Assembly: GCF_036053395.1 (NCBI RefSeq) | Contig: NZ_CP107942.1 | Location: forward strand, 6,714,501-6,778,500 | Source of the DNA: Actinoplanes sp. NBC_00393 | GTDB lineage: Bacteria; Actinomycetota; Actinomycetes; Mycobacteriales; Micromonosporaceae | Length of the DNA stretch: 64,000 nucleotides | Direction of reading: 5' to 3' | In this document: one piece after another, positions 1 to 64,000 of the stretch | How positions within the stretch are numbered: the first letter of the stretch is position 1 | Layout of the letters: each line of letters starts with the position of its first letter | Program-made: the position numbers and the translations under genes | The notes under the pieces: generated by a model | Told to the model about the DNA's origin: nothing | The model's input: the letters and a program-made list of their open reading frames with translations, nothing else | Databases searched by the model: none

Positions 1-302
1 GCCTCGTCCATCACGTCGTCGTGGTAGAGCGTGGCCAGGTGGGTGAGCTCCATGAGCACCGCGGAAGTCACCAGCTCGGGCCGGGCCGGGTCGCCGAACT
101 GCGCGCCGAGGGCCACGACGAGCGGGCGGAACCGTTTGCCACCGGCCTCGACCAGGTGGGTGGCGACCTCGGTGACGAGCGGGTCGTCGCTGGCCACCGC
201 GGTACGCAGGCCCGCCTCCACGGACTCCAGGAAACCGGCGACGGAATCCCGGACGGCCGGATCGATGAGGTCGTGGAGTCCGCTCGAGCCCGTCATGATC
301 AT
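1..302 (-). CDS. Polyprenyl diphosphate synthase, N-terminal part
   Basis: This is the first 100 codons of a trans-polyprenyl diphosphate synthase; the rest lies beyond the left edge. Such enzymes extend allylic diphosphates with isopentenyl diphosphate to make the menaquinone side chain or other long prenyl chains. The visible part has the isopentenyl-binding GGKRFRP motif and, at the very edge, the first aspartate-rich motif YHDDVMDEA that binds magnesium-diphosphate. The start at 302 is chosen because a purine-rich GAGGTGATCT, matching the 16S rRNA tail, lies just upstream; a second ATG at 296 is possible. It is divergent from the acyl-CoA dehydrogenase at 386, with an 83-bp shared upstream region. 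Chain length cannot be judged from this fragment. Confidence 0.9.
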   Translation of the reverse strand, partial: MIMTGSSGLHDLIDPAVRDSVAGFLESVEAGLRTAVASDDPLVTEVATHLVEAGGKRFRPLVVALGAQFGDPARPELVTSAVLMELTHLATLYHDDVMDE

Positions 303-385
303 GAGGCTAGATCACCTCGCTGAGAGGAGCCTGAACCGGGCAGAATCCTCAGGTACGCCCGGCCGAACACACCCCTGGAGGACCG

Positions 386-1549
386 ATGACCGCCGACCCG
401 CTCGACCTGATCGACATCGACGGACTGCTCAGCGACGAGGAGCGGCAGATCCGGGAGACGGTCGGACGGTTCGTGGCCGACCGGGTCCGGCCGTACGTCG
501 CCGCCTGGTTCGAAGAGGGCACCTTCCCCCGCGAACTGGCTCCCGAACTGGGCAAACTCGGCGTCCTCGGCATGCACCTGGACGGCTACGGCTGCGCCGG
601 CACCAGCGCGGTCGCCTACGGCCTGGCCTGCCTCGAGCTGGAGGCCGGCGACTCCGGTCTGCGCAGCTTCGTCTCGGTGCAGGGCTCGCTCGCCATGTAT
701 TCGATCTGGAAGTACGGATCCGAGGACCAGAAGCAGGAGTGGCTGCCCCGGATGGCCGCCGGCGAGGCGATCGGCTGCTTCGGCCTGACCGAACCGGATC
801 ACGGCAGCGACCCGGCGAACATGCGCACCCGCGCCGTCCGCGACGGCGACGACTGGATCCTCACCGGAACCAAGATGTGGATCACCAACGGCAGCATCGC
901 CGACATCGCCACCGTCTGGGCGCAGACCGAGGACGGCATCCGCGGCTTCCTGGTCCCGCGCGGCACACCCGGCTTCACCTCCCGGACCATCAAGCAGAAG
1001 CTCTCCCTGCGCGCCTCGATCACCGGCGAGCTGATCCTCGACGAGGTCCGCCTGCCCGATTCCGCCCGCCTGCCCCAGGCCCGCGGCCTCGGCGCCCCGC
1101 TGAGCTGCCTCGGCGAGGCCCGCTTCGGTATCGTCTTCGGCTCCACCGGCGCCGCCCGCGACGCCCTGCGCGCCGCCCTCGACTACGCCGGCACCCGCAT
1201 CCAGTTCGGCAAGCCGATCGCCGCCTTCCAGCTCACCCAGGAGAAGCTGGCCAACATGGCGGTCGACCTCAACACGTCCACACTGCTCGCGCTGCACCTC
1301 GGCCGCCTCAAGGACGCCGGAACGCTCAAGCCCCACCAGGTCAGCGTCGGCAAACTCAACAACGTCCGCACGGCGCTGGCCATCGCCCGTGAATGCCGCA
1401 CCATCCTGGGCGGCAGCGGCATCACCCTCGAATACTCGCCGCTGCGGCACGCCAACAACCTGGAGTCGGTGCTGACCTACGAGGGCACCTCCGAGATCCA
1501 CACCCTGGTGATCGGCCAGACCCTTACCGGTCACGCCGCCTATCGATAA
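386..1549 (+). CDS. Acyl-CoA dehydrogenase, glutaryl-CoA dehydrogenase-like
   Basis: A 387-residue FAD-dependent acyl-CoA dehydrogenase of normal family length. Seen: the FAD/substrate segment GCFGLTEPDHGSD, the WITNGS strand, and a C-terminal TYEGTSEIHTLVIGQ segment containing the catalytic glutamate. The TYEGT-xIH-LxxGxxxTG arrangement is the one typical of glutaryl-CoA dehydrogenase, which converts glutaryl-CoA to crotonyl-CoA in lysine and tryptophan breakdown. The start has a good ribosome site (CTGGAGGA) about 4 bases upstream. No ETF genes or other lysine-degradation genes are visible nearby, so the exact substrate is inferred from motif resemblance; a short-chain acyl-CoA dehydrogenase with another substrate is the alternative. 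Confidence 0.85.
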   Translation: MTADPLDLIDIDGLLSDEERQIRETVGRFVADRVRPYVAAWFEEGTFPRELAPELGKLGVLGMHLDGYGCAGTSAVAYGLACLELEAGDSGLRSFVSVQGSLAMYSIWKYGSEDQKQEWLPRMAAGEAIGCFGLTEPDHGSDPANMRTRAVRDGDDWILTGTKMWITNGSIADIATVWAQTEDGIRGFLVPRGTPGFTSRTIKQKLSLRASITGELILDEVRLPDSARLPQARGLGAPLSCLGEARFGIVFGSTGAARDALRAALDYAGTRIQFGKPIAAFQLTQEKLANMAVDLNTSTLLALHLGRLKDAGTLKPHQVSVGKLNNVRTALAIARECRTILGGSGITLEYSPLRHANNLESVLTYEGTSEIHTLVIGQTLTGHAAYR

Positions 1550-1720
1550 AACCCTTTCGGGGTACGGGTTCTCCCCGTCCCGCCAAACCCTGCCTGTCCC
1601 GCCGAGCCGCGCGGCCCACCAGTCCGTCGCGGCCTGCAACGCGCCCGCCGGGCTTGAGCACGCCGTCACCCCTACGACAGCGACCGGCAGCCCGGTCCCC
1701 CCAAGCCGCCGCCCACGCAC

Positions 1721-2350
1721 GTAACCAGCCCCGCATTCCAGACCCCAACGACGGCTCGCGCCGCCGAGCCGCCACCCACGCACGTAACCAGCCCCGCATT
1801 CCAGACCCCAACGACGGCTCCCGCCGCCGAGCCGCCACCCACGCACGTAACCAGCCCCGCATTCCAGACCCCAACGACGGCTCCCGCCGCCGAGCCGCCA
1901 CCCACGCACGTAACCAGCCCCGCATTCCAGACCCCAACGACGGCTCCCGCCGCCGAGCCGCCACCCACGCACGTAACCAGCCCCGCATTCCAGGCCCCAA
2001 CGACGGCTCCCGCCGCCGAGCCGCCACCCACGCACGTAACCAGCCCCGCATTCCAGGCCCCAACGACGGCTCCCGCCGCCGAGCCGCCACCCACGCACGT
2101 AACCAGCCCCGCATTCCAGGCCCCAACGACGGCTCCCGCCGCCGAGCCGCCACCCACGCACGTAACCAGCCCCGCATTCCAGGCCCCAACGACGGCTCCC
2201 GCCGCCGAGCCGCCACCCACGCACGTAACCAGCCCCGCATTCCAGGCCCCAACGACGGCTCCCGCCGCCGAGCCGCCACCCACGCACGTAACCGGGCCCG
2301 CATTCCAGGCCCCAACGACGGCTCGCGACGCCGAGCCGCCGCCCACGCAG
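1721..2350 (+). repeat. Ten-copy 63-bp tandem minisatellite
   Basis: Ten near-identical 63-bp units run head to tail, starting at 1721, 1784, 1847, 1910, 1973, 2036, 2099, 2162, 2225 and 2288, with a degenerate partial copy from 2351. Each contains CACGTAACCAG and a short inverted repeat (GGCTC, 8-nt loop, GAGCC). Variants are ordered: the first four units read CCAGACCCC and the later ones CCAGGCCCC, while the first and last share a GGCTCGCG variant not seen in the middle. Because 63 is a multiple of three and the unit lacks stops in several frames, long open frames appear on both strands, but none looks like a real protein. The whole gap between the flanking genes (1550-2576) has no other recognisable feature. 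Confidence 0.95.
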
Positions 2351-2576
2351 GTAACTGGACGCAATCCGTGCGTGGGTGACGGGCCCGAGTCCGCGAGCCG
2401 TCGCTCAGGCCGGGCAAGGTCGGTGTGCCCACGCCGGCGGATCTGGAGGCGGCCGCTCCGGAGGAGAGCACGACTGGCTGCCGGACTTATCGTCCCGCTG
2501 GTTCTGGACCGTGGGTGGCGGCGTCCCGGCCCGTCACCGGCCTGATCGGGTTCTCCTGGACCCGCCGCCGATGACC

Positions 2577-4442
2577 TCATACCCCACGCAGACTGCCCAA
2601 GGTGCGTCCGGTCGCCCGCTTGCAGAGGTACTCGGCGCGTTCGTAGGAGAGGCGCCGCCGCCCGGTTTCCGAGCAGAGATCAGCCGCTGCGGGCGGGCGG
2701 CCCGGACCGGGTCGCCGGTCGGAGAGGAACAGCGGGCCGCGGGTTCGGCCGCCGATCAGGTCCGGGAGCAACCGGGCCGTTCCGGAACGCCAGACGATCG
2801 TCGCGTTCCGGGCGCTGCGGTCGGCCAGGTCCAGATCCTCCACATTGAGCGACAGCACGGCCCCGACCTTCGCGGACGACTCGCGCAGCAGGCACCACAG
2901 CACCCGTTCCCGCAACGCACACCCCTCCTCCGACGCGGTAACGGCCGGACGAGGGGGCGCAGCGACGACCGGGCGCGGGCTGACCGCTGTGGCGAGGTCG
3001 GGGGTGTCGGCCCAGGTGGCGAAGGAGCGAAGAGCGGCCACGTGCCGGTTCCAGCTTCGCGGGGCCACGGACGGCCAGGTCGTCGCGAAGATCTCGGCGA
3101 CTCGGGCGGGAGTCAACTCGGCGAGCGGAAGGCTGACGCCTGCGGCGCGGGCTACCCGGTGCAGTGTCTGGCCGTAGGCGCGGGCGGTCGCCGGGCCGAG
3201 CGAGTCCAGGAAGTCGGCCACCGCCGGACCGAGGCGGGGGCGCTGGTCCTCCGGCACGTCCAGGGTCGCGGCGCGGCGCAGCAGGAAGGCGCGTTCGGCG
3301 GTGTTGCGGGCCAGGGACGCGCCGCGTTCCAGTTCCCGGCGCGCCTCGGCGGTCCGGCCGAGCCGCAGCAGGAGGTCGCCGCGGACGCTGGGCAGCAGGT
3401 GGTAGTCCGCCAGCTCCGGGGCGGTGTGCAGGTCGTCCAGCAGGTCCAGGCCGGCTTGCGGGCCCTGCGCGAAACCCACTGCGACGGCCCGGTTCAGCCG
3501 GACGACCGGGGTCGGGAGCAGTTGCTCCAGGGCCTGGTAGAGCGCTGAGATGCGTACCCAATCGGTGTCTTCGGCGGTGTGTGCCTGGGCGTGACAGACC
3601 GCGATGGCCGCCTGCAGCACATACGGCCCGGGCGGGCCGGCCGCCTCGCGGGCGCGCAGCATCGCGGCGAAGCCGCGGCGGATGAGCAACTGGTCCCAGC
3701 GGCCGCGGTTCTGCTCGTGCAGCGGGATGGGCTCGCCGCGCGGCCCGGTGCGCGCCGCCGACCGCGACTGCTGGATCTCCATGAGCGCCACGAGCCCGTG
3801 CACCTCTGCCTCGTCGGGGGCGAGCACGGCGAGCAGGCGGCCGAGCCGGAGCGCTTCCAGGCACAGGTCGGCGCGGATCAGGTCGGCGCCGGAGGTGGCC
3901 GAGTAGCCCTCGTTGAAGATCAGGTAGACCACTTCGAGCACGGACGCCAGCTGTCTGGACGGCTCGTAGGCGACCCCGGCGTCGGCGAGCGTGCGCTTGG
4001 CCGCAGCGATCCGCTGCGCGATCACCTGCTCGGAGACCAGGAAAGCCCGGGCGATCTCCGCCGGGCTCAGGCCGGCGATCACGCGCAGGGTGAGTGCCAC
4101 CCGGGCTTCCGTGGGGAGTACGGGGTGACAGGACGTGAACATCAACCGCAGAACGTCGTCCTGACTCGGCTCCGGCAGTTGAGCGAGCTCCGGAGCCAGC
4201 CGTTCCTGGGTGCGCGATCGCCGGATGTGGTCGACGGCCCGGCGCTTGGCGATGGTCATCAGCCAGGCGCCGGGATTGTCCGGCACCCCGCCGGCCGGCC
4301 ATTGCTCCAGCGCGGCGACCAGCGCGTCCTGTGCCAGCTCCTCGGCCAGGCCGACGTCGCGGACCAGGCGCAGGAGCCCGGCGACGATGCGCGCGGACTC
4401 CTGCCTCCAGACGGCGCCGACCGTGGCCGAGACGTCGGTCAC
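2577..4442 (-). CDS. ECF42-type sigma factor fused to a degenerate tyrosine-recombinase domain
   Basis: A 621-residue protein. Residues 10-80 are sigma region 2 (EELAQDALVAALEQW, AWLMTIAKRRAVDHIRR), 110-160 sigma region 4, and 165-395 the helical DUF6596/TPR-like extension typical of ECF42 sigma factors. The GTG start overlaps the stop of the upstream DGPF gene by 4 bases, and ECF42 sigma factors are known to be paired with DGPF proteins. Unusually, residues about 405-621 resemble a phage-type integrase: a core-binding part (FLDSLGPATARAYGQTL) followed by catalytic-domain sequence (LSLNVEDLDLADRSAR, GPLFLSDRRPGPG, RRLSYERAEYLCKRATG). The usual first catalytic arginine appears to be Lys525, and the protein stops just before the expected HxxR and tyrosine motifs, so recombinase activity is unlikely. 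The sigma role is well supported; the meaning of the tail is unknown. Confidence 0.88.
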   Translation of the reverse strand: MTDVSATVGAVWRQESARIVAGLLRLVRDVGLAEELAQDALVAALEQWPAGGVPDNPGAWLMTIAKRRAVDHIRRSRTQERLAPELAQLPEPSQDDVLRLMFTSCHPVLPTEARVALTLRVIAGLSPAEIARAFLVSEQVIAQRIAAAKRTLADAGVAYEPSRQLASVLEVVYLIFNEGYSATSGADLIRADLCLEALRLGRLLAVLAPDEAEVHGLVALMEIQQSRSAARTGPRGEPIPLHEQNRGRWDQLLIRRGFAAMLRAREAAGPPGPYVLQAAIAVCHAQAHTAEDTDWVRISALYQALEQLLPTPVVRLNRAVAVGFAQGPQAGLDLLDDLHTAPELADYHLLPSVRGDLLLRLGRTAEARRELERGASLARNTAERAFLLRRAATLDVPEDQRPRLGPAVADFLDSLGPATARAYGQTLHRVARAAGVSLPLAELTPARVAEIFATTWPSVAPRSWNRHVAALRSFATWADTPDLATAVSPRPVVAAPPRPAVTASEEGCALRERVLWCLLRESSAKVGAVLSLNVEDLDLADRSARNATIVWRSGTARLLPDLIGGRTRGPLFLSDRRPGPGRPPAAADLCSETGRRRLSYERAEYLCKRATGRTLGSLRGV

Positions 4443-4762
4443 GGACCGTAGACCTGGTGGATCACGCTCTCCCCGTCACCGACGATCTTGCGGAAGCGGC
4501 GGCAGAGCTCGAGCGCCTCCTCCTTGGTGCGCACCTCGACCAGGGCGAATCCGCCGATCGCCTCCTTGGCCTCGGTGAACGGCCCGTCGGTCACGGTGAT
4601 CTCGTCGCCGGCCGAGGTCATCTTGAAGCCGACCGGGTCCAGACCGCCGGTGGCGAGCAGGACGCCGGAGGCGGTCAGCTCCTCGACGAAAGCGGCCATG
4701 TCGGCGTAGAGCTGCGCGTCCGGCTCGGCGCCGCCGGCCTTCTGCATCATCAGGTAACGCAT
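4439..4762 (-). CDS. YCII-related DGPF-domain protein
   Basis: A 107-residue protein starting MRYLMMQK and carrying the signature TDGPFTEAKEAIGGFALVEV. This is the YCII-like DGPF family, a small ferredoxin-like fold that in actinobacteria and proteobacteria is regularly encoded beside ECF42 sigma factors; its molecular role is not settled. The gene is first in a two-gene operon, and its TGA overlaps the GTG of the sigma factor by 4 bases, which points to translational coupling. A GGAGAG ribosome site lies about 7 bases before the ATG. It is full length for the family with nothing missing. Confidence 0.9.
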   Translation of the reverse strand: MRYLMMQKAGGAEPDAQLYADMAAFVEELTASGVLLATGGLDPVGFKMTSAGDEITVTDGPFTEAKEAIGGFALVEVRTKEEALELCRRFRKIVGDGESVIHQVYGP

Positions 4763-4895
4763 CGTGTCTCTCCGTTCGTCGGGCTGCCTGGTCTTGTACT
4801 CCGGCGTCGAAAGACGCGATGTGACAGGTAATCAGAACATTATCTGTCGCATCGGCGGATCGACGTCTGGGCAACAACCAACGAAGGAGCCCGAG

Positions 4896-5579
4896 ATGAC
4901 CAGCATTGCTCTCGCCCGTGATGTCGCCGTCCCGTCCCGCCGCGCGGCGCTCGCCGTTGCCGGACCGCTCTGGGCAGCCGTGTCGCTCGCCCAGGTCGCC
5001 ACCCGCGACGGGTTCGACCTGATGCGGCACCCGCTCAGCCTGCTCAGCACCGGTTCGCTCGGCTGGCTGCAGATCGCCAACTTCGTGGTGGCCGGCGTGC
5101 TGATGGTGTTCGGCGCCGGCAGCCTGGAGGGTAGGTGGGCGCCGCGGCTGATCCGAGTGGCCGGGTTCGGCATGATCGCCGCCGGGCTGCTGGTGATGGA
5201 CCCGGGCGGCGGCTTCCCGGCCGGCCACCCCGAGGTGCCGACCACGATGAGCTGGCACGCGATCGGCCACATGGCCGCCGGCACGATCACCTTCACCGCG
5301 CTGATCGCCGCCTGCTACGTGCTGGCCCGGCGCTTCGCGGCGCGCGGTTCGTCGGCGCGAGGCAAGGCGGCGCGAGGCAAGGCGGCGCAGGGTGTGCAGG
5401 ACGCGGCGGCGACGCAGGGAGCGCGGGGTTGGGCGGCGGCCGCGGTGGTCGCCGGAACCGCACTGCTGGCCGGCGATCTGTGGGCGATGTCCGGCGGCAC
5501 GGCCGGCACGCTGACCCTGGCCGTCGGTGCGATCACCGCGATGTGCTTCCTGTCGCTCACCGCGATCCGGTCCCGCTGA
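4896..5579 (+). CDS. DUF998-family integral membrane protein
   Basis: A 227-residue membrane protein with about five to six hydrophobic segments. Seen: a first membrane span near residues 18-36, the family-like DGFDLMRHPLSLLSTGSLGWLQ loop, a span with VVAGVLMVFGAG, the conserved-looking DPGGGFPAGHP loop, and a C-terminal pair of spans. A basic Ala/Gly/Lys-rich stretch (SSARGKAARGKAAQG) with a short internal repeat separates the last spans. The start at 4896 follows a clear GAAGGAG ribosome site. The gene is divergent from the DGPF/sigma pair, so it may share their control region. The function of DUF998 proteins is unknown. Confidence 0.75.
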   Translation: MTSIALARDVAVPSRRAALAVAGPLWAAVSLAQVATRDGFDLMRHPLSLLSTGSLGWLQIANFVVAGVLMVFGAGSLEGRWAPRLIRVAGFGMIAAGLLVMDPGGGFPAGHPEVPTTMSWHAIGHMAAGTITFTALIAACYVLARRFAARGSSARGKAARGKAAQGVQDAAATQGARGWAAAAVVAGTALLAGDLWAMSGGTAGTLTLAVGAITAMCFLSLTAIRSR

Positions 5580-5590
5580 ACACGGCAAGG

Positions 5591-5624
5591 TGTGTGAGGT
5601 TCGGGCATGCCCGAACCTCACACA
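5591..5624. terminator. 34-bp perfect palindrome, likely bidirectional terminator
   Basis: A perfect 34-base palindrome (arms of 17 bases, TGTGTGAGGTTCGGGCA and its complement) starts 12 bases after the stop of the DUF998 gene, in the gap before the convergent transporter gene. There is no T-run on either side, which fits the U-poor stem-loop terminators common in actinobacteria. A protein-binding site is the other possibility. Confidence 0.7.
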
Positions 5625-5732
5625 TCAGCCACCGCATCAGCCCGGCGCGGGCGCTGCGGCCCGGACCCGGCACCCACATCGCAGGGGAGAGCGGGGACTT
5701 TCGACACCCGTACCGATAAGAAGTGAGGAAAG

Positions 5733-7121
5733 CTAGAGGCGCTGCAGTTGGGTGACCACCATCGCGATCGCGAAGAAGCCGTAGAACCCGATCGCCACGA
5801 GCATCCCGCCGAGGCGCCAGCCGCGCAGGCGGACCTCGGTCGGCAGGTCGCGGGTGTTGAGGCGGACCAGCAGGATCGAGTAGAGCAGGGTGACCACCGA
5901 GGCCGCGCAGGTGGAGACGATCAGGAGGCCGAGTGGCTGATCGAAGCCGGCCAGCAGGATGGCCGAGCCGAGGATGATCTCCGCCCAGATCACCACGAGG
6001 TAGAGGCGGGGTTCGGTCCAGCGAACGGAATCGGTCAGGTAGTTGCGGCGCAGGAAGTCGGAGGCGAGCCGGCCGATGATGTCGAGCAGGCCCATCGCCG
6101 CCGCCCAGAGCGACACCGCAGCGACCGACAGGAACAGGATCTTGAGCCAGCCGCCGACCTCGGACTCGAAGATGTCGCCCTGGATGCGCAGGAACGACGG
6201 GTCGGACTTGAGGTCATCCCGGCCGAACAGGGTCTCGTAGGCGAGCAGGCTCATCACGCTGATCGTCACGAAGCAGACGGCCACGAACGTGCTGAGGTGC
6301 TCGATGTTGGCCCGCTTCCACCAGACCTTCCAGCGGGACATCGAGGTGTCGTCGATCGGGAACGTGTACCGGTCGGTGCCGGCCGCCTCCACCTGGCCGG
6401 TGATCGGCGAAACCAGCCGCGGCACGTGCGCCCCCATGCCATAGCGCTTGTCGCGGATCCAGTTGCTCAACACCAGATTGTGTACGCCGCCCGCGCCGGC
6501 CGCCCCGATGGCGCTGAGGATCAGGGTGAAGGTGATGCCGTCCGGGATCTGGCCGAATTCGGTCACCGTGGCCTTCGCGCCCTCGCCCCACGTGCCCAGC
6601 GAGATCACGAAGATGACGACGACGAGCAGGAAGAACAGGGTGAGACCGACCTTGACGAACTCGACCTTCTCCACCGTGTTGTAGATGACCTTGGAAAAGG
6701 AGAGCAGCACGCCGACGATCACGAGCGTGGCCACGGTGATCCAGACCGGGTCGCCGCCGCCGACCAGGTAGGTGAAGACGGTCGAGCCGCTGGTCGCCCA
6801 GCCGGGCCAGACGTACTGGAAGGCGCCGGCCAGGCAGATGATGATGCCCCAGCCCTTCCACCAGCGGGAGAAGCCGACCAGCGCGGTCTGACCGGTGGCC
6901 AAGGTGTAGCGCTCGATCTCCATGTTGATGACGAACTGCACGGCGAGCGTGGTGAACGCCAGCCAGAGCAGGCCCAGACCGCCGATCGCGGTCAGGTACG
7001 GCCAGAGGATGATCTCGCCGGCCGCCATGCCGATGCCGACGGCGACCACGCCGGGGCCGACCATGCGGCGCAGGGACAGGGGTTCGGGGAGTTCACGGGT
7101 GGTGGTCTTCTCTGTCAACAT
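5733..7121 (-). CDS. Nramp-fold transporter lacking canonical metal ligands
   Basis: A 462-residue protein with about 11 membrane spans and the overall Nramp (APC superfamily) layout. The start MLTEKTTTREL at 7121 is chosen over the longer open frame because it follows a GGAG site and overlaps the end of the upstream dehydrogenase by 7 bases. Classical Nramp metal sites use DPGN in helix 1 and MPH in helix 6. Here the aligned segments read VGIGMAAGEIILWP (residues 28-41) and GAGGVHNLVLSNW (209-221), so the helix-1 Asp and Asn and the helix-6 Met are replaced while the His remains. A divalent-metal role is therefore doubtful. Coupling to shikimate/quinate catabolic genes suggests transport of a related organic acid, or a metal role linked to those enzymes; both are inference. 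Confidence 0.75.
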   Translation of the reverse strand: MLTEKTTTRELPEPLSLRRMVGPGVVAVGIGMAAGEIILWPYLTAIGGLGLLWLAFTTLAVQFVINMEIERYTLATGQTALVGFSRWWKGWGIIICLAGAFQYVWPGWATSGSTVFTYLVGGGDPVWITVATLVIVGVLLSFSKVIYNTVEKVEFVKVGLTLFFLLVVVIFVISLGTWGEGAKATVTEFGQIPDGITFTLILSAIGAAGAGGVHNLVLSNWIRDKRYGMGAHVPRLVSPITGQVEAAGTDRYTFPIDDTSMSRWKVWWKRANIEHLSTFVAVCFVTISVMSLLAYETLFGRDDLKSDPSFLRIQGDIFESEVGGWLKILFLSVAAVSLWAAAMGLLDIIGRLASDFLRRNYLTDSVRWTEPRLYLVVIWAEIILGSAILLAGFDQPLGLLIVSTCAASVVTLLYSILLVRLNTRDLPTEVRLRGWRLGGMLVAIGFYGFFAIAMVVTQLQRL

Positions 7122-7948
7122 CTCGTGCTCCGGGAGGGACGGGCGGCCAGCAGCGCATCGACATGACGCAGCATCCGCTCGGTGTCGGGGGTGAGCCCGG
7201 TGAACAGCTGGAACGCGGCGGCGGCCTGATATGCGCACATCGCCGTGCCGCCGACCGCCTGCGCCCCGGCGGCACGGGCGGCACGAAGCAGCTCCGTCAC
7301 GACCGGCATGTAGACGATGTCGACGACCCACAGATCGCGGTGGAGCAGCTCTGCGGGCAGCGGTGAACCCGGGTGGTGGTGCATGCCGATCGGGCTGGCG
7401 TTGACCAGTCCGTCGGCGCTGGTCAGCAGGTCCGGCGTGGCGGCTGCCACGTGGGCGGCGTCGAGCCGGCCGGCCAGCTCGGCGCGGCGGGTGGCGTCCG
7501 GATCGACGATGGTGAGCCGTTCGACGCCCATGTCGTGCAGCGCGTGGGCGACCGCGGCTCCGGCACCGCCGGCGCCCAGTTGCACGACGTGCCGGGTCGG
7601 TGCGCCGGGCAGGGTGGCCCGGAACGCCTCGGTGAACCCGAACGCGTCGGTGTTGTGGCCGTACCGCTTGCCGTCGCGGAAGACCACGGTATTGACCGCG
7701 CCGATGGCGCGGGCCTGCGGCGACAGGTGGTCGATCTGCTCGATCACCTGTTGTTTGAAGGGATGGGTGACGTTGAGCCCGGCGAAGCCGTCACGTTCGG
7801 CGTCGTCGAGCACCCGTCCGAGGCGGTCCACATCGAACAGGGTGTAGCTGAGGCGGAGGCCCTGACTACGGCCCTCCTCCTCGTGCAGTGCCGGTGACAG
7901 CGACGTGCCGATCCCCGCTCCTACCAGTCCGCAACGGAAATCCGTCAT
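7115..7948 (-). CDS. Quinate/shikimate dehydrogenase (QsuD/AroE family)
   Basis: A 277-residue shikimate dehydrogenase family enzyme that should interconvert shikimate or quinate and the 3-dehydro acids with NAD(P). Seen: substrate motif GTSLSPALH near the start, GLNVTHPFK with the catalytic lysine, NTDAFGF, the dinucleotide-binding GAGGAGAAVAHAL, and the C-terminal VVDIVYMPVVTELLRAARAAG and GTAMCAYQAAAAFQLFTGL segments. The text resembles the catabolic QsuD type of corynebacteria more than housekeeping AroE. It is first in an operon with the Nramp-like gene (7-base overlap) and divergent from the TetR gene, with a palindromic operator between them. The neighbouring QuiC-like fusion fits quinate/shikimate breakdown to protocatechuate. 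Confidence 0.85.
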   Translation of the reverse strand: MTDFRCGLVGAGIGTSLSPALHEEEGRSQGLRLSYTLFDVDRLGRVLDDAERDGFAGLNVTHPFKQQVIEQIDHLSPQARAIGAVNTVVFRDGKRYGHNTDAFGFTEAFRATLPGAPTRHVVQLGAGGAGAAVAHALHDMGVERLTIVDPDATRRAELAGRLDAAHVAAATPDLLTSADGLVNASPIGMHHHPGSPLPAELLHRDLWVVDIVYMPVVTELLRAARAAGAQAVGGTAMCAYQAAAAFQLFTGLTPDTERMLRHVDALLAARPSRSTRC

Positions 7949-7969
7949 GTCGCGCTCCCTCGATTCCCG

Positions 7970-7993
7970 CTAATGTACGAACTGGTACGTTAG
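7970..7993. promoter_or_regulatory. Palindromic operator, probably for the TetR regulator
   Basis: CTAATGTAC, a 6-base spacer (GAACTG), then GTACGTTAG: two 9-base half-sites with one mismatch. It lies in the 114-bp gap between the divergent dehydrogenase (start 7948) and TetR gene (start 8063), where it could repress both. Size and symmetry suit a TetR dimer; which protein binds is inferred from position. Confidence 0.7.
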
Positions 7994-8062
7994 TTATCGG
8001 GTGTGACGGCCACCACTGTCAAGGCCCACGGCAGACTTGCCCTCATGACGCAGGAGAAATCG

Positions 8063-8698
8063 ATGTCGGCACTCGCGGGAGAGCGGCGGCGCGACGCCGA
8101 GCGCACCCGTGCCGAGCTGCTCGACGTGGCCACCGAGGAGTTCGCCGAGCGCGGCTACAGCGGCGCCCGGGTCGACGAGATCGCCGCCCGGACCCGCACG
8201 ACGAAGCGGATGATCTACTACTACTTCGGCGGCAAGGAGCAGCTCTACCTGGCGGTGCTGGAGCGGGCGTACGCGGAGATCCGGGCCGCCGAGCGCACCG
8301 TCGACGTCGACCACCTCGACCCGGTCGCGGCGCTGCGCCGGCTGGCCGAGGTCACCTTCGACCACCACGAGGCGCATCCCGCGTTCATCAAACTGGTCGG
8401 CGTGGAGAACGCCCAGCAGGCCAAGCACATGAACCACGTCGCCCGGCTCGTCGACCTGAACAGCTCGGCGGTCGCCCTGCTAGACGACGTCCTGACCCGC
8501 GGCCGGCGGGACGGCACCTTCCGTGAGGGTGTGGACGCGCTCGACGTACACATGCTGATCAGCTCTTTCTGCTTCTTCCGGGTTGCCAACCGGCACACGT
8601 TCGGCGCGCTCTTCGACCGGGATCTGCTGGCCCCGGAGCGCCGGGAGCACTACCGGACCATGCTCGGCGACCTGGTCACCGGTTATCTGAAAATCTGA
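8063..8698 (+). CDS. TetR-family transcriptional regulator
   Basis: A 211-residue TetR/AcrR regulator. The N-terminal helix-turn-helix is clear (ATEEFAERGYSGARVDEIAARTRTTKRMIYYYFGGKEQLYLAVLE), followed by an all-helical ligand-binding domain of normal length. The ATG at 8063 is preferred because CAGGAG sits 7 bases upstream; in-frame starts at 8003 (GTG) and 8045 (ATG) would add 20 or 6 residues. It is divergent from the dehydrogenase/transporter operon and 12 bases upstream of the QuiC-like gene, so it probably governs both units through the 7970 palindrome, with a shikimate-pathway intermediate as the likely inducer. The ligand is inferred, not seen. Confidence 0.9.
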   Translation: MSALAGERRRDAERTRAELLDVATEEFAERGYSGARVDEIAARTRTTKRMIYYYFGGKEQLYLAVLERAYAEIRAAERTVDVDHLDPVAALRRLAEVTFDHHEAHPAFIKLVGVENAQQAKHMNHVARLVDLNSSAVALLDDVLTRGRRDGTFREGVDALDVHMLISSFCFFRVANRHTFGALFDRDLLAPERREHYRTMLGDLVTGYLKI

Positions 8699-8710
8699 AC
8701 AGGAGGCTCG

Positions 8711-10504
8711 ATGCGCCGTTCCATCGCCACGGTCTGTGTGTCCGGCACGCTGGACGACAAGCTCACCGCGGCTGCCGCCGCCGGATTCGACGGCATCGAG
8801 CTGTTCGAGAACGATCTGCTGGTCTCACCCCGGTCCCCCGAGGATATTCGTACGCGCTGCGCCGACCTCGGCCTGAGCATCGACCTCTACCAGCCCTTCC
8901 GTGACTTCGAGGCGGTGCCCGCCGACCTGCTCCGGGCGAACCTGGAGCGTGCCGAGCGCAAATTCGACGTGATGGCCGCCCTCGGCGTGGACACCGTGCT
9001 GGTGTGTTCGTCGGTCTCCCCGTCGGCGGTCGACGACGACGAACTGGCCGCCGACCAGCTGTCGCAGCTGGCCGACCGGGCAGCCGCGCGCGGGATGCGG
9101 ATCGCCTATGAAGCGCTGGCCTGGGGTCGGCACGTCTCCACATGGGACCACTCCTGGCGGATCGTGCAGCACGCGGACCATCCGGCGCTCGGGCTCTGCC
9201 TCGACTCGTTCCACGTCCTGTCCCGTTCCACGGAGCCGTCCGGGATCGCCGACATCACCCCCGGGAAGATCTTTTTCCTGCAGCTGGCCGACGCGCCCTA
9301 CCTGCGCATGGACGTCCTGCAGTGGAGCCGGCACCACCGGCTCTTCCCCGGTCAGGGCGCCTTCGACCTGCCCGGCTTCGTCAACCTGGTGCTCGCCGCC
9401 GGCTACGACGGTCCACTGTCGTTGGAGGTCTTCAACGACGTCTTCCGGCAGTCCGACCCGGCACGGACCGCGGTCGACGCGATGCGCTCGCTGATCGCTT
9501 TGGAGGACCGGCTCGCTGTCCGGCGCCTCCCGCCCGCTCCGGAACTGGCCGGGCATTCCTTCACCGAGTTCGCCGTCGACGGCCGGTCCGGCCCGTCGTT
9601 GCGGGAAGCGCTGCGCGGTCTCGGTTTCACGCACACCGGCCAGCACCGCACCAAGCCGGTCGAGCTGTGGGAGCAGGCGGCCTGCCGGATCGTGCTGAAC
9701 AGCGCGGTCACCTCACCCGGCGACGCGGCCATCAACGCCTTCGCCATCGCGTCGCAGGACCCGGGGCGGTCCCTGCAGCGAGCCGAGGCGCTGCTCGCAC
9801 CCGCACACCCCAACGTCCGGGAGCCCGGCGAGGCCGAACTCGCCGCGATCACCGCACCCGACGGCACCAGCGTCTTCGTCACCGGCGCGGACAACGACTG
9901 GCGCTCCGACTTCCTGCCCACCGGAGCCTCGTCTCCCGGCGCCGGCCTGCTGACGACCGACCATCTCGGCCTCGCGCAGCCCTTCGATCACTTCGACGAG
10001 GCCGGCTTGTTCTACCACTCGGTGCTCGGCCTGGAACATCTCGCCACCGAGGAGTACGCCGCCCCGTTCGGCCTGATGCGCTCCCGGGCCGTCGCCACCC
10101 CCGACCGCGCGGTGCGGGTGGCCCTGACCGTCGCCCTCCTCCGCCGAGGCGAGTGGGCCCCGGCCGTCGCCGACCCGCAGCACGTGGCCTTCCGCACCGA
10201 CGACATCGTGGCCACGGCTTCCGCGCTCACCCTGCCCCGCCTGCCCGTCCCATCGAACTACTACGCGGACCTCGCGGCCCGATTCGGCCTGGCCGACGAC
10301 TTCGTCACCACCCTGAGCCGCTACGGCATCCTGTACGACCGCTCCCCCACCGGCGGCGAGTTGCTGCAGCTCTACACCCCGGTACTCGGCGGCCGCGTGT
10401 TCTTCGAGATCGTCGAACGGCGTGGCGGCTACGACGGCTTCGGTGAGGCCAACGCCCCGGTCCGGATGGCCGCCCAGCGCCACCTCCGCCTGAGCACCCG
10501 CTGA
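8711..10504 (+). CDS. 3-dehydroshikimate dehydratase / HPPD-like fusion (QuiC-type)
   Basis: A 597-residue two-domain protein. Residues 1-270 form a xylose-isomerase-like TIM barrel with likely metal ligands Glu134 (YEALAWG), Asp165 and His168 (LCLDSFHVL), Gln191 (FLQLAD) and Glu239 (LSLEVFND); this domain should dehydrate 3-dehydroshikimate to protocatechuate. Residues 280-597 are a vicinal-oxygen-chelate unit like 4-hydroxyphenylpyruvate dioxygenase, with candidate iron ligands His418 (TTDHLGLAQ), His491 (PQHVAFRTDD) and Glu566 (VFFEIVERRGGYDGFGEAN). This matches the known fused dehydratase/HPPD architecture of pseudomonad QuiC1. All three dioxygenase ligands look intact. It follows the TetR gene by 12 bases with an AGGAGG site, so it is probably co-transcribed with it. 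Confidence 0.88.
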   Translation: MRRSIATVCVSGTLDDKLTAAAAAGFDGIELFENDLLVSPRSPEDIRTRCADLGLSIDLYQPFRDFEAVPADLLRANLERAERKFDVMAALGVDTVLVCSSVSPSAVDDDELAADQLSQLADRAAARGMRIAYEALAWGRHVSTWDHSWRIVQHADHPALGLCLDSFHVLSRSTEPSGIADITPGKIFFLQLADAPYLRMDVLQWSRHHRLFPGQGAFDLPGFVNLVLAAGYDGPLSLEVFNDVFRQSDPARTAVDAMRSLIALEDRLAVRRLPPAPELAGHSFTEFAVDGRSGPSLREALRGLGFTHTGQHRTKPVELWEQAACRIVLNSAVTSPGDAAINAFAIASQDPGRSLQRAEALLAPAHPNVREPGEAELAAITAPDGTSVFVTGADNDWRSDFLPTGASSPGAGLLTTDHLGLAQPFDHFDEAGLFYHSVLGLEHLATEEYAAPFGLMRSRAVATPDRAVRVALTVALLRRGEWAPAVADPQHVAFRTDDIVATASALTLPRLPVPSNYYADLAARFGLADDFVTTLSRYGILYDRSPTGGELLQLYTPVLGGRVFFEIVERRGGYDGFGEANAPVRMAAQRHLRLSTR

Positions 10505-10590
10505 CCTCCGCCTCAGCTCCGGCCTTGGGTGCGCCGGCCCGCTCATCCGCGTCCCCACCCCGGCGCCTCCTGCAAGATCTCGACGCCTAA

Positions 10591-11747
10591 AGCACGTAGG
10601 CAGAGGTTCTGCACGTAACGGCTTCGGCTAGGACTTGCTCGGTTCGAAGGACATAGCCACAGAAAACCTCGTCGTGGGTTCGGATCCAGCTACCACAGCA
10701 GACCGAAACCCCCGACGAGGTCACGACCAGGAGGCGCCCCGCGCACGTCTACGCCCGGATGCCAGCCGAACAACACACCGAACTGATTACCGCCCTGCAC
10801 GGACCCTGGCGCACCGCCACCCGCATGGTCATCGTCGTGCTGTCCGCCGCGGGCTCGTCCGCATCCGAAATCGCCGACCTGCTGCAGTACGACCCCGCCA
10901 CCGTGCGCCGCTTGATCGCCCGCCACCAACACGAAGGCCTCGCCGGACTGCCCGAACGACCCCGCAAAGGCAGCCGCCGCCTCGGCCAGCGCATCGGCCG
11001 GCTGACCCCGAAGGCCTGGACCACCGCCCGCCTCTGGCGGGCCCTCGGCCGACCCCAGATCAGTCTGTCCACACTGCGCCGCCGCATCCGCGAACAAGCC
11101 CGCTGGTGCCGGCCCCGCCTGATCGCCAAAAGCGACCCCCACCACGACCAGATCTGCGCCGACATCCGCACACGCATCACCGCCCTACCCACCGGATCCG
11201 TGGTGCTGGCCGAGGACGAAACCCACCTCGACCTGCTGCCCCGCCTCCGCTCCTGCTGGATGCGGCCGGGATCCGGCACCGGATCCTGACTCCGGGAACG
11301 AATGTGCGCCGCACCCTGCACGGCGCGGTCAACCTGGCCACCGGCGCCTGGCATCACCACGTCAGCGTCCGCAACGTCTCCGTGGTGTTCTGCTACTTCC
11401 TGCAACAACTGCTCGACGCCTACCCGCACGCACCTGTCGTGGCGGTGATCTGCGACAACGGCACCACACACCACAGCGGGATCACGAAACGCTGGCTGGC
11501 CGAGCACCCACGGATCCAGGTGATCGAAGGCGCCAAGTACAGCCCGCAGGACAACCCGGTCGAACGGATCTGGGCCACCCTGAAACGCAAGATCGCGAAC
11601 ACCGCACCCGCCACCATGACCGACCGGGTCCGTCAAGCCCACGCCTTCTTCCAGCACCGCACCGACGACGACAACCTCACCACCGCAGCACCCTGGACCT
11701 CACCCTGGCTCCCCGAGGGTTACGGACAAAACCTTTCACCAGGCGCT
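10591..11747 (+). mobile_element. IS630-family insertion sequence
   Basis: About 1.16 kb bounded by imperfect 29-base inverted repeats at 10591-10619 and 11719-11747 (20 of 29 positions match; both inner ends read CGTAAC). A TA dinucleotide lies at or within one base of each tip, as expected for IS630 elements, which target TA. The transposase stop codon straddles the right tip. The single transposase gene is split between two frames. It lies between the QuiC-like gene and the VWA operon and interrupts no recognisable gene. Confidence 0.85.
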
Positions 11748-11750
11748 TAG
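10759..11750 (+). pseudogene. IS630-family transposase, split by a -1 frame change
   Basis: The N-terminal part (10759-11289, 176 residues) has a helix-turn-helix (SASEIADLLQYDPATVRRLIARHQHEG) and the first catalytic aspartate in LAEDETHLDLL. The C-terminal part continues one frame back from about 11270 to 11750 with RHRILTPGTNVRRTLHGAV, the second aspartate in VICDNGTTHHS and the glutamate in YSPQDNPVERIWATLK. Together they give a full DDE transposase of normal length. Some IS630 relatives use programmed frameshifting, but the overlap (around CGGCCGGGATCC) has no obvious slippery heptamer, so this is more likely an inactivating frameshift. A sequencing error cannot be excluded. Confidence 0.8.
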
Positions 11751-12171
11751 AGACGCTTCGCGGTCAAGGTCTGCGCCCCGCTTTCGCCTTCCTGGAGTTG
11801 TTCGGGCGGTGGCAGGTGGAGTGTGCCGACTCGTCGCGGTGAGAATGCCGCCTTGCGACTTTTATTCGTTCTTTCCGATCCTTGTGGTTGATCAGGTGGG
11901 CTATGACGCACCCGATCAACCACGTAACCAGATCCACCACGCAGGTGACCGGTGTTGGGCGCCGCAACCATCTGCCCTCGCCGGCGGGACCTGCGCTGGG
12001 GTGGTGGGCCGGCGCTGGGTGGCGGGACCGGCTGCGGCGGTTGGCCTGCGGGACCACCCGCATGAGCCCGGCGGTCGCGCTGTGGGGCGGGACCGAAGGA
12101 TCAGCTCGCGCGGTGGGCCGGGGACGGCGTCGACTTCGGCGAGGGCGGCGAAAAGCCGTACCCCGGCTGGT
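11751..12171. other. Intergenic region without a recognisable gene
   Basis: These 421 bases separate the IS630 element from the 3' end of the VWA operon. The only clear structure is the hairpin at 11884-11923. The words CACGTAACCAG and CACGCAGGT just after it also occur in the 63-bp minisatellite units or their degenerate end copy, a faint resemblance that may be chance. Confidence 0.5.
11884..11923. terminator. Imperfect hairpin downstream of the VWA operon
   Basis: A 15-base stem with one mismatch (GTGGTTGATC, A/G, GGTG against its complement) and a 10-base loop, about 250 bases beyond the last gene of the minus-strand VWA operon. It may terminate that operon or be a separate structure; no T-run follows. 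Confidence 0.45.
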
Positions 12172-13245
12172 TCAACGCCGCGGCAGGCTGGGGCCCCGGT
12201 TCCACCACATCGACAGGCCTACGCCGCTGAACGCCAGCAGCACGCCGAGCAGGACGAACCAGACCGTGACCTCGACGTCCTGCTTGACCAGGCCGAATTC
12301 GCCGGGCAGGTCGCCGAGCACGTCCGTGAGCTGTTCGGCGTCCTGCGCCTTGAAGTAGCGGCCGCCGGTCAGGTCGGCGACCTGGGTCAGCGCCTCCTCG
12401 TCGATCTCCCGAGCGCCGCCGCGACCGCCGCCGCCGAAGCCGCCGCCCCAGTTGCGGCCGCCGCCGAACGGTGAGTCGCCGTTGATCTGGTCGGCGGTGC
12501 AGACGAGCTGCTGCGGGTCGGTCGTGCCGAACCCGATGGTGTAGACCCGCAGCCTGCGGGCCGCGGCCTGCTCGGCGGCGGTCACCGGGTCGACGCCGGT
12601 GGTGTTGGAGCCGTCGGTGAGCACCACGATGGTGTCCGGCTCGTAGTCCTCGGTGGCGCCGGGCGGTACGGCGTCGAGTTCGACACCGGTCGCGGCCACG
12701 TCCGGGTTCTTCTCGGCGATCGCGTCGATCGAGGTGAGGATCGCCTGGCCGATCGCCGTGCCCCGGCCAGTCTTCAGCGTCTCGATCGAGTCGAGCAGCG
12801 GCTCCTTGTCGGTGGTCGGCGCGACCAGCAGGCCGGCGATCCCGGAGAAGGCGACCAGCCCGATCCGGGTCTCCCCGTCCTGGGCCTCGATGAACTCGCG
12901 GGCCGCGTCGGCAGCGACGGCGAGCCGGTTCGGGGCGATGTCGGTGTTGCACATCGAACCGGAGACGTCGATCGCGAGCAGGATGGTGGTGTTGTTCGAC
13001 GGCACCGACATCGACGCCTGCGGGCGGGCCACCGCACCGGCCAGCGCCAGCAGGCCGGCCAGGAAGAGGAAGACCGGGATCCGGCGCCGCCACGCGGTCC
13101 GCCCGGGCAGGGCGGCCCGGATCAGCGCGACGCTGGACACCGTGACCGCGGCCCGCTTGCGGCGCCGGTTCAGCCACCAGCGGGCCACCAGCAGAAGCGG
13201 GACGGCCAGCAGCGCGAGCAGTGCCCACGGCCAGCTCAGCGACAT
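12172..13245 (-). CDS. VWA-domain membrane protein (BatA/B-like), second copy
   Basis: A 357-residue protein: two N-terminal membrane spans (WALLALLAVPLLLVARWW; IPVFLFLAGLLALAGAVA), a von Willebrand factor A domain from about residue 88 with the MIDAS motif DVSGSM and a later DGSNTTG, then a C-terminal span (VWFVLLGVLLAFSGVGLSMWW). A glycine-rich insert near residues 260-280 is specific to this copy. It is last in the protease-MoxR-DUF58-VWA-VWA operon, and its ATG shares one base with the upstream stop (TGATG). MoxR/VWA modules act as membrane-linked chaperone or assembly systems (the Bat proteins of Bacteroides are examples); the client is unknown. Confidence 0.85.
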   Translation of the reverse strand: MSLSWPWALLALLAVPLLLVARWWLNRRRKRAAVTVSSVALIRAALPGRTAWRRRIPVFLFLAGLLALAGAVARPQASMSVPSNNTTILLAIDVSGSMCNTDIAPNRLAVAADAAREFIEAQDGETRIGLVAFSGIAGLLVAPTTDKEPLLDSIETLKTGRGTAIGQAILTSIDAIAEKNPDVAATGVELDAVPPGATEDYEPDTIVVLTDGSNTTGVDPVTAAEQAAARRLRVYTIGFGTTDPQQLVCTADQINGDSPFGGGRNWGGGFGGGGRGGAREIDEEALTQVADLTGGRYFKAQDAEQLTDVLGDLPGEFGLVKQDVEVTVWFVLLGVLLAFSGVGLSMWWNRGPSLPRR

Positions 13246-14210
13246 CAGACGATCCTTCCGTGCCAGCGGGTGCTCAGCAGCCCGCCGAGCGTCAGGAGCA
13301 GCAGGGCCGCGGCCGCGAACGGCGCGGTCAGTTCGATCGGCTCCTTCTCGGTGGTCAGGCGCAGGTCGATGGCGCCGGTGGCCTCGGTCAGCGCGTCCGC
13401 GTTGCCGGCCGGGTGGTACGTCCCGCCGGTGGTCTGCGCGATCGCGGTCAGCGTCTTCTCGTCCAGGGCGGTGCCGAGCTGGAAGCCGTCCACCTCGACG
13501 GTCCCGCCCTCGGCCGTGCCGACGCCGACCGTCTGGATCCGCACCCCGGCGGCGGCCGCGAGTTCGGCGGCGGCCTGCACGTCCGGTCCCCCGGTCTCCT
13601 CGCCGTCGGAGAAGACCACGATCGTCGCCGACGGCCAGTAGCCGAGGTCCTGTGTGGTCGGCGCCGATCCCTCCTCGGGCAGCGCGACCGGCTTGCCGGT
13701 GATGGTGCCGAGCGAGACGAGGATCGCCTGGCCGAGCGAGGTGCCGCCGCTGGGCTTGACCCGTTTGATCGCGGCCACCGCGGCGGCGTGGTCGTCGGTC
13801 GGCGCCTGGGTGAGCAGCGCCTGGTTGCCGAAGGCGAGCACACCGACGTCGACGGTGTCCGGCTGCTCCTCGACGAATCTGGTGGCGGCGTCCTGGGCGG
13901 CGACGAGCCGGCTCGGCGCCACGTCGGTGGCGGACATGCTGTTCGAGATGTCGAAGGCGAGCAGCACGGTGCCGGAGATCCGGGGCACGGCCACCTCGGC
14001 CTGCGGCCGGGCCAGGCCGACGAGCAGGATCGGCAGCGCGAGGAGCAGCAGCACGGCCGGCAGGTGCCGCCGGATCCGGCCCTGGCGGTCGGCGAATCCG
14101 GCCGCGGCGAGCGCAGCACTCCGGCGGCGTTGCAAGGCGATGTACGCGGTGACCGCCGCCCCGGTGACGAGCAGCGCGGCCACGAGCAGCAGTGGGTACA
14201 GGAAGCTCAT
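13245..14210 (-). CDS. VWA-domain membrane protein (BatA/B-like), first copy
   Basis: A 321-residue paralogue of the next gene in the operon, with the same order: N-terminal spans (YPLLLVAALLVTGAAV; LPAVLLLLALPILLVGLARPQ), a VWA domain with the MIDAS sequence DISNSMS, and a C-terminal span (FAAAALLLLTLGGLL). The RPQAEVAVPRISGTVLLAFD lead-in is typical of BatA/BatB-type proteins. It overlaps the DUF58 gene upstream by 4 bases and the following VWA gene by 1, so the five genes are clearly one transcriptional unit. Two adjacent VWA proteins often act as a pair with the MoxR ATPase. Function beyond that is not visible. Confidence 0.85.
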   Translation of the reverse strand: MSFLYPLLLVAALLVTGAAVTAYIALQRRRSAALAAAGFADRQGRIRRHLPAVLLLLALPILLVGLARPQAEVAVPRISGTVLLAFDISNSMSATDVAPSRLVAAQDAATRFVEEQPDTVDVGVLAFGNQALLTQAPTDDHAAAVAAIKRVKPSGGTSLGQAILVSLGTITGKPVALPEEGSAPTTQDLGYWPSATIVVFSDGEETGGPDVQAAAELAAAAGVRIQTVGVGTAEGGTVEVDGFQLGTALDEKTLTAIAQTTGGTYHPAGNADALTEATGAIDLRLTTEKEPIELTAPFAAAALLLLTLGGLLSTRWHGRIV

Positions 14211-15085
14211 CGCCCGGACCGCCTGACCATGTCGATCAGCACGGCCAGCAGGTCCTGGTCGGTGGTGACGCGGTGTGGGCGTACCCCGGCCGTCCGCATG
14301 CCCTCGGCCAGCGTGTCCTCCCGGGCGCTGACCTGGTCGGCGAGCCGGCCGCGCAGCAGCGGATCACTGGTGTCGACCAGCACCGTCTCACCGGTCTCGG
14401 CGTCCTCGACCAGGATCAGGCCCAGGTCCGGCAGTTCCAGTTCGGACGGGTCGACCACCCGGATCACCACCACCTCGTGCCGGTGGGTGAGCATGGCGAG
14501 CGACCGGTCCCAGCCCGGATCGCCGATGAAGTCGGACATCACGAAGATCAGGCTGCGCCGCCGGCGCGTGACGTTGGCGGCGAGCCGCAGCATGGCGGCC
14601 AGGTCGGTGGTGTTCTTGTCGGCCGGCTGCTTCGGCGGCGAGGTCAGCTCACGCGCGATCCGCAGGATCTGGTCGCGGCCACCGCGCGGCGGGATGACCT
14701 GCTGCGAGACGTTGTCGAAGAGGATCGCCCCGACCCGGTTACCGCCGCGCGCCACGAGCCGGGCCAGGCCGATCGCCAGCTCGGTGGCGACCGACTCCTT
14801 CCCGGCTTCGCGGCCGAAGCGCATCGACGCCGACCGGTCGATGACGAACCACGCGGTCATCTCGCGGTCCTCGGTGTACTGCCGGACGTGCGGTTCGTCG
14901 AGGCGCGCGGTCACGTTCCAGTCGATGTGCCGGACGTCGTCCTCGGGCGTGTATTCCCGCAGGTCGGTGAAGTCGATGCCGGTGCCGTGCCACACCGTGC
15001 GGTAGGCACCCTGCAGGCGTCCGTCGAGGCGGCGCCCGAGTTTCCACTCCAGGCGCCGCAGCAGCCGATCGGGTGCGGTGGCCAC
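14207..15085 (-). CDS. DUF58-domain protein
   Basis: A 292-residue cytoplasmic protein with the DUF58 signature DFTDLREYTPEDDVRHIDWNVTARLDEPHVRQYTEDRE, then a VWA-like half with WFVIDRSASMRFG. It starts with GTG at 15085, sharing one base with the MoxR stop, and ends overlapping the first VWA gene by 4 bases. DUF58 proteins are the constant partner of MoxR ATPases and VWA membrane proteins and are thought to bridge them. No membrane segment is predicted, so it probably sits at the inner face of the membrane through its partners. Confidence 0.88.
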   Translation of the reverse strand: MATAPDRLLRRLEWKLGRRLDGRLQGAYRTVWHGTGIDFTDLREYTPEDDVRHIDWNVTARLDEPHVRQYTEDREMTAWFVIDRSASMRFGREAGKESVATELAIGLARLVARGGNRVGAILFDNVSQQVIPPRGGRDQILRIARELTSPPKQPADKNTTDLAAMLRLAANVTRRRRSLIFVMSDFIGDPGWDRSLAMLTHRHEVVVIRVVDPSELELPDLGLILVEDAETGETVLVDTSDPLLRGRLADQVSAREDTLAEGMRTAGVRPHRVTTDQDLLAVLIDMVRRSGR

Positions 15086-16071
15086 TATCGTCCTCGCGGT
15101 TCCGGGAACGACAGGTTGGCCAGGATCTTCTGCAGGATCAGGTCCGGGCTGACCTCGTCGGAGAGCGCCTCGTAGGAGAGCACGAGACGGTGCCGGAGCA
15201 CGTCGAGGGCCAGGTCGCTGAGGTCCTCGGGCACCACGTACTCCCGGCCGCGCATGAAGGCGAGCGCCCGGCCCGCCAGCACCAGGCTGATCGAGGAGCG
15301 AGGGCTGGCGCCGTACGTCACGTAGCGGGCCAGGTCGGTGAGCCCGACCCGGGACGGCTCACGGGTGGCGTGGGCCAGGTTCACCGCGAACTCGATCAGC
15401 GACGGGTCGACGTACACCCGATCGGTCTCCTGCTGGAGCGTGACCAGCGTGGCCGGATCGATGATCCGCTGGATCACCGCGGCCTGCGCGAGCGCCCGCT
15501 CGACCACCACGAACTCCTCGGTGACGCTCGGGTAGCCGACCACCACCTTCATCATGAACCGGTCGACCTGTGCCTCGGGCAGCGGATAGACGCCCTCGTT
15601 CTCGATCGGGTTCTGGGTGGCCATCACCAGGAACGGGTTGGGCAGCTTGTGCGTCTCCCGGCCGATGGTGACCTGCCGCTCCTGCATGGTCTCCAGCAGC
15701 GCGCTCTGCACCTTGGCCGGCGCCCGGTTGATCTCGTCGGCGAGCAGCAGGTTGGTGAAGACCGGGCCGAGCTGCACCTGGAACTCGCCGGTCGGCTGGT
15801 GGTAGATCCGGGTGCCGATGATGTCCGCCGGCACCAGGTCGGGAGTGAACTGGACGCGGTGGAAGTCGCCGCCGATCGCCTCGGCGAGGGACTTCACGGC
15901 CAGGGTCTTCGCCAGGCCGGGGACACCCTCGACCAGGATGTGGCCGCGGGCCAGCAGCGCCACGATCAGCCGCTCGAGCAGGAGGTCCTGGCCGACGATG
16001 GTCTTCTTGACCTCGTACAGGACCTTCTCGATCGGTCCGGCGGAGGCCGGCGGGGCGTCGGTCCAGCTCAT
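15085..16071 (-). CDS. MoxR-family AAA+ ATPase
   Basis: A 328-residue AAA+ ATPase of the MoxR group. Walker A is GVPGLAKT, Walker B LLLADEINRAP, sensor 1 MATQNPIE, and the EAQVDRFMMK arginine-finger region follows, with a C-terminal helical lid. The start at 16071 (MSWTDAPP) is preferred over a longer frame whose extra residues are basic and unlike the family. MoxR ATPases act with VWA proteins as chaperones that mature or insert metals into protein complexes. Here it is second in the operon, 37 bases after the serine protease gene and overlapping the DUF58 gene. Confidence 0.92.
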   Translation of the reverse strand: MSWTDAPPASAGPIEKVLYEVKKTIVGQDLLLERLIVALLARGHILVEGVPGLAKTLAVKSLAEAIGGDFHRVQFTPDLVPADIIGTRIYHQPTGEFQVQLGPVFTNLLLADEINRAPAKVQSALLETMQERQVTIGRETHKLPNPFLVMATQNPIENEGVYPLPEAQVDRFMMKVVVGYPSVTEEFVVVERALAQAAVIQRIIDPATLVTLQQETDRVYVDPSLIEFAVNLAHATREPSRVGLTDLARYVTYGASPRSSISLVLAGRALAFMRGREYVVPEDLSDLALDVLRHRLVLSYEALSDEVSPDLILQKILANLSFPEPRGR

Positions 16072-16108
16072 GTGTCCGTCCTCGTTCTCTGATGTTGGCC
16101 GGTTCGTG

Positions 16109-16969
16109 TCACAGCGGCGGCGCCTGTCCGTCGCCCTCACCGCTGCCGCCCAGCGCGGCGCCGATGGGCACGGCGAAACCGATGCCGATGAAGGTGCCGG
16201 CGTCGGTCGGGTTGGCCAGGGCCACGACGATGCCGATCACCTGGCCCCGGGTGTTGATCAGCGGCCCGCCCGAGTTGCCCGGGTTGACCGCCGCGTCGAA
16301 CTGGATGAGTCCCTCGATGGCGTCCTTGTCGTCACGATCCAGCCGGCGGTCCAGGCCGGAGACCACGCCGCTGCTGGTGCTCCAGGTCAGGCCGAGCGGG
16401 TTGCCGATCGCCACCACGTCGTCGCCGACCGCCGCGCCGCCGCCCAGCACCGCGGGCACCAGCGTCTCCGGCAGCTTCTGCGGGGTGATCGTGGCGATGT
16501 CCTGCTTGGCGTCGGCGCCGGCGATGGCCGCGGCGGAGGTCGTGCCGTCCGCGTAGGTGACCTCGATCGACCGGGCGCCCTGAACCACGTGCAGCGCGGT
16601 GAGGATGGTCCCGTCCGCGTTGGCGATCACCCCGGTGCCGGTGCCGGCCTCGGTCGGTCCGGTGGAGCGGATCAGCACCACCGAGGGCGCCAGCGCCTGG
16701 TAGACCTCGGAGACGGTGAGGGGCGCGGCCGATGCGGAGGGCGCGGCCGATGGCGCGGCGGCGGCCGGCGTCTCGTCAGAATCCCCGCCGCGTACGACTA
16801 CCAGCGCGGTGATTCCCACAGCCCACAGGGCGACGACGCCGATCAGGAGCTTCTTACGCAGGTCAGCGGAGCTCCACCGGCTCTTGCGCTCCTCCACAGC
16901 GGGCTCTGGCGGGTCGGCCCCCTCCGTGCGGAGCACCGTCACCACGGGACGACCGCCAACGCTGTCCAT
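16109..16969 (-). CDS. Membrane-anchored trypsin-like serine protease (DegP/HtrA type, no PDZ)
   Basis: A 286-residue protease with a cytoplasmic N-terminus, one membrane span at about residues 41-59 and an extracytoplasmic S1C protease domain. The triad is visible: His127 (TALHVV), Asp157 (AKQDIATI) and Ser233 (GNSGGPL). No PDZ domain follows; the protein ends soon after the core, making it shorter than HtrA. An Ala/Ser/Pro linker (about residues 68-84) joins membrane and protease. It is the first gene of the MoxR/VWA operon, suggesting a role in envelope protein quality control alongside that system. It is divergent from the lipoprotein at 17111. Confidence 0.88.
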
Positions 16970-17110
16970 TCATTGACCCTAGAAGCGATTCCTAGGAATT
17001 CCCCGTGAGTCCTCTGACGGTTTCCGGTACGCAAGATCGCCCATCTGCTGCTAAAAGCTCTGATAGTGCTCAGTCCGGAACCCTCGGTTCCTACGCTGCG
17101 TCGAAGTCAC

Positions 17111-17578
17111 ATGACCGCAAAGCGACTCCTCGCGGCAGCCGCAGCCATCGCCGTGTGCAGCGCGGGCTGCGGGTCCGCTTCCGGCTCGGCGGGCCCACCC
17201 AGCGCATCCCCCTCGACCGCGGCGCCGTCGGCCGGCTCACCGGACCGGCTGGCCACCGTCACCGCGATCGACTGGCTGAGCTTCCCGGACACCGGTCAGT
17301 TCGACGTCACTTTTCACCTGACCGAGCACTGCGCCTACCTGCAGGGGCCGCCCGACAAGCCGGTTCTGCTGGTCTGGCCGGACGGGCAGGCCTGGATCGA
17401 CCCGGCCACCCCCGACTCGGTGCAACTCCGCGAGCCCGGCTCCGGCAAGCTCGTCCGGATCAGCGACGGCCAGCGGGTCAATCTCGGAGGCATGCCGTAC
17501 AGCGGCGACACCTACACGACGCCGCCGCATCCCTCCTGTCCGGCCGATGAGGCGTTCCTGGTCGCCCAGATCATGTAG
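17111..17578 (+). CDS. Small secreted lipoprotein of unknown function
   Basis: A 155-residue protein with a lipoprotein signal: MTAKRLL, a hydrophobic core, then the lipobox VCSAGC, followed by a Ser/Pro/Ala-rich spacer. The remaining 110 residues form one small domain with three later cysteines and no motif I recognise. The ATG at 17111 is chosen because it begins the signal peptide; an in-frame start at 17066 would add 15 residues before it. It lies just upstream of the xylanase and on the same strand, but about 100 bases and a CebR-type operator separate them, so they are probably independent. Confidence 0.7.
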   Translation: MTAKRLLAAAAAIAVCSAGCGSASGSAGPPSASPSTAAPSAGSPDRLATVTAIDWLSFPDTGQFDVTFHLTEHCAYLQGPPDKPVLLVWPDGQAWIDPATPDSVQLREPGSGKLVRISDGQRVNLGGMPYSGDTYTTPPHPSCPADEAFLVAQIM

Positions 17579-17609
17579 CTGCGGCAACATCGCGGACACG
17601 ACGTTGTAA

Positions 17610-17623
17610 TGGGAGCGCTCCCA
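17610..17623. promoter_or_regulatory. CebR-type operator upstream of the xylanase
   Basis: TGGGAGCGCTCCCA, a perfect 14-base palindrome and an exact match to the CebR box known from Streptomyces, where a LacI-family repressor is released by cello-oligosaccharides. It is 58 bases before the xylanase start. The binding protein is not encoded in this window. Confidence 0.88.
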
Positions 17624-17680
17624 TGTAACGATGTCTGTCACTCTCCTGTCCGCGTACCCCCATCGCGAAGGACCCCGCAC

Positions 17681-19717
17681 ATGCGCGCTCTCGCGCGGCT
17701 GGCCCTGGCCACCGTCCTGGTCGCGGCCCCGATCGCCGCCGTCACCCTCGCACCCACCGCGAACGCGGCCGAGGATCCCACCCCCATCACCGTGCTGACC
17801 AGCAACTTCGAGGACGGCACGGTGCAGGGCTGGGCCGGCCGGTCCGCCGAGACGCTGGCCCACACGACGACAGTCGCGCACGGCGGGACCGGCAGCCTCG
17901 CCGTCACCGGGCGCACCGCCGCCTGGCAGGGACCGTCACTGGACGTGCTCGACGTCTTCGAGAAGGGCACCGCGTACACGATCTCGGCCTGGGTCCGGAT
18001 GGCAAGCGGCTCGGACAACGCCCGGCTCAGCGTGGAACGCCGGACCGGTGGCACGGCCGCCTACGACCAGGTGGTCGGCAACACCGCGGTCACCGCGAAC
18101 GGCTGGGTCAACCTGACCGGCCGCTACACCCTCGCCTCCGACGTCGAGTTCCTCCGGGTGTACGTGGAGACGGCGTCCACGACCGAGTCGTTCTACATCG
18201 ACGACGTGACCGCGAGCTACGTGCCGGCGCTGCCGATCCAGACCGACATCCCGTCGGTGCAGGACGTGGTCACCGAGTTCCCGGTCGGCGCGTCGATCAC
18301 CGGCGCCGAGATCGTCACGACGCACGGGGAACTCCTGACCAAGCACTTCAACTCGGTGACGCCGGGCAACGCCCTCAAGTGGGACGCGACCGAGCCGACC
18401 GAGAACACGTTCACGTACGCCCAGGCAGATCCGTTGATGGCGTTCGCCCGTACGCATGATCTGGCCGTGCGGGGTCACACGCTGGTGTGGCACAACCAGA
18501 CGCCGTCCTGGGTGTTCACCGGGGCCGACGGTCAGCCGATGACCGCCACCGCCGAGGACAAGGAACTGCTCCTCGCCCGGCTGGAGAACCACATCCGCAA
18601 CGTGGCCGGCCACTACGGCGACCAGATCGGTGTCTGGGACGTGGTCAACGAGGTCATCGACGAGAACCAGTCGGACGGTCTGCGGCGCAGCAACTGGTTC
18701 AACGTCGCCGGGCTGGACTACATCCGGACCGCGTTCCGGGTGGCGCGGGAGGTTCTGCCGAACGCCAAGCTGTACATCAACGACTACAACACCAACGTGC
18801 CGGCCAAGCGGGACAAGCTCTACAACCTGATCGCGCAGCTCAAGGCCGAAGGGGTGCCGATCGACGGCGTCGGCCACCAGGTGCACATCAACGTGAGCTG
18901 GCCGACCCTCGCCGAGTCCGAGGCGATGATCCAGAAGTTCATCCCGCTCGGCATCGACCAGCAGGTCACCGAGATGGACGTCAGCATCTACACCAGCAAC
19001 AGCGAGAGCTTCCCGACGCCGCCGGCCGACCGGTTGCTCAAGCAGGCGTACGTCTACCGCGACATGTTCGCCCTGTTCCGCAAGTACGCCGCGGAGATCA
19101 CCTCAGTGACGCTGTGGGGTCTGGCCGACGACAACACCTGGCTGGACACCTTCCCGGTGACCCGCAAGGACGCGCCGTTGCTCTTCGACACCCGGTTGCA
19201 GGCGAAGTCCGCGTACTGGGGCGTGGTCGATCCCTCGAAGATCAACCCGTCGCCGTCGCCCAGCGTCTCCTCCGCTTCCCCGTCCCCCTCGGTCTCCGTC
19301 TCCCCGTCGGCCTCGGTCTCGCCCTCGGTTTCCGTCTCCCCCTCGGTTTCCGTCTCGCCCTCGGCCAGCGTCTCCCCGTCGCCGAGCTCGGGCACCGCAG
19401 GCTGCGCGGTCACCTACCGGGTGACGGGCAGCTGGCCGGGCGGCTTCCAGGGCGACGTGAAGATCACCAACACCGGCACGGCGCCGATTGCCGGCTGGTC
19501 GCTGAACTGGCAGTACACCGCCGGCCAGAAGATCTCCCAGCTCTGGAACGGCGCCCTGACCCAGTCCGGAACCGCGGTCACGGTGGCCAACACCTCCTGG
19601 AACGGCACGCTGTCCCCGAACGGCTCGGCTTCGTTCGGCTTCCTCGGCAGCTGGACCGGCACCAACCCGGTCCCGGCCGCCTTCACACTCAATGGCGCCA
19701 CCTGCACCACCCTCTGA
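17681..19717 (+). CDS. Secreted GH10 endo-1,4-beta-xylanase with two carbohydrate-binding modules
   Basis: A 678-residue secreted enzyme that should cleave xylan outside the cell. Domains in order: signal peptide (residues 1-30, ending ANA-AED); a CBM4/9/22-like module (about 35-180, beginning LTSNFEDGTVQGW); a GH10 catalytic domain (about 195-520) with GHTLVWHNQTPSW, acid/base Glu324 in WDVVNEV and nucleophile Glu431 in VTEMDV; a Ser/Pro/Val linker (about 530-570) of repeating PSVSVSP units; and a C-terminal CBM2 bounded by cysteines from Cys575. The start at 17681 opens the signal peptide, although the frame is open further upstream. The CebR-type box shows likely induction by plant-polymer sugars. 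The CBM2 targets cellulose or xylan surfaces. Confidence 0.95.
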   Translation: MRALARLALATVLVAAPIAAVTLAPTANAAEDPTPITVLTSNFEDGTVQGWAGRSAETLAHTTTVAHGGTGSLAVTGRTAAWQGPSLDVLDVFEKGTAYTISAWVRMASGSDNARLSVERRTGGTAAYDQVVGNTAVTANGWVNLTGRYTLASDVEFLRVYVETASTTESFYIDDVTASYVPALPIQTDIPSVQDVVTEFPVGASITGAEIVTTHGELLTKHFNSVTPGNALKWDATEPTENTFTYAQADPLMAFARTHDLAVRGHTLVWHNQTPSWVFTGADGQPMTATAEDKELLLARLENHIRNVAGHYGDQIGVWDVVNEVIDENQSDGLRRSNWFNVAGLDYIRTAFRVAREVLPNAKLYINDYNTNVPAKRDKLYNLIAQLKAEGVPIDGVGHQVHINVSWPTLAESEAMIQKFIPLGIDQQVTEMDVSIYTSNSESFPTPPADRLLKQAYVYRDMFALFRKYAAEITSVTLWGLADDNTWLDTFPVTRKDAPLLFDTRLQAKSAYWGVVDPSKINPSPSPSVSSASPSPSVSVSPSASVSPSVSVSPSVSVSPSASVSPSPSSGTAGCAVTYRVTGSWPGGFQGDVKITNTGTAPIAGWSLNWQYTAGQKISQLWNGALTQSGTAVTVANTSWNGTLSPNGSASFGFLGSWTGTNPVPAAFTLNGATCTTL

Positions 19718-19808
19718 CCGGCGTCGGCCGGCCGGCGGCCTGGGGGGCACGCCGGCCGGCCAACGCCCCACCGTCCGAAACAGCCGTGAGAGCCAGTTGA
19801 GAAAACCA

Positions 19809-20056
19809 GCTGACCGCCACGGCTGCCTCGGCGAGCTGGAAGCAACGCTCAGCGTCAGCTGAGCCGACCGGCTGACCGCCACGGCTGCCTCGGCGAGCTG
19901 GAAGCAACGCTCAGCGTCAGCTGAGCCAACCAGCTGACCGCCACGGCTGCCTCGGCGGCCCGGAAGCAACGCTCAGCGTCAGCTGAGCCGACCGGCTGAC
20001 CGCCAGCGCTGCATCGCGGGCCCGGAAGCAGCTGTCAGGGTCAGCTGAGCCACCTG
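19809..20056 (+). repeat. Four-copy 62-bp tandem repeat with an internal hairpin
   Basis: Four units of 62 bases start at 19809, 19871, 19933 and 19995; the first three are nearly identical and the last is diverged. Each contains GCTCAGC-GTCA-GCTGAGC, a 7-base stem with a 4-base loop (weaker in the last), and an AGCTGAC...GTCAGCT pair spanning the unit. Since 62 is not a multiple of three the array is non-coding. It occupies the 460-bp gap between the xylanase stop and the esterase, where no other feature is seen, and may serve as a terminator array. Confidence 0.9.
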
Positions 20057-20176
20057 CCCTTTCCCGGCGGCCGCGCTGTGGGGCTTGAGTGGCTGACGGT
20101 CGCGTGGTGCGGCGGAACGGGGTAGCTGGGGTTGGGGGCGGCGTCACGCGTACCGATGATGGCCGTTGGGTTGTGC

Positions 20177-20980
20177 ATGCGTAGGCGGACATTGCTGGCG
20201 GGTGCGGTGGTGGGGTCGGCGGCGGCGATAGCCGGTGTTTGGCTGCGGGAGCATGACGGAGCCGGCGCGGTGGCCGTGCGGCCGTCGGCGCCGCCCGGGG
20301 ACGAGCGGGTCGAGCGGCGGCATTCGGAGGCTCGCGGGCGGGAGGTGGAGTTCTACACCGCGGTGCCGGAGGGGTTCGGGGACGGCCGTGGGCTGCCGGT
20401 CTGCCTGGTGTTGCACGGCGGGTCCAAGAGGCCCGGGGATTTCGCCGGGGTCGGGCTGGGTGGCTTCCTGACGGAAGCAGCAAGGCGTGGGGGTACGCCG
20501 TTCGTGCTGGCCGGGGCCACCGGGGATCGGCTGGCGTGGCAGCCGGATGGGCGGGACGATCCGCAGCGGATGGTTCGCGAGGAGCTGCCGGCCTGGTGTG
20601 CGGAGCGCGGGTTCGACTCCAGCCGGCTGGCTGCCTGGGGATGGTCGATGGGCGGCTACGGGTCGTTGTTGCTGGCGGAGACGTTTCCGGGGTTCGTGCG
20701 GGCGGTGGCTGCGTTCTCGCCGGCGGTGTCGCCGGGGGATGCGGTGTTCGACGGGGTGGGGCGGCTGGCCGGTACGCCGATCGGGCTGTGGTGCGGGCGC
20801 GACGACAGCCTCTACGACAACGTCCGGGAGCTGCGGAAGGCGCTGCCCGAGGCGCCGGCCGCGGGTGGATACCGGGATGGCGACCACAACTTCGGTTACT
20901 GGAGTCGCGAGATTCCGGCGGCCTTCGACTTCGTGGCGGGCGCGCTCAGTCCGGCGGAAGCGTCGCGCCCCAGCGGGTGA
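20177..20980 (+). CDS. Secreted or membrane-anchored esterase, alpha/beta-hydrolase
   Basis: A 267-residue alpha/beta-hydrolase of the esterase-D/acetylxylan-esterase type. The N-terminus MRRRTLLAGAVVGSAAAIAGVW looks like a signal peptide or anchor. Nucleophile motif GWSMGGYGS, oxyanion segment VLHGGSKRPGDF, acid candidate in CGRDDSLYD and a histidine in GDHNFGYW are visible. An earlier in-frame start would place 15 non-signal residues ahead, so 20177 is preferred. It lies after the xylanase and could remove acetyl or feruloyl groups from plant polymers, but the repeat array between them argues against one operon. Its 3' end overlaps the convergent DUF2236 gene by 35 bases. Confidence 0.8.
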   Translation: MRRRTLLAGAVVGSAAAIAGVWLREHDGAGAVAVRPSAPPGDERVERRHSEARGREVEFYTAVPEGFGDGRGLPVCLVLHGGSKRPGDFAGVGLGGFLTEAARRGGTPFVLAGATGDRLAWQPDGRDDPQRMVREELPAWCAERGFDSSRLAAWGWSMGGYGSLLLAETFPGFVRAVAAFSPAVSPGDAVFDGVGRLAGTPIGLWCGRDDSLYDNVRELRKALPEAPAAGGYRDGDHNFGYWSREIPAAFDFVAGALSPAEASRPSG

Positions 20981-22103
20981 ACTGGGCGCGGGCCTGCTGT
21001 TCGCCCCGGTCGAGCAGCAGACGGCGCCCGCCGGGGAGGCGGCCCAGGCCCTGGCTGATCAGCAGGTTCGCGGCCACCCGGGAGAGGCCGTACCAGGGCA
21101 GGCGGTAGGGCAGGCCGAGGTCGCGCATGGCGGCCCGCCCGAGCAGCCAGGAGCTGACCGACAGCGCGCGCTCCCGCTCGTAGAGCCTGCGCCGGCGGCC
21201 GGCGACCACGTCGTCGGTCATGTGGATGAGCGCGTGGGCCAGGGCGCGGCTGTTGCCGTCCGGCGGCGGGTCGTGGGACAGGAAGTGGTAGAGCAGGCGG
21301 CGGCCACGGCGTTCGGTGTGCGGCAGCCACTCGTCCGGGACACCCATCAGCCAGCCGACGTAGGACCACAGATGCATCACCGCGGCGGCGTCGGAGCGGG
21401 AGACGCGTACGCCGAGCAGGCGCAGATGCAGCAGGAAGCTGGTGCTGAACACGCCCAGGGTGCTGGCCTGGTCGTACAGGTTGATCGGCACGCCGCGGCG
21501 GTCCCACTCCCAGCCGGGGTCGGCCTCCAGCTTGGCGTTGACCAGGGCGTGCATGACGCGGACGTGCACGGACAGGCGGAAACCCGCACCCTCCGGCGCC
21601 AGGCCGCCGGGCGCGGTCACCGCACGCCACCAGAGCGACGTCTCCTTGATCCGGCGCAGCGTCTCGCCGCCGGCCAGCCGACCGGTACGCACCAGTGGTT
21701 CCAGCGCGGCGCCGGTGCGGTAGCCGCCGAGCAGTGAGCCGTACGCCAGGACCAGTCCGGCGTCCATCCCGAACGCGCGGCAGGCCTCGGCCCCGCGGGC
21801 GAGCAGCCGGTCGTCCACCCAGCCGGGCCGGTCGAGCACCACGGCGTAGAAGGCCCGCAGCGGCTCGGGCGCGTCGGCGGACGGGCCGGCGGCGAGGGCC
21901 CGGTGCAGGTCGGCCGGCTTCATCGCGCGGACCAGCGCGGCGGCCGGCTCGTCCCGGCGGTTGAGGCCGGCCCGCAGGTCCGCCAGCTCGTCATCGGTCG
22001 GTTGCGCGCCGGTGCCCGCGACCAGCCGCAGCGGACGGGCGGCCCGCTCACCCCAGTCCCGGTCGGCCCCGAACCGGCTGGGCACATCCACCCGCGTCGT
22101 CAT
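20946..22103 (-). CDS. DUF2236 / MpaB-family oxygenase-like protein
   Basis: A 385-residue protein of the DUF2236 family, which includes MpaB and latex-clearing-protein-like haem oxygenases. Family-like features: GLVLAYGSLLGGY, RIKETSLWW, the HVRVMHALVN helix with a likely haem-ligand histidine, and INLYDQASTLGVFSTSFL. The start MTTRVDVPSRFG at 22103 is the first sensible methionine; the open frame extends further but with no protein-like sequence. Substrate is unknown. It is convergent with the esterase, and their ends overlap by 35 bases. Confidence 0.8.
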   Translation of the reverse strand: MTTRVDVPSRFGADRDWGERAARPLRLVAGTGAQPTDDELADLRAGLNRRDEPAAALVRAMKPADLHRALAAGPSADAPEPLRAFYAVVLDRPGWVDDRLLARGAEACRAFGMDAGLVLAYGSLLGGYRTGAALEPLVRTGRLAGGETLRRIKETSLWWRAVTAPGGLAPEGAGFRLSVHVRVMHALVNAKLEADPGWEWDRRGVPINLYDQASTLGVFSTSFLLHLRLLGVRVSRSDAAAVMHLWSYVGWLMGVPDEWLPHTERRGRRLLYHFLSHDPPPDGNSRALAHALIHMTDDVVAGRRRRLYERERALSVSSWLLGRAAMRDLGLPYRLPWYGLSRVAANLLISQGLGRLPGGRRLLLDRGEQQARAQFTRWGATLPPD

Positions 22104-22168
22104 GCCCCGACGATAAAGGAGCCGGCCCCCGGAATCTCCGAGGACCGGCTCCGGGAACCGGGCGCGGG

Positions 22169-23680
22169 CTAGACGGCGAAGCCGCGGTGGCGGCGCACCA
22201 GCTTGCGCAGCATGAAGACGGTCTGCGCGATGGTGGCGATGTAGAGGATCGGCCAGCCCAGCGAGAGGATCGCCGACTGGATCGCCACGCTCTGCTGGGT
22301 CCAGGCGTACGTCGCACCGCCCATGACCGCGAGCAGCACGACCAGCGGCATCACGTAGGCCGAGCCCTTGCCCTTCTCGGCGTTCGCCTGGGCGGCCCAG
22401 TTGTCCTTCTCGGTCTGGGCGAGGAACTGGGTCCAGGCGGAGACGAAGTGCCCCATCCGGATCCACATGTAGATCTCCGCCGGGAAGAACAGCGCGGCGT
22501 ACATGATGTCGGAGGCGCTCTTGTCCTTCATGGCCAGTGCGAGGCGCAGGTTCAGCAGCATCGCGACGGCCGGCGGGATGAGCCAGATCGGGTTGAAGAC
22601 GAAGGCGTCGATCGACAGCGCGGCGACCAGCAGCAGGAGGAAGCCGAGCCGGGAGGCGATGTTGAACGCCATCGAGACGTTCTCGTACCAGCGCAGCCGC
22701 AGGTTGGGGTGCAGCGGCTGGCCCTTGTTGTCACCGCGCTGACCGGGCCAGAACAGGTCGATGGCGCCGAAGTTCCACTTCACCTGCTGGCCGTGCAGGG
22801 CGCGCAGGTTGGTCATCGGGCCGACGTAGGCGTACGCGGTGGCACTGATCTTGGTGCTGTAACCGGCGTCCTTGATCTGCAGGGACAGCTTGCTGTCCTC
22901 GACCTCGCTGTCGCGGACCCAGGGCGCCTGCTGGTGGTGGCGGACCATCACCGTTTCCAGCGCGCGCATGCTGAACAGGCTGCACTGCCCGCCCAGCACG
23001 GCCATGTTGCGGCCGCGGAGCAGGTTGTCCATGTTGAAGGCGGCGAACTGGGCCCGCTGGCCGGCCACCAGGAAGCGCGCCATCAGGCCCCGGTGGCGGC
23101 TCTTGTCGATGCTGTAGATGGCGCTGAGCCCGCCGATTCGCGGGTCGTCGGTCATCTCCAGCTCGAGACGCTCCACAGTGTCCCGGGCGAGGGTGGTGTC
23201 GCCGTCCACGCCGAGGATGTAGTCGAAGCCGCGGGACAGGAAGTACCCGTAGTTCAGCGCCCCGACCTTCTTGTCGGGGTTCACGCCCATGTCGTGGACG
23301 TGCAGGTTGGTGACGAACTCCTGGCCCTTGACCGTACGGGTGTGGCGCCCCTCGAAACGGCGGGCGATCTCCGGGGTGTCGTCGTCGGTGTTGTTGATGA
23401 TGACGTGGATGACGTCCGGCAGCCGCGTCTGCGCGAGGATGCTCTTCAGGACGTCCTCGATCGAGTCCTGCTCGTTGTAGCACGGGATGATGCAGCTGAT
23501 CCGGGCGTTGCGCGGCGTCGCGGTGGCGACGGCGAACTCGCCGGACGCCGTCTCGACGGCCTCCAGATCGGAGAGCTGCGGTACGGCCGGCGGCAGCGCC
23601 AGCGGCCCGGCCTTGGCGCTGCGGGCCTGCAGGATCTGGCGGTCGGTGGCCCGGCGCAGGCCGGGACTGGACTCGGTCAT
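22169..23680 (-). CDS. Membrane-bound family 2 glycosyltransferase (processive type)
   Basis: A 503-residue GT2 enzyme resembling cellulose, hyaluronan and poly-N-acetylglucosamine synthases. Seen: the nucleotide-sugar strand ISCIIPCYNEQDSIEDVL, the metal-binding GVDGDTTLARD, the acceptor aspartate in DSEVEDSKLS, and QQVKWNFG in place of the QxxRW motif (Arg to Lys). After about residue 320 there are roughly four to five membrane spans and an amphipathic interface helix (RMGHFVSAWTQFLAQ). It overlaps the lipoprotein gene upstream by 4 bases, so the pair may make and export or anchor a surface polysaccharide. The sugar cannot be told from sequence. Confidence 0.85.
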   Translation of the reverse strand: MTESSPGLRRATDRQILQARSAKAGPLALPPAVPQLSDLEAVETASGEFAVATATPRNARISCIIPCYNEQDSIEDVLKSILAQTRLPDVIHVIINNTDDDTPEIARRFEGRHTRTVKGQEFVTNLHVHDMGVNPDKKVGALNYGYFLSRGFDYILGVDGDTTLARDTVERLELEMTDDPRIGGLSAIYSIDKSRHRGLMARFLVAGQRAQFAAFNMDNLLRGRNMAVLGGQCSLFSMRALETVMVRHHQQAPWVRDSEVEDSKLSLQIKDAGYSTKISATAYAYVGPMTNLRALHGQQVKWNFGAIDLFWPGQRGDNKGQPLHPNLRLRWYENVSMAFNIASRLGFLLLLVAALSIDAFVFNPIWLIPPAVAMLLNLRLALAMKDKSASDIMYAALFFPAEIYMWIRMGHFVSAWTQFLAQTEKDNWAAQANAEKGKGSAYVMPLVVLLAVMGGATYAWTQQSVAIQSAILSLGWPILYIATIAQTVFMLRKLVRRHRGFAV

Positions 23681-24309
23681 CGGGTGGCACCATCCGTGAG
23701 CAGCGGGAGGGTCAGGGTGTCGAGCGCGGTGGAGCGGTAGTAGCTGTTCGACTTCGGAGCGGTCTCCACGAGCAGGTCCAGCCGGACGCTCAGGGTGAGC
23801 GACTTCGCGCCCGACGTCGCCGGCGGCACTGTCACGACGGTGCTGTACGGGTACGGCGGCGTGACGTCGAACTTGCCGCTGTCGGTGGTGACCGCGGCCC
23901 GCGTCGTACCGTCGTCCTGCGTCACCTCGAAGGTGCTGACGGTGATGCGGTGCGTGCCGTCGGCGTCCTCGATGTGCGCGGAGACGTTGATCGTCTTGGT
24001 CGACTCGGCGGTGTAGAGCTTGGCGTTGTCGCTGGTCCAGTAGGTCAGCTTCACCGAGAAGTCGCCCTGCTTGAGCCGGTGCGTGACGGTGCCGGTGTCC
24101 AGCGGGCCGCTGGGCCGGGCCGGCGCCTTGTTCGCCTTGGCCTCGCCCGTGGCGGCCACCGTGGGCGCGGCGCTGGGCGCGCTGGTCGACTCGTCGCCGA
24201 GCAGCGGCTTACTACTGCTGGTGAGCTGCTGGAGGCTGCCGCAGCCGCTCAGGCTGACGCAGAGCATGGCGGCTGCCATACCGGCGGCCACACTTCGGGG
24301 GAGGGGCAC
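23677..24309 (-). CDS. Lipoprotein paired with the GT2 synthase
   Basis: A 210-residue lipoprotein with signal peptide and lipobox SLSGC, a Ser/Ala/Pro/Lys-rich spacer, and a beta-rich domain (about residues 70-205) without a recognised name. Its stop overlaps the start of the glycosyltransferase by 4 bases (ATGA), implying coupled translation and a shared role. It is the first gene of the pair. It would sit on the outer face of the membrane, where it might guide or modify the polysaccharide; this is inferred from context only. Confidence 0.8.
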   Translation of the reverse strand: MPLPRSVAAGMAAAMLCVSLSGCGSLQQLTSSSKPLLGDESTSAPSAAPTVAATGEAKANKAPARPSGPLDTGTVTHRLKQGDFSVKLTYWTSDNAKLYTAESTKTINVSAHIEDADGTHRITVSTFEVTQDDGTTRAAVTTDSGKFDVTPPYPYSTVVTVPPATSGAKSLTLSVRLDLLVETAPKSNSYYRSTALDTLTLPLLTDGATR

Positions 24310-24529
24310 GGGGGTTCCTTCGTGGGGCGGGGGTCAGGTTTCGTCGAGACGTCGTTACCGGGGATTCGGTGACCAAAGTCGGCGACGGGAACCGGCAGTT
24401 GAGCGTTCCGCCGGGATCTCTGCGTCACCCTTGTGCCGGACCGTGACGGGCGGCTAACGTACCGACGCCGACATCGATGCCCGTGACTTTCTGAGCGCAC
24501 GGGGCACGAGCCGACCACGGGGGAAACGC

Positions 24530-26446
24530 ATGACTTCCATGAAGCGCGCCGTCTGGGCGCGCCCGCTTCTGGCTGCCGTCATCACGGTGGCCCCGATCAC
24601 GGTGGTCACGCCGGGCACCGGTTACGCCGCCGCGCCACCGCTGCGCACGGCCGCCGTCGCGGTTGCCGGCCCGGCGACGTACGAGGAGAAGCTCGCCGTC
24701 GCCGTCAAGTTCGGCCTGGTTGACGACTTCGCGCTGCTCGAGCTGGCCGACCGGGATTTCGTGATCGAGATCTGGAAGCACCTCAAGGACCAGCCCGAGC
24801 ACGCCGAGGTGCGGCTGGCCGCGGAGGCCGCGTTCGGCGCACTGCCGGACGAGGCCGCGGACGCCTGCCACGCGTTCATCACCGCCGGGGTCTTCGCCGC
24901 CTTCGACCGGGACGTGGCGCGGGAGCAGCGTACGGCCGACGCGAGGCGCGAACGTGATCTCGCCCGGACGACGGCCGCGGCAAGCATCGACGTGGTCGCC
25001 GGGCCTGCCCTGCTCGACGGTTCGGACACCGATTTCGTACGGCTGATCTGGGAACGGGTCGTCGAGGACGCCGACTGGCCGGGGGTGAAGGCGGCGGCGC
25101 GTACGGCTCTGGACGGTGACGATGCCGACCGCGCGGCGTTCATCGCGAGCGGCATGGCGGCCGCGGCGCGCCAGGACATCGAGAACCGGATCGCCGCCGA
25201 CGACGCCCGGACCGAGGCGGAGAAAGCGGCCGAGCGCGCCCGCGCCGCCAAGAAGCTGGCCGCCAACCGGATCGGCCTGCCGGTCACCGACGAGCTGCTG
25301 GACCTGCCCGACCGCGACTTCATCATCGAGATCTGGAACGGCGCCGACGCCTACCCCGAGGTCCAGGCCGCCGCGATCACCGCGGTGCGTAGCTCCGATC
25401 CCGCGGTGTGGACCGCGTTCATCAACACCGGCCTGCACGCCGCCAAGGACCGCGACATCGACAACGCGGCTCAGCGCCAGGAGGCCGAGGACCGGCGCCT
25501 GGCGAACGGGGTGCTCGACCGGGCCACCGCCGCCGGCTGGAAGCAGCTGGCCGCCGCGGCACGCGCCGCACTGGCCGGCGACGCCGCCGCGGTCAGCCGG
25601 TTCCTGCTCACCGGCCAGTACGAGGTGGCAGCGGACGTGACCCAGATGGTGGTGACCAACACCCGCGTAGGACTGCTCACCGCGAGCGGCCACGCCTACG
25701 TCAACGAGGGCGGGCTGCACGCCCCCTGGGTCCACCAGTACGCCAACGTGAAGCAGCTCGTGCTGTCCGGCAACCGGATCGGCGTCGTGACCCGGGCCGG
25801 CGTTGCGCTGGTCAAGGAGGGCGCGCTGACCGCCCCGTTCGTCCAGCAGCGGATCAACGTCAAGCAGCTCGCCCTGGCGGGCAACCGGATCGGCGTGCTG
25901 CTCACCGACGGCACGGTGACCGTCCGGGAAGGCGGCCTCACGGCGGCCTGGGACCAGCAGCGCACCGGGGCCCGGGAGCTGGTGCTCAACGGCGACCGCA
26001 TCGGCGTCGTGCTGACCGGCAACCAGGCGTACGTGAAGGAGGGCACGCTCGCCTCGAACACCTGGGTGCTGCAGCACTCCAACGTCCGCCGCCTCGTGCT
26101 GGCCTCCACCGAGGACTTCGAGCGGATCGGCATCCTGCGAGGGGACAACGTCTTCCAGTACAAGGACGGTGCGCTGAACGGCGCCTTCGCCCACACCACC
26201 GCCGGGATCTCCGAGGTGGCGATGACCGGCCCGCGGATCGCCACGCTGGTCGCGGACGGCAGCGGCACCGTGCGCTCGGACCTGGGCGGAACGATCCCGC
26301 CGCACACCGCCCGCATCGTCGCCGGCTCGACCAGGGTCTCGCTGGACACCGGCCGGATCTGCTACGTCGGCGGCGACGGCCTGGGCTACTGCAACAACGG
26401 CGGTCTCGGCGCGGTCTTCGAGGCTTACCCGACCCCGGCCGTTTAG
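24530..26446 (+). CDS. Secreted ALF-repeat protein with C-terminal propeller-like repeats
   Basis: A 638-residue secreted protein. After a signal peptide (about residues 1-35) come three helical ALF-type repeats, each with DxDFVxxIW-type cores (ADRDFVIEIWKHL, SDTDFVRLIWERV, PDRDFIIEIWNGA) and xAFIxxGxxAAxxRD helices, joined by charged helices rich in Ala, Glu and Arg. From about residue 365 there are at least five units of 40-45 residues built on the pattern VKQLVLSGNRIGVVTRAGVALVKEGAL, suggesting a beta-propeller or solenoid. ALF-repeat proteins are common in actinomycetes but not understood. The start has a GGGGGAAA ribosome site. It is divergent from the lipoprotein/GT2 pair and ends at the 26457 terminator. 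Confidence 0.85.
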   Translation: MTSMKRAVWARPLLAAVITVAPITVVTPGTGYAAAPPLRTAAVAVAGPATYEEKLAVAVKFGLVDDFALLELADRDFVIEIWKHLKDQPEHAEVRLAAEAAFGALPDEAADACHAFITAGVFAAFDRDVAREQRTADARRERDLARTTAAASIDVVAGPALLDGSDTDFVRLIWERVVEDADWPGVKAAARTALDGDDADRAAFIASGMAAAARQDIENRIAADDARTEAEKAAERARAAKKLAANRIGLPVTDELLDLPDRDFIIEIWNGADAYPEVQAAAITAVRSSDPAVWTAFINTGLHAAKDRDIDNAAQRQEAEDRRLANGVLDRATAAGWKQLAAAARAALAGDAAAVSRFLLTGQYEVAADVTQMVVTNTRVGLLTASGHAYVNEGGLHAPWVHQYANVKQLVLSGNRIGVVTRAGVALVKEGALTAPFVQQRINVKQLALAGNRIGVLLTDGTVTVREGGLTAAWDQQRTGARELVLNGDRIGVVLTGNQAYVKEGTLASNTWVLQHSNVRRLVLASTEDFERIGILRGDNVFQYKDGALNGAFAHTTAGISEVAMTGPRIATLVADGSGTVRSDLGGTIPPHTARIVAGSTRVSLDTGRICYVGGDGLGYCNNGGLGAVFEAYPTPAV

Positions 26447-26456
26447 GGACCAAATG

Positions 26457-26490
26457 CTGAAGGGTCAGCCCGTCCGGGCTGACCCTTCAG
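26457..26490. terminator. Strong bidirectional stem-loop terminator
   Basis: A perfect 15-base stem (CTGAAGGGTCAGCCC) with a 4-base loop, 10 bases after the ALF-repeat gene stop and just beyond the 3' end of the minus-strand tRNA cassette. On the plus strand AAAAG follows, so on the minus strand CTTTT precedes it. Position indicates termination of both transcripts. Confidence 0.9.
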
Positions 26491-26496
26491 AAAAGC

Positions 26497-26571
26497 TGGT
26501 GGGCGATACTGGGATCGAACCAGTGACCTCTTCCGTGTCAAGGAAGCGCGCTCCCGCTGCGCCAATCGCCC
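26497..26571 (-). tRNA. tRNA-Val (GAC), cassette 1
   Basis: A 75-base cloverleaf with a 7-bp acceptor stem (GGGCGAT), anticodon loop TTGACAC giving GAC, T-loop GGTTCGATCCC, and an encoded CCA end. It is last in the minus-strand order Gly-Cys-Val and identical to the copy at 44863-44937. Confidence 0.95.
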
Positions 26572-26580
26572 TCGCTTGCG

Positions 26581-26651
26581 AGGTGGAGACGGGATTTGAA
26601 CCCGTGTACACGGCTTTGCAGGCCGTTGCCTCGCCTCTCGGCCACTCCACC
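26581..26651 (-). tRNA. tRNA-Cys (GCA), cassette 1
   Basis: A 71-base cloverleaf with acceptor stem GGTGGAG/CTCCACC, anticodon loop CTGCAAA giving GCA, and T-loop GGTTCAAATCC. No CCA is encoded. It is identical to the copy at 44965-45035. Confidence 0.95.
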
Positions 26652-26663
26652 GAGGCTTCTCCG

Positions 26664-26736
26664 AGCGGACGACGGGATTCGAACCCGCGACCCTCACCTT
26701 GGCAAGGTGATGCGCTACCAGCTGCGCTACGTCCGC
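26664..26736 (-). tRNA. tRNA-Gly (GCC), cassette 1
   Basis: A 73-base cloverleaf with acceptor stem GCGGACG/CGTCCGC, anticodon loop TTGCCAA giving GCC, and T-loop GGTTCGAATCC. No CCA is encoded. It is first in the cassette and identical to the copy at 45065-45137; a similar short leader (GGCGACGGA, GAAAC, TTAGCC) precedes both. Confidence 0.95.
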
Positions 26737-26818
26737 GTCGCCGCCGGATTTCCCCGGCGACGGATGAAACCTTAGCCGAGGCCCGGCGCCGATGCCACAG
26801 CGGGGTGCCCGGGCAGGG

Positions 26819-27007
26819 TCAGGACGCCTCGCCGAGCAGCCGGCGGACCTGGGCGAGGAGCTCGGTCTGGAAGGCGGCCACACTGCCGTCGGCCACGCCG
26901 ATCCGGTAGTCGGCGCCGGTCTCCGGGTCGGCCACCCGCTCGAGGTCGTGGTGGCCGGCCAATCCGTCCGCGTGACCGTCGGTATACGCCTGCAAAGAAT
27001 CGTTCAC
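26819..27007 (-). CDS. Small hypothetical protein
   Basis: A 62-residue open frame starting with GTG (NDSLQAYTDGHADGLAG) and ending in a helical FQTELLAQVRRLLGEAS segment. Residue use and position (just upstream of the tRNA-Gly gene, divergent from the hydrolase at 27165) suit a real small gene. No domain is recognised. A longer frame upstream to 27262 overlaps the hydrolase and is less likely. Confidence 0.5.
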   Translation of the reverse strand: MNDSLQAYTDGHADGLAGHHDLERVADPETGADYRIGVADGSVAAFQTELLAQVRRLLGEAS

Positions 27008-27164
27008 GGGCGACAATCTCGCACGTTCCCGGCCGCCGGCGTACCGGCCGTTCGCCGGAGCGGTCCTGTCGTTCCGGTTCGGCGCCGACAGCCGGATGCC
27101 AGTGGGTGGACAGCCGTCCCGGGCAGCCTTCCTTCCGAACGTCGACCGAGACCGGGAGGAAGAG

Positions 27165-28007
27165 ATGCAGGGAGTCACCAAGCGTGACGGGACACGGATC
27201 GCGTACGAGGTGACCGGCGCCGGGGAACGGACCGTGGTCCTGCTCCCGGCCTGGATGATCACGAACCGGCGGATGTGGGCGGCTCAGGTCGAGGCGCTCT
27301 CCCCGCGGTTCCGGACGGTGACCTTCGACGCACGGGGCAGCGGTGATTCGGACCGCCCGCTGGAGGCCGCCGCGTACGACCCGGCCGAACTGGTCCGCGA
27401 CGTGGTGGCGGTGCTCGACGCCACCGGGACCGGGGAGGCGCTGCTGGTCGGCAACTCTCTCGGCGGCCTGATCGGCTGTCTGGCCGCCGCCGGATACCCG
27501 GACCGGGTAGCCGGCCTGGCCCTGATCAGTCCTACGGTCGACGTCGAGGGCGCCACGCCCAGCGCGTTGCAGCGCGCGATGGCCCGCTTCGACGAGGAAC
27601 TCGGTCACGACGAGGGCTGGGCGCGGTACAACCGGCATTCCTGGCAGCGCGACTACTCGGGGTTCGTGGAGTGGTTCGTCACGACCGCCCTCGGCGCGGA
27701 AGGCACTGCAGAGATGCGGGCCGAAGGGGTCGCCATGGGGCTGGACAACACGCCCGAAGTGCTGGCGGCCACCGTGACGGCACGGGTTCCGGCCGACATG
27801 CGCCGGCTGCCCGAGGCGATCCGCTGCCCGGCGCTGGTGCTGACCGGCGACGCCGACGAGATCTGTCCGCCGCGCTGGAGCCGCGCGCTGGCCGGGGCGC
27901 TGGGCGCCCGCTGTGTGGAACTGCCCGGCGGGCACGGTCCGCACGTCACCCGGCCCGCCGAGATCGCGGGCCTGATCAGCGCTTTCGCGGCGGAGGTGTG
28001 GCGATGA
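27165..28007 (+). CDS. Alpha/beta-fold hydrolase
   Basis: A 280-residue cytoplasmic hydrolase of normal length. The catalytic residues are visible: Ser in GNSLGGLIG, Asp in TGDADEI and His in GGHGPHVT, with oxyanion segment LLPAWMITNRRMW and FDARGSGDSDRP. The ATG follows a strong GGGAGGA site; earlier in-frame starts lack one. It overlaps the methyltransferase by 4 bases, and the SARP-hydrolase gene follows 7 bases later, so the three probably form one operon. The regulator carries a related hydrolase domain, which hints at a shared ligand. The substrate is unknown. Confidence 0.85.
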   Translation: MQGVTKRDGTRIAYEVTGAGERTVVLLPAWMITNRRMWAAQVEALSPRFRTVTFDARGSGDSDRPLEAAAYDPAELVRDVVAVLDATGTGEALLVGNSLGGLIGCLAAAGYPDRVAGLALISPTVDVEGATPSALQRAMARFDEELGHDEGWARYNRHSWQRDYSGFVEWFVTTALGAEGTAEMRAEGVAMGLDNTPEVLAATVTARVPADMRRLPEAIRCPALVLTGDADEICPPRWSRALAGALGARCVELPGGHGPHVTRPAEIAGLISAFAAEVWR

Positions 28008-28633
28008 CGACGGGGAATCCGGTTCGGGGGCGGTTCAACTCCGCGGTGCTGCGGGGCGCCGACGGCTACGGTCACCGGCTCTTCGGCGCACGCAAGCGGG
28101 GGCTCTTCGCGGATCTGCCGGAGACCGTGGTGGAGATCGGTCCGGGCACCGGCGCGAACCTTCGGTACTACCGGCCCGGCACCCGGTTGGTGGCGGTGGA
28201 GCCGAATCCGTACATGCACGCTCCGCTGCAGGCCGCCGCACGCCGGCACGGGGTCACCGTGGAGCTGCGCGCGGAGGGCGCCGAGCGGATCGGGCTGCCG
28301 GACGGCAGCGTCGATGCCGTGGTGAGCACGCTGGTCCTCTGCACGGTTCCGGACCCGGCCGCCGCGATCCGCGAGATCACCCGGATCCTGCGGCCGGGTG
28401 GGCGGCTGCTCTTTCTCGAGCACGTCAAAGCCCGAGATCATTCGGGGTACGACCTGACGCAGCGTCTTCTGGCCCGCCCGTGGCGATGGCTGTTCGAAGG
28501 GTGCGAGGTGCGCCGGGACACCGAGGCCGAGCTACGGGCGGCCGGTTTCCGGGAGCTGCAGCTGGACCGCTACCGGGCGCCGTCGGTGCTGTTGCCCATC
28601 AATCCACAGATCGCCGGCTGGGCCGTACGGTAG
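28004..28633 (+). CDS. SAM-dependent methyltransferase
   Basis: A 209-residue class I methyltransferase (Methyltransf_11 / UbiE-like). Motif I is VVEIGPGTGANLRYY, the acidic end of strand 2 is LVAVEPNPYM, then VDAVVSTLVLCTVPD and the post-motif LRPGGRLLFLEHV. This pattern is common in small actinobacterial methyltransferases of unknown substrate. It is translationally coupled to the hydrolase upstream (ATGA overlap) and 7 bases ahead of the SARP-fusion gene. Confidence 0.85.
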   Translation: MTTGNPVRGRFNSAVLRGADGYGHRLFGARKRGLFADLPETVVEIGPGTGANLRYYRPGTRLVAVEPNPYMHAPLQAAARRHGVTVELRAEGAERIGLPDGSVDAVVSTLVLCTVPDPAAAIREITRILRPGGRLLFLEHVKARDHSGYDLTQRLLARPWRWLFEGCEVRRDTEAELRAAGFRELQLDRYRAPSVLLPINPQIAGWAVR

Positions 28634-28640
28634 ACGCACC

Positions 28641-30230
28641 ATGAGATTCCGGGTGCTCGGGACGGTCCGGGCGTACGGCGAGGACGGCTCCCCGATCGCC
28701 CTGAGCGAGCGGCGCCGCGCGCTGCTCGCCGCCCTGCTCGCCCGGGCCGGCCAGGTGGTGCCCGCCGACCGCCTGACCGACCTGCTCTGGCCGGAGTCCC
28801 CGCCCGCCGACCCGGCCGGGTCGCTGCACAGTCAGATGTCGAGGCTGCGCCGCGCCCTGCCCGGGGTGCGGATCGACACGGCCCCACCCGGCTATCTGCT
28901 GCGGATCGACGCCGACGAGATCGACTCGGGCCGCTTCGACCGGCTGGTCACCGCGGCCCGGGACCGGGCCGATGCCGGCGATCTGCTGGCCGAGGCGCTG
29001 GATCTCTGGCAGGGTCCGGCGTACGCGGAGTTCGCCGACACCGAGATCGCCCGGCTGGAGGCGATCCGGCTGGAAGAGGCCCGCCTGCACACCGCCGAGG
29101 CCTGGCACCGGGCTCTGCTCGCGGCCGGCCAGCCGGACCGGGCGTTGCCCGAGCTGGAGGCGTTCGTCGCCGCGCACCCGCTGCGCGAGCAGGCCCGGGA
29201 CACGCTGATGCGCACCCTGTACGCGCTCGGCCGGCACGCCGACGCCCTGGAGTGCTACCGCCAGTACGCCGACCGCCTCGCCGACGAGCTGGGCCTGGAA
29301 CCGTCCGCGGCGATCCAGGCGACCCGCCTGCACGTCCTGCGACAGCAACTGCCCGGCGCCGCGCCCCCGGTCGCCCCGCTGTCGGCGCTGCAGGCCCGCT
29401 ATCTCGCCGTCCCCGGCGGCCGGACCATCGCGGCGGCCTCGCTGGGTGACGGCCCGCCGCTGATCGCCCTGCCCGGCTGGGTGTCCAGCATCGACGTCGT
29501 CGCCTCCGGCCGCGATCCCCGCTCCTCGCTGCTGCAACGGCTGGTCGGGCACGCCGCGGTCACCGTCTACGACCGCTACGGCACCGGCCTGTCCCGCGGC
29601 CCGACCGGCTCCCTCCGGACCGACGCCGGCCTGGCCACCTCGGTCGCCGAGCTGGCGGTGGTCGCCGAGCAGGCCGGCGCCCGGGTGAACCTGCTCGCCG
29701 TGTCCGAGGCGGGCCCGGTCGCGGTGGCGCTGGCCGCGGCCCGCCCCGACCTGGTCGAGCGGCTGATCTTCTTCGGCACCTACGCCAGCGGGCCGGCCAC
29801 GTTCCGCCGCCCCGAACTCAACAACGCGCTGGTCACCATGGTCCGCGCCCACTGGGGTCTGGGGTCGAAACTGTTCGCCGGCCTGTTCCGGCCGGACGCC
29901 ACCGACGACGCGGCCCGCCACCTGGCCGAGGTGCTGCGCGACTCGGCCGACCGGGAGGTGGCGGCCGAGTATCTGGCGGCGGCATACGACATCGACGTCT
30001 CGGACCAGCTCAGCCGGGTACGCCAACCGGCTCTCGTCCTGCACTACCGCGGCGACCGGGTGATCCCGTTCGCCGGCGCCCGGCAACTCGCGGCCGGTCT
30101 GCCCGACGCCCGGTTGATCGCGCTGGACGGGCCGTACCACCTGCCGGACGTGGCCGACCTGGACCGGGTGGTCGCCGCGATCGACGGCTTCCTCCGGGAG
30201 GGAACTATTTCTCCAGGCCCAGAAGGCTGA
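28641..30230 (+). CDS. SARP/BTAD regulator fused to an alpha/beta-hydrolase domain
   Basis: A 529-residue fusion. Residues 1-90 are an OmpR-type winged helix (LSERRRALLAALLARAGQVVPADRLTDLLWP), 95-240 a BTAD helical domain (RTLYALGRHADALECYRQYADRLADELGLEPS), and about 255-520 an alpha/beta-hydrolase domain. In the last part the nucleophile elbow is AVSEAGP rather than GxSxG, but Ser, the Asp in YRGDRVIP and the His in GPYHLPDV remain. SARP regulators usually activate secondary-metabolite genes; a hydrolase-fold tail may serve as a small-molecule sensor, as in plant hormone receptors, or be an enzyme. It is probably co-transcribed with the hydrolase and methyltransferase. Its 3' end overlaps the convergent thioesterase by 26 bases. 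Confidence 0.85.
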   Translation: MRFRVLGTVRAYGEDGSPIALSERRRALLAALLARAGQVVPADRLTDLLWPESPPADPAGSLHSQMSRLRRALPGVRIDTAPPGYLLRIDADEIDSGRFDRLVTAARDRADAGDLLAEALDLWQGPAYAEFADTEIARLEAIRLEEARLHTAEAWHRALLAAGQPDRALPELEAFVAAHPLREQARDTLMRTLYALGRHADALECYRQYADRLADELGLEPSAAIQATRLHVLRQQLPGAAPPVAPLSALQARYLAVPGGRTIAAASLGDGPPLIALPGWVSSIDVVASGRDPRSSLLQRLVGHAAVTVYDRYGTGLSRGPTGSLRTDAGLATSVAELAVVAEQAGARVNLLAVSEAGPVAVALAAARPDLVERLIFFGTYASGPATFRRPELNNALVTMVRAHWGLGSKLFAGLFRPDATDDAARHLAEVLRDSADREVAAEYLAAAYDIDVSDQLSRVRQPALVLHYRGDRVIPFAGARQLAAGLPDARLIALDGPYHLPDVADLDRVVAAIDGFLREGTISPGPEG

Positions 30231-30633
30231 CGTCGGTGGCGAGGGTGCGCAGCCGCTCGGCCGGGTCGGCCACGAGCCGCCGCGTGGTGCGGTCCAGCAA
30301 CCCGGCGACCCCGGTCACCCGGGCCACCGGCACACCGTCGATGCGGGTGTAGTCCTGCTCGACCTGGAACGTCTTGCCACCGCTGAAGAGGAACCGGCAG
30401 CTGACGTCCACCTCGTCGCCGGCCCGCAACTCCTTCAGATAGCGGATCGTGGTCTCCAGCACCACCGGGCCCACGCCGGCGCCCACCAGCACCTCCGGGG
30501 TCAGGCCCGCCTCGATGAAGAACTGCCAGCGGGCGTGTTCGCCGTACTGCAGGTAGACCGCCTGGTTCACGTGCCCCTGCAGGTCGAGTTCGTATCCGCG
30601 CACCGCGATCCGTACCTGGAAAAGGTCAGCCAT
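30205..30633 (-). CDS. Acyl-CoA thioesterase, 4HBT hotdog fold
   Basis: A 142-residue hotdog thioesterase. The segment YELDLQGHVNQAVYLQYGEHAR matches the 4-hydroxybenzoyl-CoA thioesterase pattern, in which the Asp before QGHVN is catalytic. It hydrolyses some acyl-CoA; the acyl group cannot be predicted. It overlaps the helicase gene upstream by 8 bases, so the two are likely co-transcribed, and its end overlaps the SARP-fusion gene by 26 bases in convergent orientation. Confidence 0.85.
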   Translation of the reverse strand: MADLFQVRIAVRGYELDLQGHVNQAVYLQYGEHARWQFFIEAGLTPEVLVGAGVGPVVLETTIRYLKELRAGDEVDVSCRFLFSGGKTFQVEQDYTRIDGVPVARVTGVAGLLDRTTRRLVADPAERLRTLATDVSLLGLEK

Positions 30634-32806
30634 CGTCCGATCCTGGCACGCCGGCGCCCTGCAGCGCTTCCGCGGCCGCCGCGAGGACCGCGTCCCACAG
30701 GTGCGGCGGCGCCGCCGCCCTGATCCGGTCGACCACGTCGCCGGTGACCAGAGCGACGACCCGCTGCTGCAGGTCCATCTCCGCCGGCGTCGGCTGGCGC
30801 GGGAGTTCCGGCAGGGGCGCCGGCTCGGGCACGACGTCGATCACGTCGAGCCGCTGGGTGGTCCGGGTCAGCGCGATGTAGAGCAGCCGGTCGCCGCGCG
30901 GGCTGCTGAGCGCGATGGCCGCCGGATCGAGTACGACCACCGCGTCGAACTCGAGTCCCTTGGAACCTTCCGGGCTGACCACGGTCACCGGAAGTCCCAG
31001 CTCGCCGCGGTCGGCGTCGCTCCAGCCGATGTTGGCGCCGATGAGCTCCGACTCCACGGCGGACCGGCGCTCAGCGGGACAGATGACACCCACCGAAAGG
31101 CCGTCGCCGCGATGCCGGAGCACCTGGCTCACCGCATGCTGGGCCGCGTTCCGCTCGGTGATCTCCCAGATGTGCGGATCCTCGTCGCCGTCCCGGACCG
31201 GCTGCGGCGGATCGATGCCGGGTGCCATCTCCGGGGCCCGGTGCACCGCGAGCTCGTGCACCTGACGCGGCACCCGGTAGCCGTAGCGCAGCGTGTACCG
31301 GTTCACCGGCAGTTGCTGCGGCAGATGCTGCAGCAGGTCACCCCAGTCGTCGCGGGCCCACAGACCGGTCGACTGCGCGATGTCCCCCACCACGGTCATC
31401 GACCCGTTGGACCGGCGGGCCAGCGCCCGCAACTGCATCGGCGACAGGTCCTGCGCCTCGTCGACGACGATGTGCTGGTAGCGCAGCGGCATCCCGTTGA
31501 TGATGGCGTCCGCCTCGTCCAGCAGCGGGATGTCCGCGGCCGTCCACTGCTCCTGATCCACCGTCTGCGACTTGCGGAACAGCAGCGCCGCTTCCTTGCC
31601 GGTCAGCAGATCACCGCGGATCGGGTCGAGCCGGTCGCCGGCGCCGAGCACCCACTGCACCAGGCTGGCCGGCGACGCCGGGGCGATGAGCCGGTCGGTC
31701 ATCGAGGGGGCCGCCGCCGGCTTCGGCCAGCGGACGCCGGCGTCCCGCTTGAGCAGGGCGGTGTTCTCGAACCAGACCCGCAGCCGCATCCGGCGCTGGT
31801 TGTAGGTTCCGCCGGCCTCCCAGGCATTGCGTACGGCAGCCGCGATCTCGGCGCCGTCGAGTGAAAACGTCTCCTGGTCCGACCGTACAATCCATGGTTT
31901 TGAAGATGATGGCGGCCGCAACCCCATGCTGAGAGCCCGGGCCAGCAGCTTCGCCATGCGCGCGTCGCCCTTGAGCGCCGCCACCTCGTCGGACTCGCGT
32001 CCGCGGACGCGCAGCGGCACGCGGGCGTCCGGGCGCAGATCGTCGATCGAGCGGTGGTTGACCCGGTCTCCGAGGCCGGGCAGCAGCGCGCCGATGTAGC
32101 GCACGAAGGTCCGGTTCGGGCCGACCACCAGCACCGAGTCGGGTTTGAGCTCCTCGTGGTTGAAGAGCAGCCAGGACACCCGGTGCAGGGCGACCGCGGT
32201 CTTGCCGGTGCCGGGTCCGCCCTGGATGACGCTGAGCTGGCGCAGCGGCGCCTCGATCACCTCGTACTGCGCGGCCTGGATGGTGGCGACGATGCTGCGC
32301 AGCTCACCGGTACGCGCGGCCCTGATCTCGGCCAGCAGGGCGTCGGTCAGCTCGGGGCGCTGCGGGGTCCCCTTGGGCGCCGGGAGCAGCGCGGCGAGGA
32401 TGGTGTCGCTCAGGTCCTGGATCGTGTTGCCGTCGCACTGGTAGGTGCGTTTGCGCCGGACACCGAGCGGGTCGGCGGCGGTCGCCTTGTAGTACGGCGC
32501 GGCAACCCGGGTCTTCCAGCTGACCACCAGGACCTCGCCGGCCGAGTCCCGGATCAGGTCGTGTCCGATGTAGAACGTCTCATCGTCCTCGGTCATGTCG
32601 AGCCGGCCGAACGCCACCTGCTCGGTCGGGTCCGCCATCTCCTCGAGCCGGCCGTTGGCGTACCGGATCGACCGCTCCGCGGCGCCCTTGTTGACCGCGG
32701 CGCCGGGCACGTCGGGCACCACACCCCGGCGGCGTTCCCGTTCCACTGCCGCCCGGTCGAAATACTCCTGCTCCGCCGCTATCTCAAGCTCGCGGCCCTG
32801 CGCCAT
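30626..32806 (-). CDS. HelD-like RNA polymerase-associated superfamily 1 helicase
   Basis: A 726-residue UvrD/Rep-like ATPase of the HelD type. Seen: an N-terminal charged helical region (likely coiled coil, AAEQEYFDRAAVERERRR), Walker A GGPGTGKTAV at about residue 210, Walker B with IVVDEAQDLSPMQL, GDIAQSTG, and C-terminal motifs VVSPEGSKGLEFDAVVVLD and LLYIALTRTTQ. HelD proteins bind RNA polymerase and release it from stalled complexes; actinobacterial relatives can give rifamycin tolerance. The ATG at 32806 follows GGGAAG; starts at 32827-32830 would add 7-8 residues. It is upstream of and overlaps the thioesterase, and is divergent from an MFS exporter. Confidence 0.88.
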   Translation of the reverse strand: MAQGRELEIAAEQEYFDRAAVERERRRGVVPDVPGAAVNKGAAERSIRYANGRLEEMADPTEQVAFGRLDMTEDDETFYIGHDLIRDSAGEVLVVSWKTRVAAPYYKATAADPLGVRRKRTYQCDGNTIQDLSDTILAALLPAPKGTPQRPELTDALLAEIRAARTGELRSIVATIQAAQYEVIEAPLRQLSVIQGGPGTGKTAVALHRVSWLLFNHEELKPDSVLVVGPNRTFVRYIGALLPGLGDRVNHRSIDDLRPDARVPLRVRGRESDEVAALKGDARMAKLLARALSMGLRPPSSSKPWIVRSDQETFSLDGAEIAAAVRNAWEAGGTYNQRRMRLRVWFENTALLKRDAGVRWPKPAAAPSMTDRLIAPASPASLVQWVLGAGDRLDPIRGDLLTGKEAALLFRKSQTVDQEQWTAADIPLLDEADAIINGMPLRYQHIVVDEAQDLSPMQLRALARRSNGSMTVVGDIAQSTGLWARDDWGDLLQHLPQQLPVNRYTLRYGYRVPRQVHELAVHRAPEMAPGIDPPQPVRDGDEDPHIWEITERNAAQHAVSQVLRHRGDGLSVGVICPAERRSAVESELIGANIGWSDADRGELGLPVTVVSPEGSKGLEFDAVVVLDPAAIALSSPRGDRLLYIALTRTTQRLDVIDVVPEPAPLPELPRQPTPAEMDLQQRVVALVTGDVVDRIRAAAPPHLWDAVLAAAAEALQGAGVPGSDDG

Positions 32807-32912
32807 GGACGTGTCACTTCCCGGCATCACGGGTCAAGATCATAACGGCGCGGTCACGCCCCCGAAGCCCACCGAACGGGTGGACGTCCCGTCCCGTGGG
32901 TACAACGATGCG

Positions 32913-34283
32913 ATGAACCGGAGCGGCCCCGTCGTCGGCCTCGCCTGCGCCGTACAGTTCATCGACGTCGTCGGCGTGACCCTCCTGGTCGTCGCGCTGC
33001 CCGCCATCCAGCAGGACCTTTCGCTGGGGCCCGCCGCGCTGTCCTGGGCTGCCGCGATCTACGCGCTGGCCTTCGGCGGCCTGCTGATCCTCGGCGGCCG
33101 GACAGCGGACCTGCTCGGCCACCGTCCGATGTTCATCGCCGGCAACGCTGTGGTGGTGGCCGGCTCGATCCTCTGCGCCGTCGCGGACTCCGCCGCGGTC
33201 CTCCTCGCCGGCCGCGCGCTCCAGGGCATCGGCGCGGCCGCCTCGGTGCCGGCCGCGCTCGCCGCCATCCTCGCCGTCGTGCCGGCCGGTCCCCGCCGCG
33301 GCCGCGCCCTGGGCCTGTGGACGATGGCCGGCGCGGTGGGCGGCGCCTCCGGCTTCGTCCTCGGCGGCGTGGTGACCGAGCTCGTCGGCTGGCGCTGGCT
33401 CTTCGCCGTGGTCGCACTGGTCGCCCTCGTGGCAGCGGTTGCTGCGCCCGGCGTGCTACCGCCCGATCGGGAGCGGGCCACCCGGGAGCCGCTGGACATT
33501 CTGGGCGCCGCCCTGGTCACCGGTGCTGCCGTACTGGTCATGGTCGGCCTGCAGCGCGCCGAGACGTCCGGCTTCAGCGCAGTGTCCTCCTGGCTGCCGC
33601 TGCTGCTCGCGCCCGCGGTCGCGGCGGCGTTCGCCGCCTGGGAGCGGCGAACCGCGGCGCCCCTGGTGCCGCCGCACCTGTGGTCGCTTTCCACCTTCCG
33701 GGTGGGCGCCGGGACCGCGTTCCTGCTGACCGCCACGACCAGCGGCGGCAGCGTGATCAGCACGCTGTTCCTGCAGGACCAGCTGCACCTCTCCCCCGGC
33801 CAGAGCGGCGCGGCGTTCTTGCTGGTCAGCGGCGGCGTGGCGGCCACGTCCCTGGCCGCTCCGGCGGTACTGCGCCGCGTGGGCACCACCGCAACCCTCC
33901 TGGCCGGCTTCGCCGTGGTGGCCGCCGCCATGCTCACCCAGGCCCTCGCCGTGGCGCTGCACAGCCTGCCGGTCTTCCTGCCCGGCCTGGCCCTGACCGG
34001 CCTCGGCCTGGGCTTGGCCTCGGTGGCCTCGACGACCCACGGCACCACCAACGCCGACGAGTCGACGTCGGGCGTCATCGGGGGCCTGCTGAACGCCGCC
34101 GCCCAGATCGGCACCGCGGTAGGCATAGCCCTGCTGCTGACCACCGCCACCACGTGGCCCGGCAACGGCGAACTGGCCGCCTACGGCGTTGCCGCCCTGA
34201 CTTGCGTCGGAGCGTTGGCAGCGGTCGCGCTCAGCGCCAGCACTCGGACAGCGGCAGAAGGCACCCACGAACGCCAGTCCTAG
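32913..34283 (+). CDS. MFS multidrug-type transporter (DHA2-like)
   Basis: A 456-residue major facilitator with about 12-14 membrane spans. Seen: first helix FIDVVGVTLLVVALPAIQQDLSL, the loop 2-3 motif GGRTADLLGHRPMF, and the antiporter-type motif GGASGFVLGGVVTELVGWRWLF at helix 5. This is the DHA2/EmrB-like drug:proton antiporter pattern. The start at 32913 is the first methionine before helix 1. It is divergent from the helicase with about 100 bases between, so the two may share control. No regulator is adjacent. The substrate is unknown. Confidence 0.88.
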   Translation: MNRSGPVVGLACAVQFIDVVGVTLLVVALPAIQQDLSLGPAALSWAAAIYALAFGGLLILGGRTADLLGHRPMFIAGNAVVVAGSILCAVADSAAVLLAGRALQGIGAAASVPAALAAILAVVPAGPRRGRALGLWTMAGAVGGASGFVLGGVVTELVGWRWLFAVVALVALVAAVAAPGVLPPDRERATREPLDILGAALVTGAAVLVMVGLQRAETSGFSAVSSWLPLLLAPAVAAAFAAWERRTAAPLVPPHLWSLSTFRVGAGTAFLLTATTSGGSVISTLFLQDQLHLSPGQSGAAFLLVSGGVAATSLAAPAVLRRVGTTATLLAGFAVVAAAMLTQALAVALHSLPVFLPGLALTGLGLGLASVASTTHGTTNADESTSGVIGGLLNAAAQIGTAVGIALLLTTATTWPGNGELAAYGVAALTCVGALAAVALSASTRTAAEGTHERQS

Positions 34284-34361
34284 CGACGGCCCGATGCAGT
34301 CCCGCGGAGCATCCTCGACAAGACGCCACCTGTGCGGGACAGACTCGACAGCGCCAACCCG

Positions 34362-35561
34362 CTATGCGGAACAGAAATGACGGCGCCGACCTAGCCCGCG
34401 AAGCAACCGACAAACGCCTCCAGCCCGCGAGCAGGCAGGACAGGGCGCCGGCAGTCCCGCTAACCGGACCGCACGTGGCGGACCAGGCCCGGGCCACGGG
34501 GCGCCGCTGTCACGGGGGCACCGTCGGCCCAGATTCATTGCCACGTCGCGTTTGTCGCCTCGGCTAATTCCGGTCGGAATGCGAACATGACGCCCCGGAT
34601 TTCCGCCGCACGTCATTTCGGCCAGCAGCTTCCTCCGGCCCGCACCGCCCATTGACAAAGATACCGGATATCGGCATTTCGGACGGCGCCCATCTGGCTC
34701 ACTCGAATACAACTGATCTCGATCAGAAGTCCCGCTTCGACTAATCGAATTCGGTGCCGCGTCGCCACAGGCCCGGATGGACACGTTCGCCGCCAGGCGT
34801 ATCCCACATCGAGTCTGTCGGAATTTTTGGCGCTCCTGTGTTCCAGCCAATCGACTTCGCGGCGGGATCACAGACCGCACCCGAAGCCGTGCGAAGGCTG
34901 ACCGCAGCGCGGAAGACGGTATGCGCGCTGCGACATGCGCCAGCGGCGCTGCCAGCACCGACCGGCGCGCGACCCCAACATACGGCGGCACAACCCGAAC
35001 CAGTGGCAACACAACCGGGATCAGCGGCGGCGCAGCCGAACCGCCAGGCGCAGCAGAACCGCCCGGCGCAGCCGAACCGCCCGGCGCAGCCGGATCGTCG
35101 GGCCCAACCGAATCGTGCTGCGGCGGCACAGCCGGGGCCGGGGCCGCAGCCGGAACCAGGGCCGCGGCCGGATCGTGCGGCGCGACCGGGATCGGCGGCG
35201 AGACAGCCGCGGTCAGGTCTGCCGGCGCTGGAACCGGGACATGTCCGCAGTCGTGCGGCGCAACCGGGACCGGTGGCGGCACAGCCGAGTCGGATGGCAA
35301 CGCAGCCGGAACCGGCGACGCAGCCGGAACCGGCGACGCAGGGTCCAGCGGAGCGCTGCTCTTGTCAGCCTCCGTCGCCGGCATGGAGCCGCCCTGCCGG
35401 ATGCGTCGAAGCTTTTCGGCATGGCGCCGCCGCAAGCCCCACACGCGATGCCGCTCATGTTCACGGCGAAACTCGTCACGGTCAGCAGAATAATTTCGTG
35501 CAGCGGTCCGATCGCGCATCCTCGCCATTTCTGCGCGATTGAACAACGACGTCTGCCCCAT
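34362..35561 (-). CDS. Hypothetical Pro/Ala-rich protein, boundaries uncertain
   Basis: Only the first 60 or so residues look truly coding: MGQTSLFNRAEMARMRDRTAARNYSADRDEFRREHERHRVWGLRRRHAEKLRRIRQ read as a basic, helical segment. Then follows about 140 residues rich in Pro, Ala and Val with short repeats (three tandem AAPGGS copies), and then about 200 residues with no protein-like character. The frame is open to 34362, but a frameshift or decay after about residue 200 is plausible. No domain is recognised. The opposite strand is also open here because of the repeats. Base composition is lower in GC around 34.5-34.8 kb than in neighbouring genes. Confidence 0.35.
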   Translation of the reverse strand: MGQTSLFNRAEMARMRDRTAARNYSADRDEFRREHERHRVWGLRRRHAEKLRRIRQGGSMPATEADKSSAPLDPASPVPAASPVPAALPSDSAVPPPVPVAPHDCGHVPVPAPADLTAAVSPPIPVAPHDPAAALVPAAAPAPAVPPQHDSVGPDDPAAPGGSAAPGGSAAPGGSAAPPLIPVVLPLVRVVPPYVGVARRSVLAAPLAHVAARIPSSALRSAFARLRVRSVIPPRSRLAGTQERQKFRQTRCGIRLAANVSIRACGDAAPNSISRSGTSDRDQLYSSEPDGRRPKCRYPVSLSMGGAGRRKLLAEMTCGGNPGRHVRIPTGISRGDKRDVAMNLGRRCPRDSGAPWPGPGPPRAVRLAGLPAPCPACSRAGGVCRLLRGLGRRRHFCSA

Positions 35562-36579
35562 GCATAAATTCTTCCGGATCCACGAGCCGAAGTGTAAGTA
35601 TTCGATCATGCCAAATTGACGTCTCTGCACGCCCGAAAACCGCCGGACGGATCGCCCGAATGTCGCCGGAGGAGCTGGTGGAGAGACCATAGATCAGGTC
35701 GCCCGACAGACCCCAGCGGAGGTCGCCCTGGGACATGCCGGAGGCGTCCGTAGCGGGATCCTCACCTAGAACGCGTCCGAGACGTAATAGAGGCGTCCGT
35801 GGAGAGACGCGGACGGGCATTGGAGGGGAACCGTCCGGCGGATGCCGGCATATGGGGATTGGGGCGAAGAGGTGAAACGGTGACCGGCTACGACGTCACG
35901 GAGGCCGGACAGCATGCAGCCGACCGGACAGCATGCAGCCCGCTGAAAAGCATGCAGCCGACCGGACAGCATTCAGCCGGATGGCCCAAGCGGGCATCCG
36001 GCTGCATGGCGCTGTTGGTGGACCATAGTTGGCAGAATAAGAACCGCATACCCGCAGCTCAGGGCCCAATCGTGACGCTACCGGCCGTACGCCGACGCAC
36101 GCCCTGACCGATTCAGGGGCCGCCGCCCGCCGTAGCGCCACCATGCTGATCCGATGCGTCGTCAGCGTCGGCGACGCTGCCTGGATGTCGTCGTGGAGTG
36201 GTCTGCGGTTGGTGCGGTCTCGAGACGCTGCCGGGGTGCTGGTCGTCTGGTTCGGGGTGGGAGTAGCCCGGCCCGAAGATTCGGCTCGTCGGCTTAGGGC
36301 CCGCCGGCACCGCTACGCGCCTGCGGCGTGCTGCCTGAACGCGGCTGGCGAACAAACGTCGCTGACGGACGGCAGAAGTCCGCGCCGCGGTGAGGCCCTC
36401 CAATGGGTGACTGCCCACCGCTCGACGTAGGCTGATGGGGTATCTGCCGTATCCGGTGGTGCGCTCGGTGGGATGCCAGCAGCTTGTGGCGCTGGATCCG
36501 AATGCGAACGGAACACCCCGGGGCAGGGTCGGAGGTCCTCTCATGGTGGACCGCTGCGCGCGCTTACCCGGGGCCGGCC
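35562..36579. other. About 1 kb without a supported gene
   Basis: No convincing coding region is seen on either strand; short open frames lack ribosome sites and recognisable sequence. It holds a short direct-repeat cluster (35905-35990) and a small perfect hairpin at 36164-36180 (CAGCGTC-GGC-GACGCTG). The last 150 bases are the upstream region of the GAF-ANTAR gene, and GGGGTAT near 36433 resembles a stress-sigma -10 element, but no matching -35 is seen. Confidence 0.5.
35905..35990 (+). repeat. Short direct repeats around GCATGC
   Basis: Four copies of a roughly 19-22-base unit containing GGACAGCATGCAGCCGA or a close variant (one copy has ATTC in place of ATGC, another GAAAAGC in place of GGACAGC). 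Each core is the palindrome GCATGC. The function is unknown; it lies in non-coding DNA. Confidence 0.7.
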
Positions 36580-37332
36580 GTGATCGGTGTGGATGACGCC
36601 GACCGCCGCGTGCGGGTCCAGCAACTTTTGGTCGAGTACGGCCCAGACGTGGACGGCCTGTGTAACGCCTTCCTGCCCGGTCTTGCGGGGGTCGGCGGCG
36701 GGGGTGTGACGGTGATGACGCCGGACACGTCTCAGGTGCGTTATGCCAGCGATCAGGTCAGTGCCCGGGTGGAGCAGTTGCAATTCCTGCTCGGCGAGGG
36801 GCCGTGCCGCGACGCCTACGCCGGGACCGGCGGCCCGGTGCTGGCCGAGGATCTGCGGGCGCCCGGGTGGCAGCGGCACTGGCCGGCGTTCGCCCCGGCC
36901 GCGGTGCAGGCCGGTGCCCACGCGGTGTTCGCACTGCCGCTGCAGGTGGACGGTACCCGGATCGGGGTGCTGGACCTGTATCGCGACGCCGCGGGCGCTT
37001 TGACCGAACAGACCCTGGCCGACGCGCTGACCCTCGCGGATGCGGTCACCGAGCTCCTGCTCGGCGAAACCTTGACCGACGGCGACGACGACGATCCGCT
37101 GCTCGCCGACGGTCGCGGCGAGCATCTGCTGCAGCGCGCCGCGGTGCACCAGGCGACCGGGATGATCAGTGTGCAGCTGGCGGTGCCGGTCGAGGACGCG
37201 CTGGCGCGGCTGCGTGCCCACGCGTTCGCGACCGGCCGGGAACTCGATGAGGTGGCCGCCGATGTGCTGGCGCGGCGGCTGAGCTTCAACGACCGGGACG
37301 ACAAAGGGGACAGGGCAGGTGAGTACCGGTGA
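36580..37332 (+). CDS. GAF-ANTAR sensor protein
   Basis: About 250 residues. A GAF domain (about residues 10-160; LLGEGPCRDAYAGTGGPVLAEDL, GAHAVFALPLQVDGTRIGVLDLYRD) is followed by an ANTAR domain (about 180-240; HQATGMISVQLAVPVEDALARLRAHAFATGRELDEVAADV). ANTAR domains bind paired stem-loops in nascent RNA to cause antitermination; the GAF part probably senses a signal. The GTG at 36580 is a tentative start just before the first helix; the frame is open to an ATG at 36484. It overlaps the next gene by 4 bases, which has the same domains plus a kinase-like ATPase, so the two are coupled. Confidence 0.85.
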   Translation: MIGVDDADRRVRVQQLLVEYGPDVDGLCNAFLPGLAGVGGGGVTVMTPDTSQVRYASDQVSARVEQLQFLLGEGPCRDAYAGTGGPVLAEDLRAPGWQRHWPAFAPAAVQAGAHAVFALPLQVDGTRIGVLDLYRDAAGALTEQTLADALTLADAVTELLLGETLTDGDDDDPLLADGRGEHLLQRAAVHQATGMISVQLAVPVEDALARLRAHAFATGRELDEVAADVLARRLSFNDRDDKGDRAGEYR

Positions 37333-38480
37333 GCACAGCTGACGATCCGGCGATGGTGGACTTGCTGGTAGAGGTCTCCGACACCTTGGTCGCCGACCTT
37401 GATACCGACGGGATGTTGCAGTGGGTGAGCGAACGAGGCCGGCAACTGTTGTCCGCGCAGGCGGCCGGAATCATGCTGGCCGACGCGCGGGGGACGCTAC
37501 GGCTGCTGGCGGCGGCACCCGAGTACACCTCGCAGGCGAGGCTGTTCGAGACGGCGTCCGCACCGCCGCACTGGTGTTTCGCCACCGGGCAGACACTCGT
37601 CGATGCCGACCTCGACGATCCGGACCCGCGGTGGGCCGGGTTCGCCGGACAGGCCCGCGCCGCAGGGTTCCGGTCGGTGGCGGCGGTGCCGATGCGGATC
37701 CGCGACGAGATCATCGGGACGTTCAGTGTGCTGCGGCACCAGACCGGCCCGTTCACCGGCGAACAGTTGCGCCTGACGCAGGCGCTGGCGAACGTGGCCA
37801 CCGTCGGTCTGCTGGTCAAGCGTGACACCGGCTACCGCAGGGTGCTGGCCGGCCGGTCCCAGCAGATCCTCACCGGGCGGGTGGCCGTCGAACGCGCCCG
37901 CGGCATCCTGGCCGAACTGCTCGACACCGACACCGACACCGCCCTTCAGGAACTGCGCCGCCACGCCCTGCGCACCGAACGCACGCTGCGCGCCACCGCG
38001 ATCGAGGTGGTCCGTGCCCTGCCCACGGCAGGCCGGCTCCCCAGCACCGCACCGGCACTACTGGTGCGCTCCATCACCACGGCGTCGTCGCTGTCCGCAC
38101 TACGCGACCTGATCTCAAAGCGGCTGAGCGCCGCGGGACTGGGCGGCTCGGCCCGCGACAGCTTCCTGCTCGCCATCCACGAGGCCGCCACGAACGCCCA
38201 GGAACACGCCGGCAGTGGTCGGCTGTGGCTGTGGCACCACGACGACTACCTATGGTGCGAGATCAGCGACGACGGCCCCGGCCTACCCGCCGACCTCGAG
38301 ATCCCGACCGGAACGCCGGACGTCCACCACCAGCGAGCCGGGCTGTGGCTGATCCGGCGCATCTGCCCCGACATGCTGATCACCAGCAGCACGGCCGGAA
38401 CCCGGCTGCTGCTACGCCAGCCGCTGCCCGCTCAACCCGCCGGTTCACCGTCCGCCGCCGATTCAGGCGCCGGAGGATAA
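37329..38480 (+). CDS. GAF-ANTAR-HATPase protein (anti-sigma kinase-like)
   Basis: A 383-residue protein with three parts: GAF (about residues 5-165; PPHWCFATGQTLVDADLDDPD, RSVAAVPMRIRDEIIGTFSV), an ANTAR-like helical segment (about 178-235; RVAVERARGILAELLDTDTDTALQELRRHALRTERTL), and a C-terminal histidine-kinase-like ATPase of the RsbW/SpoIIAB type (about 255-370) with N box AIHEAATNAQEHAG, G1 box ISDDGPGLP and G2-like AGLWLIRR. Such ATPases phosphorylate STAS anti-anti-sigma factors; STAS genes lie nearby at 38432 and 39788. The GTG start overlaps the upstream gene by 4 bases. Its 3' end overlaps the convergent GAF-ANTAR-STAS gene by 49 bases. Confidence 0.85.
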   Translation: MSTADDPAMVDLLVEVSDTLVADLDTDGMLQWVSERGRQLLSAQAAGIMLADARGTLRLLAAAPEYTSQARLFETASAPPHWCFATGQTLVDADLDDPDPRWAGFAGQARAAGFRSVAAVPMRIRDEIIGTFSVLRHQTGPFTGEQLRLTQALANVATVGLLVKRDTGYRRVLAGRSQQILTGRVAVERARGILAELLDTDTDTALQELRRHALRTERTLRATAIEVVRALPTAGRLPSTAPALLVRSITTASSLSALRDLISKRLSAAGLGGSARDSFLLAIHEAATNAQEHAGSGRLWLWHHDDYLWCEISDDGPGLPADLEIPTGTPDVHHQRAGLWLIRRICPDMLITSSTAGTRLLLRQPLPAQPAGSPSAADSGAGG

Positions 38481-39535
38481 CCCAACAGCGCCGCCGTGTC
38501 GGTGATCCGCATCAGGGTGCGCAGGGCGTCCGAGGCCGCGATCACCCGCAGCTGCCGGCCGCCGGCGACAGCTCGGTCGCGCAGGTCGAGCAGCAGCCGC
38601 AACCCGGCGACATCACAGAACCGCAGCCCGGACAAATCAAACTCCATCACCGGCGCCAGCTCCTCGAGCACCGCAACCAGCCGCCCGGCAACCGCGGCAT
38701 CCATCGGGTGCGCCAACTCACCGCTGACCACCACCAGCAGCACGTCCCCGACCCGGGGAGCCACCGTCACCCGCACGTCCGTACTGTTGGCGCCCGATCC
38801 CATCTCATCGATCACCCGCAGCGCGGCCGCCGACAACGACACGGCGTCCTTCGCAGCCCGTGACCGCAACAGCTGATGCCCGTGGGCGGCATCGCAGCCG
38901 GTATCGGCCATCAGCATCCCGACCGCCCGCTGAACGTTCACCCGCATGTGCAACGCCGTCCCGAGGCCGTTGAGCAACTGCCGCGTACCGGCGTCGCCGT
39001 TCACGGCGAAGCCCTGCGCCGGCATCCGCTCCACAGCGAACACGTGACGCACCCCGTCAGCCAACGAGACCAGCGCCTCCGGCTGCCGGCCGTACATGTT
39101 CAAGACCGCCACCGGACTGCCGCCACCGGCGAACAACGGCACCGACACCACCACCTGCAACCCCAACCGGGTGGCCTGCTCGTGAAAGCCCGGCCACGAC
39201 ATGGTCACGGCCGCCATATCGGGTACCGCCACCGGCATGGCCGTCTGCTCGGCCTGCACACACGGCCCCGCCGTCTCGGCATACTGAGCGTCATCCACCG
39301 CCCGGACCAGGTCACTGCTGGCCGCCACCGTCGTGTAACCGGCACCCCGCCACGCGGTGATCGACGAATAGTCGACACCGTCCACCACCTCGGCCGCCGC
39401 CACCGCGATTCTGGCCAGCAACACGTCAACCACCGCGGTGTCGTCCGAGGCCTCCGCCAACGCCACCAAATCATCGGCCAACTGCCCCCACGGGGCACGC
39501 GGCGACGAACCCGACGCCGCATCACGACGACTCAC
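38432..39535 (-). CDS. GAF-ANTAR-STAS protein
   Basis: A 367-residue protein: GAF (about residues 20-180; AETAGPCVQAEQTAMPVAVPDM, LQVVVSVPLFAGGGSPVAVLNMYGR), an ANTAR-like segment (about 195-245; RVNVQRAVGMLMADTGCDAAHGHQLLRSRAA), and a C-terminal STAS domain (about 255-360; VLLVVVSGELAHPMD, LRFCDVAGLRLLLDL). In STAS anti-anti-sigma factors the residue after the Asp pair is normally a phosphorylated Ser or Thr; here the site reads CDVAGL with Ala, so this copy probably cannot be phosphorylated by an RsbW-type kinase. It is convergent with, and overlaps, the GAF-ANTAR-HATPase gene. Confidence 0.82.
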   Translation of the reverse strand: MSRRDAASGSSPRAPWGQLADDLVALAEASDDTAVVDVLLARIAVAAAEVVDGVDYSSITAWRGAGYTTVAASSDLVRAVDDAQYAETAGPCVQAEQTAMPVAVPDMAAVTMSWPGFHEQATRLGLQVVVSVPLFAGGGSPVAVLNMYGRQPEALVSLADGVRHVFAVERMPAQGFAVNGDAGTRQLLNGLGTALHMRVNVQRAVGMLMADTGCDAAHGHQLLRSRAAKDAVSLSAAALRVIDEMGSGANSTDVRVTVAPRVGDVLLVVVSGELAHPMDAAVAGRLVAVLEELAPVMEFDLSGLRFCDVAGLRLLLDLRDRAVAGGRQLRVIAASDALRTLMRITDTAALLGYPPAPESAADGEPAG

Positions 39536-39787
39536 CTGATCGGCCGCCCATCAGCACCCATGCCCCAACGGTACGTCGCGGCTTGACAGCGCCAAAGGAG
39601 GTCCGTGCCAGCGGAACCCAGTCGCGCTCCAAGCAGAGCAGCGGCAACGCCAGGGGATCACGCATTGTTATCGATCCGAAGCGCCGTAACGACCTCAGAC
39701 GGGGCCACGTCGAGCCATCACCCCACCGCACGCACCGGCGGCGGAGAGGGCCACTGCGAGCCGTCCAGCGCGATGTAAGGCTGTCGG

Positions 39788-40177
39788 TCACTTTCCGAGT
39801 GTGTTGTGGGGCGACGCGTAGTCCAGCAGGACGGGAGTCCGGCACAGGCGCAGCAATTCATTCAGACACGGTCCTGCCGTTGTGATCCGTACCTGGCGCC
39901 CTGATTGGAGGCAGGCCCTGCCGAGGGCGTGCAGGCCGCGCAGACCGGTGAGATCGCAGAAGACGAGCGCGGACAGGTCGAGTTCCAGGCGTTGGCCGTC
40001 GCGGCCGTCGAGGATCTCGGAGAGCCGTCGGTGAAATGTGGCCTTGGTGCCGATGTCGAGGTCTCCGGTGACGGCGATCAGGACGGCATCGGAACGCGGC
40101 TCGATCTCGGTGACCGCGATGCGCCGGCTGGCCACGTCGAGGTTGAGGTTGCACTCTTCGCCGGGTTTGATACTCAT
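39788..40177 (-). CDS. STAS-domain anti-anti-sigma factor
   Basis: A 129-residue single STAS domain (VLIAVTGDLDIGTKATFHRRL, LDLSALVFCDLTGLRGLHAL). The presumed phosphorylation position, in CDLTGL, is a threonine, so this copy could be switched by an anti-sigma kinase, unlike the STAS domain of the neighbouring 367-residue protein. It follows the GAF-HATPase gene by 68 bases on the same strand, giving a likely kinase/antagonist pair. No sigma-B-type sigma factor is seen in the window, so the target sigma must lie elsewhere. Confidence 0.85.
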   Translation of the reverse strand: MSIKPGEECNLNLDVASRRIAVTEIEPRSDAVLIAVTGDLDIGTKATFHRRLSEILDGRDGQRLELDLSALVFCDLTGLRGLHALGRACLQSGRQVRITTAGPCLNELLRLCRTPVLLDYASPHNTLGK

Positions 40178-40245
40178 CGTTGCCTACTCCGGAGTCGGAG
40201 GCACGGCGGGCCGATGTCTCGGCGCGGTGTGTCGCTGTGCGGCAT

Positions 40246-41298
40246 TCATCGGGGTGGGCGTCGCCCAAGCTGATAGCTCAGCAGCAGGCGGGTGCCGGTG
40301 GGGTCGGTGATGATGTCCATGCTGGGGCAGGAGCGTCGGATGATGGTCAGCCCGGACCAGCCGAGATTTCGATGGCTGGCAGCAGCGCGGTCATCAGTGG
40401 GGCCACCCGCCGGGATTCCGGGGCCATGATCGCTGATCTCGCACCACAGACGGCCATCGCGCCGCCACAGCAACAGTTGGCCGTGCCCGCCGCCGTGGTC
40501 CACGGCGTTGGTCACCGCTTCGTGGACGGCCAGCACGAGCCGGTGCGTGTGGTTGCCGCGTAGCCCCTGCTGGATGGCGAGGGTGCGAATCTGCTCGCGG
40601 ACCGGGCCGAGCATCGCCGCGCCGAACCAGCAGGCCAGCAGCACATTGTCCGCCGCATCAGGCGTGGTGGTGGGTGTGATGGTACGGGCCGCGCCGGCCG
40701 TGTTCTCGGATCGTATGCTGCGCCAGCCGTGGGTGAAGACGTCCGTCAGGTTCAGGTCGTGGCGTTCGAGGGTGAGCAGTTCGGCGGTGGCGGCGGTGAA
40801 GGTTGCCGCCGCCATCTGATCGGCGCTGTTCAGCGGGCCGGGTGTGTTGCGGTACAGGTCGACGGCGCCGTCGTGGTGGACCCCGCCGGCGTGCAGGGGC
40901 AGTGCGAACACCGCTCGCGCTCCGGCGTCCAGCGCGGCCGGCGTGAATCGTGGCCACCGCTGCCGCCACGAACCGGAGGCAAGATCGGTGGCGAGTATCG
41001 GCCGGCGCATCGTGGTGGCGTCGCGGCAGGGTCCTTCGTCCAGGGTGAGCTGGGCGGTCTCGAGCCGGGAGCTGGCCGTGTCGCTGGAGAAGCGGATGCG
41101 GGGCTCGGACCCGGGCGGGCCGGCCGACAGCCCGATTCCGGCGATGGCGGGAATCAGTGCGGTGCCCGCGTGGCACAAGCTGGTGACGTCCGGTCCGTAG
41201 GCGCTGACCAGGTCCCACACCATGTTCCGGTGACCGTTGCCGTGCTGGTTCTTGCGGTCGGCTACGGCTTTCCTGGCAGAGGATTGTTCACCCGTCAT
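40246..41298 (-). CDS. GAF-HATPase protein (RsbW-like kinase)
   Basis: A 350-residue protein with an N-terminal GAF domain (about residues 25-185; LDEGPCRDATTMRRPILATDL, ARAVFALPLHAGGVHHDGAVDLYRN) and a C-terminal RsbW/SpoIIAB-like ATPase (about 225-345) with N box AVHEAVTNAVDHGGG, G1 box ISDHGPGIP and SGLTIIRRSCPSMD. Unlike the 37329 protein it has no clear ANTAR segment between the two. It probably senses a signal through GAF and phosphorylates, or sequesters, a partner such as the STAS protein encoded next on the same strand. It is upstream of, and likely co-transcribed with, that gene. Confidence 0.85.
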   Translation of the reverse strand: MTGEQSSARKAVADRKNQHGNGHRNMVWDLVSAYGPDVTSLCHAGTALIPAIAGIGLSAGPPGSEPRIRFSSDTASSRLETAQLTLDEGPCRDATTMRRPILATDLASGSWRQRWPRFTPAALDAGARAVFALPLHAGGVHHDGAVDLYRNTPGPLNSADQMAAATFTAATAELLTLERHDLNLTDVFTHGWRSIRSENTAGAARTITPTTTPDAADNVLLACWFGAAMLGPVREQIRTLAIQQGLRGNHTHRLVLAVHEAVTNAVDHGGGHGQLLLWRRDGRLWCEISDHGPGIPAGGPTDDRAAASHRNLGWSGLTIIRRSCPSMDIITDPTGTRLLLSYQLGRRPPR

Positions 41299-41626
41299 GA
41301 CTGGGGACCTCGAGTCCGCCTCGGCACCGCCGCGACGAATTCGAACCCGGCATCACATACGCCGGCATCCCACCGAGGCAGAGGGTCCTCCGCCTGTCGG
41401 CGGATTATCTTCAAGCTACCCCGGACAGCAGCCCAGAACCGGCCACGACTGTGCCATCGGCCGCAGATGCCACGATCGGGGCAGATGAGCGTATTGCGCC
41501 TCCGGGAGGGTGGGCGACGGTCGTCACCCTCGACGCGGCACCCCCTGCTGCGGCCCGGTCTGGGAGCGTCACGTCGGGTCGCCGATGGCATGGTCAGGGC
41601 TCCGCCTGGACTGGCGACCTGAGCCG

Positions 41627-41960
41627 ATGCCTGGCTCTGCGAAACGGAACGTCATCGACTACGTGGCCCGGCGGATCCCGGAGTCCCGTGACGGGACCTG
41701 TCTGCGAATGGCGATCGACGGTCCCGACGGATCCGGCAAAGGGCTTCTGGCAGAACTCCTTCAACTACCAGCGGTTCCGCAGCGACGTCCTAGACCCGTT
41801 CGCGCCGGGCGGCTCCCATCGCTATCGGCCGGCCGCACACGATCTCGCCACGGTCACCGCACACGATCCCGGCCTGCCCGGCGCGGTGGCACCTCGTGGA
41901 AGCGGGCCGACTGGATCCGCTGCGCCCAGCCGGTGTGCTGGATTCCGCAGACCCTGGTAG
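41627..41960 (+). pseudogene. Decayed uridine kinase-like gene
   Basis: The first piece (from the ATG at 41627) reads NVIDYVARRIPESRDGTCLRMAIDGPDGSGKG, the N-terminus and P-loop of an actinobacterial uridine-kinase-like protein. A shifted frame from about 41735 reads KGFWQNSFNYQRFRSDVLDPFAPGG then SHRYRPAAHDLATVTAHDPG, a stretch that in intact homologues lies roughly 40-50 residues after the P-loop. The two meet at AAAGGGCTTCTGG, so an internal deletion with a frame change has fused them. Recognisable sequence fades after about 41880; the frame ends at 41960. The remaining DNA to the IS21 element (42318) has a stop-free frame but no family I recognise. Confidence 0.65.
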
Positions 41961-42428
41961 AGCTGCCGCATCGCTCGCCGTTCCAGGACCTCCGGCGACG
42001 GGGTATACCAGCCGGGTCCGTCATCGAACGGCTGAGCCTCCGCGTACCGCTCCGCCGGCGCGTTCGTCGAACGGGACCTCGTTAGGTCGTCTGCCGTTGC
42101 AAGCCAGATCCAGTGGCGCTACCCGAGTGCCGGCTCTGCCTCGTCCTGGGCGATCGGCTACTACGTCACCACGAACACCGAACTGACGTTGGCCTCGACC
42201 CAAGATGACTCGCCCGCCCAGCAGACGCGATCACGCGCAAATCAGCAGCTCAACGCACTCTTGACCGAGGCGGTTCTTGCACTGCCAAGAATCGATTTGT
42301 CCGCGGCCAGTGAAAGATCCCCATAGGCGGCCATTTACCGCCCCGCTGGTGGCCAGGGTTCTCCCCGTGGACGGCCAGATATCTCCCCGCTGATCAACAC
42401 CGGATGCCGGTCGGCGAGGGTCGGCGGC

Positions 42429-43931
42429 GTGAAGAGCGGCAGGGAGATCGTGGAAATCTTGGAGGCCTACGACCTCACGGGTAGTTACCGTGCGGCGGCC
42501 GAGCTGGTCGGCTGCGACCACCACACCGTGGCCCGGTATGTGAAGTTGCGGGCCGAGGGCCGCAGCCCTGAGGAGCGTGCGCAGCGGGCCCGGCCGATCG
42601 ACGACTTCATGGACAAGATCGAGGAGCTGGTGGCCCGCTCGGGTGGCCGGGTCCGCGCCGATGTGGTGCATCGGCGGATCACCGCGATGGGTTTCGCCGG
42701 CGGGGAACGGACCACCCGCCGGGCGGTCGCGGCGGTGAAGAAGTCCTGGCAGGCCGGTCAGCGGCGGGTGTTCCGGCCGTGGATTCCGGAGCCGGGGCTG
42801 TGGCTGCAGTTCGACTGGGGTGAGGGGCCGCGCATCGGTGGCCGACGGACCACGTTGTGGTGCGCGTGGCTGGCCTGGTCCCGGTTTAGGGTCGTGATCC
42901 CGGTGCTGGACAAGACGCTGCCGACGATCGTGGCCTGCCTGGACGCCACTCTGCGCCGGCTCGGCGGGGTGCCGGCCTACGTGCTCACCGACAACGAGAA
43001 GACGATCACGGTCGAGCACGTCGCGGACATCGCGGTCCGGAACCCGGAGATCGTGCAGGTCGCCCGGCATTACGGGATGACGATCCGAACCTGCGTGCCG
43101 GCCGACCCGCAGTCCAAGGGCGGCGCCGAGAACACCGTGAAGATCGCCAAAGCTGACCTGGTCCCGACCAGCACCAACCTGCTCGATCAGTACCGCAGCT
43201 TCGCCGAGTTGGAGGCGGCCTGCCGCGACTTCACTGAGCAGGTCAACGCCCGCATCCACCGTGACACCCGCCGCCGCCCGGCCGAAGCCTTGCTCGACGA
43301 GCGTGACCGGCTGCACCCGCTGCCGGCGCAGCCGTTCACGGTCGCGTTCGGCACCACCCGCAGGGTCAACTGGGACTGCACCATCTCCGTCGAGGGCGTG
43401 CGCTACTCGGTCCCGCATCACCTGGTCGACACCCGGGTCTGGGCCCGCATGCACGGCGACGAGCTCATCGTCACCGCCGTCGGCGACGACGGTCCGGTCG
43501 AGGTCGCCCGCCACCCACGGGCCGAGCCCGGGCGGCCCTCGATCGTTGACGAGCACTATCCGCCGCGGGCTCGGCAGTCCGACACCGACGAGCGTGTGCC
43601 GCGGGCCCGCACCGCCGACGAGGCCGCGTTCCTGGCGCTGGGCCCGGGCGCCGCGGCCTGGCTGGTCGAAGCCGCCGCCGCAGGAGTCCGCGGGGTCCGC
43701 CGCAAGATGACCGAAGCCGTCGCCCTGGCGAAACTGCACGATCCGGCCGACGTCGACCGCGCTCTGGGCACCGCAGCTTTGGCCGGCCGGTTCGCTCACA
43801 ACGACCTGCTGCGCCTGCTCGCCCATCAGCGCGGCGACGACGCGGCCCCGACCAGGGCCAGCGAGACCCACAGCCTGCAGCCAGGCACTTCTGCCTGGTC
43901 CACGTTCGGCACGACGACTGGAGAACAGTGA
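42429..43931 (+). CDS. istA: IS21-family transposase IstA
   Basis: A 500-residue transposase starting with GTG. It has an N-terminal helix-turn-helix (TGSYRAAAELVGCDHHTVARYV), a DDE catalytic core with QFDWGEG, YVLTDNEKT and DPQSKGGAENTVK, and the C-terminal IstA beta-barrel (NWDCTISVEGVRYSVPHHLVD). All motifs are intact and the length is normal, so the element may be active. It acts with IstB, encoded next with a 4-base overlap. Confidence 0.95.
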   Translation: MKSGREIVEILEAYDLTGSYRAAAELVGCDHHTVARYVKLRAEGRSPEERAQRARPIDDFMDKIEELVARSGGRVRADVVHRRITAMGFAGGERTTRRAVAAVKKSWQAGQRRVFRPWIPEPGLWLQFDWGEGPRIGGRRTTLWCAWLAWSRFRVVIPVLDKTLPTIVACLDATLRRLGGVPAYVLTDNEKTITVEHVADIAVRNPEIVQVARHYGMTIRTCVPADPQSKGGAENTVKIAKADLVPTSTNLLDQYRSFAELEAACRDFTEQVNARIHRDTRRRPAEALLDERDRLHPLPAQPFTVAFGTTRRVNWDCTISVEGVRYSVPHHLVDTRVWARMHGDELIVTAVGDDGPVEVARHPRAEPGRPSIVDEHYPPRARQSDTDERVPRARTADEAAFLALGPGAAAWLVEAAAAGVRGVRRKMTEAVALAKLHDPADVDRALGTAALAGRFAHNDLLRLLAHQRGDDAAPTRASETHSLQPGTSAWSTFGTTTGEQ

Positions 43932-44719
43932 CCCTAACCCCGCTTAGGGTCACCGGCGCCGCCGGTGACCCCCTGGCCGAAGCGATCGAGCTCACCCGCC
44001 GGCTGAAACTGCCGCACCTGCGCCGCGCCATGGCCGACCTGGTCCCGACTGCGAAAGCGCAACGCTGGGACCCCGCCGAGGTCATTCGGGTCCTGCTCGC
44101 CGAGGAAGCCGCCGGCCGTGACCAGGCGAATCTGCGGACCCGCCGCAAACGCGCCGCGTTCCCGTCCGGCAAGACCTTCGGCGATTGGGACGAGGCCGCC
44201 TCCTCGATCCCACGCCCGACCCAGGACGCGCTGCGCAGCCTGGAATGGGTGCACCGCAAGGAGAATCTGTCGATCTGCGGCCCGTCGGGCACCGGCAAGA
44301 GCCATCTCTGCGAGGCCCTGGGCCAAGCCGCTGTCGAGGCCGGCATGACCGTCGCCTGGTTCACCATCGAGGACCTCGGCGTCATGGTCCGCCGGCACCG
44401 CCCCGACGACTCGGTCACCCGGGCGATGAGCCGCCTGATCCGCACCGATCTGATCATCATCGACGACATCGGGCTCCTGCCGGTCTCACCGGACGCCGCC
44501 GAAGGCTTCTACCGCCTGGTCGACGCTGCTTACGAGCGGCGCAGCCTCGCGGTCAGCTCGAACCTGCACCCCTCGGGCTTCGACGAGATCATGCCGAAGA
44601 CCCTGGCCACCGCCACCGTCGACCGGCTCCTGCACCACGCCCACGTCGTCGTGACCCAGGGTGACAGCTACCGGTTCAACCAAGCCACCGCCGGGCAAGG
44701 CGTCAAAGCCCTGCACTAA
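43928..44719 (+). CDS. istB: IS21-family helper ATPase IstB
   Basis: A 263-residue DnaC/IstB-type AAA+ ATPase. Walker A is CGPSGTGKSHL, Walker B LIIIDDIGLLP, and sensor 1 follows in LAVSSNLH. IstB assembles on target DNA and guides IstA to insert. The GTG start overlaps the istA stop by 4 bases. The C-terminus contains the conserved-type DRLLHHAHVVVTQGDSYR. The gene is full length and intact. Confidence 0.95.
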   Translation: MTLTPLRVTGAAGDPLAEAIELTRRLKLPHLRRAMADLVPTAKAQRWDPAEVIRVLLAEEAAGRDQANLRTRRKRAAFPSGKTFGDWDEAASSIPRPTQDALRSLEWVHRKENLSICGPSGTGKSHLCEALGQAAVEAGMTVAWFTIEDLGVMVRRHRPDDSVTRAMSRLIRTDLIIIDDIGLLPVSPDAAEGFYRLVDAAYERRSLAVSSNLHPSGFDEIMPKTLATATVDRLLHHAHVVVTQGDSYRFNQATAGQGVKALH

Positions 44720-44862
44720 CCCAGCACTACCCGCGGCGGGGAACTTATCTGGCCGCCGCCGGGGAGAAACCGTGGCCGCCAGCGGGGATAACTACTGGCC
44801 GCCTACGGGGAGATCTGATTGGCCATTGACATCGATTCACGTTTGCCCTGGTCAAGGGCTGG

Positions 44863-44937
44863 TGGTGGGCGATACTGGGATCGAACCAGTGACCTCTTCC
44901 GTGTCAAGGAAGCGCGCTCCCGCTGCGCCAATCGCCC
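44863..44937 (-). tRNA. tRNA-Val (GAC), cassette 2
   Basis: A 75-base cloverleaf with anticodon GAC and an encoded CCA end, identical in sequence to the copy at 26497-26571. Downstream on its strand there is only a weak hairpin (GCCCT...AGGGC) before the IS21 end, in place of the strong terminator that follows cassette 1. Confidence 0.95.
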
Positions 44938-44964
44938 TGGCTGCTTCAGGATATGAAGCACGCG

Positions 44965-45035
44965 AGGTGGAGACGGGATTTGAACCCGTGTACACGGCTT
45001 TGCAGGCCGTTGCCTCGCCTCTCGGCCACTCCACC
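44965..45035 (-). tRNA. tRNA-Cys (GCA), cassette 2
   Basis: A 71-base cloverleaf with anticodon GCA, identical to the copy at 26581-26651. The spacers on either side differ in sequence and length from those of cassette 1. Confidence 0.95.
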
Positions 45036-45064
45036 GAGGTGGCCCCGTGTGGCGGGCCGCTCCG

Positions 45065-45137
45065 AGCGGACGACGGGATTCGAACCCGCGACCCTCACCT
45101 TGGCAAGGTGATGCGCTACCAGCTGCGCTACGTCCGC
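45065..45137 (-). tRNA. tRNA-Gly (GCC), cassette 2
   Basis: A 73-base cloverleaf with anticodon GCC, identical to the copy at 26664-26736. It is first in the cassette. A short leader resembling that of cassette 1 (GGCGACGGA, GAAAC, TTAGCC) lies upstream. Confidence 0.95.
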
Positions 45138-45254
45138 ACGTCGCCGGTCTCCCTGGCGACGGAGGAAACATTAGCCTGTCCGCGATGCGCACGCCAAACC
45201 GGGGTCCCCCGGCGTGTCGTGACCAGCGTGAACGGGCACGGCCAGAATGGGCGG

Positions 45255-46433
45255 ATGAAGATCCGGCAGATCAGCGCGGCCGAGCGGCCGGCGAGCATGT
45301 TTCCGCTGCAGGCGTACGCGTTCACGCCCTCGCCCTGGCCGCCGGAGGAGATCGAGCGTTACCGCAGGCGGATGCGGTTCTTCGAGACGGCCGTCAATCT
45401 GGTCGCCGAGGAGGACGGGGAGACGCTCGCCGCGGTGTCCGCGCACCGGATGCGGCAGAACGTCCGAGGGCTGGTGCACGACATGGCCGGCGTGGCGTCG
45501 GTGGCCGCCCATCCGTCGGCCCGCCGGCGGGGGCTGGTCCGGGCTCTGCTGACCGAGCTGCTGCGGCAGTGCCGGGACGAGGGGTGTGCGGTGAGCAGCC
45601 TCTACCCGTTCCGGCCGAGTTTCTATGCGAAGTTCGGTTTCGTCGGGATTCCCCGGCAGCGGATCACGACGTTCGCGCCGGAAGGGCTCTCCGAGCTGCT
45701 CCGGGTTGATCTGCCCGGCGAGGTGGAGCGGCTGCCGATGCGGGATGGGTTCGAAGCTTTCGACGGGCTGGTGCGGCGGTTGCTGCCCGAGCGGCACGGG
45801 TTCGCGTTCTTCGACGAGGCGCGGGCGGCTGAGTTCCGGGAGGACCCGGTGTGGGTGGCGGTCGCCCGGTCCGGCGGTGAGGTGGTCGGCGCGCTGCGGT
45901 ACAAGATCGACCGGCACGGTGGTGACCTGATCGGTGAGGAGCTGCTGTGCACCGGGCCGCTGGGCCGGGCGCTGCTGCTGGAGTTCCTGGCCCGGCACGT
46001 GGACCAGTTGGCGCGGATCGTGCTGGGCGTCGGCACGGACGACGTGCCGGAACTGTGGGCCACCGACCTGTCGGCGGTGACCGAGGGCAAGGTCGACTAT
46101 CCGCGGGACAACGCGCCGATGGCCCGGGTGCTGAACGTGCCCGCGCTGGCCGGCAGCCGGGTCGGATCGGGCGCGGTGACCGTGGAGATCGTCGGCGACG
46201 ACCTGATTGGCGGGGTCTGGCGGCTGGCCGGCGAGGACGGGCAGCTCACCGTCGGTGCAGGCGGCACTCCGGCGGCCACGCTGACGGCAGCCGGGTTCAG
46301 CGCCCTGGTGTACGGCGTGCTCGACCCGGTCGAGGTGCTCACCCGCGGCCTCGGCGACGTGCCCGCCGAGGCCTTCGGCCCGCTCAGCGCTCTCTTCCCG
46401 AAGCAGATGCCCTACTTGTTCGCCGACTTCTGA
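45255..46433 (+). CDS. Eis-like GNAT N-acetyltransferase
   Basis: A 392-residue acetyltransferase of the Eis/YitI type: two GNAT-like regions and a C-terminal sterol-carrier-like domain. The acetyl-CoA loop is visible in VASVAAHPSARRRGLVRALLTELL, followed by SLYPFRPSFYAKFGF, a stretch shared by Eis relatives; the C-terminus ends in FSALVYGVLDPVEVLTRGLG and LFPKQMPYLFADF. Mycobacterial Eis acetylates aminoglycosides and proteins at lysine; here the substrate is unknown. The start at 45255 is the first ATG of the family-like N-terminus; the frame is open across the opposite-strand tRNA genes but that part is not coding. Confidence 0.88.
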   Translation: MKIRQISAAERPASMFPLQAYAFTPSPWPPEEIERYRRRMRFFETAVNLVAEEDGETLAAVSAHRMRQNVRGLVHDMAGVASVAAHPSARRRGLVRALLTELLRQCRDEGCAVSSLYPFRPSFYAKFGFVGIPRQRITTFAPEGLSELLRVDLPGEVERLPMRDGFEAFDGLVRRLLPERHGFAFFDEARAAEFREDPVWVAVARSGGEVVGALRYKIDRHGGDLIGEELLCTGPLGRALLLEFLARHVDQLARIVLGVGTDDVPELWATDLSAVTEGKVDYPRDNAPMARVLNVPALAGSRVGSGAVTVEIVGDDLIGGVWRLAGEDGQLTVGAGGTPAATLTAAGFSALVYGVLDPVEVLTRGLGDVPAEAFGPLSALFPKQMPYLFADF

Positions 46434-46507
46434 GCAGAAAAGGGAAGAATGGGCGGCCGGAGCGGAGAAGGGCGGCGCGGGAGAAGGGGGACGAAAAGGC
46501 AGGCAAG

Positions 46508-47254
46508 CTAGGCGGTGGGCAGGCCGGGTGAGGTGAAGGCCCGGCCGTCGTCGGTCACCGCGGCTGACTCGTATCCGTCGGCCACCCGGTCGGCCAGCCA
46601 GGTCAGTCCCGCTTCGCCCATGGCGAGCGCCGCGGTCGCGTACGCATCAGCAAGTGCCAGGTCTGGGCCGACCACCGTGACCGATCGCAGACCGGTCGCC
46701 GGCTGCCCGGTCCGGGGGTTGAAGACGTGCGCGCCGCGCTCGTACGTGCCGGAGGTCGCCACCGCCCCGTCGGTCAGCTCGAGCACCCAGCTGAGCTTGT
46801 CCGCCTCCCAGGGATGCCGGACGCCGACCCGCCACGGCCGTCCACCGGGCCCGGCACCGCGCATCCGGATGTCGCCGCCGGCGCTGAGGAAGTGCCGGCG
46901 CGACCCGGCGTCGAAGAGCCGCCGCGACGCCGCCTCGACCGACCAGCCTTTGACGTATCCGGACGGGTCGAGCGGACCGCCGGCGTACGCGTCGAAGTAA
47001 CCGTCGGTCTCCATCCACAGTTCGGCGCAGCGGTTCAGGACCAGGCGCATGTCCGGTGAGCAGTCGTCGAACACGATTTCGCCCCGCCGGAAGCGGCACA
47101 CCTCGCTGTCGTCCTTGTACGTGCTGAACCGGGCGTCGACCTCGTGCAGCCAGGCGCAGGTGGAGGCGACGAGATCCGTCAGGGAGGAGGAGGGCAGATC
47201 GTCGGCCAGTTCGATGCTGACGACCGTACCCATGACCTGTTCGACGTGGCGCAC
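46508..47254 (-). CDS. apbE: FAD:protein FMN transferase (ApbE)
   Basis: A 248-residue ApbE-family enzyme. Seen: VEQVMGTVVSIEL at the start, the pair EVDARFSTYKDDSEVCRFRRGE, FDAYAGGPLDPSGYVKGWSV, FLSAGGDIRMRG, and the metal-binding DAYATAALAMGEAGL. ApbE links FMN to a threonine of target proteins outside the membrane. The preceding gene encodes an FMN-binding protein with the matching SGATFT acceptor, so that is the probable target. It starts with GTG, 11 bases after the previous stop, as the last gene of a three-gene operon. No clear signal peptide is seen. Confidence 0.92.
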   Translation of the reverse strand: MRHVEQVMGTVVSIELADDLPSSSLTDLVASTCAWLHEVDARFSTYKDDSEVCRFRRGEIVFDDCSPDMRLVLNRCAELWMETDGYFDAYAGGPLDPSGYVKGWSVEAASRRLFDAGSRRHFLSAGGDIRMRGAGPGGRPWRVGVRHPWEADKLSWVLELTDGAVATSGTYERGAHVFNPRTGQPATGLRSVTVVGPDLALADAYATAALAMGEAGLTWLADRVADGYESAAVTDDGRAFTSPGLPTA

Positions 47255-47265
47255 GAACCTGGACC

Positions 47266-47769
47266 CTACGCGCCTGCCTTGTCCAGCGCAGCCTGGAGCG
47301 ACTCGACGTAGGACTGGCTGGTGAAGGTGGCGCCGCTGACCGCGTCGACCTCGGCGCTCTGCGCCTGCAGGGTGGCCGCGCCGAGCTTCTTGACCGCGTT
47401 CGGGTTGATCGTGCCGCTGAAGCCGCCGTCCGGGTACGTCGCGTCGGCCGCGGTGATCTTGCCGTCGCCGACCTTGATCGTGACCTGGACCGTGCCGTAC
47501 GGGTTCTGCACGGCCTTGCCCTTGAAGGTGCCCGCCTTCAGGCCGGCTTCCTCCTCCTCGGCCGGCTGCTCGGTCTCCTTCTTCTTCGACGGCTTCTTGG
47601 TGGCCGACGGAGCAGGCGCAGCCGCCTCCTCCTCCTGTTCCTGCGCGACCGGGGCCGGGGCCGGCGCCGCGGTCGCCGGCGCGTCCGGCGGCTGCACGCT
47701 CAGGCGCACCCCGAGGATCAGGGCCGCACCGGTGAGGGTGCCGACGGCTGCTGCGGTACTACGTCGCAT
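47266..47769 (-). CDS. FMN-binding-domain protein, probable ApbE substrate
   Basis: A 167-residue protein with an N-terminal signal/anchor (AAAVGTLTGAALILGVRL), a low-complexity Pro/Ala/Glu/Lys linker (residues 28-75), and an FMN_bind domain (about 80-165). The motif SGATFT (145-150) is the flavinylation site, with Thr150 as the expected FMN-bearing residue. Tethered flavin of this kind carries electrons at the outer membrane face. It lies between the ferric-reductase-like gene and apbE in one operon, which together give donor, carrier and maturation enzyme. A GGGAG ribosome site precedes the ATG. Confidence 0.9.
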   Translation of the reverse strand: MRRSTAAAVGTLTGAALILGVRLSVQPPDAPATAAPAPAPVAQEQEEEAAAPAPSATKKPSKKKETEQPAEEEEAGLKAGTFKGKAVQNPYGTVQVTIKVGDGKITAADATYPDGGFSGTINPNAVKKLGAATLQAQSAEVDAVSGATFTSQSYVESLQAALDKAGA

Positions 47770-47797
47770 CGGAGATACTCCCAGGTCAGATCGGGGG

Positions 47798-49360
47798 TCA
47801 GAACTCGAACGGGTCGAGGTGGAGCTGGCTGTCCGGCACCTCGAGCTGGCGCAGCGTGTCGACCGCCGCGTTGACCAGCCCGGGCGGGCCGCAGAGGTAG
47901 ACGTCGCGCCGGTTCACGTCCGGCACCAGGCCGCGCAGCCCGTCGGGGGTGAACAGCCGCCGCGGGCCGGGGTCGTTGCGGCCACCGACGATGTAGCGCA
48001 CCCAGGCGTCCCGCTGCTCGGCCAGCTCTTCCAGCTCGGCCCGGAAGACCAGCTCGTCGGGGCGGCTGGCCCGGTAGATCACGATGGTGTCCGGCGGCAT
48101 GTCCTCGAGCAGGGCCCGGATCGGCGCGATGCCGCTGCCGCCGGCGATCAGCAAAGCCCGCCGCCGGGTACGCCGTTGCGCCGTGAACGTCCCGAACGGG
48201 CCCTCGGCCCAGACCGGCGTGCCCGGCCGCATCTCGGCGAGCTTGCGGGTGTGCCCACCGGCGATCGTCACGGTGAGCCGCAGCCACTGCGAGTTCGGGG
48301 CGGCCGACAGCGAGAACGGGTGCGACTGCCACCAGCCGTTGGCGGTCAGGAAGCGCCAGCGCATGAACTGGCCGGCCTGCGCGGGCAGCCGGTCGAGCCG
48401 CTTGCCGTCGATGTAGATGGAGAACGTGTTGGCGCCCTCGCCGACCACCTCGGCGACGCTGAACCGGTGCCGGGCGTTGAGCCAGAACGGTTCGACCACG
48501 CGGCCCCAGATCAGCGCGGAGAGTGTCAGGCAGCCCAGCGCCGGCCAGAAGACCGAGGCGAACTTGCCGCTCATGTCGGCGCCGGCGGCCATCTGGTGGC
48601 CGTAGCCGAGGAGCAGGACGCCGTAGCTGGTCAGGTGGATCAGATGCCAGAGCTCGTACGGCAGGCGGTTGCGCATGAACCGGATCGAGACGAGCGCGAT
48701 CAGGACCAGCAGGCCGGTGGCGATCGTCGCGCTGATCATCTCCGGGAACGTGGTGATCACGGTCCAGGCCTGGTCGACGACGCCGGTGTCGGCGGTGAGC
48801 GCGTAGGCGTAGACGATGAAGACGACGTGCGCGAGGACCGCGACGAGCAGCGTGGTGCCCAGCCAGCGGTGCCAGATCAGCAGGTCACGGGAGCCGACCC
48901 ACTCCTCCAGCCAGGAGACCCGGCTCATCATCAGGAGCTGGATGAAGAGCAGGTAGCCGCCGATCAGGCCGGTGACCCGGCCGGCCGCGAGCATCAGGCC
49001 GGTGGTGTCGCTGATCGCGCCGGCCTGGGTCTGGAAGACCCAGAGCGCGACGCTGGTCGCCAGGCCGGAGAAGAACAGCAGCACGGTCAGGAGCCGGTTG
49101 CCGCTGGTCGCCTCGGCCGGCGGCCGGTCGTCCGGGATCGGCACACCGGTCCCGGCCTTCCATCCGGTCGGGTCGGTGAGCGACTCGACGACGATGTCGC
49201 CGCGCCGGTACGGGTCCGGCTCCTCGTACTGTGGGTACTGCCCCGACGGCCAGGCCGGCATCGGGTCGTCCCAGCTCGGCCGGGTGTCGGCCCGCAGATC
49301 TGCGAAATAGCCGTCGTCCTCGGGCAGCTCGCGCTGGTCCTGGAAGGCCGGAATGGCCAT
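47798..49360 (-). CDS. Ferric-reductase-like transmembrane flavoprotein
   Basis: A 520-residue protein: a cytoplasmic N-terminal tail rich in acidic and proline residues, about six membrane spans (residues 90-290) with histidines suited to haem binding (IWHRWLG, LAHVVF, ELWHLIHL, LGYGHQM), then a ferredoxin-reductase-type FAD and NAD(P) module (FMRWRFLTANGWWQSHPFSLSAAP; LLIAGGSGIAPIRALLEDM; DVYLCGPPGLVNAAVDTL). It should pass electrons from NAD(P)H across the membrane, here probably to the FMN-binding protein encoded next. The start at 49360 follows a GTGAGGA site; a longer frame upstream is unsupported. Confidence 0.88.
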   Translation of the reverse strand: MAIPAFQDQRELPEDDGYFADLRADTRPSWDDPMPAWPSGQYPQYEEPDPYRRGDIVVESLTDPTGWKAGTGVPIPDDRPPAEATSGNRLLTVLLFFSGLATSVALWVFQTQAGAISDTTGLMLAAGRVTGLIGGYLLFIQLLMMSRVSWLEEWVGSRDLLIWHRWLGTTLLVAVLAHVVFIVYAYALTADTGVVDQAWTVITTFPEMISATIATGLLVLIALVSIRFMRNRLPYELWHLIHLTSYGVLLLGYGHQMAAGADMSGKFASVFWPALGCLTLSALIWGRVVEPFWLNARHRFSVAEVVGEGANTFSIYIDGKRLDRLPAQAGQFMRWRFLTANGWWQSHPFSLSAAPNSQWLRLTVTIAGGHTRKLAEMRPGTPVWAEGPFGTFTAQRRTRRRALLIAGGSGIAPIRALLEDMPPDTIVIYRASRPDELVFRAELEELAEQRDAWVRYIVGGRNDPGPRRLFTPDGLRGLVPDVNRRDVYLCGPPGLVNAAVDTLRQLEVPDSQLHLDPFEF

Positions 49361-49482
49361 CGTCCTCACCTGCTCAGCAGTCGTCGTACGGCGGTCGTCA
49401 AAGACGTGTACGCGCACGACCGCCGGTTGGCTCAACCTGATCCAGAAAATCTCGCGATCCGGGCCCGGGATAGGTTCAGCGG

Positions 49483-50691
49483 GTGCGTACCGACGATGTG
49501 GTCACGGTGGTCGGCCTCGGCGCCGGCGGATGGCCGGACCTTTCCGGTACGAGCAGGCAGGCTCTCCACGATGCCGAGGTGATCTTCGGCAGTGCCCGGC
49601 AACTCGCGCTGTTACCGGAATCGATCATCGCCCGGCGCGTGCCCTGGCCGTCTCCCCTGGTCCCCGCCCTTCCCGGGCTGCTCGACGCGGAACGCGGCCG
49701 GACCGTCTGCGTGCTCGCCAGCGGCGACCCGATGTTCCACGGGATCGGGTCCACGCTGGTCCGGCTGCTCGGCGCGGACCGGATCCGGGTGCTGCCCCAC
49801 CCGTCGTCGGTGTCGCTGGCCGCGGCCCGGATGGGCTGGGACCTGGCCGCCACCGACGTGGTGAGCTTGGTCACCGCGCCGGTCGCGTCGCTGGCCCGCT
49901 GGCTCAACCCGGGCCGGCGGATCCTGGTCCTCTCGGCCGGCGCGCAGACCCCGGCTCAGGTCGCGGAACTGCTGGCCGCGCGGGGCTACGGGTCAGCGTC
50001 GCTGACCGTTCTGGAACAGCTGGGCGGTCCGGGTGAGCGGGTCGTCGCCGGCCAGGCCGGGACCTGGTCGCCGCCCGAGGGCGACTCCCTCAACGTGGTC
50101 GCGGTCGAGTGCGGCGACGGGCCGCCGGCTTCGCAGGTGGCCGGGCTTCCCGATGACGCGTACGCCGGGGACGGTCAACTGACCAAGCGAGAGGTACGAG
50201 CGGTCACGCTGGCCGCCCTCGCCCCGGTTCCCGGCGCACTGCTCTGGGACGTCGGGGCCGGCTCCGGCAGTATCGGGATCGAGTGGATGCGCAGCCACCC
50301 CACGTGCCGGGCGATCGCCGTCGAGTCGTCCGCCGAGCGGGTGGCCACCATCGCGGCGAACGCGGCGGCGCTCGGCGTACCCGGTCTGCGGGTGGTCCAC
50401 GGCCGGGCCCCGGACGCGCTGGACGACCTGCCGGTTCCGGACACGATCTTCATTGGAGGCGGTTTGACCCGCGACGGAGTTCTCGACCGCTGCCTGGCCG
50501 CACTGCGCCCCGGCGGTCGGCTGGTGGTCAACGCGGTCACCGTCGAGTCGGAGGCGGTGGTGGCGGCGGCGTACGCGAAGCTCGGCGGCGAGCTGACCCG
50601 GATCACGGTGCAGCGCGGGTCGCCGGTGGGCGGGTTCACCGGCTGGCGGTCGTTCATGCCCGTCACCATCTGGTCGGTGGTGCCGCGATGA
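49483..50691 (+). CDS. cobL: Precorrin-6Y C5,15-methyltransferase (decarboxylating)
   Basis: A 402-residue fusion of CbiE and CbiT domains, as in aerobic-pathway CobL. Residues 1-200 are the tetrapyrrole methylase (VTVVGLGAGGWPDLS, VCVLASGDPMFHGIGSTL), and 200-402 the SAM methyltransferase/decarboxylase (LLWDVGAGSGSIGIEWMR, DTIFIGGGLT). It methylates C5 and C15 of the corrin ring and removes the C12 acetate carboxyl. A GTG start at 49483 gives the family N-terminus. It overlaps cobM by 4 bases and heads the cobL-cobM-cobK operon. No cobalamin riboswitch is recognised in the short upstream gap. Confidence 0.93.
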   Translation: MRTDDVVTVVGLGAGGWPDLSGTSRQALHDAEVIFGSARQLALLPESIIARRVPWPSPLVPALPGLLDAERGRTVCVLASGDPMFHGIGSTLVRLLGADRIRVLPHPSSVSLAAARMGWDLAATDVVSLVTAPVASLARWLNPGRRILVLSAGAQTPAQVAELLAARGYGSASLTVLEQLGGPGERVVAGQAGTWSPPEGDSLNVVAVECGDGPPASQVAGLPDDAYAGDGQLTKREVRAVTLAALAPVPGALLWDVGAGSGSIGIEWMRSHPTCRAIAVESSAERVATIAANAAALGVPGLRVVHGRAPDALDDLPVPDTIFIGGGLTRDGVLDRCLAALRPGGRLVVNAVTVESEAVVAAAYAKLGGELTRITVQRGSPVGGFTGWRSFMPVTIWSVVPR

Positions 50692-51431
50692 CCGTGCACT
50701 TCATCGGCGCCGGGCCGGGCGCCGCGGACCTGATCACGCTGCGCGGGCACCGGCTGATCGCGGCGTCGCCGGTCTGCCTCTACGCGGGCAGCCTGGTCCC
50801 GCCCGAACTGCTGGAGGCCTGCCCAGCCGGGGCGCGCCTGGTGGACACCGCGGAAATGATCCTCGACAAGATCATCGCCGAGATGGTCGCCGCCCACGAG
50901 GCCGGGCAGGACGTGGCCCGGCTGCACTCCGGTGACCCGTCGGTGTTCAGCGCGGTCGCCGAGCAGATGCGCCGGCTCGACACGGCCGGCGTGCCGTACG
51001 ACGTGACGCCCGGGGTGCCGTCGTTCGCGGCGGCGGCCGCCTCACTGGGGCGGGAGTTCACAGTTCCCGGGGTGGCGCAGACGGTCATTCTGACGCGTAC
51101 CGCGGAACGGGCGACGGCCATGCCGCCCGGCGAGGACCTGGCCACTCTCGGCGCCAGCCGGGCGACCATGGTGCTGCACCTGGCGGTCCAGCGGATCGAG
51201 GCGGTGGTGGCCGACCTGATCGGCAACTACGGCGCGGACTGCCCGGTCGCGGTGGTGGCCAAGGCCAGCCGGCCGGACGAGCTGATCGTCCGCGGCACCC
51301 TCGCCGACATCGCGGCACGGGTCGAGGAGGCCGGGATCAAGCGGACCGCGGTGATCGTGGTCGGAGCTGCGCTGAGTGCCGGGCAGTTCCCGGACTCCCA
51401 CCTGTACTCCGCGAATCGATGCCGGCCCTGA
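50688..51431 (+). CDS. cobM: Precorrin-4 C11-methyltransferase
   Basis: A 247-residue tetrapyrrole methylase. Seen: [20 protein letters not shown] at the start, [30 protein letters not shown] and [14 protein letters not shown], the pattern of CobM/CbiF. It adds a methyl group at C11 of precorrin-4 using SAM. The ATG at 50688 overlaps the cobL stop by 4 bases; its 3' end overlaps cobK by 13. Full length for the family. Confidence 0.93.
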   Translation: [247 protein letters not shown]

Positions 51432-52165
51432 GGGTTCTGCTGCTCGGCGGGACGACCGAGGCCCGGCGGCTCGCCGGGCTGCTGGTGGCGGACGGGCACA
51501 CGGTGATCAGCTCGCTGGCCGGGCGGACCAGCGAGCCGCTGCGGCCGGCCGGTGCGGTGCGGATCGGCGGGTTCGGTGGGGTGGACGGACTGGTCGGCTA
51601 TCTGCGGGACGAGCGGATCGACGTGCTGGTCGACGCGACGCATCCGTTCGCGGCGACCATGACCCGGCATGCGGTGGCGGCGGCGGGTGCTTCGGGCGTA
51701 CCCCTCATGGTTTTGCGCAGGCCGGGCTGGACCGCCGTGCCGGGCGACGACTGGCACCGGGTGGTGTCTCTCGCTGAGGCCGCACAGCGGCTGCCCGATC
51801 TGGGGCGCCGGGTCTTCCTGACCACCGGGCGGCAGGAGCTCGCCGTTTTCGCCGGGCTGGACGAGTGCTGGTTCCTGGCCCGGTCGGTGGAGCCGCCGGG
51901 CACGCCCGCGCCGCGGCAGCTGGCGATCGTGCTGGACCGCGGCCCGTTCACCGTCGAGGGTGAGCGGCAGCTGATGCTCGATCACCGCATCGACGTGCTG
52001 GTCACGAAGGACAGTGGCGGCGCCGACGCCAAGCTCGCTGCCGCCCGCGCGCTGTCGATCCCGGTCCTGATGGTGAACCGTCCCCCGGAGCCCGGACCGG
52101 TGCTGTCCACACCCGAGGAGCTGGCCGCCATACTCCGGGGCCGCGGCGCAAGCGCTGAAAACTGA
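51419..52165 (+). CDS. cobK: Precorrin-6A reductase
   Basis: A 248-residue CobK/CbiJ enzyme, the NADPH-dependent reductase acting on precorrin-6A before CobL. Seen: N-terminal VLLLGGTTEARRLAGLL, DVLVDATHPFAATMTRHAV, RRVFLTTGRQELAVF and a C-terminal VTKDSGGADAKLAAARAL. It overlaps cobM by 13 bases and completes a compact three-step block of the aerobic corrin pathway. The remaining cob genes are outside this window. Confidence 0.93.
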   Translation: MPALRVLLLGGTTEARRLAGLLVADGHTVISSLAGRTSEPLRPAGAVRIGGFGGVDGLVGYLRDERIDVLVDATHPFAATMTRHAVAAAGASGVPLMVLRRPGWTAVPGDDWHRVVSLAEAAQRLPDLGRRVFLTTGRQELAVFAGLDECWFLARSVEPPGTPAPRQLAIVLDRGPFTVEGERQLMLDHRIDVLVTKDSGGADAKLAAARALSIPVLMVNRPPEPGPVLSTPEELAAILRGRGASAEN

Positions 52166-52224
52166 CATGCCTGGAGGCGTTACTGAGGGCTGCGGTTTCG
52201 GTCACCGGGTGCAAGGCTCGGTGG

Positions 52225-52869
52225 ATGGCGGTCCACGCGCTGCATGCCGAGTTGAACGCTGTGCGTGCGCTGGTGGCCGACGGCCTGGCCGAGGTGACCG
52301 GCGCGTCCGGTGATGCCGGGCAGTTCTGGGTCCGGTCGGCGTGCGCCCGGCTGACCGCGGTCGACGCGGTCCTGGTGGAGGCCGCCGGTGGGCTGGCCGG
52401 GCCGGTGCAGGCGATCGCGGCGACGGTGGTCTCGTTCGGGGCGGTCGCCCTCACCGCCGCGCTCGCCCAGGCGGCCGGCCTCGGTCTCGGCGGGGTGCTG
52501 GTGGTGGCGGCCGTGGTGCTGCTGGCGCTGTTCGGCGTGGCTTCCCGGCTGTGCCGCCCGGTGCGGATGGCGCTCGGCCGGCGGCGCCTGGCCCGCGCCG
52601 GCACGCCTCCGCTGGGCGCCCGCACCTTGCACGTCTCCGCCCATATCGGACTTATCGTGGTGCCCGACGAGCTGCTGCGCGCCCGCGTCCGGCTGGTCTC
52701 GGCGACGCTGCGGCAGGTCGGCTCGCGGCACTGGAGTGTGCCGGAGCTGCGGCTGGCCGCCCGCACCGATCCGACCGTGCGCCGGCTCGCCCACGCCGAC
52801 CTGCTGCTCTGCCAGGCGATCGACTGCCTGGAGCGATACCTCGACGATCTCGCGAAGGGGTGGCCGTGA
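52225..52869 (+). CDS. Hypothetical two-span membrane protein
   Basis: A 214-residue protein with a helical N-terminus, two adjacent hydrophobic spans (AIAATVVSFGAVALTAALAQAAGL and GGVLVVAAVVLLALFGVASRL, about residues 64-108), then a soluble Arg/Leu-rich helical part ending in LCQAIDCLERYLDDLAKGW. No domain is recognised. It overlaps the next gene by 4 bases, and that protein has a similar two-span plan, so the pair probably works together. It follows cobK by 60 bases but looks unrelated to cobalamin synthesis. Confidence 0.65.
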   Translation: MAVHALHAELNAVRALVADGLAEVTGASGDAGQFWVRSACARLTAVDAVLVEAAGGLAGPVQAIAATVVSFGAVALTAALAQAAGLGLGGVLVVAAVVLLALFGVASRLCRPVRMALGRRRLARAGTPPLGARTLHVSAHIGLIVVPDELLRARVRLVSATLRQVGSRHWSVPELRLAARTDPTVRRLAHADLLLCQAIDCLERYLDDLAKGWP

Positions 52870-53432
52870 GCCGGGACGATCCGTTCGCCGGGGGCGCCGG
52901 GCCGCGACTGTTCCGGATCGACCGCGAACTGGAGGCGGTGATCGTCGACGCGCAGTGCCGGGACTGGGCGGCCGACCGGCCGGACCGGGTGGGTTTCGCG
53001 CGGCTCGGGCAGGCCCGGCACGAGGTGTTCACCGCGGCCCAGCGGTACCGGGCCGCACGGCACGCGGTGGATCTGCCGACGCTGCTGGTCGTCGTGGTGG
53101 TGTGGCCGGCCGTCGTGGCGGTGCTGCTGCCGATGGCCGACACGACGAACCCGCTGGTGCTGGCCGGTGTGCTGGTCGCCGGCGGCTGGGCGGCGCTGAT
53201 CGCCGCGCTGGGATCGTTCCGGTTGCGCAGGCTGCGCGCCGGCCGGGCCCGGGTCGGTGCGGCGCCGATCGACGATCCCTATCTGTACGCCGCACTGCGC
53301 CGCCGCATCGAGTCCTGCGCGGTGGCCGCCCGCAACGACACCTCGCACCGGCGCCGGGCCGCCGCGGCCGACCTGGAGTACGCGCTGGACTGGCTGGCCG
53401 CCGCCCAGGACGAGCTGCCGCGCGGGGCGTGA
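52866..53432 (+). CDS. Hypothetical membrane protein paired with the upstream gene
   Basis: A 188-residue protein starting with GTG. A soluble N-terminal helical region is followed by two membrane spans (about residues 70-110; LLVVVVVWPAVVAVLLPM and VLAGVLVAGGWAALIAAL) and a helical tail ending in LEYALDWLAAAQDEL. Coupled to the previous gene by a 4-base overlap. The similar layout suggests two subunits of one membrane complex. No family is recognised. Confidence 0.65.
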   Translation: MSRDDPFAGGAGPRLFRIDRELEAVIVDAQCRDWAADRPDRVGFARLGQARHEVFTAAQRYRAARHAVDLPTLLVVVVVWPAVVAVLLPMADTTNPLVLAGVLVAGGWAALIAALGSFRLRRLRAGRARVGAAPIDDPYLYAALRRRIESCAVAARNDTSHRRRAAAADLEYALDWLAAAQDELPRGA

Positions 53433-53507
53433 CCGGCGCCACTGTCACATCCCGATCAGCCCTGTCGTCCTGTCCAGAAAGATCCGCATCGGACGAAGGA
53501 GCAGATC

Positions 53508-54236
53508 ATGAAGGTCGTAGTGGTTGGCGCCACCGGGCAGACCGGCCGGCTTCTGGTCGACGCACTGCGCGCCCGCGGCCACGAGGTCGTGCCGGCTGCC
53601 CGGTCGACCGGGGTGGACGCGTTCACCGGCGCCGGGCTGAAGGAAGCCCTGACCGGCGCAGACGTGGTGGTGGACGTGACCAACCCGGTGAGCCGGGAGG
53701 AGGAGGCGACCACCGGCTTCTTCCGCACCAGCGCGGAGAACCTCACCGCCGCGGGACGTGAGGCCGGAGTCGGGCACCACGTCGTGCTCTCCATCGTCGG
53801 CCTGGAACGCGGCTCCGCGCTGCCGTACTACCGGGCGAAACTGGCCCAGGAGGCGGCGGTCCGGGCCGGCGGGGTGCCGTACACGATCGTCCGGGCCACC
53901 CAGTTCTTCGAGTTCATCCCGGACGTGCTGATCCCGGCCAACACCGACGGTGACGTGGTGCGGCTGGCTCCGCTCCGCATGCAGCCGATCGCCCTGTCCG
54001 ACCTGGCCGGGATCCTTGTGGAGATCGCCGAGTCGGCGCCCGCGGACGGCACCGTCGAGGTGGCCGGGCCGCACGAACTCCTGCTGGACGAGGCCGGCCG
54101 CCGGCTGGCCGCGCCGGGGCAACGGGTGACCAGCGACGGCAAGCCGTACTTCGGGGCGGACATCCCGGTGGACGCCCTGCTGCCGGGTCCGGGCGCCCGG
54201 CTGGGAACGACGACTTTCGCCGAGTGGCGGGCCTAG
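53508..54236 (+). CDS. NmrA-like NAD(P)-binding oxidoreductase
   Basis: A 242-residue atypical short-chain dehydrogenase of the NAD(P)H-binding/NmrA kind. The nucleotide loop is VVVGATGQTGRLLVDAL, followed by DVVVDVTNP and a GVPYTIVRATQFFEFI segment common in this group. The classical catalytic YxxxK is not clear (YYRAKLAQE near residue 105 is the nearest match). Ribosome site GAAGGAG. It is convergent with the GlxA-type regulator, with a 4-base overlap of their stop ends. Function unknown. Confidence 0.82.
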   Translation: MKVVVVGATGQTGRLLVDALRARGHEVVPAARSTGVDAFTGAGLKEALTGADVVVDVTNPVSREEEATTGFFRTSAENLTAAGREAGVGHHVVLSIVGLERGSALPYYRAKLAQEAAVRAGGVPYTIVRATQFFEFIPDVLIPANTDGDVVRLAPLRMQPIALSDLAGILVEIAESAPADGTVEVAGPHELLLDEAGRRLAAPGQRVTSDGKPYFGADIPVDALLPGPGARLGTTTFAEWRA

Positions 54237-55183
54237 GCCTTCGCCTTGAAGGTGCTGCGGTACGCCTGCGGGGTGGTACTGAGCCGCTGGGTGAAGTGAT
54301 GCCGCAGGGTCTGCGCGCTGCCGAAGCCGGCGCGGTCGGCGATCGTGTCGACGCCGAGATCGGTCTCCTCCAGCAGGCGGCGGGCCAGCAGCACGCGCTG
54401 GCCGGTCAGCCAGTCGTGCGGGGTGGCGCCGGTCTCGGCCCGGAACTTGCGAGCGAACGTCCGCGGAGCCATGTGCACGGTCTCCGACATGCTCTCCACG
54501 GTGTGTTCCCGGTCCAGGGTGCCCAGCAGGTGGTTGAGCAGCGGTTGCAGGGTCTCGCAGGAGACCGCCGACGCGATCGGCGTCTCGATGAACTGGGCCT
54601 GACCACCGTCGCGGTGCGGCGGCACGACCATCCGCCGGGCGATCGTCGCGGCCACCGCCGAGCCCTGTTCCTCGCGGATCAGGTGCAGTCCACAGTCGAT
54701 CGCGGCGGCGGTGCCCGCGCTGGTCAGGATGTTGCCGTCGGCCACATACAGCACACCGGGGTCGACCTTGGCGTTCGGGTAGCGGCGGGCCAGCTCGTCG
54801 GTGTGCCGCCAGTGGGTGGTGCAGCGCCGGTCGTCGAGCAGGCCGGCCTCGCCGAGGGCGAACGCGCCGGTGCACACGCTCATCACCCAGGCGCCGCGGT
54901 CGTGCGCCCGGCGCAGCACGTCGAGCACCTGGGACGGGGCCTCGCGGATGTCGTTGGGCACGACGGCGACCAGGTCGGCCGTCTCGGCCGGGGTCAGGTC
55001 GTGGCTGGGCGAGATGCTGAACCCCGAGTGGGTGGGCACCGGCCGGCCGTCCACGCTGCACACCGCGAAGTCGTAACCGGGCAGGCCCTCCGGCGTCCGG
55101 TCGTAACCGAACATTTCACAGAGGACACCGAGCTCGAAGACCGCCACCTCAGGCATCGTGATCACGGCGACACTACGCAACAT
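54233..55183 (-). CDS. GlxA-type transcriptional regulator (DJ-1/PfpI plus AraC HTH)
   Basis: A 316-residue regulator. Residues 1-180 form a class I glutamine-amidotransferase/DJ-1-like domain (VAVITMPEVAVFELGVLCEMFG; GAWVMSVCTGAFALGEAGLL) with the nucleophile-elbow Cys in SVCTGAF, and residues about 215-316 an AraC-type double helix-turn-helix (MAPRTFARKFRAETGATPHDWLTGQRVLLARRLLEE; IADRAGFGSAQTLRHHFTQRL). Such proteins control diverse metabolic genes. It is convergent with the oxidoreductase at 53508. The ligand is unknown. Confidence 0.9.
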   Translation of the reverse strand: MLRSVAVITMPEVAVFELGVLCEMFGYDRTPEGLPGYDFAVCSVDGRPVPTHSGFSISPSHDLTPAETADLVAVVPNDIREAPSQVLDVLRRAHDRGAWVMSVCTGAFALGEAGLLDDRRCTTHWRHTDELARRYPNAKVDPGVLYVADGNILTSAGTAAAIDCGLHLIREEQGSAVAATIARRMVVPPHRDGGQAQFIETPIASAVSCETLQPLLNHLLGTLDREHTVESMSETVHMAPRTFARKFRAETGATPHDWLTGQRVLLARRLLEETDLGVDTIADRAGFGSAQTLRHHFTQRLSTTPQAYRSTFKAKA

Positions 55184-55275
55184 GCGGCCAGCCTAACCCG
55201 AGGTTGGCAGTTTCTTGAAGATGTATGGCATTCCTGCCACTGTCTTCGGGGCTCCGGCAGGACGACGCTAGAGAC

Positions 55276-55398
55276 ATGGAAATCGCAGCCGTTGTCTTCT
55301 TCGCCCTACTTCTGATCGCTTCCCTCGCGGGGCTCACCTCGGACAGCCGGGACAGCGCCGACTGGAAGCCCACAAACGACGGATATCGGACCACTTGA
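55276..55398 (+). CDS. Small membrane protein (40 residues)
   Basis: An ATG-started frame of 40 residues: one hydrophobic segment (AAVVFFALLLIASLAG) followed by the hydrophilic tail TSDSRDSADWKPTNDGYR. Short proteins of this plan, one span followed by a DSRD-x-x-DW-x-PT tail, recur in actinobacterial genomes as far as I recall. It is divergent from the GlxA-type regulator and is followed 5 bases later by the hairpin at 55404. The ribosome site is weak. Function unknown. Confidence 0.55.
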   Translation: MEIAAVVFFALLLIASLAGLTSDSRDSADWKPTNDGYRTT

Positions 55399-55403
55399 CG
55401 AGG

Positions 55404-55440
55404 CACCGCCGGACCGCCCACGAACACCGGCCCGGCGGTG
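55404..55440. terminator. Inverted repeat between convergent genes
   Basis: CACCGCCGG at 55404-55412 and CCGGCGGTG at 55432-55440 form a perfect 9-base stem with a 19-base loop that can pair further in part. It sits between the 40-residue membrane protein and the convergent peptidase gene, so it probably terminates both. Confidence 0.65.
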
Positions 55441-55453
55441 GATCTCCTCGGAA

Positions 55454-57205
55454 CTAGCCGACCAGACCTCCGGTCAGGATGGAGGACGGGCGCGGCGCCA
55501 CCACCGGCGGCAGCTTCTTACCGACGATCGAGGAGCTCATCTTGTCCTCGTCGGTGGGCAGCTTCTCGGTGAACGGCTGGCGCGAGTCACGGCAGACGGT
55601 GCCCACGGCCGGCAGCTTGCCGGACAGCAGGTACCGGTCGATCGCGTTGGTCGCGCAGGCGCCCGTCCCGTACGCGGTGTGACCCCAGTTGTTGCTGCTC
55701 AGCAGACGGGCGTTGGGCAGCAACCGGCTGGACGACACCGAGGCCCGGTAGTTGGTCGCCGGGTCCCAGTAGTTGCCGACCACCAGCACCGGCTTGGCCG
55801 TGCGCCGGTTGAACGGGCCGCGGTACGCGTCCTCGTCCCGGACGGTCCAGGTGCTGCTCGCACACTGCACGTCGATCCAGCCCCAGGCCCGGCCGAAGTA
55901 CTTCGCCGTCTTGTCGCGGGCCGCGGTCTTCGCCGGCCAGCTGCTCGCGTTCGCCGGGTGCTTGCCGTCGGTGCAGATCACCGCGCTCTGCGCCTCGAAG
56001 CTGTTGTCGTACGGGAAGTCGTACCCGATCGACTTGGCCGCCTTGATCCGCTGGAGCACCGCCGTCTTGGCCGGAGCCGCCGCCGCGCCACCCTTCTGCA
56101 GGGCCGCGATGTCCGCCGCGAGCTGCATGACGTCCTCACCGGCGTAGACGCCGTAGAGGGCGCTCAGCGCCGCGCCGACGAAGTCCGCGTACGTGATCTT
56201 GTAGGTCCCGAACTCGTCCGAGACGACCAGCGGCTTGGCCCGCAGCTTCTTCGCGATCGCCGCGAAGTTGTTGGCCGGGTTGCCGGCCGAGAACGGGCAG
56301 TACGCCGCGCCGGCCTTGTCACACCGCTTGAAGATCTCCTGCAGCGCCTTGTACGCGCCGTCCGAGGACCGCATCCGGGCGTCGAGGATCTGGCTGCCGC
56401 TCCTGCCGGCGCCGACCCACTGCCGCGGGTCGATGTTGCCGTCCACGGCGATCGCGCGGAACCGGTCCGGGAACAGGTTCGCGTAGTACTGCCCCAGCGC
56501 GGTGCCGTAGCTGAAGCCCAGGTAGGTCAGCTTCTTGTCGCCGACCGCGCGGCGCATCAGCTCCATGTCCCGCGCCACCTCGGCGGTCGACATGGCGCCG
56601 GAGATCGGCTTGCCGGTGGTCGAGCAGCCCTTGCCGAACGCCTTGGCCGACGTGATGTATTTGGCCTTCTCGGTCTTCGTGTACGGGAACGCGACGTTCA
56701 TTCCGTTGAAGACCCGGGTCTGGTCCTTGACCGACTTGAAGCACTTGATGTTGGCGCTCGCACCGATGCCGCGCGGGTCCACCCCGACGACGTCGAAGCG
56801 CTCGAGCACCGACTCGCTCAGGAAGTACGGCGCGGAGAGGGCGAACGAGGTCGCCGATCCGCCCGGGCCGCCCGGGTTGACGAACAGGCTGCCGATCTTC
56901 CGCTTCTGGTTCTTCGCCTTGATCCGCAGGAGCGCGATCTCGGTCTTCGCCCCGCGCGGGTTGTCGTAGTCCAGCGGCACGTTGACGGTGGCGCACTGGG
57001 CGACCTGGTAGCACTTGTACCAGTCGAGCTTCGGCGTCTTCAGCGTGTCGAGCCGGCGTTTCTCGACCTTGCTGGTGGTCGCCGATTTCGCCTTCGCGGC
57101 GGTGACCGTCACCGGCGCCTGTGCGGCAGCCGGGACGGACGCGCTCGCGGCCAGGAGGATGCCGACGGTGCCGGCGACCAGCAAGCGCGATCGTGGAAGT
57201 TGCAT
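55454..57205 (-). CDS. Secreted tripeptidyl-aminopeptidase-like hydrolase
   Basis: A 583-residue secreted alpha/beta-hydrolase of the actinomycete SlpD/Tap-like group. A signal peptide (about residues 1-29, ending AAAQA) precedes a Lys/Thr-rich stretch. Catalytic features: VNPGGPGGS oxyanion segment, nucleophile in TYLGFSYGTALGQYYANLF, acid in VVGNYWDPATNY and His in NNWGHTAYG, followed by a C-terminal TAP-like region. Six or so cysteines suit disulphides outside the cell. It probably trims tripeptides from protein N-termini for nutrition or signal maturation. It is transcribed alone, with the SWEET-like gene upstream on the same strand 89 bases away. Confidence 0.88.
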   Translation of the reverse strand: MQLPRSRLLVAGTVGILLAASASVPAAAQAPVTVTAAKAKSATTSKVEKRRLDTLKTPKLDWYKCYQVAQCATVNVPLDYDNPRGAKTEIALLRIKAKNQKRKIGSLFVNPGGPGGSATSFALSAPYFLSESVLERFDVVGVDPRGIGASANIKCFKSVKDQTRVFNGMNVAFPYTKTEKAKYITSAKAFGKGCSTTGKPISGAMSTAEVARDMELMRRAVGDKKLTYLGFSYGTALGQYYANLFPDRFRAIAVDGNIDPRQWVGAGRSGSQILDARMRSSDGAYKALQEIFKRCDKAGAAYCPFSAGNPANNFAAIAKKLRAKPLVVSDEFGTYKITYADFVGAALSALYGVYAGEDVMQLAADIAALQKGGAAAAPAKTAVLQRIKAAKSIGYDFPYDNSFEAQSAVICTDGKHPANASSWPAKTAARDKTAKYFGRAWGWIDVQCASSTWTVRDEDAYRGPFNRRTAKPVLVVGNYWDPATNYRASVSSSRLLPNARLLSSNNWGHTAYGTGACATNAIDRYLLSGKLPAVGTVCRDSRQPFTEKLPTDEDKMSSSIVGKKLPPVVAPRPSSILTGGLVG

Positions 57206-57293
57206 ATGTGCCCCCTTCTCTTCGGAGAGTCCGCATCGTAGAGGGCCGATGCACGCCCGCGGATCGACTGATCCCCCATCCGTGCGACGCCGG

Positions 57294-57947
57294 TCAGGCG
57301 CTCGCGGGCACCAGTCCGCGGGTGGCCAGCTGCCGGGAGACCAGCACGCCGCAGACGATCAGGGCGCTGGTCAGGCCGACGAACGCGGACGCCCAGACCG
57401 CCGGCTGCCCGGTGCCCAGGCCGTAGAGCAACCAGGAACCGCACGCGGCGGACGCGAGCCACCAGCGCAGCGGGGACAGGCCGGACAGGTCCTGGGAGCG
57501 GTCCCGGAGCAGGGCCAGCGGCTGCGGCACCGCGGAGACGAAGGACACCGCCGCCAGCAGCGTGCCGAGCAGGGCGGCGGCGCGGTGGCCGGTGACCTGC
57601 GGCAGGGCGGCCAGGGCGGCCGAACCCGCGATGGCGAGCAGCACGGCACCGGCGGTGCCCGCGCTGGTCAGCAGGGCCCGGCCGGACCGCAGCTGGGGCT
57701 GGGTGATCAGCAGAGCGGCCAGGATGGCGAGCCCGGTGAGGGTCGTGACGGTGTTCGTCACCACCTGGAACGGGTCGCCGATCAGAAATCCGTACGTCAT
57801 CCAGCCGATCGGCAGGGCCACGCTCAGCATGCAGGCCGTCGCCGACAGGCCGCTGGTGCGGCGCCGCACGCAGGACCGGTAGACCTGGGGCCAGGCGAGG
57901 GACATGGACAGGGCGGCTCCGAGGAGGCCGAAGACGTGGATAAGCAT
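57294..57947 (-). CDS. PQ-loop / SWEET-like membrane protein
   Basis: A 217-residue protein with about seven spans and two PQ-loop repeats: SLAWPQVYRSCVRRRTSGLSATAC near the start and SAVPQPLALLRDRSQDLSGLSP in the second half. A seven-span, two-repeat plan resembles eukaryotic SWEET sugar transporters more than the single-repeat bacterial SemiSWEETs. The start at 57947 (MLIHVFGLLG) fits the first span; the longer open frame upstream is not coding. Substrate unknown; a sugar is the usual guess. Divergent from the hypothetical gene at 58096. Confidence 0.75.
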   Translation of the reverse strand: MLIHVFGLLGAALSMSLAWPQVYRSCVRRRTSGLSATACMLSVALPIGWMTYGFLIGDPFQVVTNTVTTLTGLAILAALLITQPQLRSGRALLTSAGTAGAVLLAIAGSAALAALPQVTGHRAAALLGTLLAAVSFVSAVPQPLALLRDRSQDLSGLSPLRWWLASAACGSWLLYGLGTGQPAVWASAFVGLTSALIVCGVLVSRQLATRGLVPASA

Positions 57948-58095
57948 GATCCGTTTCCAGGTCGGGTTCAGGTGCCGGATGTCCGTTCGGCCCCGCCCCC
58001 GGACCGCTGACGGCTTGCACCCGCACCGCACCCCGATGCACCGCATCGGCACCCGGGGGTGACGCCGACCGGGCCGGGTTTGGCACAGTGGACGG

Positions 58096-59298
58096 ATGCT
58101 GACCGACGTGGACCTGCCCGCGCCCGGACTGCTGTGGACCCGCTGGGCGACGCTGAGCGTCACGCTCACCGGCATCGGCCGGGCCGGCACCTGGTCGATC
58201 GACGAACGCGGCGCCCACCACGACGACGGCGCCGGCGGCTGGGCGCACTTCGCCCTGCTCGACGGCCGCCGGGCCGTGCTCTACGGCCGGCACAGCTCCA
58301 CCACGCCGACCGATCCCCCGCTCGATCCGCTCACCGGCGCACCGGACTGGCTGCCCTGGGCCGACCTGTCACCGCTCGCCGAGTTCGGCCGGCTCGGCTT
58401 CGTGATCTGGCACGAGAACGGCCGGTGGTCGCGGGTGCGCTATCGCGAGGCGCCGGACGACGGCATGGCGGCCCTGCTCGCGCCGCTGCTCAGCGCGGAG
58501 AACACCCTGGCCGCCCTGGCGGAGGTGATCGCCGGCCCCGGCCGGCACGAGCTGTCCGGACCGGCTCAGCGTGAGGAGGTCCGGGCCGCGAGCGAGCGTC
58601 TGCTGCACGCCGCGATACGTGCCGAGGTCGACGCCACCCATCTGGAAGACCTGCTGGACCGGCTCACCGATCCGGCGCTGGACACCGATGCCGCGCTCGC
58701 CGTCGCCGCCCGCGCCGGGATCGTGCCGGGCACCCGGCCACCGCGCATCGCGCCCGGGCAGCGCCCGCCGATGCGCCGGGTCCGCCGGCTCAGCCAGGGC
58801 GAGCACGACCGTCTGGTGTGGGCAGCCATGCACGACGCGACCGAGCTCCGCCGGCCCGCTCCGCCGGACACCGAGGAGCTGAACGCCCTGGTCAGCTATC
58901 TGCAGGAACGCGCGCCGAACGGCGACGGGCGGTGCACCCTGCTGGCCTACGCGGACGCGACCAGTTTCAGCTCACAACCCGGTGAGCATCCGCCGGCCGA
59001 CCGGCCCGGCGAGCAACGGTTCGCCGCCTTCCGCCGGCTCGCCGAGCTGATCCGGGCGCTGCGCCGGGCCGAGTCCGATCCGCGGTACGGGCGGTGGCTG
59101 TTCCTGCGGGTGGAGACCAGCGCGACCGCGGTCCAGGTGGAGCGCCGCTACGACTCCTGGCCGCCCTGGTGGCACGACGACGGTGTCTCCGGCCCGTGGC
59201 GGACGAACCTGCGGGAGGAGATGGACGGCCGGGGCGCGTCCTGGCGCCCGTCGTGGGTGCCGCTGCTGGATCCGGACGTCGCCTACCGCCCGATCTGA
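58096..59298 (+). CDS. Hypothetical 400-residue protein
   Basis: A soluble protein without membrane spans or signal. The N-terminal third is beta-rich (LTGIGRAGTWSIDERGAHHDDGAGG), the middle helical and rich in Ala, Leu and Arg, and the C-terminal part contains LFLRVETSATAVQVERRYDSWPPWW, a stretch that recalls actinobacterial immunity-type or SMI1-adjacent proteins in tone, but I cannot assign a family. Codon use and length support a real gene. It ends 4 bases before the convergent DUF1905 gene. Confidence 0.65.
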   Translation: MLTDVDLPAPGLLWTRWATLSVTLTGIGRAGTWSIDERGAHHDDGAGGWAHFALLDGRRAVLYGRHSSTTPTDPPLDPLTGAPDWLPWADLSPLAEFGRLGFVIWHENGRWSRVRYREAPDDGMAALLAPLLSAENTLAALAEVIAGPGRHELSGPAQREEVRAASERLLHAAIRAEVDATHLEDLLDRLTDPALDTDAALAVAARAGIVPGTRPPRIAPGQRPPMRRVRRLSQGEHDRLVWAAMHDATELRRPAPPDTEELNALVSYLQERAPNGDGRCTLLAYADATSFSSQPGEHPPADRPGEQRFAAFRRLAELIRALRRAESDPRYGRWLFLRVETSATAVQVERRYDSWPPWWHDDGVSGPWRTNLREEMDGRGASWRPSWVPLLDPDVAYRPI

Positions 59299-59302
59299 CC
59301 CG

Positions 59303-59752
59303 CTAGCGCGCTTTGCCCGCGCGCAGCAGGTCGAGGGACTTGGCCAGGCGCCGGGCCCGGGTCTCGGCGGTCTTGGCGGAGGTGAGCTGCTCGGCGTGCC
59401 AGCGCTGGTTGCTGAACGACATGCTCTCCCAGAACGTCTTGGCCGCCGGCTCGCCGGCGAGCGCCGCGGCCAGGTCCTCCGGCACCTCGATCGCCCGCGG
59501 CGCGGTGTCCAGCTCAACCTCGACGTCGTAGACCTCGCCGCCCTCGATACCGGCCGCGGCCCGCCGCTCGGCGCTCACCCCGAGCCAGTAGTCGCCGCCC
59601 ATCCGCGCGATCGACGACCGGAACTCATAGCCGTTGACGCGGACCACGACCTTGGGCCGGCCGCCCCCGCCCAGGCCGTCGACGATCTCGTCCGCCACCT
59701 GGAAACCGGTCGTGTTCCCGCCGGTCCGCTGCAACTCCGCCCGGAAGTCCAT
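59303..59752 (-). CDS. DUF1905 / YdeI-like protein
   Basis: A 149-residue protein. The N-terminal half is a DUF1905 beta-barrel (MDFRAELQRTGGNTTGFQVAD, KVVVRVNGYEFRSSIARMGGDYWLGVS, VYDVEVELDTAPR), and the C-terminal half a YdeI/OmdA-type helical region (FWESMSFSNQRWHAEQLTSAKTAETRARRLAKSLDLLRAG). Such proteins are widespread; YdeI relatives have been linked to resistance to antimicrobial peptides. It follows the siderophore acetyltransferase gene on the same strand by 9 bases, so it may be carried in that operon, although a functional link is not obvious. Confidence 0.85.
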   Translation of the reverse strand: MDFRAELQRTGGNTTGFQVADEIVDGLGGGGRPKVVVRVNGYEFRSSIARMGGDYWLGVSAERRAAAGIEGGEVYDVEVELDTAPRAIEVPEDLAAALAGEPAAKTFWESMSFSNQRWHAEQLTSAKTAETRARRLAKSLDLLRAGKAR

Positions 59753-59761
59753 GGCGCCACC

Positions 59762-60316
59762 CTAGGACAGCGGCGCCTCGAAGCGGGAGCGGTCGAGGAA
59801 GGTCAACTGGGCTTTCTTGTGGCCGAGATCGATCTGGTCGCCCAGCACGTATCCCTCGCGCTGCAACCGGGTGATCATGCGTTCGTTGCGGACGTCCGGC
59901 TCGGCGACGATCCGCTGGTGGGCCGGATCGGCGAACAGGTGCCGCATCAGGGCCGGGAAGACCGCGCTGGTCAGGTGGGGCAGATCCCGGTCGCCGGCAT
60001 CGAGCAGCAGGTGCATGCCGAAGTCGCCGGGGCGTACCTCGTAGCACTCGCCCACCGGGTCGTGCGCGGGCTCGTAGGTCTGGAAGATGCCGATCGGCCC
60101 GTCGTCCAGCAGCAGCAGGTACGCGTGATGCGTCTCCAGCCCGTCGACGAAGGCGTAGATGTCGCGCACCTCCTCGACGGTGTGCGACTCCATCCCCCAG
60201 AACCGGTTCCGCGGCTTGATCACCCAGCTGTGCACGAGCTCCGCGTGGGCCGACGGGTCCAGCGGCACCATGATCAGCTCACCGAGCCCGGGCAGCTTCT
60301 CCGCGAACAAGATCAT
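59762..60316 (-). CDS. Siderophore-type GNAT acyltransferase (IucB/AlcB-like)
   Basis: A 184-residue acyltransferase of the siderophore GNAT family: MVPLDPSAHAELVHSWV, FWGMESHTVEEVRDIY, GIFQTYEPAHD, and IVAEPDVRNERMITRLQREGYVLGDQIDL toward the end. These enzymes acylate an N-hydroxylated diamine or lysine to make the hydroxamate unit. Its ATG shares one base with the penicillin-acylase stop (TGATG). The EPDVRNE segment also occurs in the acetyltransferase part of the fused synthetase upstream (EPDVRNEAIERK), so the operon holds two such domains. Confidence 0.88.
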   Translation of the reverse strand: MILFAEKLPGLGELIMVPLDPSAHAELVHSWVIKPRNRFWGMESHTVEEVRDIYAFVDGLETHHAYLLLLDDGPIGIFQTYEPAHDPVGECYEVRPGDFGMHLLLDAGDRDLPHLTSAVFPALMRHLFADPAHQRIVAEPDVRNERMITRLQREGYVLGDQIDLGHKKAQLTFLDRSRFEAPLS

Positions 60317-62127
60317 CAGGACTCCTCGGTGACGACGAAGGTGGGGGCGACGGTGAGCCGGTCCCAGTCGGTGACCAGCGGGACGAGCGAACCGGCCGCC
60401 CAGAGCGGCAACTGGTCCAGGAAGTGCGGCGAGTCCGGGTCGTCGGAGGCGCCGAACGGTACGACCCACCGGCTGCGCTGCCGGTCGGCGAGGTCCCAGA
60501 CGTAGCGGGCGACCGGCCCGCGCACGCACAGGTCGCTGACCCCGGTGACGCTGGACGTGTTGAGCACGCAGTCCCGTGACCCGGAGAGCGGCGTCCGCGG
60601 GAAATCGACCGCCATACCGGGCAGCACGATCGGATGGAGCAGGTGCCGATCACCCCACGGCTCGTCCGGCGCCGCCGCCGGGTCGGCCAGCGACGACGGG
60701 TCGAGGCCGAGGCCGGCGAGCACGCCGTCGAGGGCGTGCCCGATCCGGCCGCGCGGATCGGTCCAGGGCGCGAAGAGCGGGTCGTAGCCGCAGTCGGCGA
60801 AGAGCGCCTTGAGTTCCGGGTGCTCCCAGAGGGTTCGGGCCACGGCCGACCGCCAGGCCTCGTGCCGCCCGGCCTCCACGGAGGCCGCCGGCATCGAGGT
60901 GTCCATGTGGATCAGCGCGGACGGGACACCGGAATCGAGCAGGGTACGGATACGCGCGGCCCGCGCCGGCGGGGCGAAGTCGATGCCGTGCGCCTCGGTG
61001 TCGGCCCGCCGGTCGTTGGCGTTCACCGCGCTCGCCACGTCGCATCGGGCCATCGGCGCCCACCCTGGCCGCCAGGCGTAGCGCTCCTCCCAGGCCGGGA
61101 CCGGCACCCAGCGGTTGCGGTCGTCGCGCAGCGGCACCCGGCCCGCGGTGAGCTGCACGACCCGGCCGGTGCGGTCGGCGACCAGGACGCTGTTCACCGG
61201 TTCGACCCAGTGCGACAGGGCGTCCGCCACGTCGTCCACCGTGGAGGCTCGCAGCAGCGGTAGCAGGGCGTCGAAGCCGAGATCAAAATCGGACCGAGCG
61301 GGGGTACGCAGACTCAGGTTCCCGTCGATGATCGGGCCACGGGGGGTCTCGGTGATCTCGACGGTCACCGGGTCGTCGTCGCGTACCTCGATGGTCTCGA
61401 CGTGGGTGACCACCGGCTCCCAGCCGGACGGGCCGCGGACCTCGTCCCCGCGCAGTTCCTCCAGATAGAGGTCCTGATAGTCGGCCATCGCGTTGGTGAC
61501 CGCCCAGGCCACCGTGCCGGCGTGCCCGAAATGCTGCACACCCGGCACGCCCGGGAAGGTCAGGCCGGCCACGTCGAACTCCGGGCAGGCCAGCCGGATC
61601 TGCTGGTAGACGCCGGGGAGTTCGAGCAGCCGGTGCGGGTCGCCGGCGATCTCGCCGGGCACGGCCCAGGCGTTGCTGCCGGATCCGTGCGGCCCCTCGA
61701 TGGCGAACCATGCGACCGCCTCCGGCCCCAGGGTGCGCTCGACGTGGGCGCGCCACATCTTGTTGGGGAACGTCCCGAACAGGATGTGCTGCACCAGGAA
61801 CACCCCGTAGGACGACCACGGGTGCCACTCGACACCGCCCGCCCGGACGCCCTCCGCGTAGGCCGCGACCCACTCCCGGGTCTCGATGTCCGAATTCTCG
61901 TAACACCGCCGGGCAGTGTCGTCGAGCCGGGCACGCCGGGCGAACCGGTCCCAGCCCACCTCGGCGGCGCCGTGCACCGAGGCCAGCCGGCCCTCCGAGC
62001 GCAGGCGCTCGACGGTGATCTGCCGGCCACGATCAGAAGCGGTCACCCGCCCCTGCAGGTAGGCCAGTTCGAGAACCGAGCCGGCCCGCAGGTGCGGGAT
62101 CCCGTGGTCGTCACGGTAGACCTTCAT
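60316..62127 (-). CDS. Penicillin-acylase-family Ntn hydrolase in a siderophore operon
   Basis: A 603-residue N-terminal-nucleophile hydrolase. The N-terminus VYRDDHGIPHLRAGS is typical of the family, and the self-cleavage site with nucleophile Ser151 is in HGSGSNAWAVPG, giving an alpha part of about 150 residues and a beta part of about 450. No signal peptide is seen, unlike periplasmic penicillin acylases or PvdQ, so it probably works in the cytoplasm. It is coupled to the synthetase upstream (4-base overlap) and the acetyltransferase downstream (1 base). A role in removing or exchanging an acyl group on a siderophore precursor, or opening an amide, is inferred from context. Confidence 0.88.
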   Translation of the reverse strand: MKVYRDDHGIPHLRAGSVLELAYLQGRVTASDRGRQITVERLRSEGRLASVHGAAEVGWDRFARRARLDDTARRCYENSDIETREWVAAYAEGVRAGGVEWHPWSSYGVFLVQHILFGTFPNKMWRAHVERTLGPEAVAWFAIEGPHGSGSNAWAVPGEIAGDPHRLLELPGVYQQIRLACPEFDVAGLTFPGVPGVQHFGHAGTVAWAVTNAMADYQDLYLEELRGDEVRGPSGWEPVVTHVETIEVRDDDPVTVEITETPRGPIIDGNLSLRTPARSDFDLGFDALLPLLRASTVDDVADALSHWVEPVNSVLVADRTGRVVQLTAGRVPLRDDRNRWVPVPAWEERYAWRPGWAPMARCDVASAVNANDRRADTEAHGIDFAPPARAARIRTLLDSGVPSALIHMDTSMPAASVEAGRHEAWRSAVARTLWEHPELKALFADCGYDPLFAPWTDPRGRIGHALDGVLAGLGLDPSSLADPAAAPDEPWGDRHLLHPIVLPGMAVDFPRTPLSGSRDCVLNTSSVTGVSDLCVRGPVARYVWDLADRQRSRWVVPFGASDDPDSPHFLDQLPLWAAGSLVPLVTDWDRLTVAPTFVVTEES

Positions 62128-64000
62128 CGTGCGATCGGGTTGTCCAGCTCGCCGGCGAAGATCAGCGAGCCGGCCTGGTCGGTGAGGTCGACCATCTGCA
62201 GGGTGTTGCGCAGCTGGAGCCGGTTGAGGCAGGAGTGCTGGAAGGTGGGCCGCAGCAGGTCGAGCCGTCCGCTCAGCGACGGGTGGTCCTTGGCGTGCTC
62301 GCGGACGCAGTCGCCGACCAGTGACCAGAACTCGGCGGAGGGCAGCACGCCGTCGACGGCCAGGATGCCGGCGAGGTGCCGGAGGAACCCGTCGAAGACG
62401 TCCGTGAAGATCGCCAGTTCCTTGATCTCGTCGCTGACGTCGACCCGGATCCGCTCCACCTCGGGCGGCAGCGGCTGGTCGTTCATCACCGCCACCTCCT
62501 CGCCGATGTCCTTCATGAACACCCGGCGCGGCACGTGGTTCTCGAGGACCAGGATCAGGTTCTCACCGTGCGGCATGAAGGCCAGATCGTGCTTGAGCAG
62601 GCAGTGCACGATCGGCCGTAGGTAGGCGCGCAGGTAGGTGGCGACCCACTCGGCGGGCCGCACCCCGGACTCCCGGATCAGCGCGGTGACCAGCGCGTTC
62701 CCGTCCCGGTCGCGGTGCAGCAGGCTGGCCATGGTGGCCAGGCGCTCGGTGTCCGTCAGGCGCGGGACCGGGCTCTCCCGCCAGAGGGCGGCGAGCATCT
62801 TGGTGTACGCGGACGGCGTCCCCGTCCGGTGATACGCGTCCCCGACGTACCCGGCCGACGCCAGCTCCCGCAGCACGCCGAAACCGCAGGCCCGCAACTC
62901 CTCGTCGCCCTCCACGATCGACGCGACCCACTCGTTGATCGGCGGCGTGGCCTGCATGTACTTCGGCGACAGTCCGCGCAGGAACCCCATGTTCTGCACC
63001 GCGATCGCGGTCTTCACGTAGTGCCGTTCCGGCCGGTCCAGGTTGAAGAACGTCCGGATCGACTGCTGTGCCCGATAGCGGTCAGCGCCCTCGTCGAGCG
63101 GGACGATCGCCCGGCGGGCCACGTCCGGTGCGAACGTGACGGTCACCTTGTGCTCCCACTGCCACGGGTGCACCGGCAGGTAGCGGTAGTCGTCCGGGTT
63201 CAGCCCATGACCTCGCAGCTGCTGCTCGAACCGCGCATGGAGATCGCCGAGCTCGGCCGCGTAGTGCTCGCGCTCGTCACCGGTCGAGACGAAGATGCTC
63301 TCGTCCCGGCGGACCGCGACCCAGCGCAACCGCACCGGCTGCCCGGACTCCGGAGCGAAGGCGAAGTGGTCCTGCAGACCGAACCCGATCCGGCCGTTGT
63401 TGGCCACGAAGCCGGGGTGCCCCTCGGTCATCGCCGCCTCGATGGTCTGGAAGTCGGCGTGCACGAGCTCGTCCGCGGTCTCGCGCCGGTGGGTGACCTT
63501 CCAGGCGGTGCCGGCCAGCGTCGCGGAGATCTCCTCGAGGTACGTGCCGAGCAGTTTCTCCGGGATGCCGAGGGTCTCCCGCAGCCCGGCGATGAAGTCG
63601 AGCGCGTCCAGCGGCCCGTCCAGCGACTCCGGGTCGACGACCCAGTGCTCCAGCTCGAACCGCTGCGCCCGGAAGGTGAGGTCCCCGAACCGGTAGCGGT
63701 CGCCCTCCTCGATCGGCGAGATCAACCGCTCGTGACTGAACTCGGCGATGGCCTTAGCGATCAGCCGCCGGTTGGCGTACTCGATCGTCTCCGGCCGCAG
63801 ATGCGGCACGCTCATCGCGTACGCCTGGCGGGTGCAGAAACTCAGCCGGGCCACCTTGTCGTGCAGCTGCACGTGGCGCTCCTCGACGAAGCCGACCTCG
63901 GCGTTCTTCCGCTCGATCGCCTCGTTGCGCACGTCCGGCTCGACCACCACCCGCTCGACCGACGAGTCGGCGAAGCAGAAGTCCATCACCGCGCGCATCA
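62124..64000 (-). CDS. GNAT acyltransferase fused to IucA/IucC siderophore synthetase, partial
   Basis: The frame runs off the right edge. The first visible 60 or so residues are the end of a siderophore GNAT domain (RVVVEPDVRNEAIERKNAEVGF). Without a stop it continues into an NRPS-independent siderophore synthetase (from about MSVPHLRPETIEYANRRL; HPGFVANNGRIGFG, YLPVHPWQWEHKV, RTFFNLDRPERHYVKTAIAV, MPHGENLILVLENHVPRR) and a C-terminal FhuF-like helical part (RLDLLRPTFQHSCLNRLQLRNTLQMV). Such enzymes join hydroxamate units by ATP-dependent condensation, as DesD does in desferrioxamine synthesis. An internal ATG at 63815 could give a separate synthetase start, but the open frame argues for a fusion. 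First gene seen of the siderophore operon. Confidence 0.88.
   Translation of the reverse strand, partial: MRAVMDFCFADSSVERVVVEPDVRNEAIERKNAEVGFVEERHVQLHDKVARLSFCTRQAYAMSVPHLRPETIEYANRRLIAKAIAEFSHERLISPIEEGDRYRFGDLTFRAQRFELEHWVVDPESLDGPLDALDFIAGLRETLGIPEKLLGTYLEEISATLAGTAWKVTHRRETADELVHADFQTIEAAMTEGHPGFVANNGRIGFGLQDHFAFAPESGQPVRLRWVAVRRDESIFVSTGDEREHYAAELGDLHARFEQQLRGHGLNPDDYRYLPVHPWQWEHKVTVTFAPDVARRAIVPLDEGADRYRAQQSIRTFFNLDRPERHYVKTAIAVQNMGFLRGLSPKYMQATPPINEWVASIVEGDEELRACGFGVLRELASAGYVGDAYHRTGTPSAYTKMLAALWRESPVPRLTDTERLATMASLLHRDRDGNALVTALIRESGVRPAEWVATYLRAYLRPIVHCLLKHDLAFMPHGENLILVLENHVPRRVFMKDIGEEVAVMNDQPLPPEVERIRVDVSDEIKELAIFTDVFDGFLRHLAGILAVDGVLPSAEFWSLVGDCVREHAKDHPSLSGRLDLLRPTFQHSCLNRLQLRNTLQMVDLTDQAGSLIFAGELDNPIAR

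Follow-up and report, generated by a model that had tools for sequence, protein, structure and literature searches.

The window, a stretch of 64,000 nt of Actinoplanes sp. NBC_00393 (contig NZ_CP107942.1, positions 6,714,501 to 6,778,500), harbours a gene for an ECF42-type sigma factor which probably finds its own promoter with parts borrowed from a tyrosine recombinase, since its recombinase-derived tail is conserved across actinobacterial families and its promoter has an apparent old recombinase site. In sigma factors the -35 element is thought to be read by sigma4. Judged from sequence comparison, the tail described here most likely binds the promoter box TTMCCTGTCRYAT and replaces sigma4 in -35 recognition. 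We know of no sigma factor described with such recombinase-based promoter reading.

An ECF42 sigma factor with a recombinase-derived tail

The gene is a single unbroken ORF of 621 codons with a GTG start (Table 1). Pfam analysis of the whole protein detected Sigma70_r2 (residues 16-77), Sigma70_r4_2 (101-152) and DUF6596 (165-264; PF20239, E 1.4e-35), and weak TPR matches under their cut-offs at residues 353-380. The protein has the sigma2 and sigma4 regions of the ECF42 group without sigma3 (region 3 was absent among matches with E<=1), and also the DUF6596/TPR-rich C-terminal extension. A DGPF/YCII gene in the neighbourhood is typical of the group, and such a gene (PF03795) overlaps the sigma factor gene upstream. 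The initial annotation was thus right in describing residues 1-395 as an ECF42 sigma factor with its DGPF partner. TGTCGA, the -35 motif of ECF42 promoters, is absent from the promoter in the window; this is a promoter trait and not part of the group definition, and the protein belongs within ECF42 as a variant. The 11.4-Mb genome, which is in one contig, contains 12 further strong ECF42-like matches. Like the ECF42 members Sven_0747, Sven_7131 and Sven_4377 of Streptomyces venezuelae, which the available part of PMC8999054 describes with sigma2, sigma4 and a TPR-rich extension of about 200 residues, the protein has all three parts, but it carries in addition about 226 residues from a tyrosine recombinase.

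Table 1. Features of the fused locus, with positions in the window
Feature	Position	Strand	Basis
ECF42-type sigma factor with recombinase-derived tail, 621 aa	2577..4442	-	ORF list and Pfam
Sigma2 and sigma4 region, residues 1-155	3978..4442	-	Pfam
DUF6596/TPR-like extension typical of ECF42, residues 156-395	3258..3977	-	Pfam
Tail: tyrosine-recombinase core-binding (SAM-like) domain, residues 404-482	2997..3233	-	Pfam, tail model, superposition
Tail: first half of catalytic domain, residues 509-621, ending at box II	2580..2918	-	Alignment, model
Lys525, at the catalytic Arg-I position	2868..2870	-	Alignment
Ala147 codon, equivalent of sigma-E Arg176	4002..4004	-	Alignment
Val140 codon, equivalent of sigma-E Thr169	4023..4025	-	Alignment
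DGPF/YCII-family gene, overlapping the sigma start by 4 bases	4439..4762	-	PF03795, E 6.7e-13
Predicted -10 element CGAC for the DGPF-sigma operon, at 9 nt from the box	4806..4809	-	Motif position
Dyad, 13-bp arms, 8-bp spacer	4819..4852	.	Motif and inverted-repeat search
Box TTACCTGTCACAT, towards the DGPF-sigma operon	4819..4831	-	Motif search
Box TTATCTGTCGCAT, towards the divergent DUF998 gene	4840..4852	+	Sequence and dyad search
Predicted -10 element CGAC for the DUF998 gene, at 8 nt from the box	4861..4864	+	Read by eye; spacing as in the mirrored elements
Divergent DUF998 protein gene, second predicted target	4896..5579	+	PF06197, E 2.6e-26

The likeness of the tail to recombinases is far beyond chance. 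Among the 120 matches listed, stand-alone tyrosine recombinases with PF00589 (P0186, P0222 and relatives) are 44-53% identical to it, the best of them with E 2.4e-52. The tail alone as query found 761 proteins; short stand-alone tails are among the 120 listed, as are PF00589 recombinases of about 300 residues. With residues 396-621 as query, 495 proteins were found at E<=1e-3 in a search whose scoring was confined to the 7990 candidates with the most words in common; DUF6596 is present in almost every one of the best 120 listed. Phage_int_SAM_1, the core-binding domain of recombinases, was detected in the tail alone with E 1.4e-4, which is slightly above the curated cut-off and passes it, and in the whole protein with E 4.8e-4, slightly short of the cut-off. 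Aligned with recombinases, the tail covers their core-binding domain and their catalytic domain as far as box II, in line with the initial assignment to the core-binding domain and first catalytic half of an integrase.

Structure predictions had a mean pLDDT of 87.9 (pTM 0.64) for the full protein and of 91.3 (pTM 0.59) for the tail alone; in both models the per-residue confidence is good and the placement of the domains less certain. The full-length model found nothing at E<=0.001 in a structure search of the PDB, with mostly TPR and sigma factor entries and a few recombinases among the weaker matches, and therefore the tail was modelled alone. The structure search with the tail, a check proposed from the outset, yielded only recombinases at E<=0.001, in six rows: the integrase of phage Brujita, three XerA chains, the Tn1549 integrase and an archaeal Xer. 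The structures of MrpR, YopR and SroF were weaker matches. When superposed by domain the tail gave an rmsd of 2.2 over 90 and of 2.9 over 106 residues, while the superposition of the whole tail was poor. A sequence search of the PDB with the tail returned three RNA polymerase alpha matches only, with E about 0.1. The tail has a non-catalytic tyrosine-recombinase fold, composed of a core-binding and a catalytic-domain fold.

The catalytic set R, K, H, R, H/W, Y is not preserved in the tail of the window protein. As initially noticed, Lys525 stands at the Arg-I position; the hairpin Lys column is empty, Gly616 replaces the His of box II, Arg619 of box II is present, and H/W and Tyr are missing. 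The protein had been thought to end before HxxR and Tyr: the Tyr is indeed absent with everything beyond box II, but the end lies at box II (HxxR) itself, with Gly616 and Arg619 in place. No separately encoded catalytic second half was seen by eye in the window sequence and the protein ends. Among 79 truncated fused tails (the window and 78 of the 80 loci described below), Arg is found at the Arg-I position in one and His at the box II His position in four, and the box II Arg position is occupied by Arg in 41 and by Lys in 30. No residue fills the hairpin Lys column in 74 of the tails, two others having Lys there; the third-box H/W column lacks a residue in 77, as does the Tyr column in 78. 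Stand-alone recombinases have the R, K, H, R, H, Y set and no sigma domain; of 22 relatives, 21 have Arg-I and all 22 have each of the other five residues. A tail of the window type is without the C-terminal half which normally completes the DNA clamp, and this counts against DNA reading by the tail.

Distribution and origin of the fusion

A genome scan confirmed 246 loci, of which the best 80 by similarity were used; these 80 are therefore biased towards the type of the window. In every one of the 80 the tail shares the reading frame of ECF42 sigma sequence; the sigma part has a frame break in L049 and L050, and L066 shows residues 289-391 only. A DGPF gene is located upstream in 78 of them (L019 and L066 have no DGPF match). 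The loci belong to Streptosporangiaceae (24), Micromonosporaceae (18), Streptomycetaceae (18), Pseudonocardiaceae (12), Nocardiopsidaceae (4), Thermomonosporaceae (3) and Nocardiaceae (1). The single Nocardiaceae locus, L056, is close to a Kibdelosporangium locus and its family label is doubtful. A search for the tail in other Micromonosporaceae and Actinoplanes, as the initial annotation had advised, was thus positive, with the 18 loci of the family among the 80 and a fused tail in 14 of 35 congeners (read from search output; G020 and G032 frame-broken). A fused relative, P0019, is also present in A. missouriensis. Sequencing error as the source of the fusion was ruled out, the window gene being without stop or frame break and the fusion being conserved.

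In a tree of the sigma part, 45 fused and 32 tail-less rows lie on opposite sides of one branch (support 99/95), a split found in 98% of 200 bootstrap trees (the bootstrap being incompletely settled), and the fused sigma factors nest beside tail-less ECF42. The recombinase was apparently captured once, at the C-terminus of an ECF42 ancestor, as far as can be judged from the sequences. The initial proposal of a recent fusion product does not hold for a widespread fusion with a single origin in the tree, and a fusion accident was rejected, because the fusion is conserved, in frame in 80 of 80 loci and confined to one clade. The tail is under purifying selection: mean pN/pS values, calculated over 21 pairs of seven Actinoplanes/Paractinoplanes genes, are 0.21 for the sigma part, 0.20 for DUF6596, 0.44 for the core-binding domain, 0.70 for the linker and 0.30 for the catalytic half. 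We consider it very improbable that the tail is a functionless, decaying remnant of an accident. The lost catalytic residues, the fast evolving linker, the three of 80 loci that are frame-broken or partial and the presence in only 14 of 35 congeners would suit such a remnant, but its single origin, its spread over several families with a nearly constant end point, the purifying selection and the conserved promoter box described below would not.

Wider searches revealed fusions with recombinase tails of complete length in L119, L120, L121, L131 and L253. In the first four Arg-I is replaced by Pro and the Tyr by Phe or Leu. L253 (E 1.3e-12 against PF00589) retains Arg-I, the His and Arg of box II, the third-box His and the Tyr; its hairpin is shortened but contains a Lys, the column being empty in the alignment. 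In the midpoint-rooted tail tree, three full-length fusions and the truncated L045 group with 26 stand-alone recombinases (93/97), with the stand-alone row P0209 placed with the full-length fusions, and 41 truncated tails stand apart from this group. From these sequences we infer that the fusion began with a complete recombinase, whose decay came afterwards. According to this order of events, an ECF42-type sigma ancestor would have acquired a tyrosine recombinase at its C-terminus, and the recombinase part would then have lost catalysis and, in most lineages seen, everything beyond box II. What was retained would be a DNA-binding module of the core-binding domain and the first half of the catalytic domain.

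The promoter box and its counterparts at recombinase genes

On reading the sequences of fused loci, a repeated motif upstream of the DGPF gene was noticed. The promoter set consisted of 79 sequences, the window and 78 loci (L019 and L066 were excluded for lack of a DGPF match). Among the rows of the study as a whole, L170 was dropped as a copy of L002. With at most two mismatches, TTMCCTGTCRYAT is present within 250 bp upstream in 78 of the 79 fused promoters, 57 times exactly, and in none of 20 tail-less ECF42 promoters, the best of which has three mismatches. It was not found in the promoter of L068, probably due to a misplaced start. Both arms of a dyad, each with at most two mismatches, were detected in 70 of the 79 fused promoters; the spacer is 8 bp in 54, 9 in 11, 10 in three, 12 in one and 55 in one (L023). 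In the window the dyad (4819-4852) lies outside the coordinates of the sigma factor ORF (2577-4442); neither it nor the divergent DUF998 gene had been noticed in the initial annotation. A dyad is not obligatory, since six loci, all without DUF998, have a single half-site (L014, L028, L037, L043, L062 and L067) and the arms in L023 are far apart. Of 79 fused upstream regions, 66 have an inverted repeat with at least 11 of 13 positions paired, as compared with 16 of 395 dinucleotide shuffles. Such repeats were also found in four of 21 tail-less promoters, with sequences unrelated to the box, and the inverted-repeat score was therefore dropped as sole criterion.

CGAC follows the end of the box after 8 or 9 nt in 73 of 78 fused promoters (the distance having first been measured to CG[AT][CT]), and the mirror image, GTCG 8 or 9 nt past the other arm, is present at 58 of 69 dyads; the region therefore looks like a two-way promoter. 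A divergent DUF998 gene was found in 56 of 78 loci. Dyad and DUF998 occur together in 54 loci, 14 have a dyad with no DUF998 gene found, eight have neither, and two (L045 and L068) have DUF998 without a dyad.

The dyad of the window is unique in its genome at up to three mismatches and a spacer of 8 bp. In the congeners, the spacer-8 dyad was found in nine of 35, all among the 14 with the fused gene. A G-type dyad pattern matched G237 only among 197 genomes of the class, and G237 is also fused; as this pattern misses the window genome, which has a GT-type arm, and other fused genomes, it shows specificity only. The box-plus-CGAC pattern gave 18 matches, in 13 of 18 fused-gene genomes and in each only at the fused operon, and its reversed control none. 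The ECF42 hexamer TGTCGA at 16-18 nt from CGA/TY is absent in 75 of the 79 fused promoters and present in 11 of the 20 tail-less ones.

Similar elements were found at recombinase genes. Directly upstream of stand-alone recombinase genes of the family lie dyads and additional half-sites, among them TTATGTGTCACAT, TTCTCTGTCACAT and TTATCTGTCACAC, and the stand-alone recombinase of L222 has exactly TTCCCTGTCACAT upstream. A weight matrix was built from 78 fused boxes and used to score the 250 bp upstream of 39 distinct stand-alone genes. At p<=0.05 a match was obtained for 15 of the 39, and 12 of these 15 outscored all 389 control windows (Fisher 9e-18, a value which overstates independence, because the recombinase genes are related). 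In an earlier subset, from which 14 of the 39 had been left out by a completeness pattern, 12 of 25 matched. Nine of the 15 matched genes have a dyad, with a spacer of 6 bp in seven and 7 bp in two, versus mostly 8 bp in the fused loci. The other 24 recombinases have no significant box match within 250 bp upstream, and several of them carry another dyad type, for example TTATCTGCGATAG. Since half-sites precede stand-alone recombinase genes, the box is best read as an inherited recombinase half-site. The old half-site would have been retained with the protein as the box in the promoter of the DGPF-sigma operon, and its frequent doubling head to head would let it face the divergent gene, usually DUF998, as well.

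The dyad has the geometry of a core site, and together with the residues retained in L253 this could mean that the fusion protein is still involved in recombination, serving as accessory subunit that brings a partner recombinase to the dyad. We regard this as hardly credible: a profile of the tail family detects in the window genome the tail only here and two distant recombinase matches (E 7.7e-14 and 1.4e-5), the dyad is the only copy found in that genome, and spacers in fused loci range from 8 to 12.

Box position, sigma4 contacts and known systems

The position of the box differs between branches of the fused sigma factors. In the early-branching ones the box, single or (as in L253) in tandem, is located upstream of the promoter. 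Ten loci have Arg or Lys at residue 147 of the sigma factor and the box further upstream; below the box, six of them (L045, L084, L150, L253, L257 and L263) have an exact TGTCGA-N16-18-CGA/TY and four do not. Therefore the box is not the -35 element there. In the large derived clade, which includes the window, the box occupies the -35 position. Altogether the box is at -35 in 73 loci without Arg/Lys147 and in five with it, and further upstream in the ten loci with it and in two without. In L031, one of the latter two, CGTC follows directly after the box and the locus may belong to the class with the box at -35. The association of box position with the loss of Arg147 (Fisher 3e-8) is overstated, because there was a single promoter shift on the tree and not a series of independent events. 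In a quick tree built without the recognition helix, with promoter states assigned by hand from the box-position table, a single change of promoter state was seen, against three changes of residue 147.

Sigma factors do change their -35 specificity, and since the box is at the -35 position in most fused loci, it could merely be a new -35 element read by sigma4, with the tail making protein contacts unrelated to it. To this possibility we give little credence. Matching boxes lie upstream of stand-alone recombinase genes, the box is outside the promoter in early-branching fused loci, and with 13 bp it is long, usually dyadic and missing from 20 of 20 tail-less ECF42 promoters tested.

Residues 147 and 140 align with R176 and T169 of sigma-E (the sigma-E matches being weak, E 0.05 to 0.29), which according to the available part of PMC6713349 bond to G-35 and G-34. 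Tail-less ECF42 proteins have Arg147 in 33 of 33 and Thr140 in 32 of 33 cases. The early fused proteins have Arg147 in 10 of 10; their residue 140 is Thr in four and Ala in six, i.e. it had changed before the promoter shift, which counts against a release of these contacts by the box. In 90 derived fused proteins residue 147 is Ala (36), Gly (13), Thr (10), Asp (9), Glu (8) or others, and residue 140 is Val (31), Arg (21), Ala (11), Thr (7) or others. Of 136 positions compared (20-155), these two show the largest gain in variability from tail-less to derived fused proteins. The comparison left out 12 supposedly non-fused rows, which turned out to be fused loci that are frame-broken or truncated by the end of the locus, and also L050 (frame-broken, with Arg147) and L211; L231 and L235 were counted as early-branching, and the quick tree, in which the same genes are L256 and L257, agrees.

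The initial suggestion that the tail could alter promoter recognition is strongly supported, at the level of sequence, by the recombinase-type half-site and the relaxed -35 contacts of sigma4; both set the protein apart from the ECF42 members named above, the half-site standing in place of the TGTCGA -35 motif. We infer binding of the box by the tail, transcription driven by that binding, and the following order of events. An otherwise normal ECF42 promoter would have gained the box as an additional upstream site in the early branch. In the derived one, to which the window gene belongs, the box would have moved to the -35 position and replaced the -35 element, leaving the residues of sigma4 that read it free to drift. 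The tail on the box would hold the polymerase holoenzyme, and sigma2 would read the CGAC -10 element. That a captured recombinase tail binds an inherited box, and that this box replaced the -35 element in the derived branch while the sigma4 contacts drifted, appears to us quite probable. Somewhat less firmly, we also favour the stepwise version, in which -35 recognition was handed to the captured recombinase by a half-site that was first added upstream and then replaced the hexamer, with decay of the sigma4 base contacts.

Alternatively, the tail could bind the box as a regulator, be it an autorepressor or an activator, while sigma4, its specificity altered, would go on reading the -35 region as usual. 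A precedent is MrpR of SPbeta, a tyrosine-recombinase fold which acts as a DNA-binding repressor (PMC10516654, in its available part), and the separation of the box from an intact promoter in the early branch would agree with it. We nevertheless consider a purely regulatory tail unlikely, as TGTCGA at the ECF42 spacing is gone from nearly all fused promoters and the -35/-34 contact residues have turned variable instead of into one other residue.

Like MrpR/YopR of SPbeta and SroF of phi3T, the tail has a tyrosine-recombinase fold, and a role in control is predicted for it from the conserved box; those proteins are free-standing and of full length, whereas here a sigma factor carries roughly half of a recombinase. 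A fused C-terminal domain is also known from ECF41 and ECF56 with their SnoaL-like extensions. In the available parts of the sources, the C-terminal domain of ECF41 is described as regulatory (PMC9023288) and ECF56 as carrying a SnoaL-like C-terminal domain (PMC7730460), with no DNA reading ascribed to either. The TPR extension of ECF42 is required for activity, and control by protein contact was suggested (available parts of PMC8999054 and PMC9023288). The TPR part or the DGPF protein may likewise regulate the present system, as proposed for other ECF42 members. No report of a sigma factor fused to a recombinase or integrase was found in the open literature, a search outside which the primary ECF42 papers lie; the word integrase is absent from three papers, PMC8999054 and PMC9023288 among them, and the word recombinase from two of these, PMC8999054 included.

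If the proposed mechanism is true, a sigma factor reads the -35 region with half of a domesticated recombinase, the recombinase protein and its old DNA site seemingly having been taken over together, and this way of reading a promoter would be new. Living intermediates, with a near-intact recombinase on the sigma factor or with the box above an intact promoter, exist in Streptosporangiaceae and related genomes and would permit each step to be tested in turn. From the box a target can be predicted as well: wherever an exact box-plus-CGAC match occurs (13 genomes), it lies only at the fused operon's own two-way promoter. Last, some database entries of 210-260 residues named site-specific integrases may be tails of sigma factors.

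Fused genes and tail-like proteins

The gene at locus L253 joins an ECF42 sigma factor to a tyrosine recombinase that is still almost complete, with R, H, R, H and Y retained; here the 13-bp boxes are arranged in tandem and accompanied by a canonical promoter. The genome of Actinoplanes sp. NBC_00393 itself harbours 13 ECF42-like genes, only one of which carries the tail. A number of the database proteins P0122-P0160 match the sigma tail, are named 'site-specific integrase' and are 210-260 residues long, without the catalytic-domain family PF00589. In some of these entries, the tail of a sigma factor may have been given a gene annotation of its own. The protein ends and the promoter of L056 are closely similar to those of the Kibdelosporangium aridum locus L020, and the strain label of L056, Rhodococcus rhodnii, is doubtful.

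Coordinates of the features described in this part
Feature	Location	Remark
ECF42 sigma factor fused to nearly intact tyrosine recombinase	L253:3042-5183	
Divergent gene, DUF998 protein	window 4896-5579	
63-bp tandem array	window 1704-2355	10.3 copies, 98% matches
tRNA Val-Cys-Gly cluster, first copy	window 26497-26736	
tRNA Val-Cys-Gly cluster, second copy	window 44863-45137	

Dyads upstream of stand-alone recombinases

A dyad was found near the own start codon of the stand-alone actinobacterial tyrosine recombinases L181, L184, L186, L189-L191, L220, L222, L226, L236-L238 and L243-L245, several of which have an additional half-site in the same orientation. The sequences of these sites fall into two or more types, including TTATCTGTCACAC and TTATCTGCGATAG. 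The recombinases may regulate themselves, or they may recombine DNA at these sites.

Surroundings of the sigma factor gene

The tandem array is located a short distance 3' of the sigma factor stop codon. The two tRNA clusters, separated by 18 kb, are identical in order and strand. Since a divergent DUF998 gene was detected at 56 of 78 fused loci, the function of its product may be tied to the fused sigma factor.
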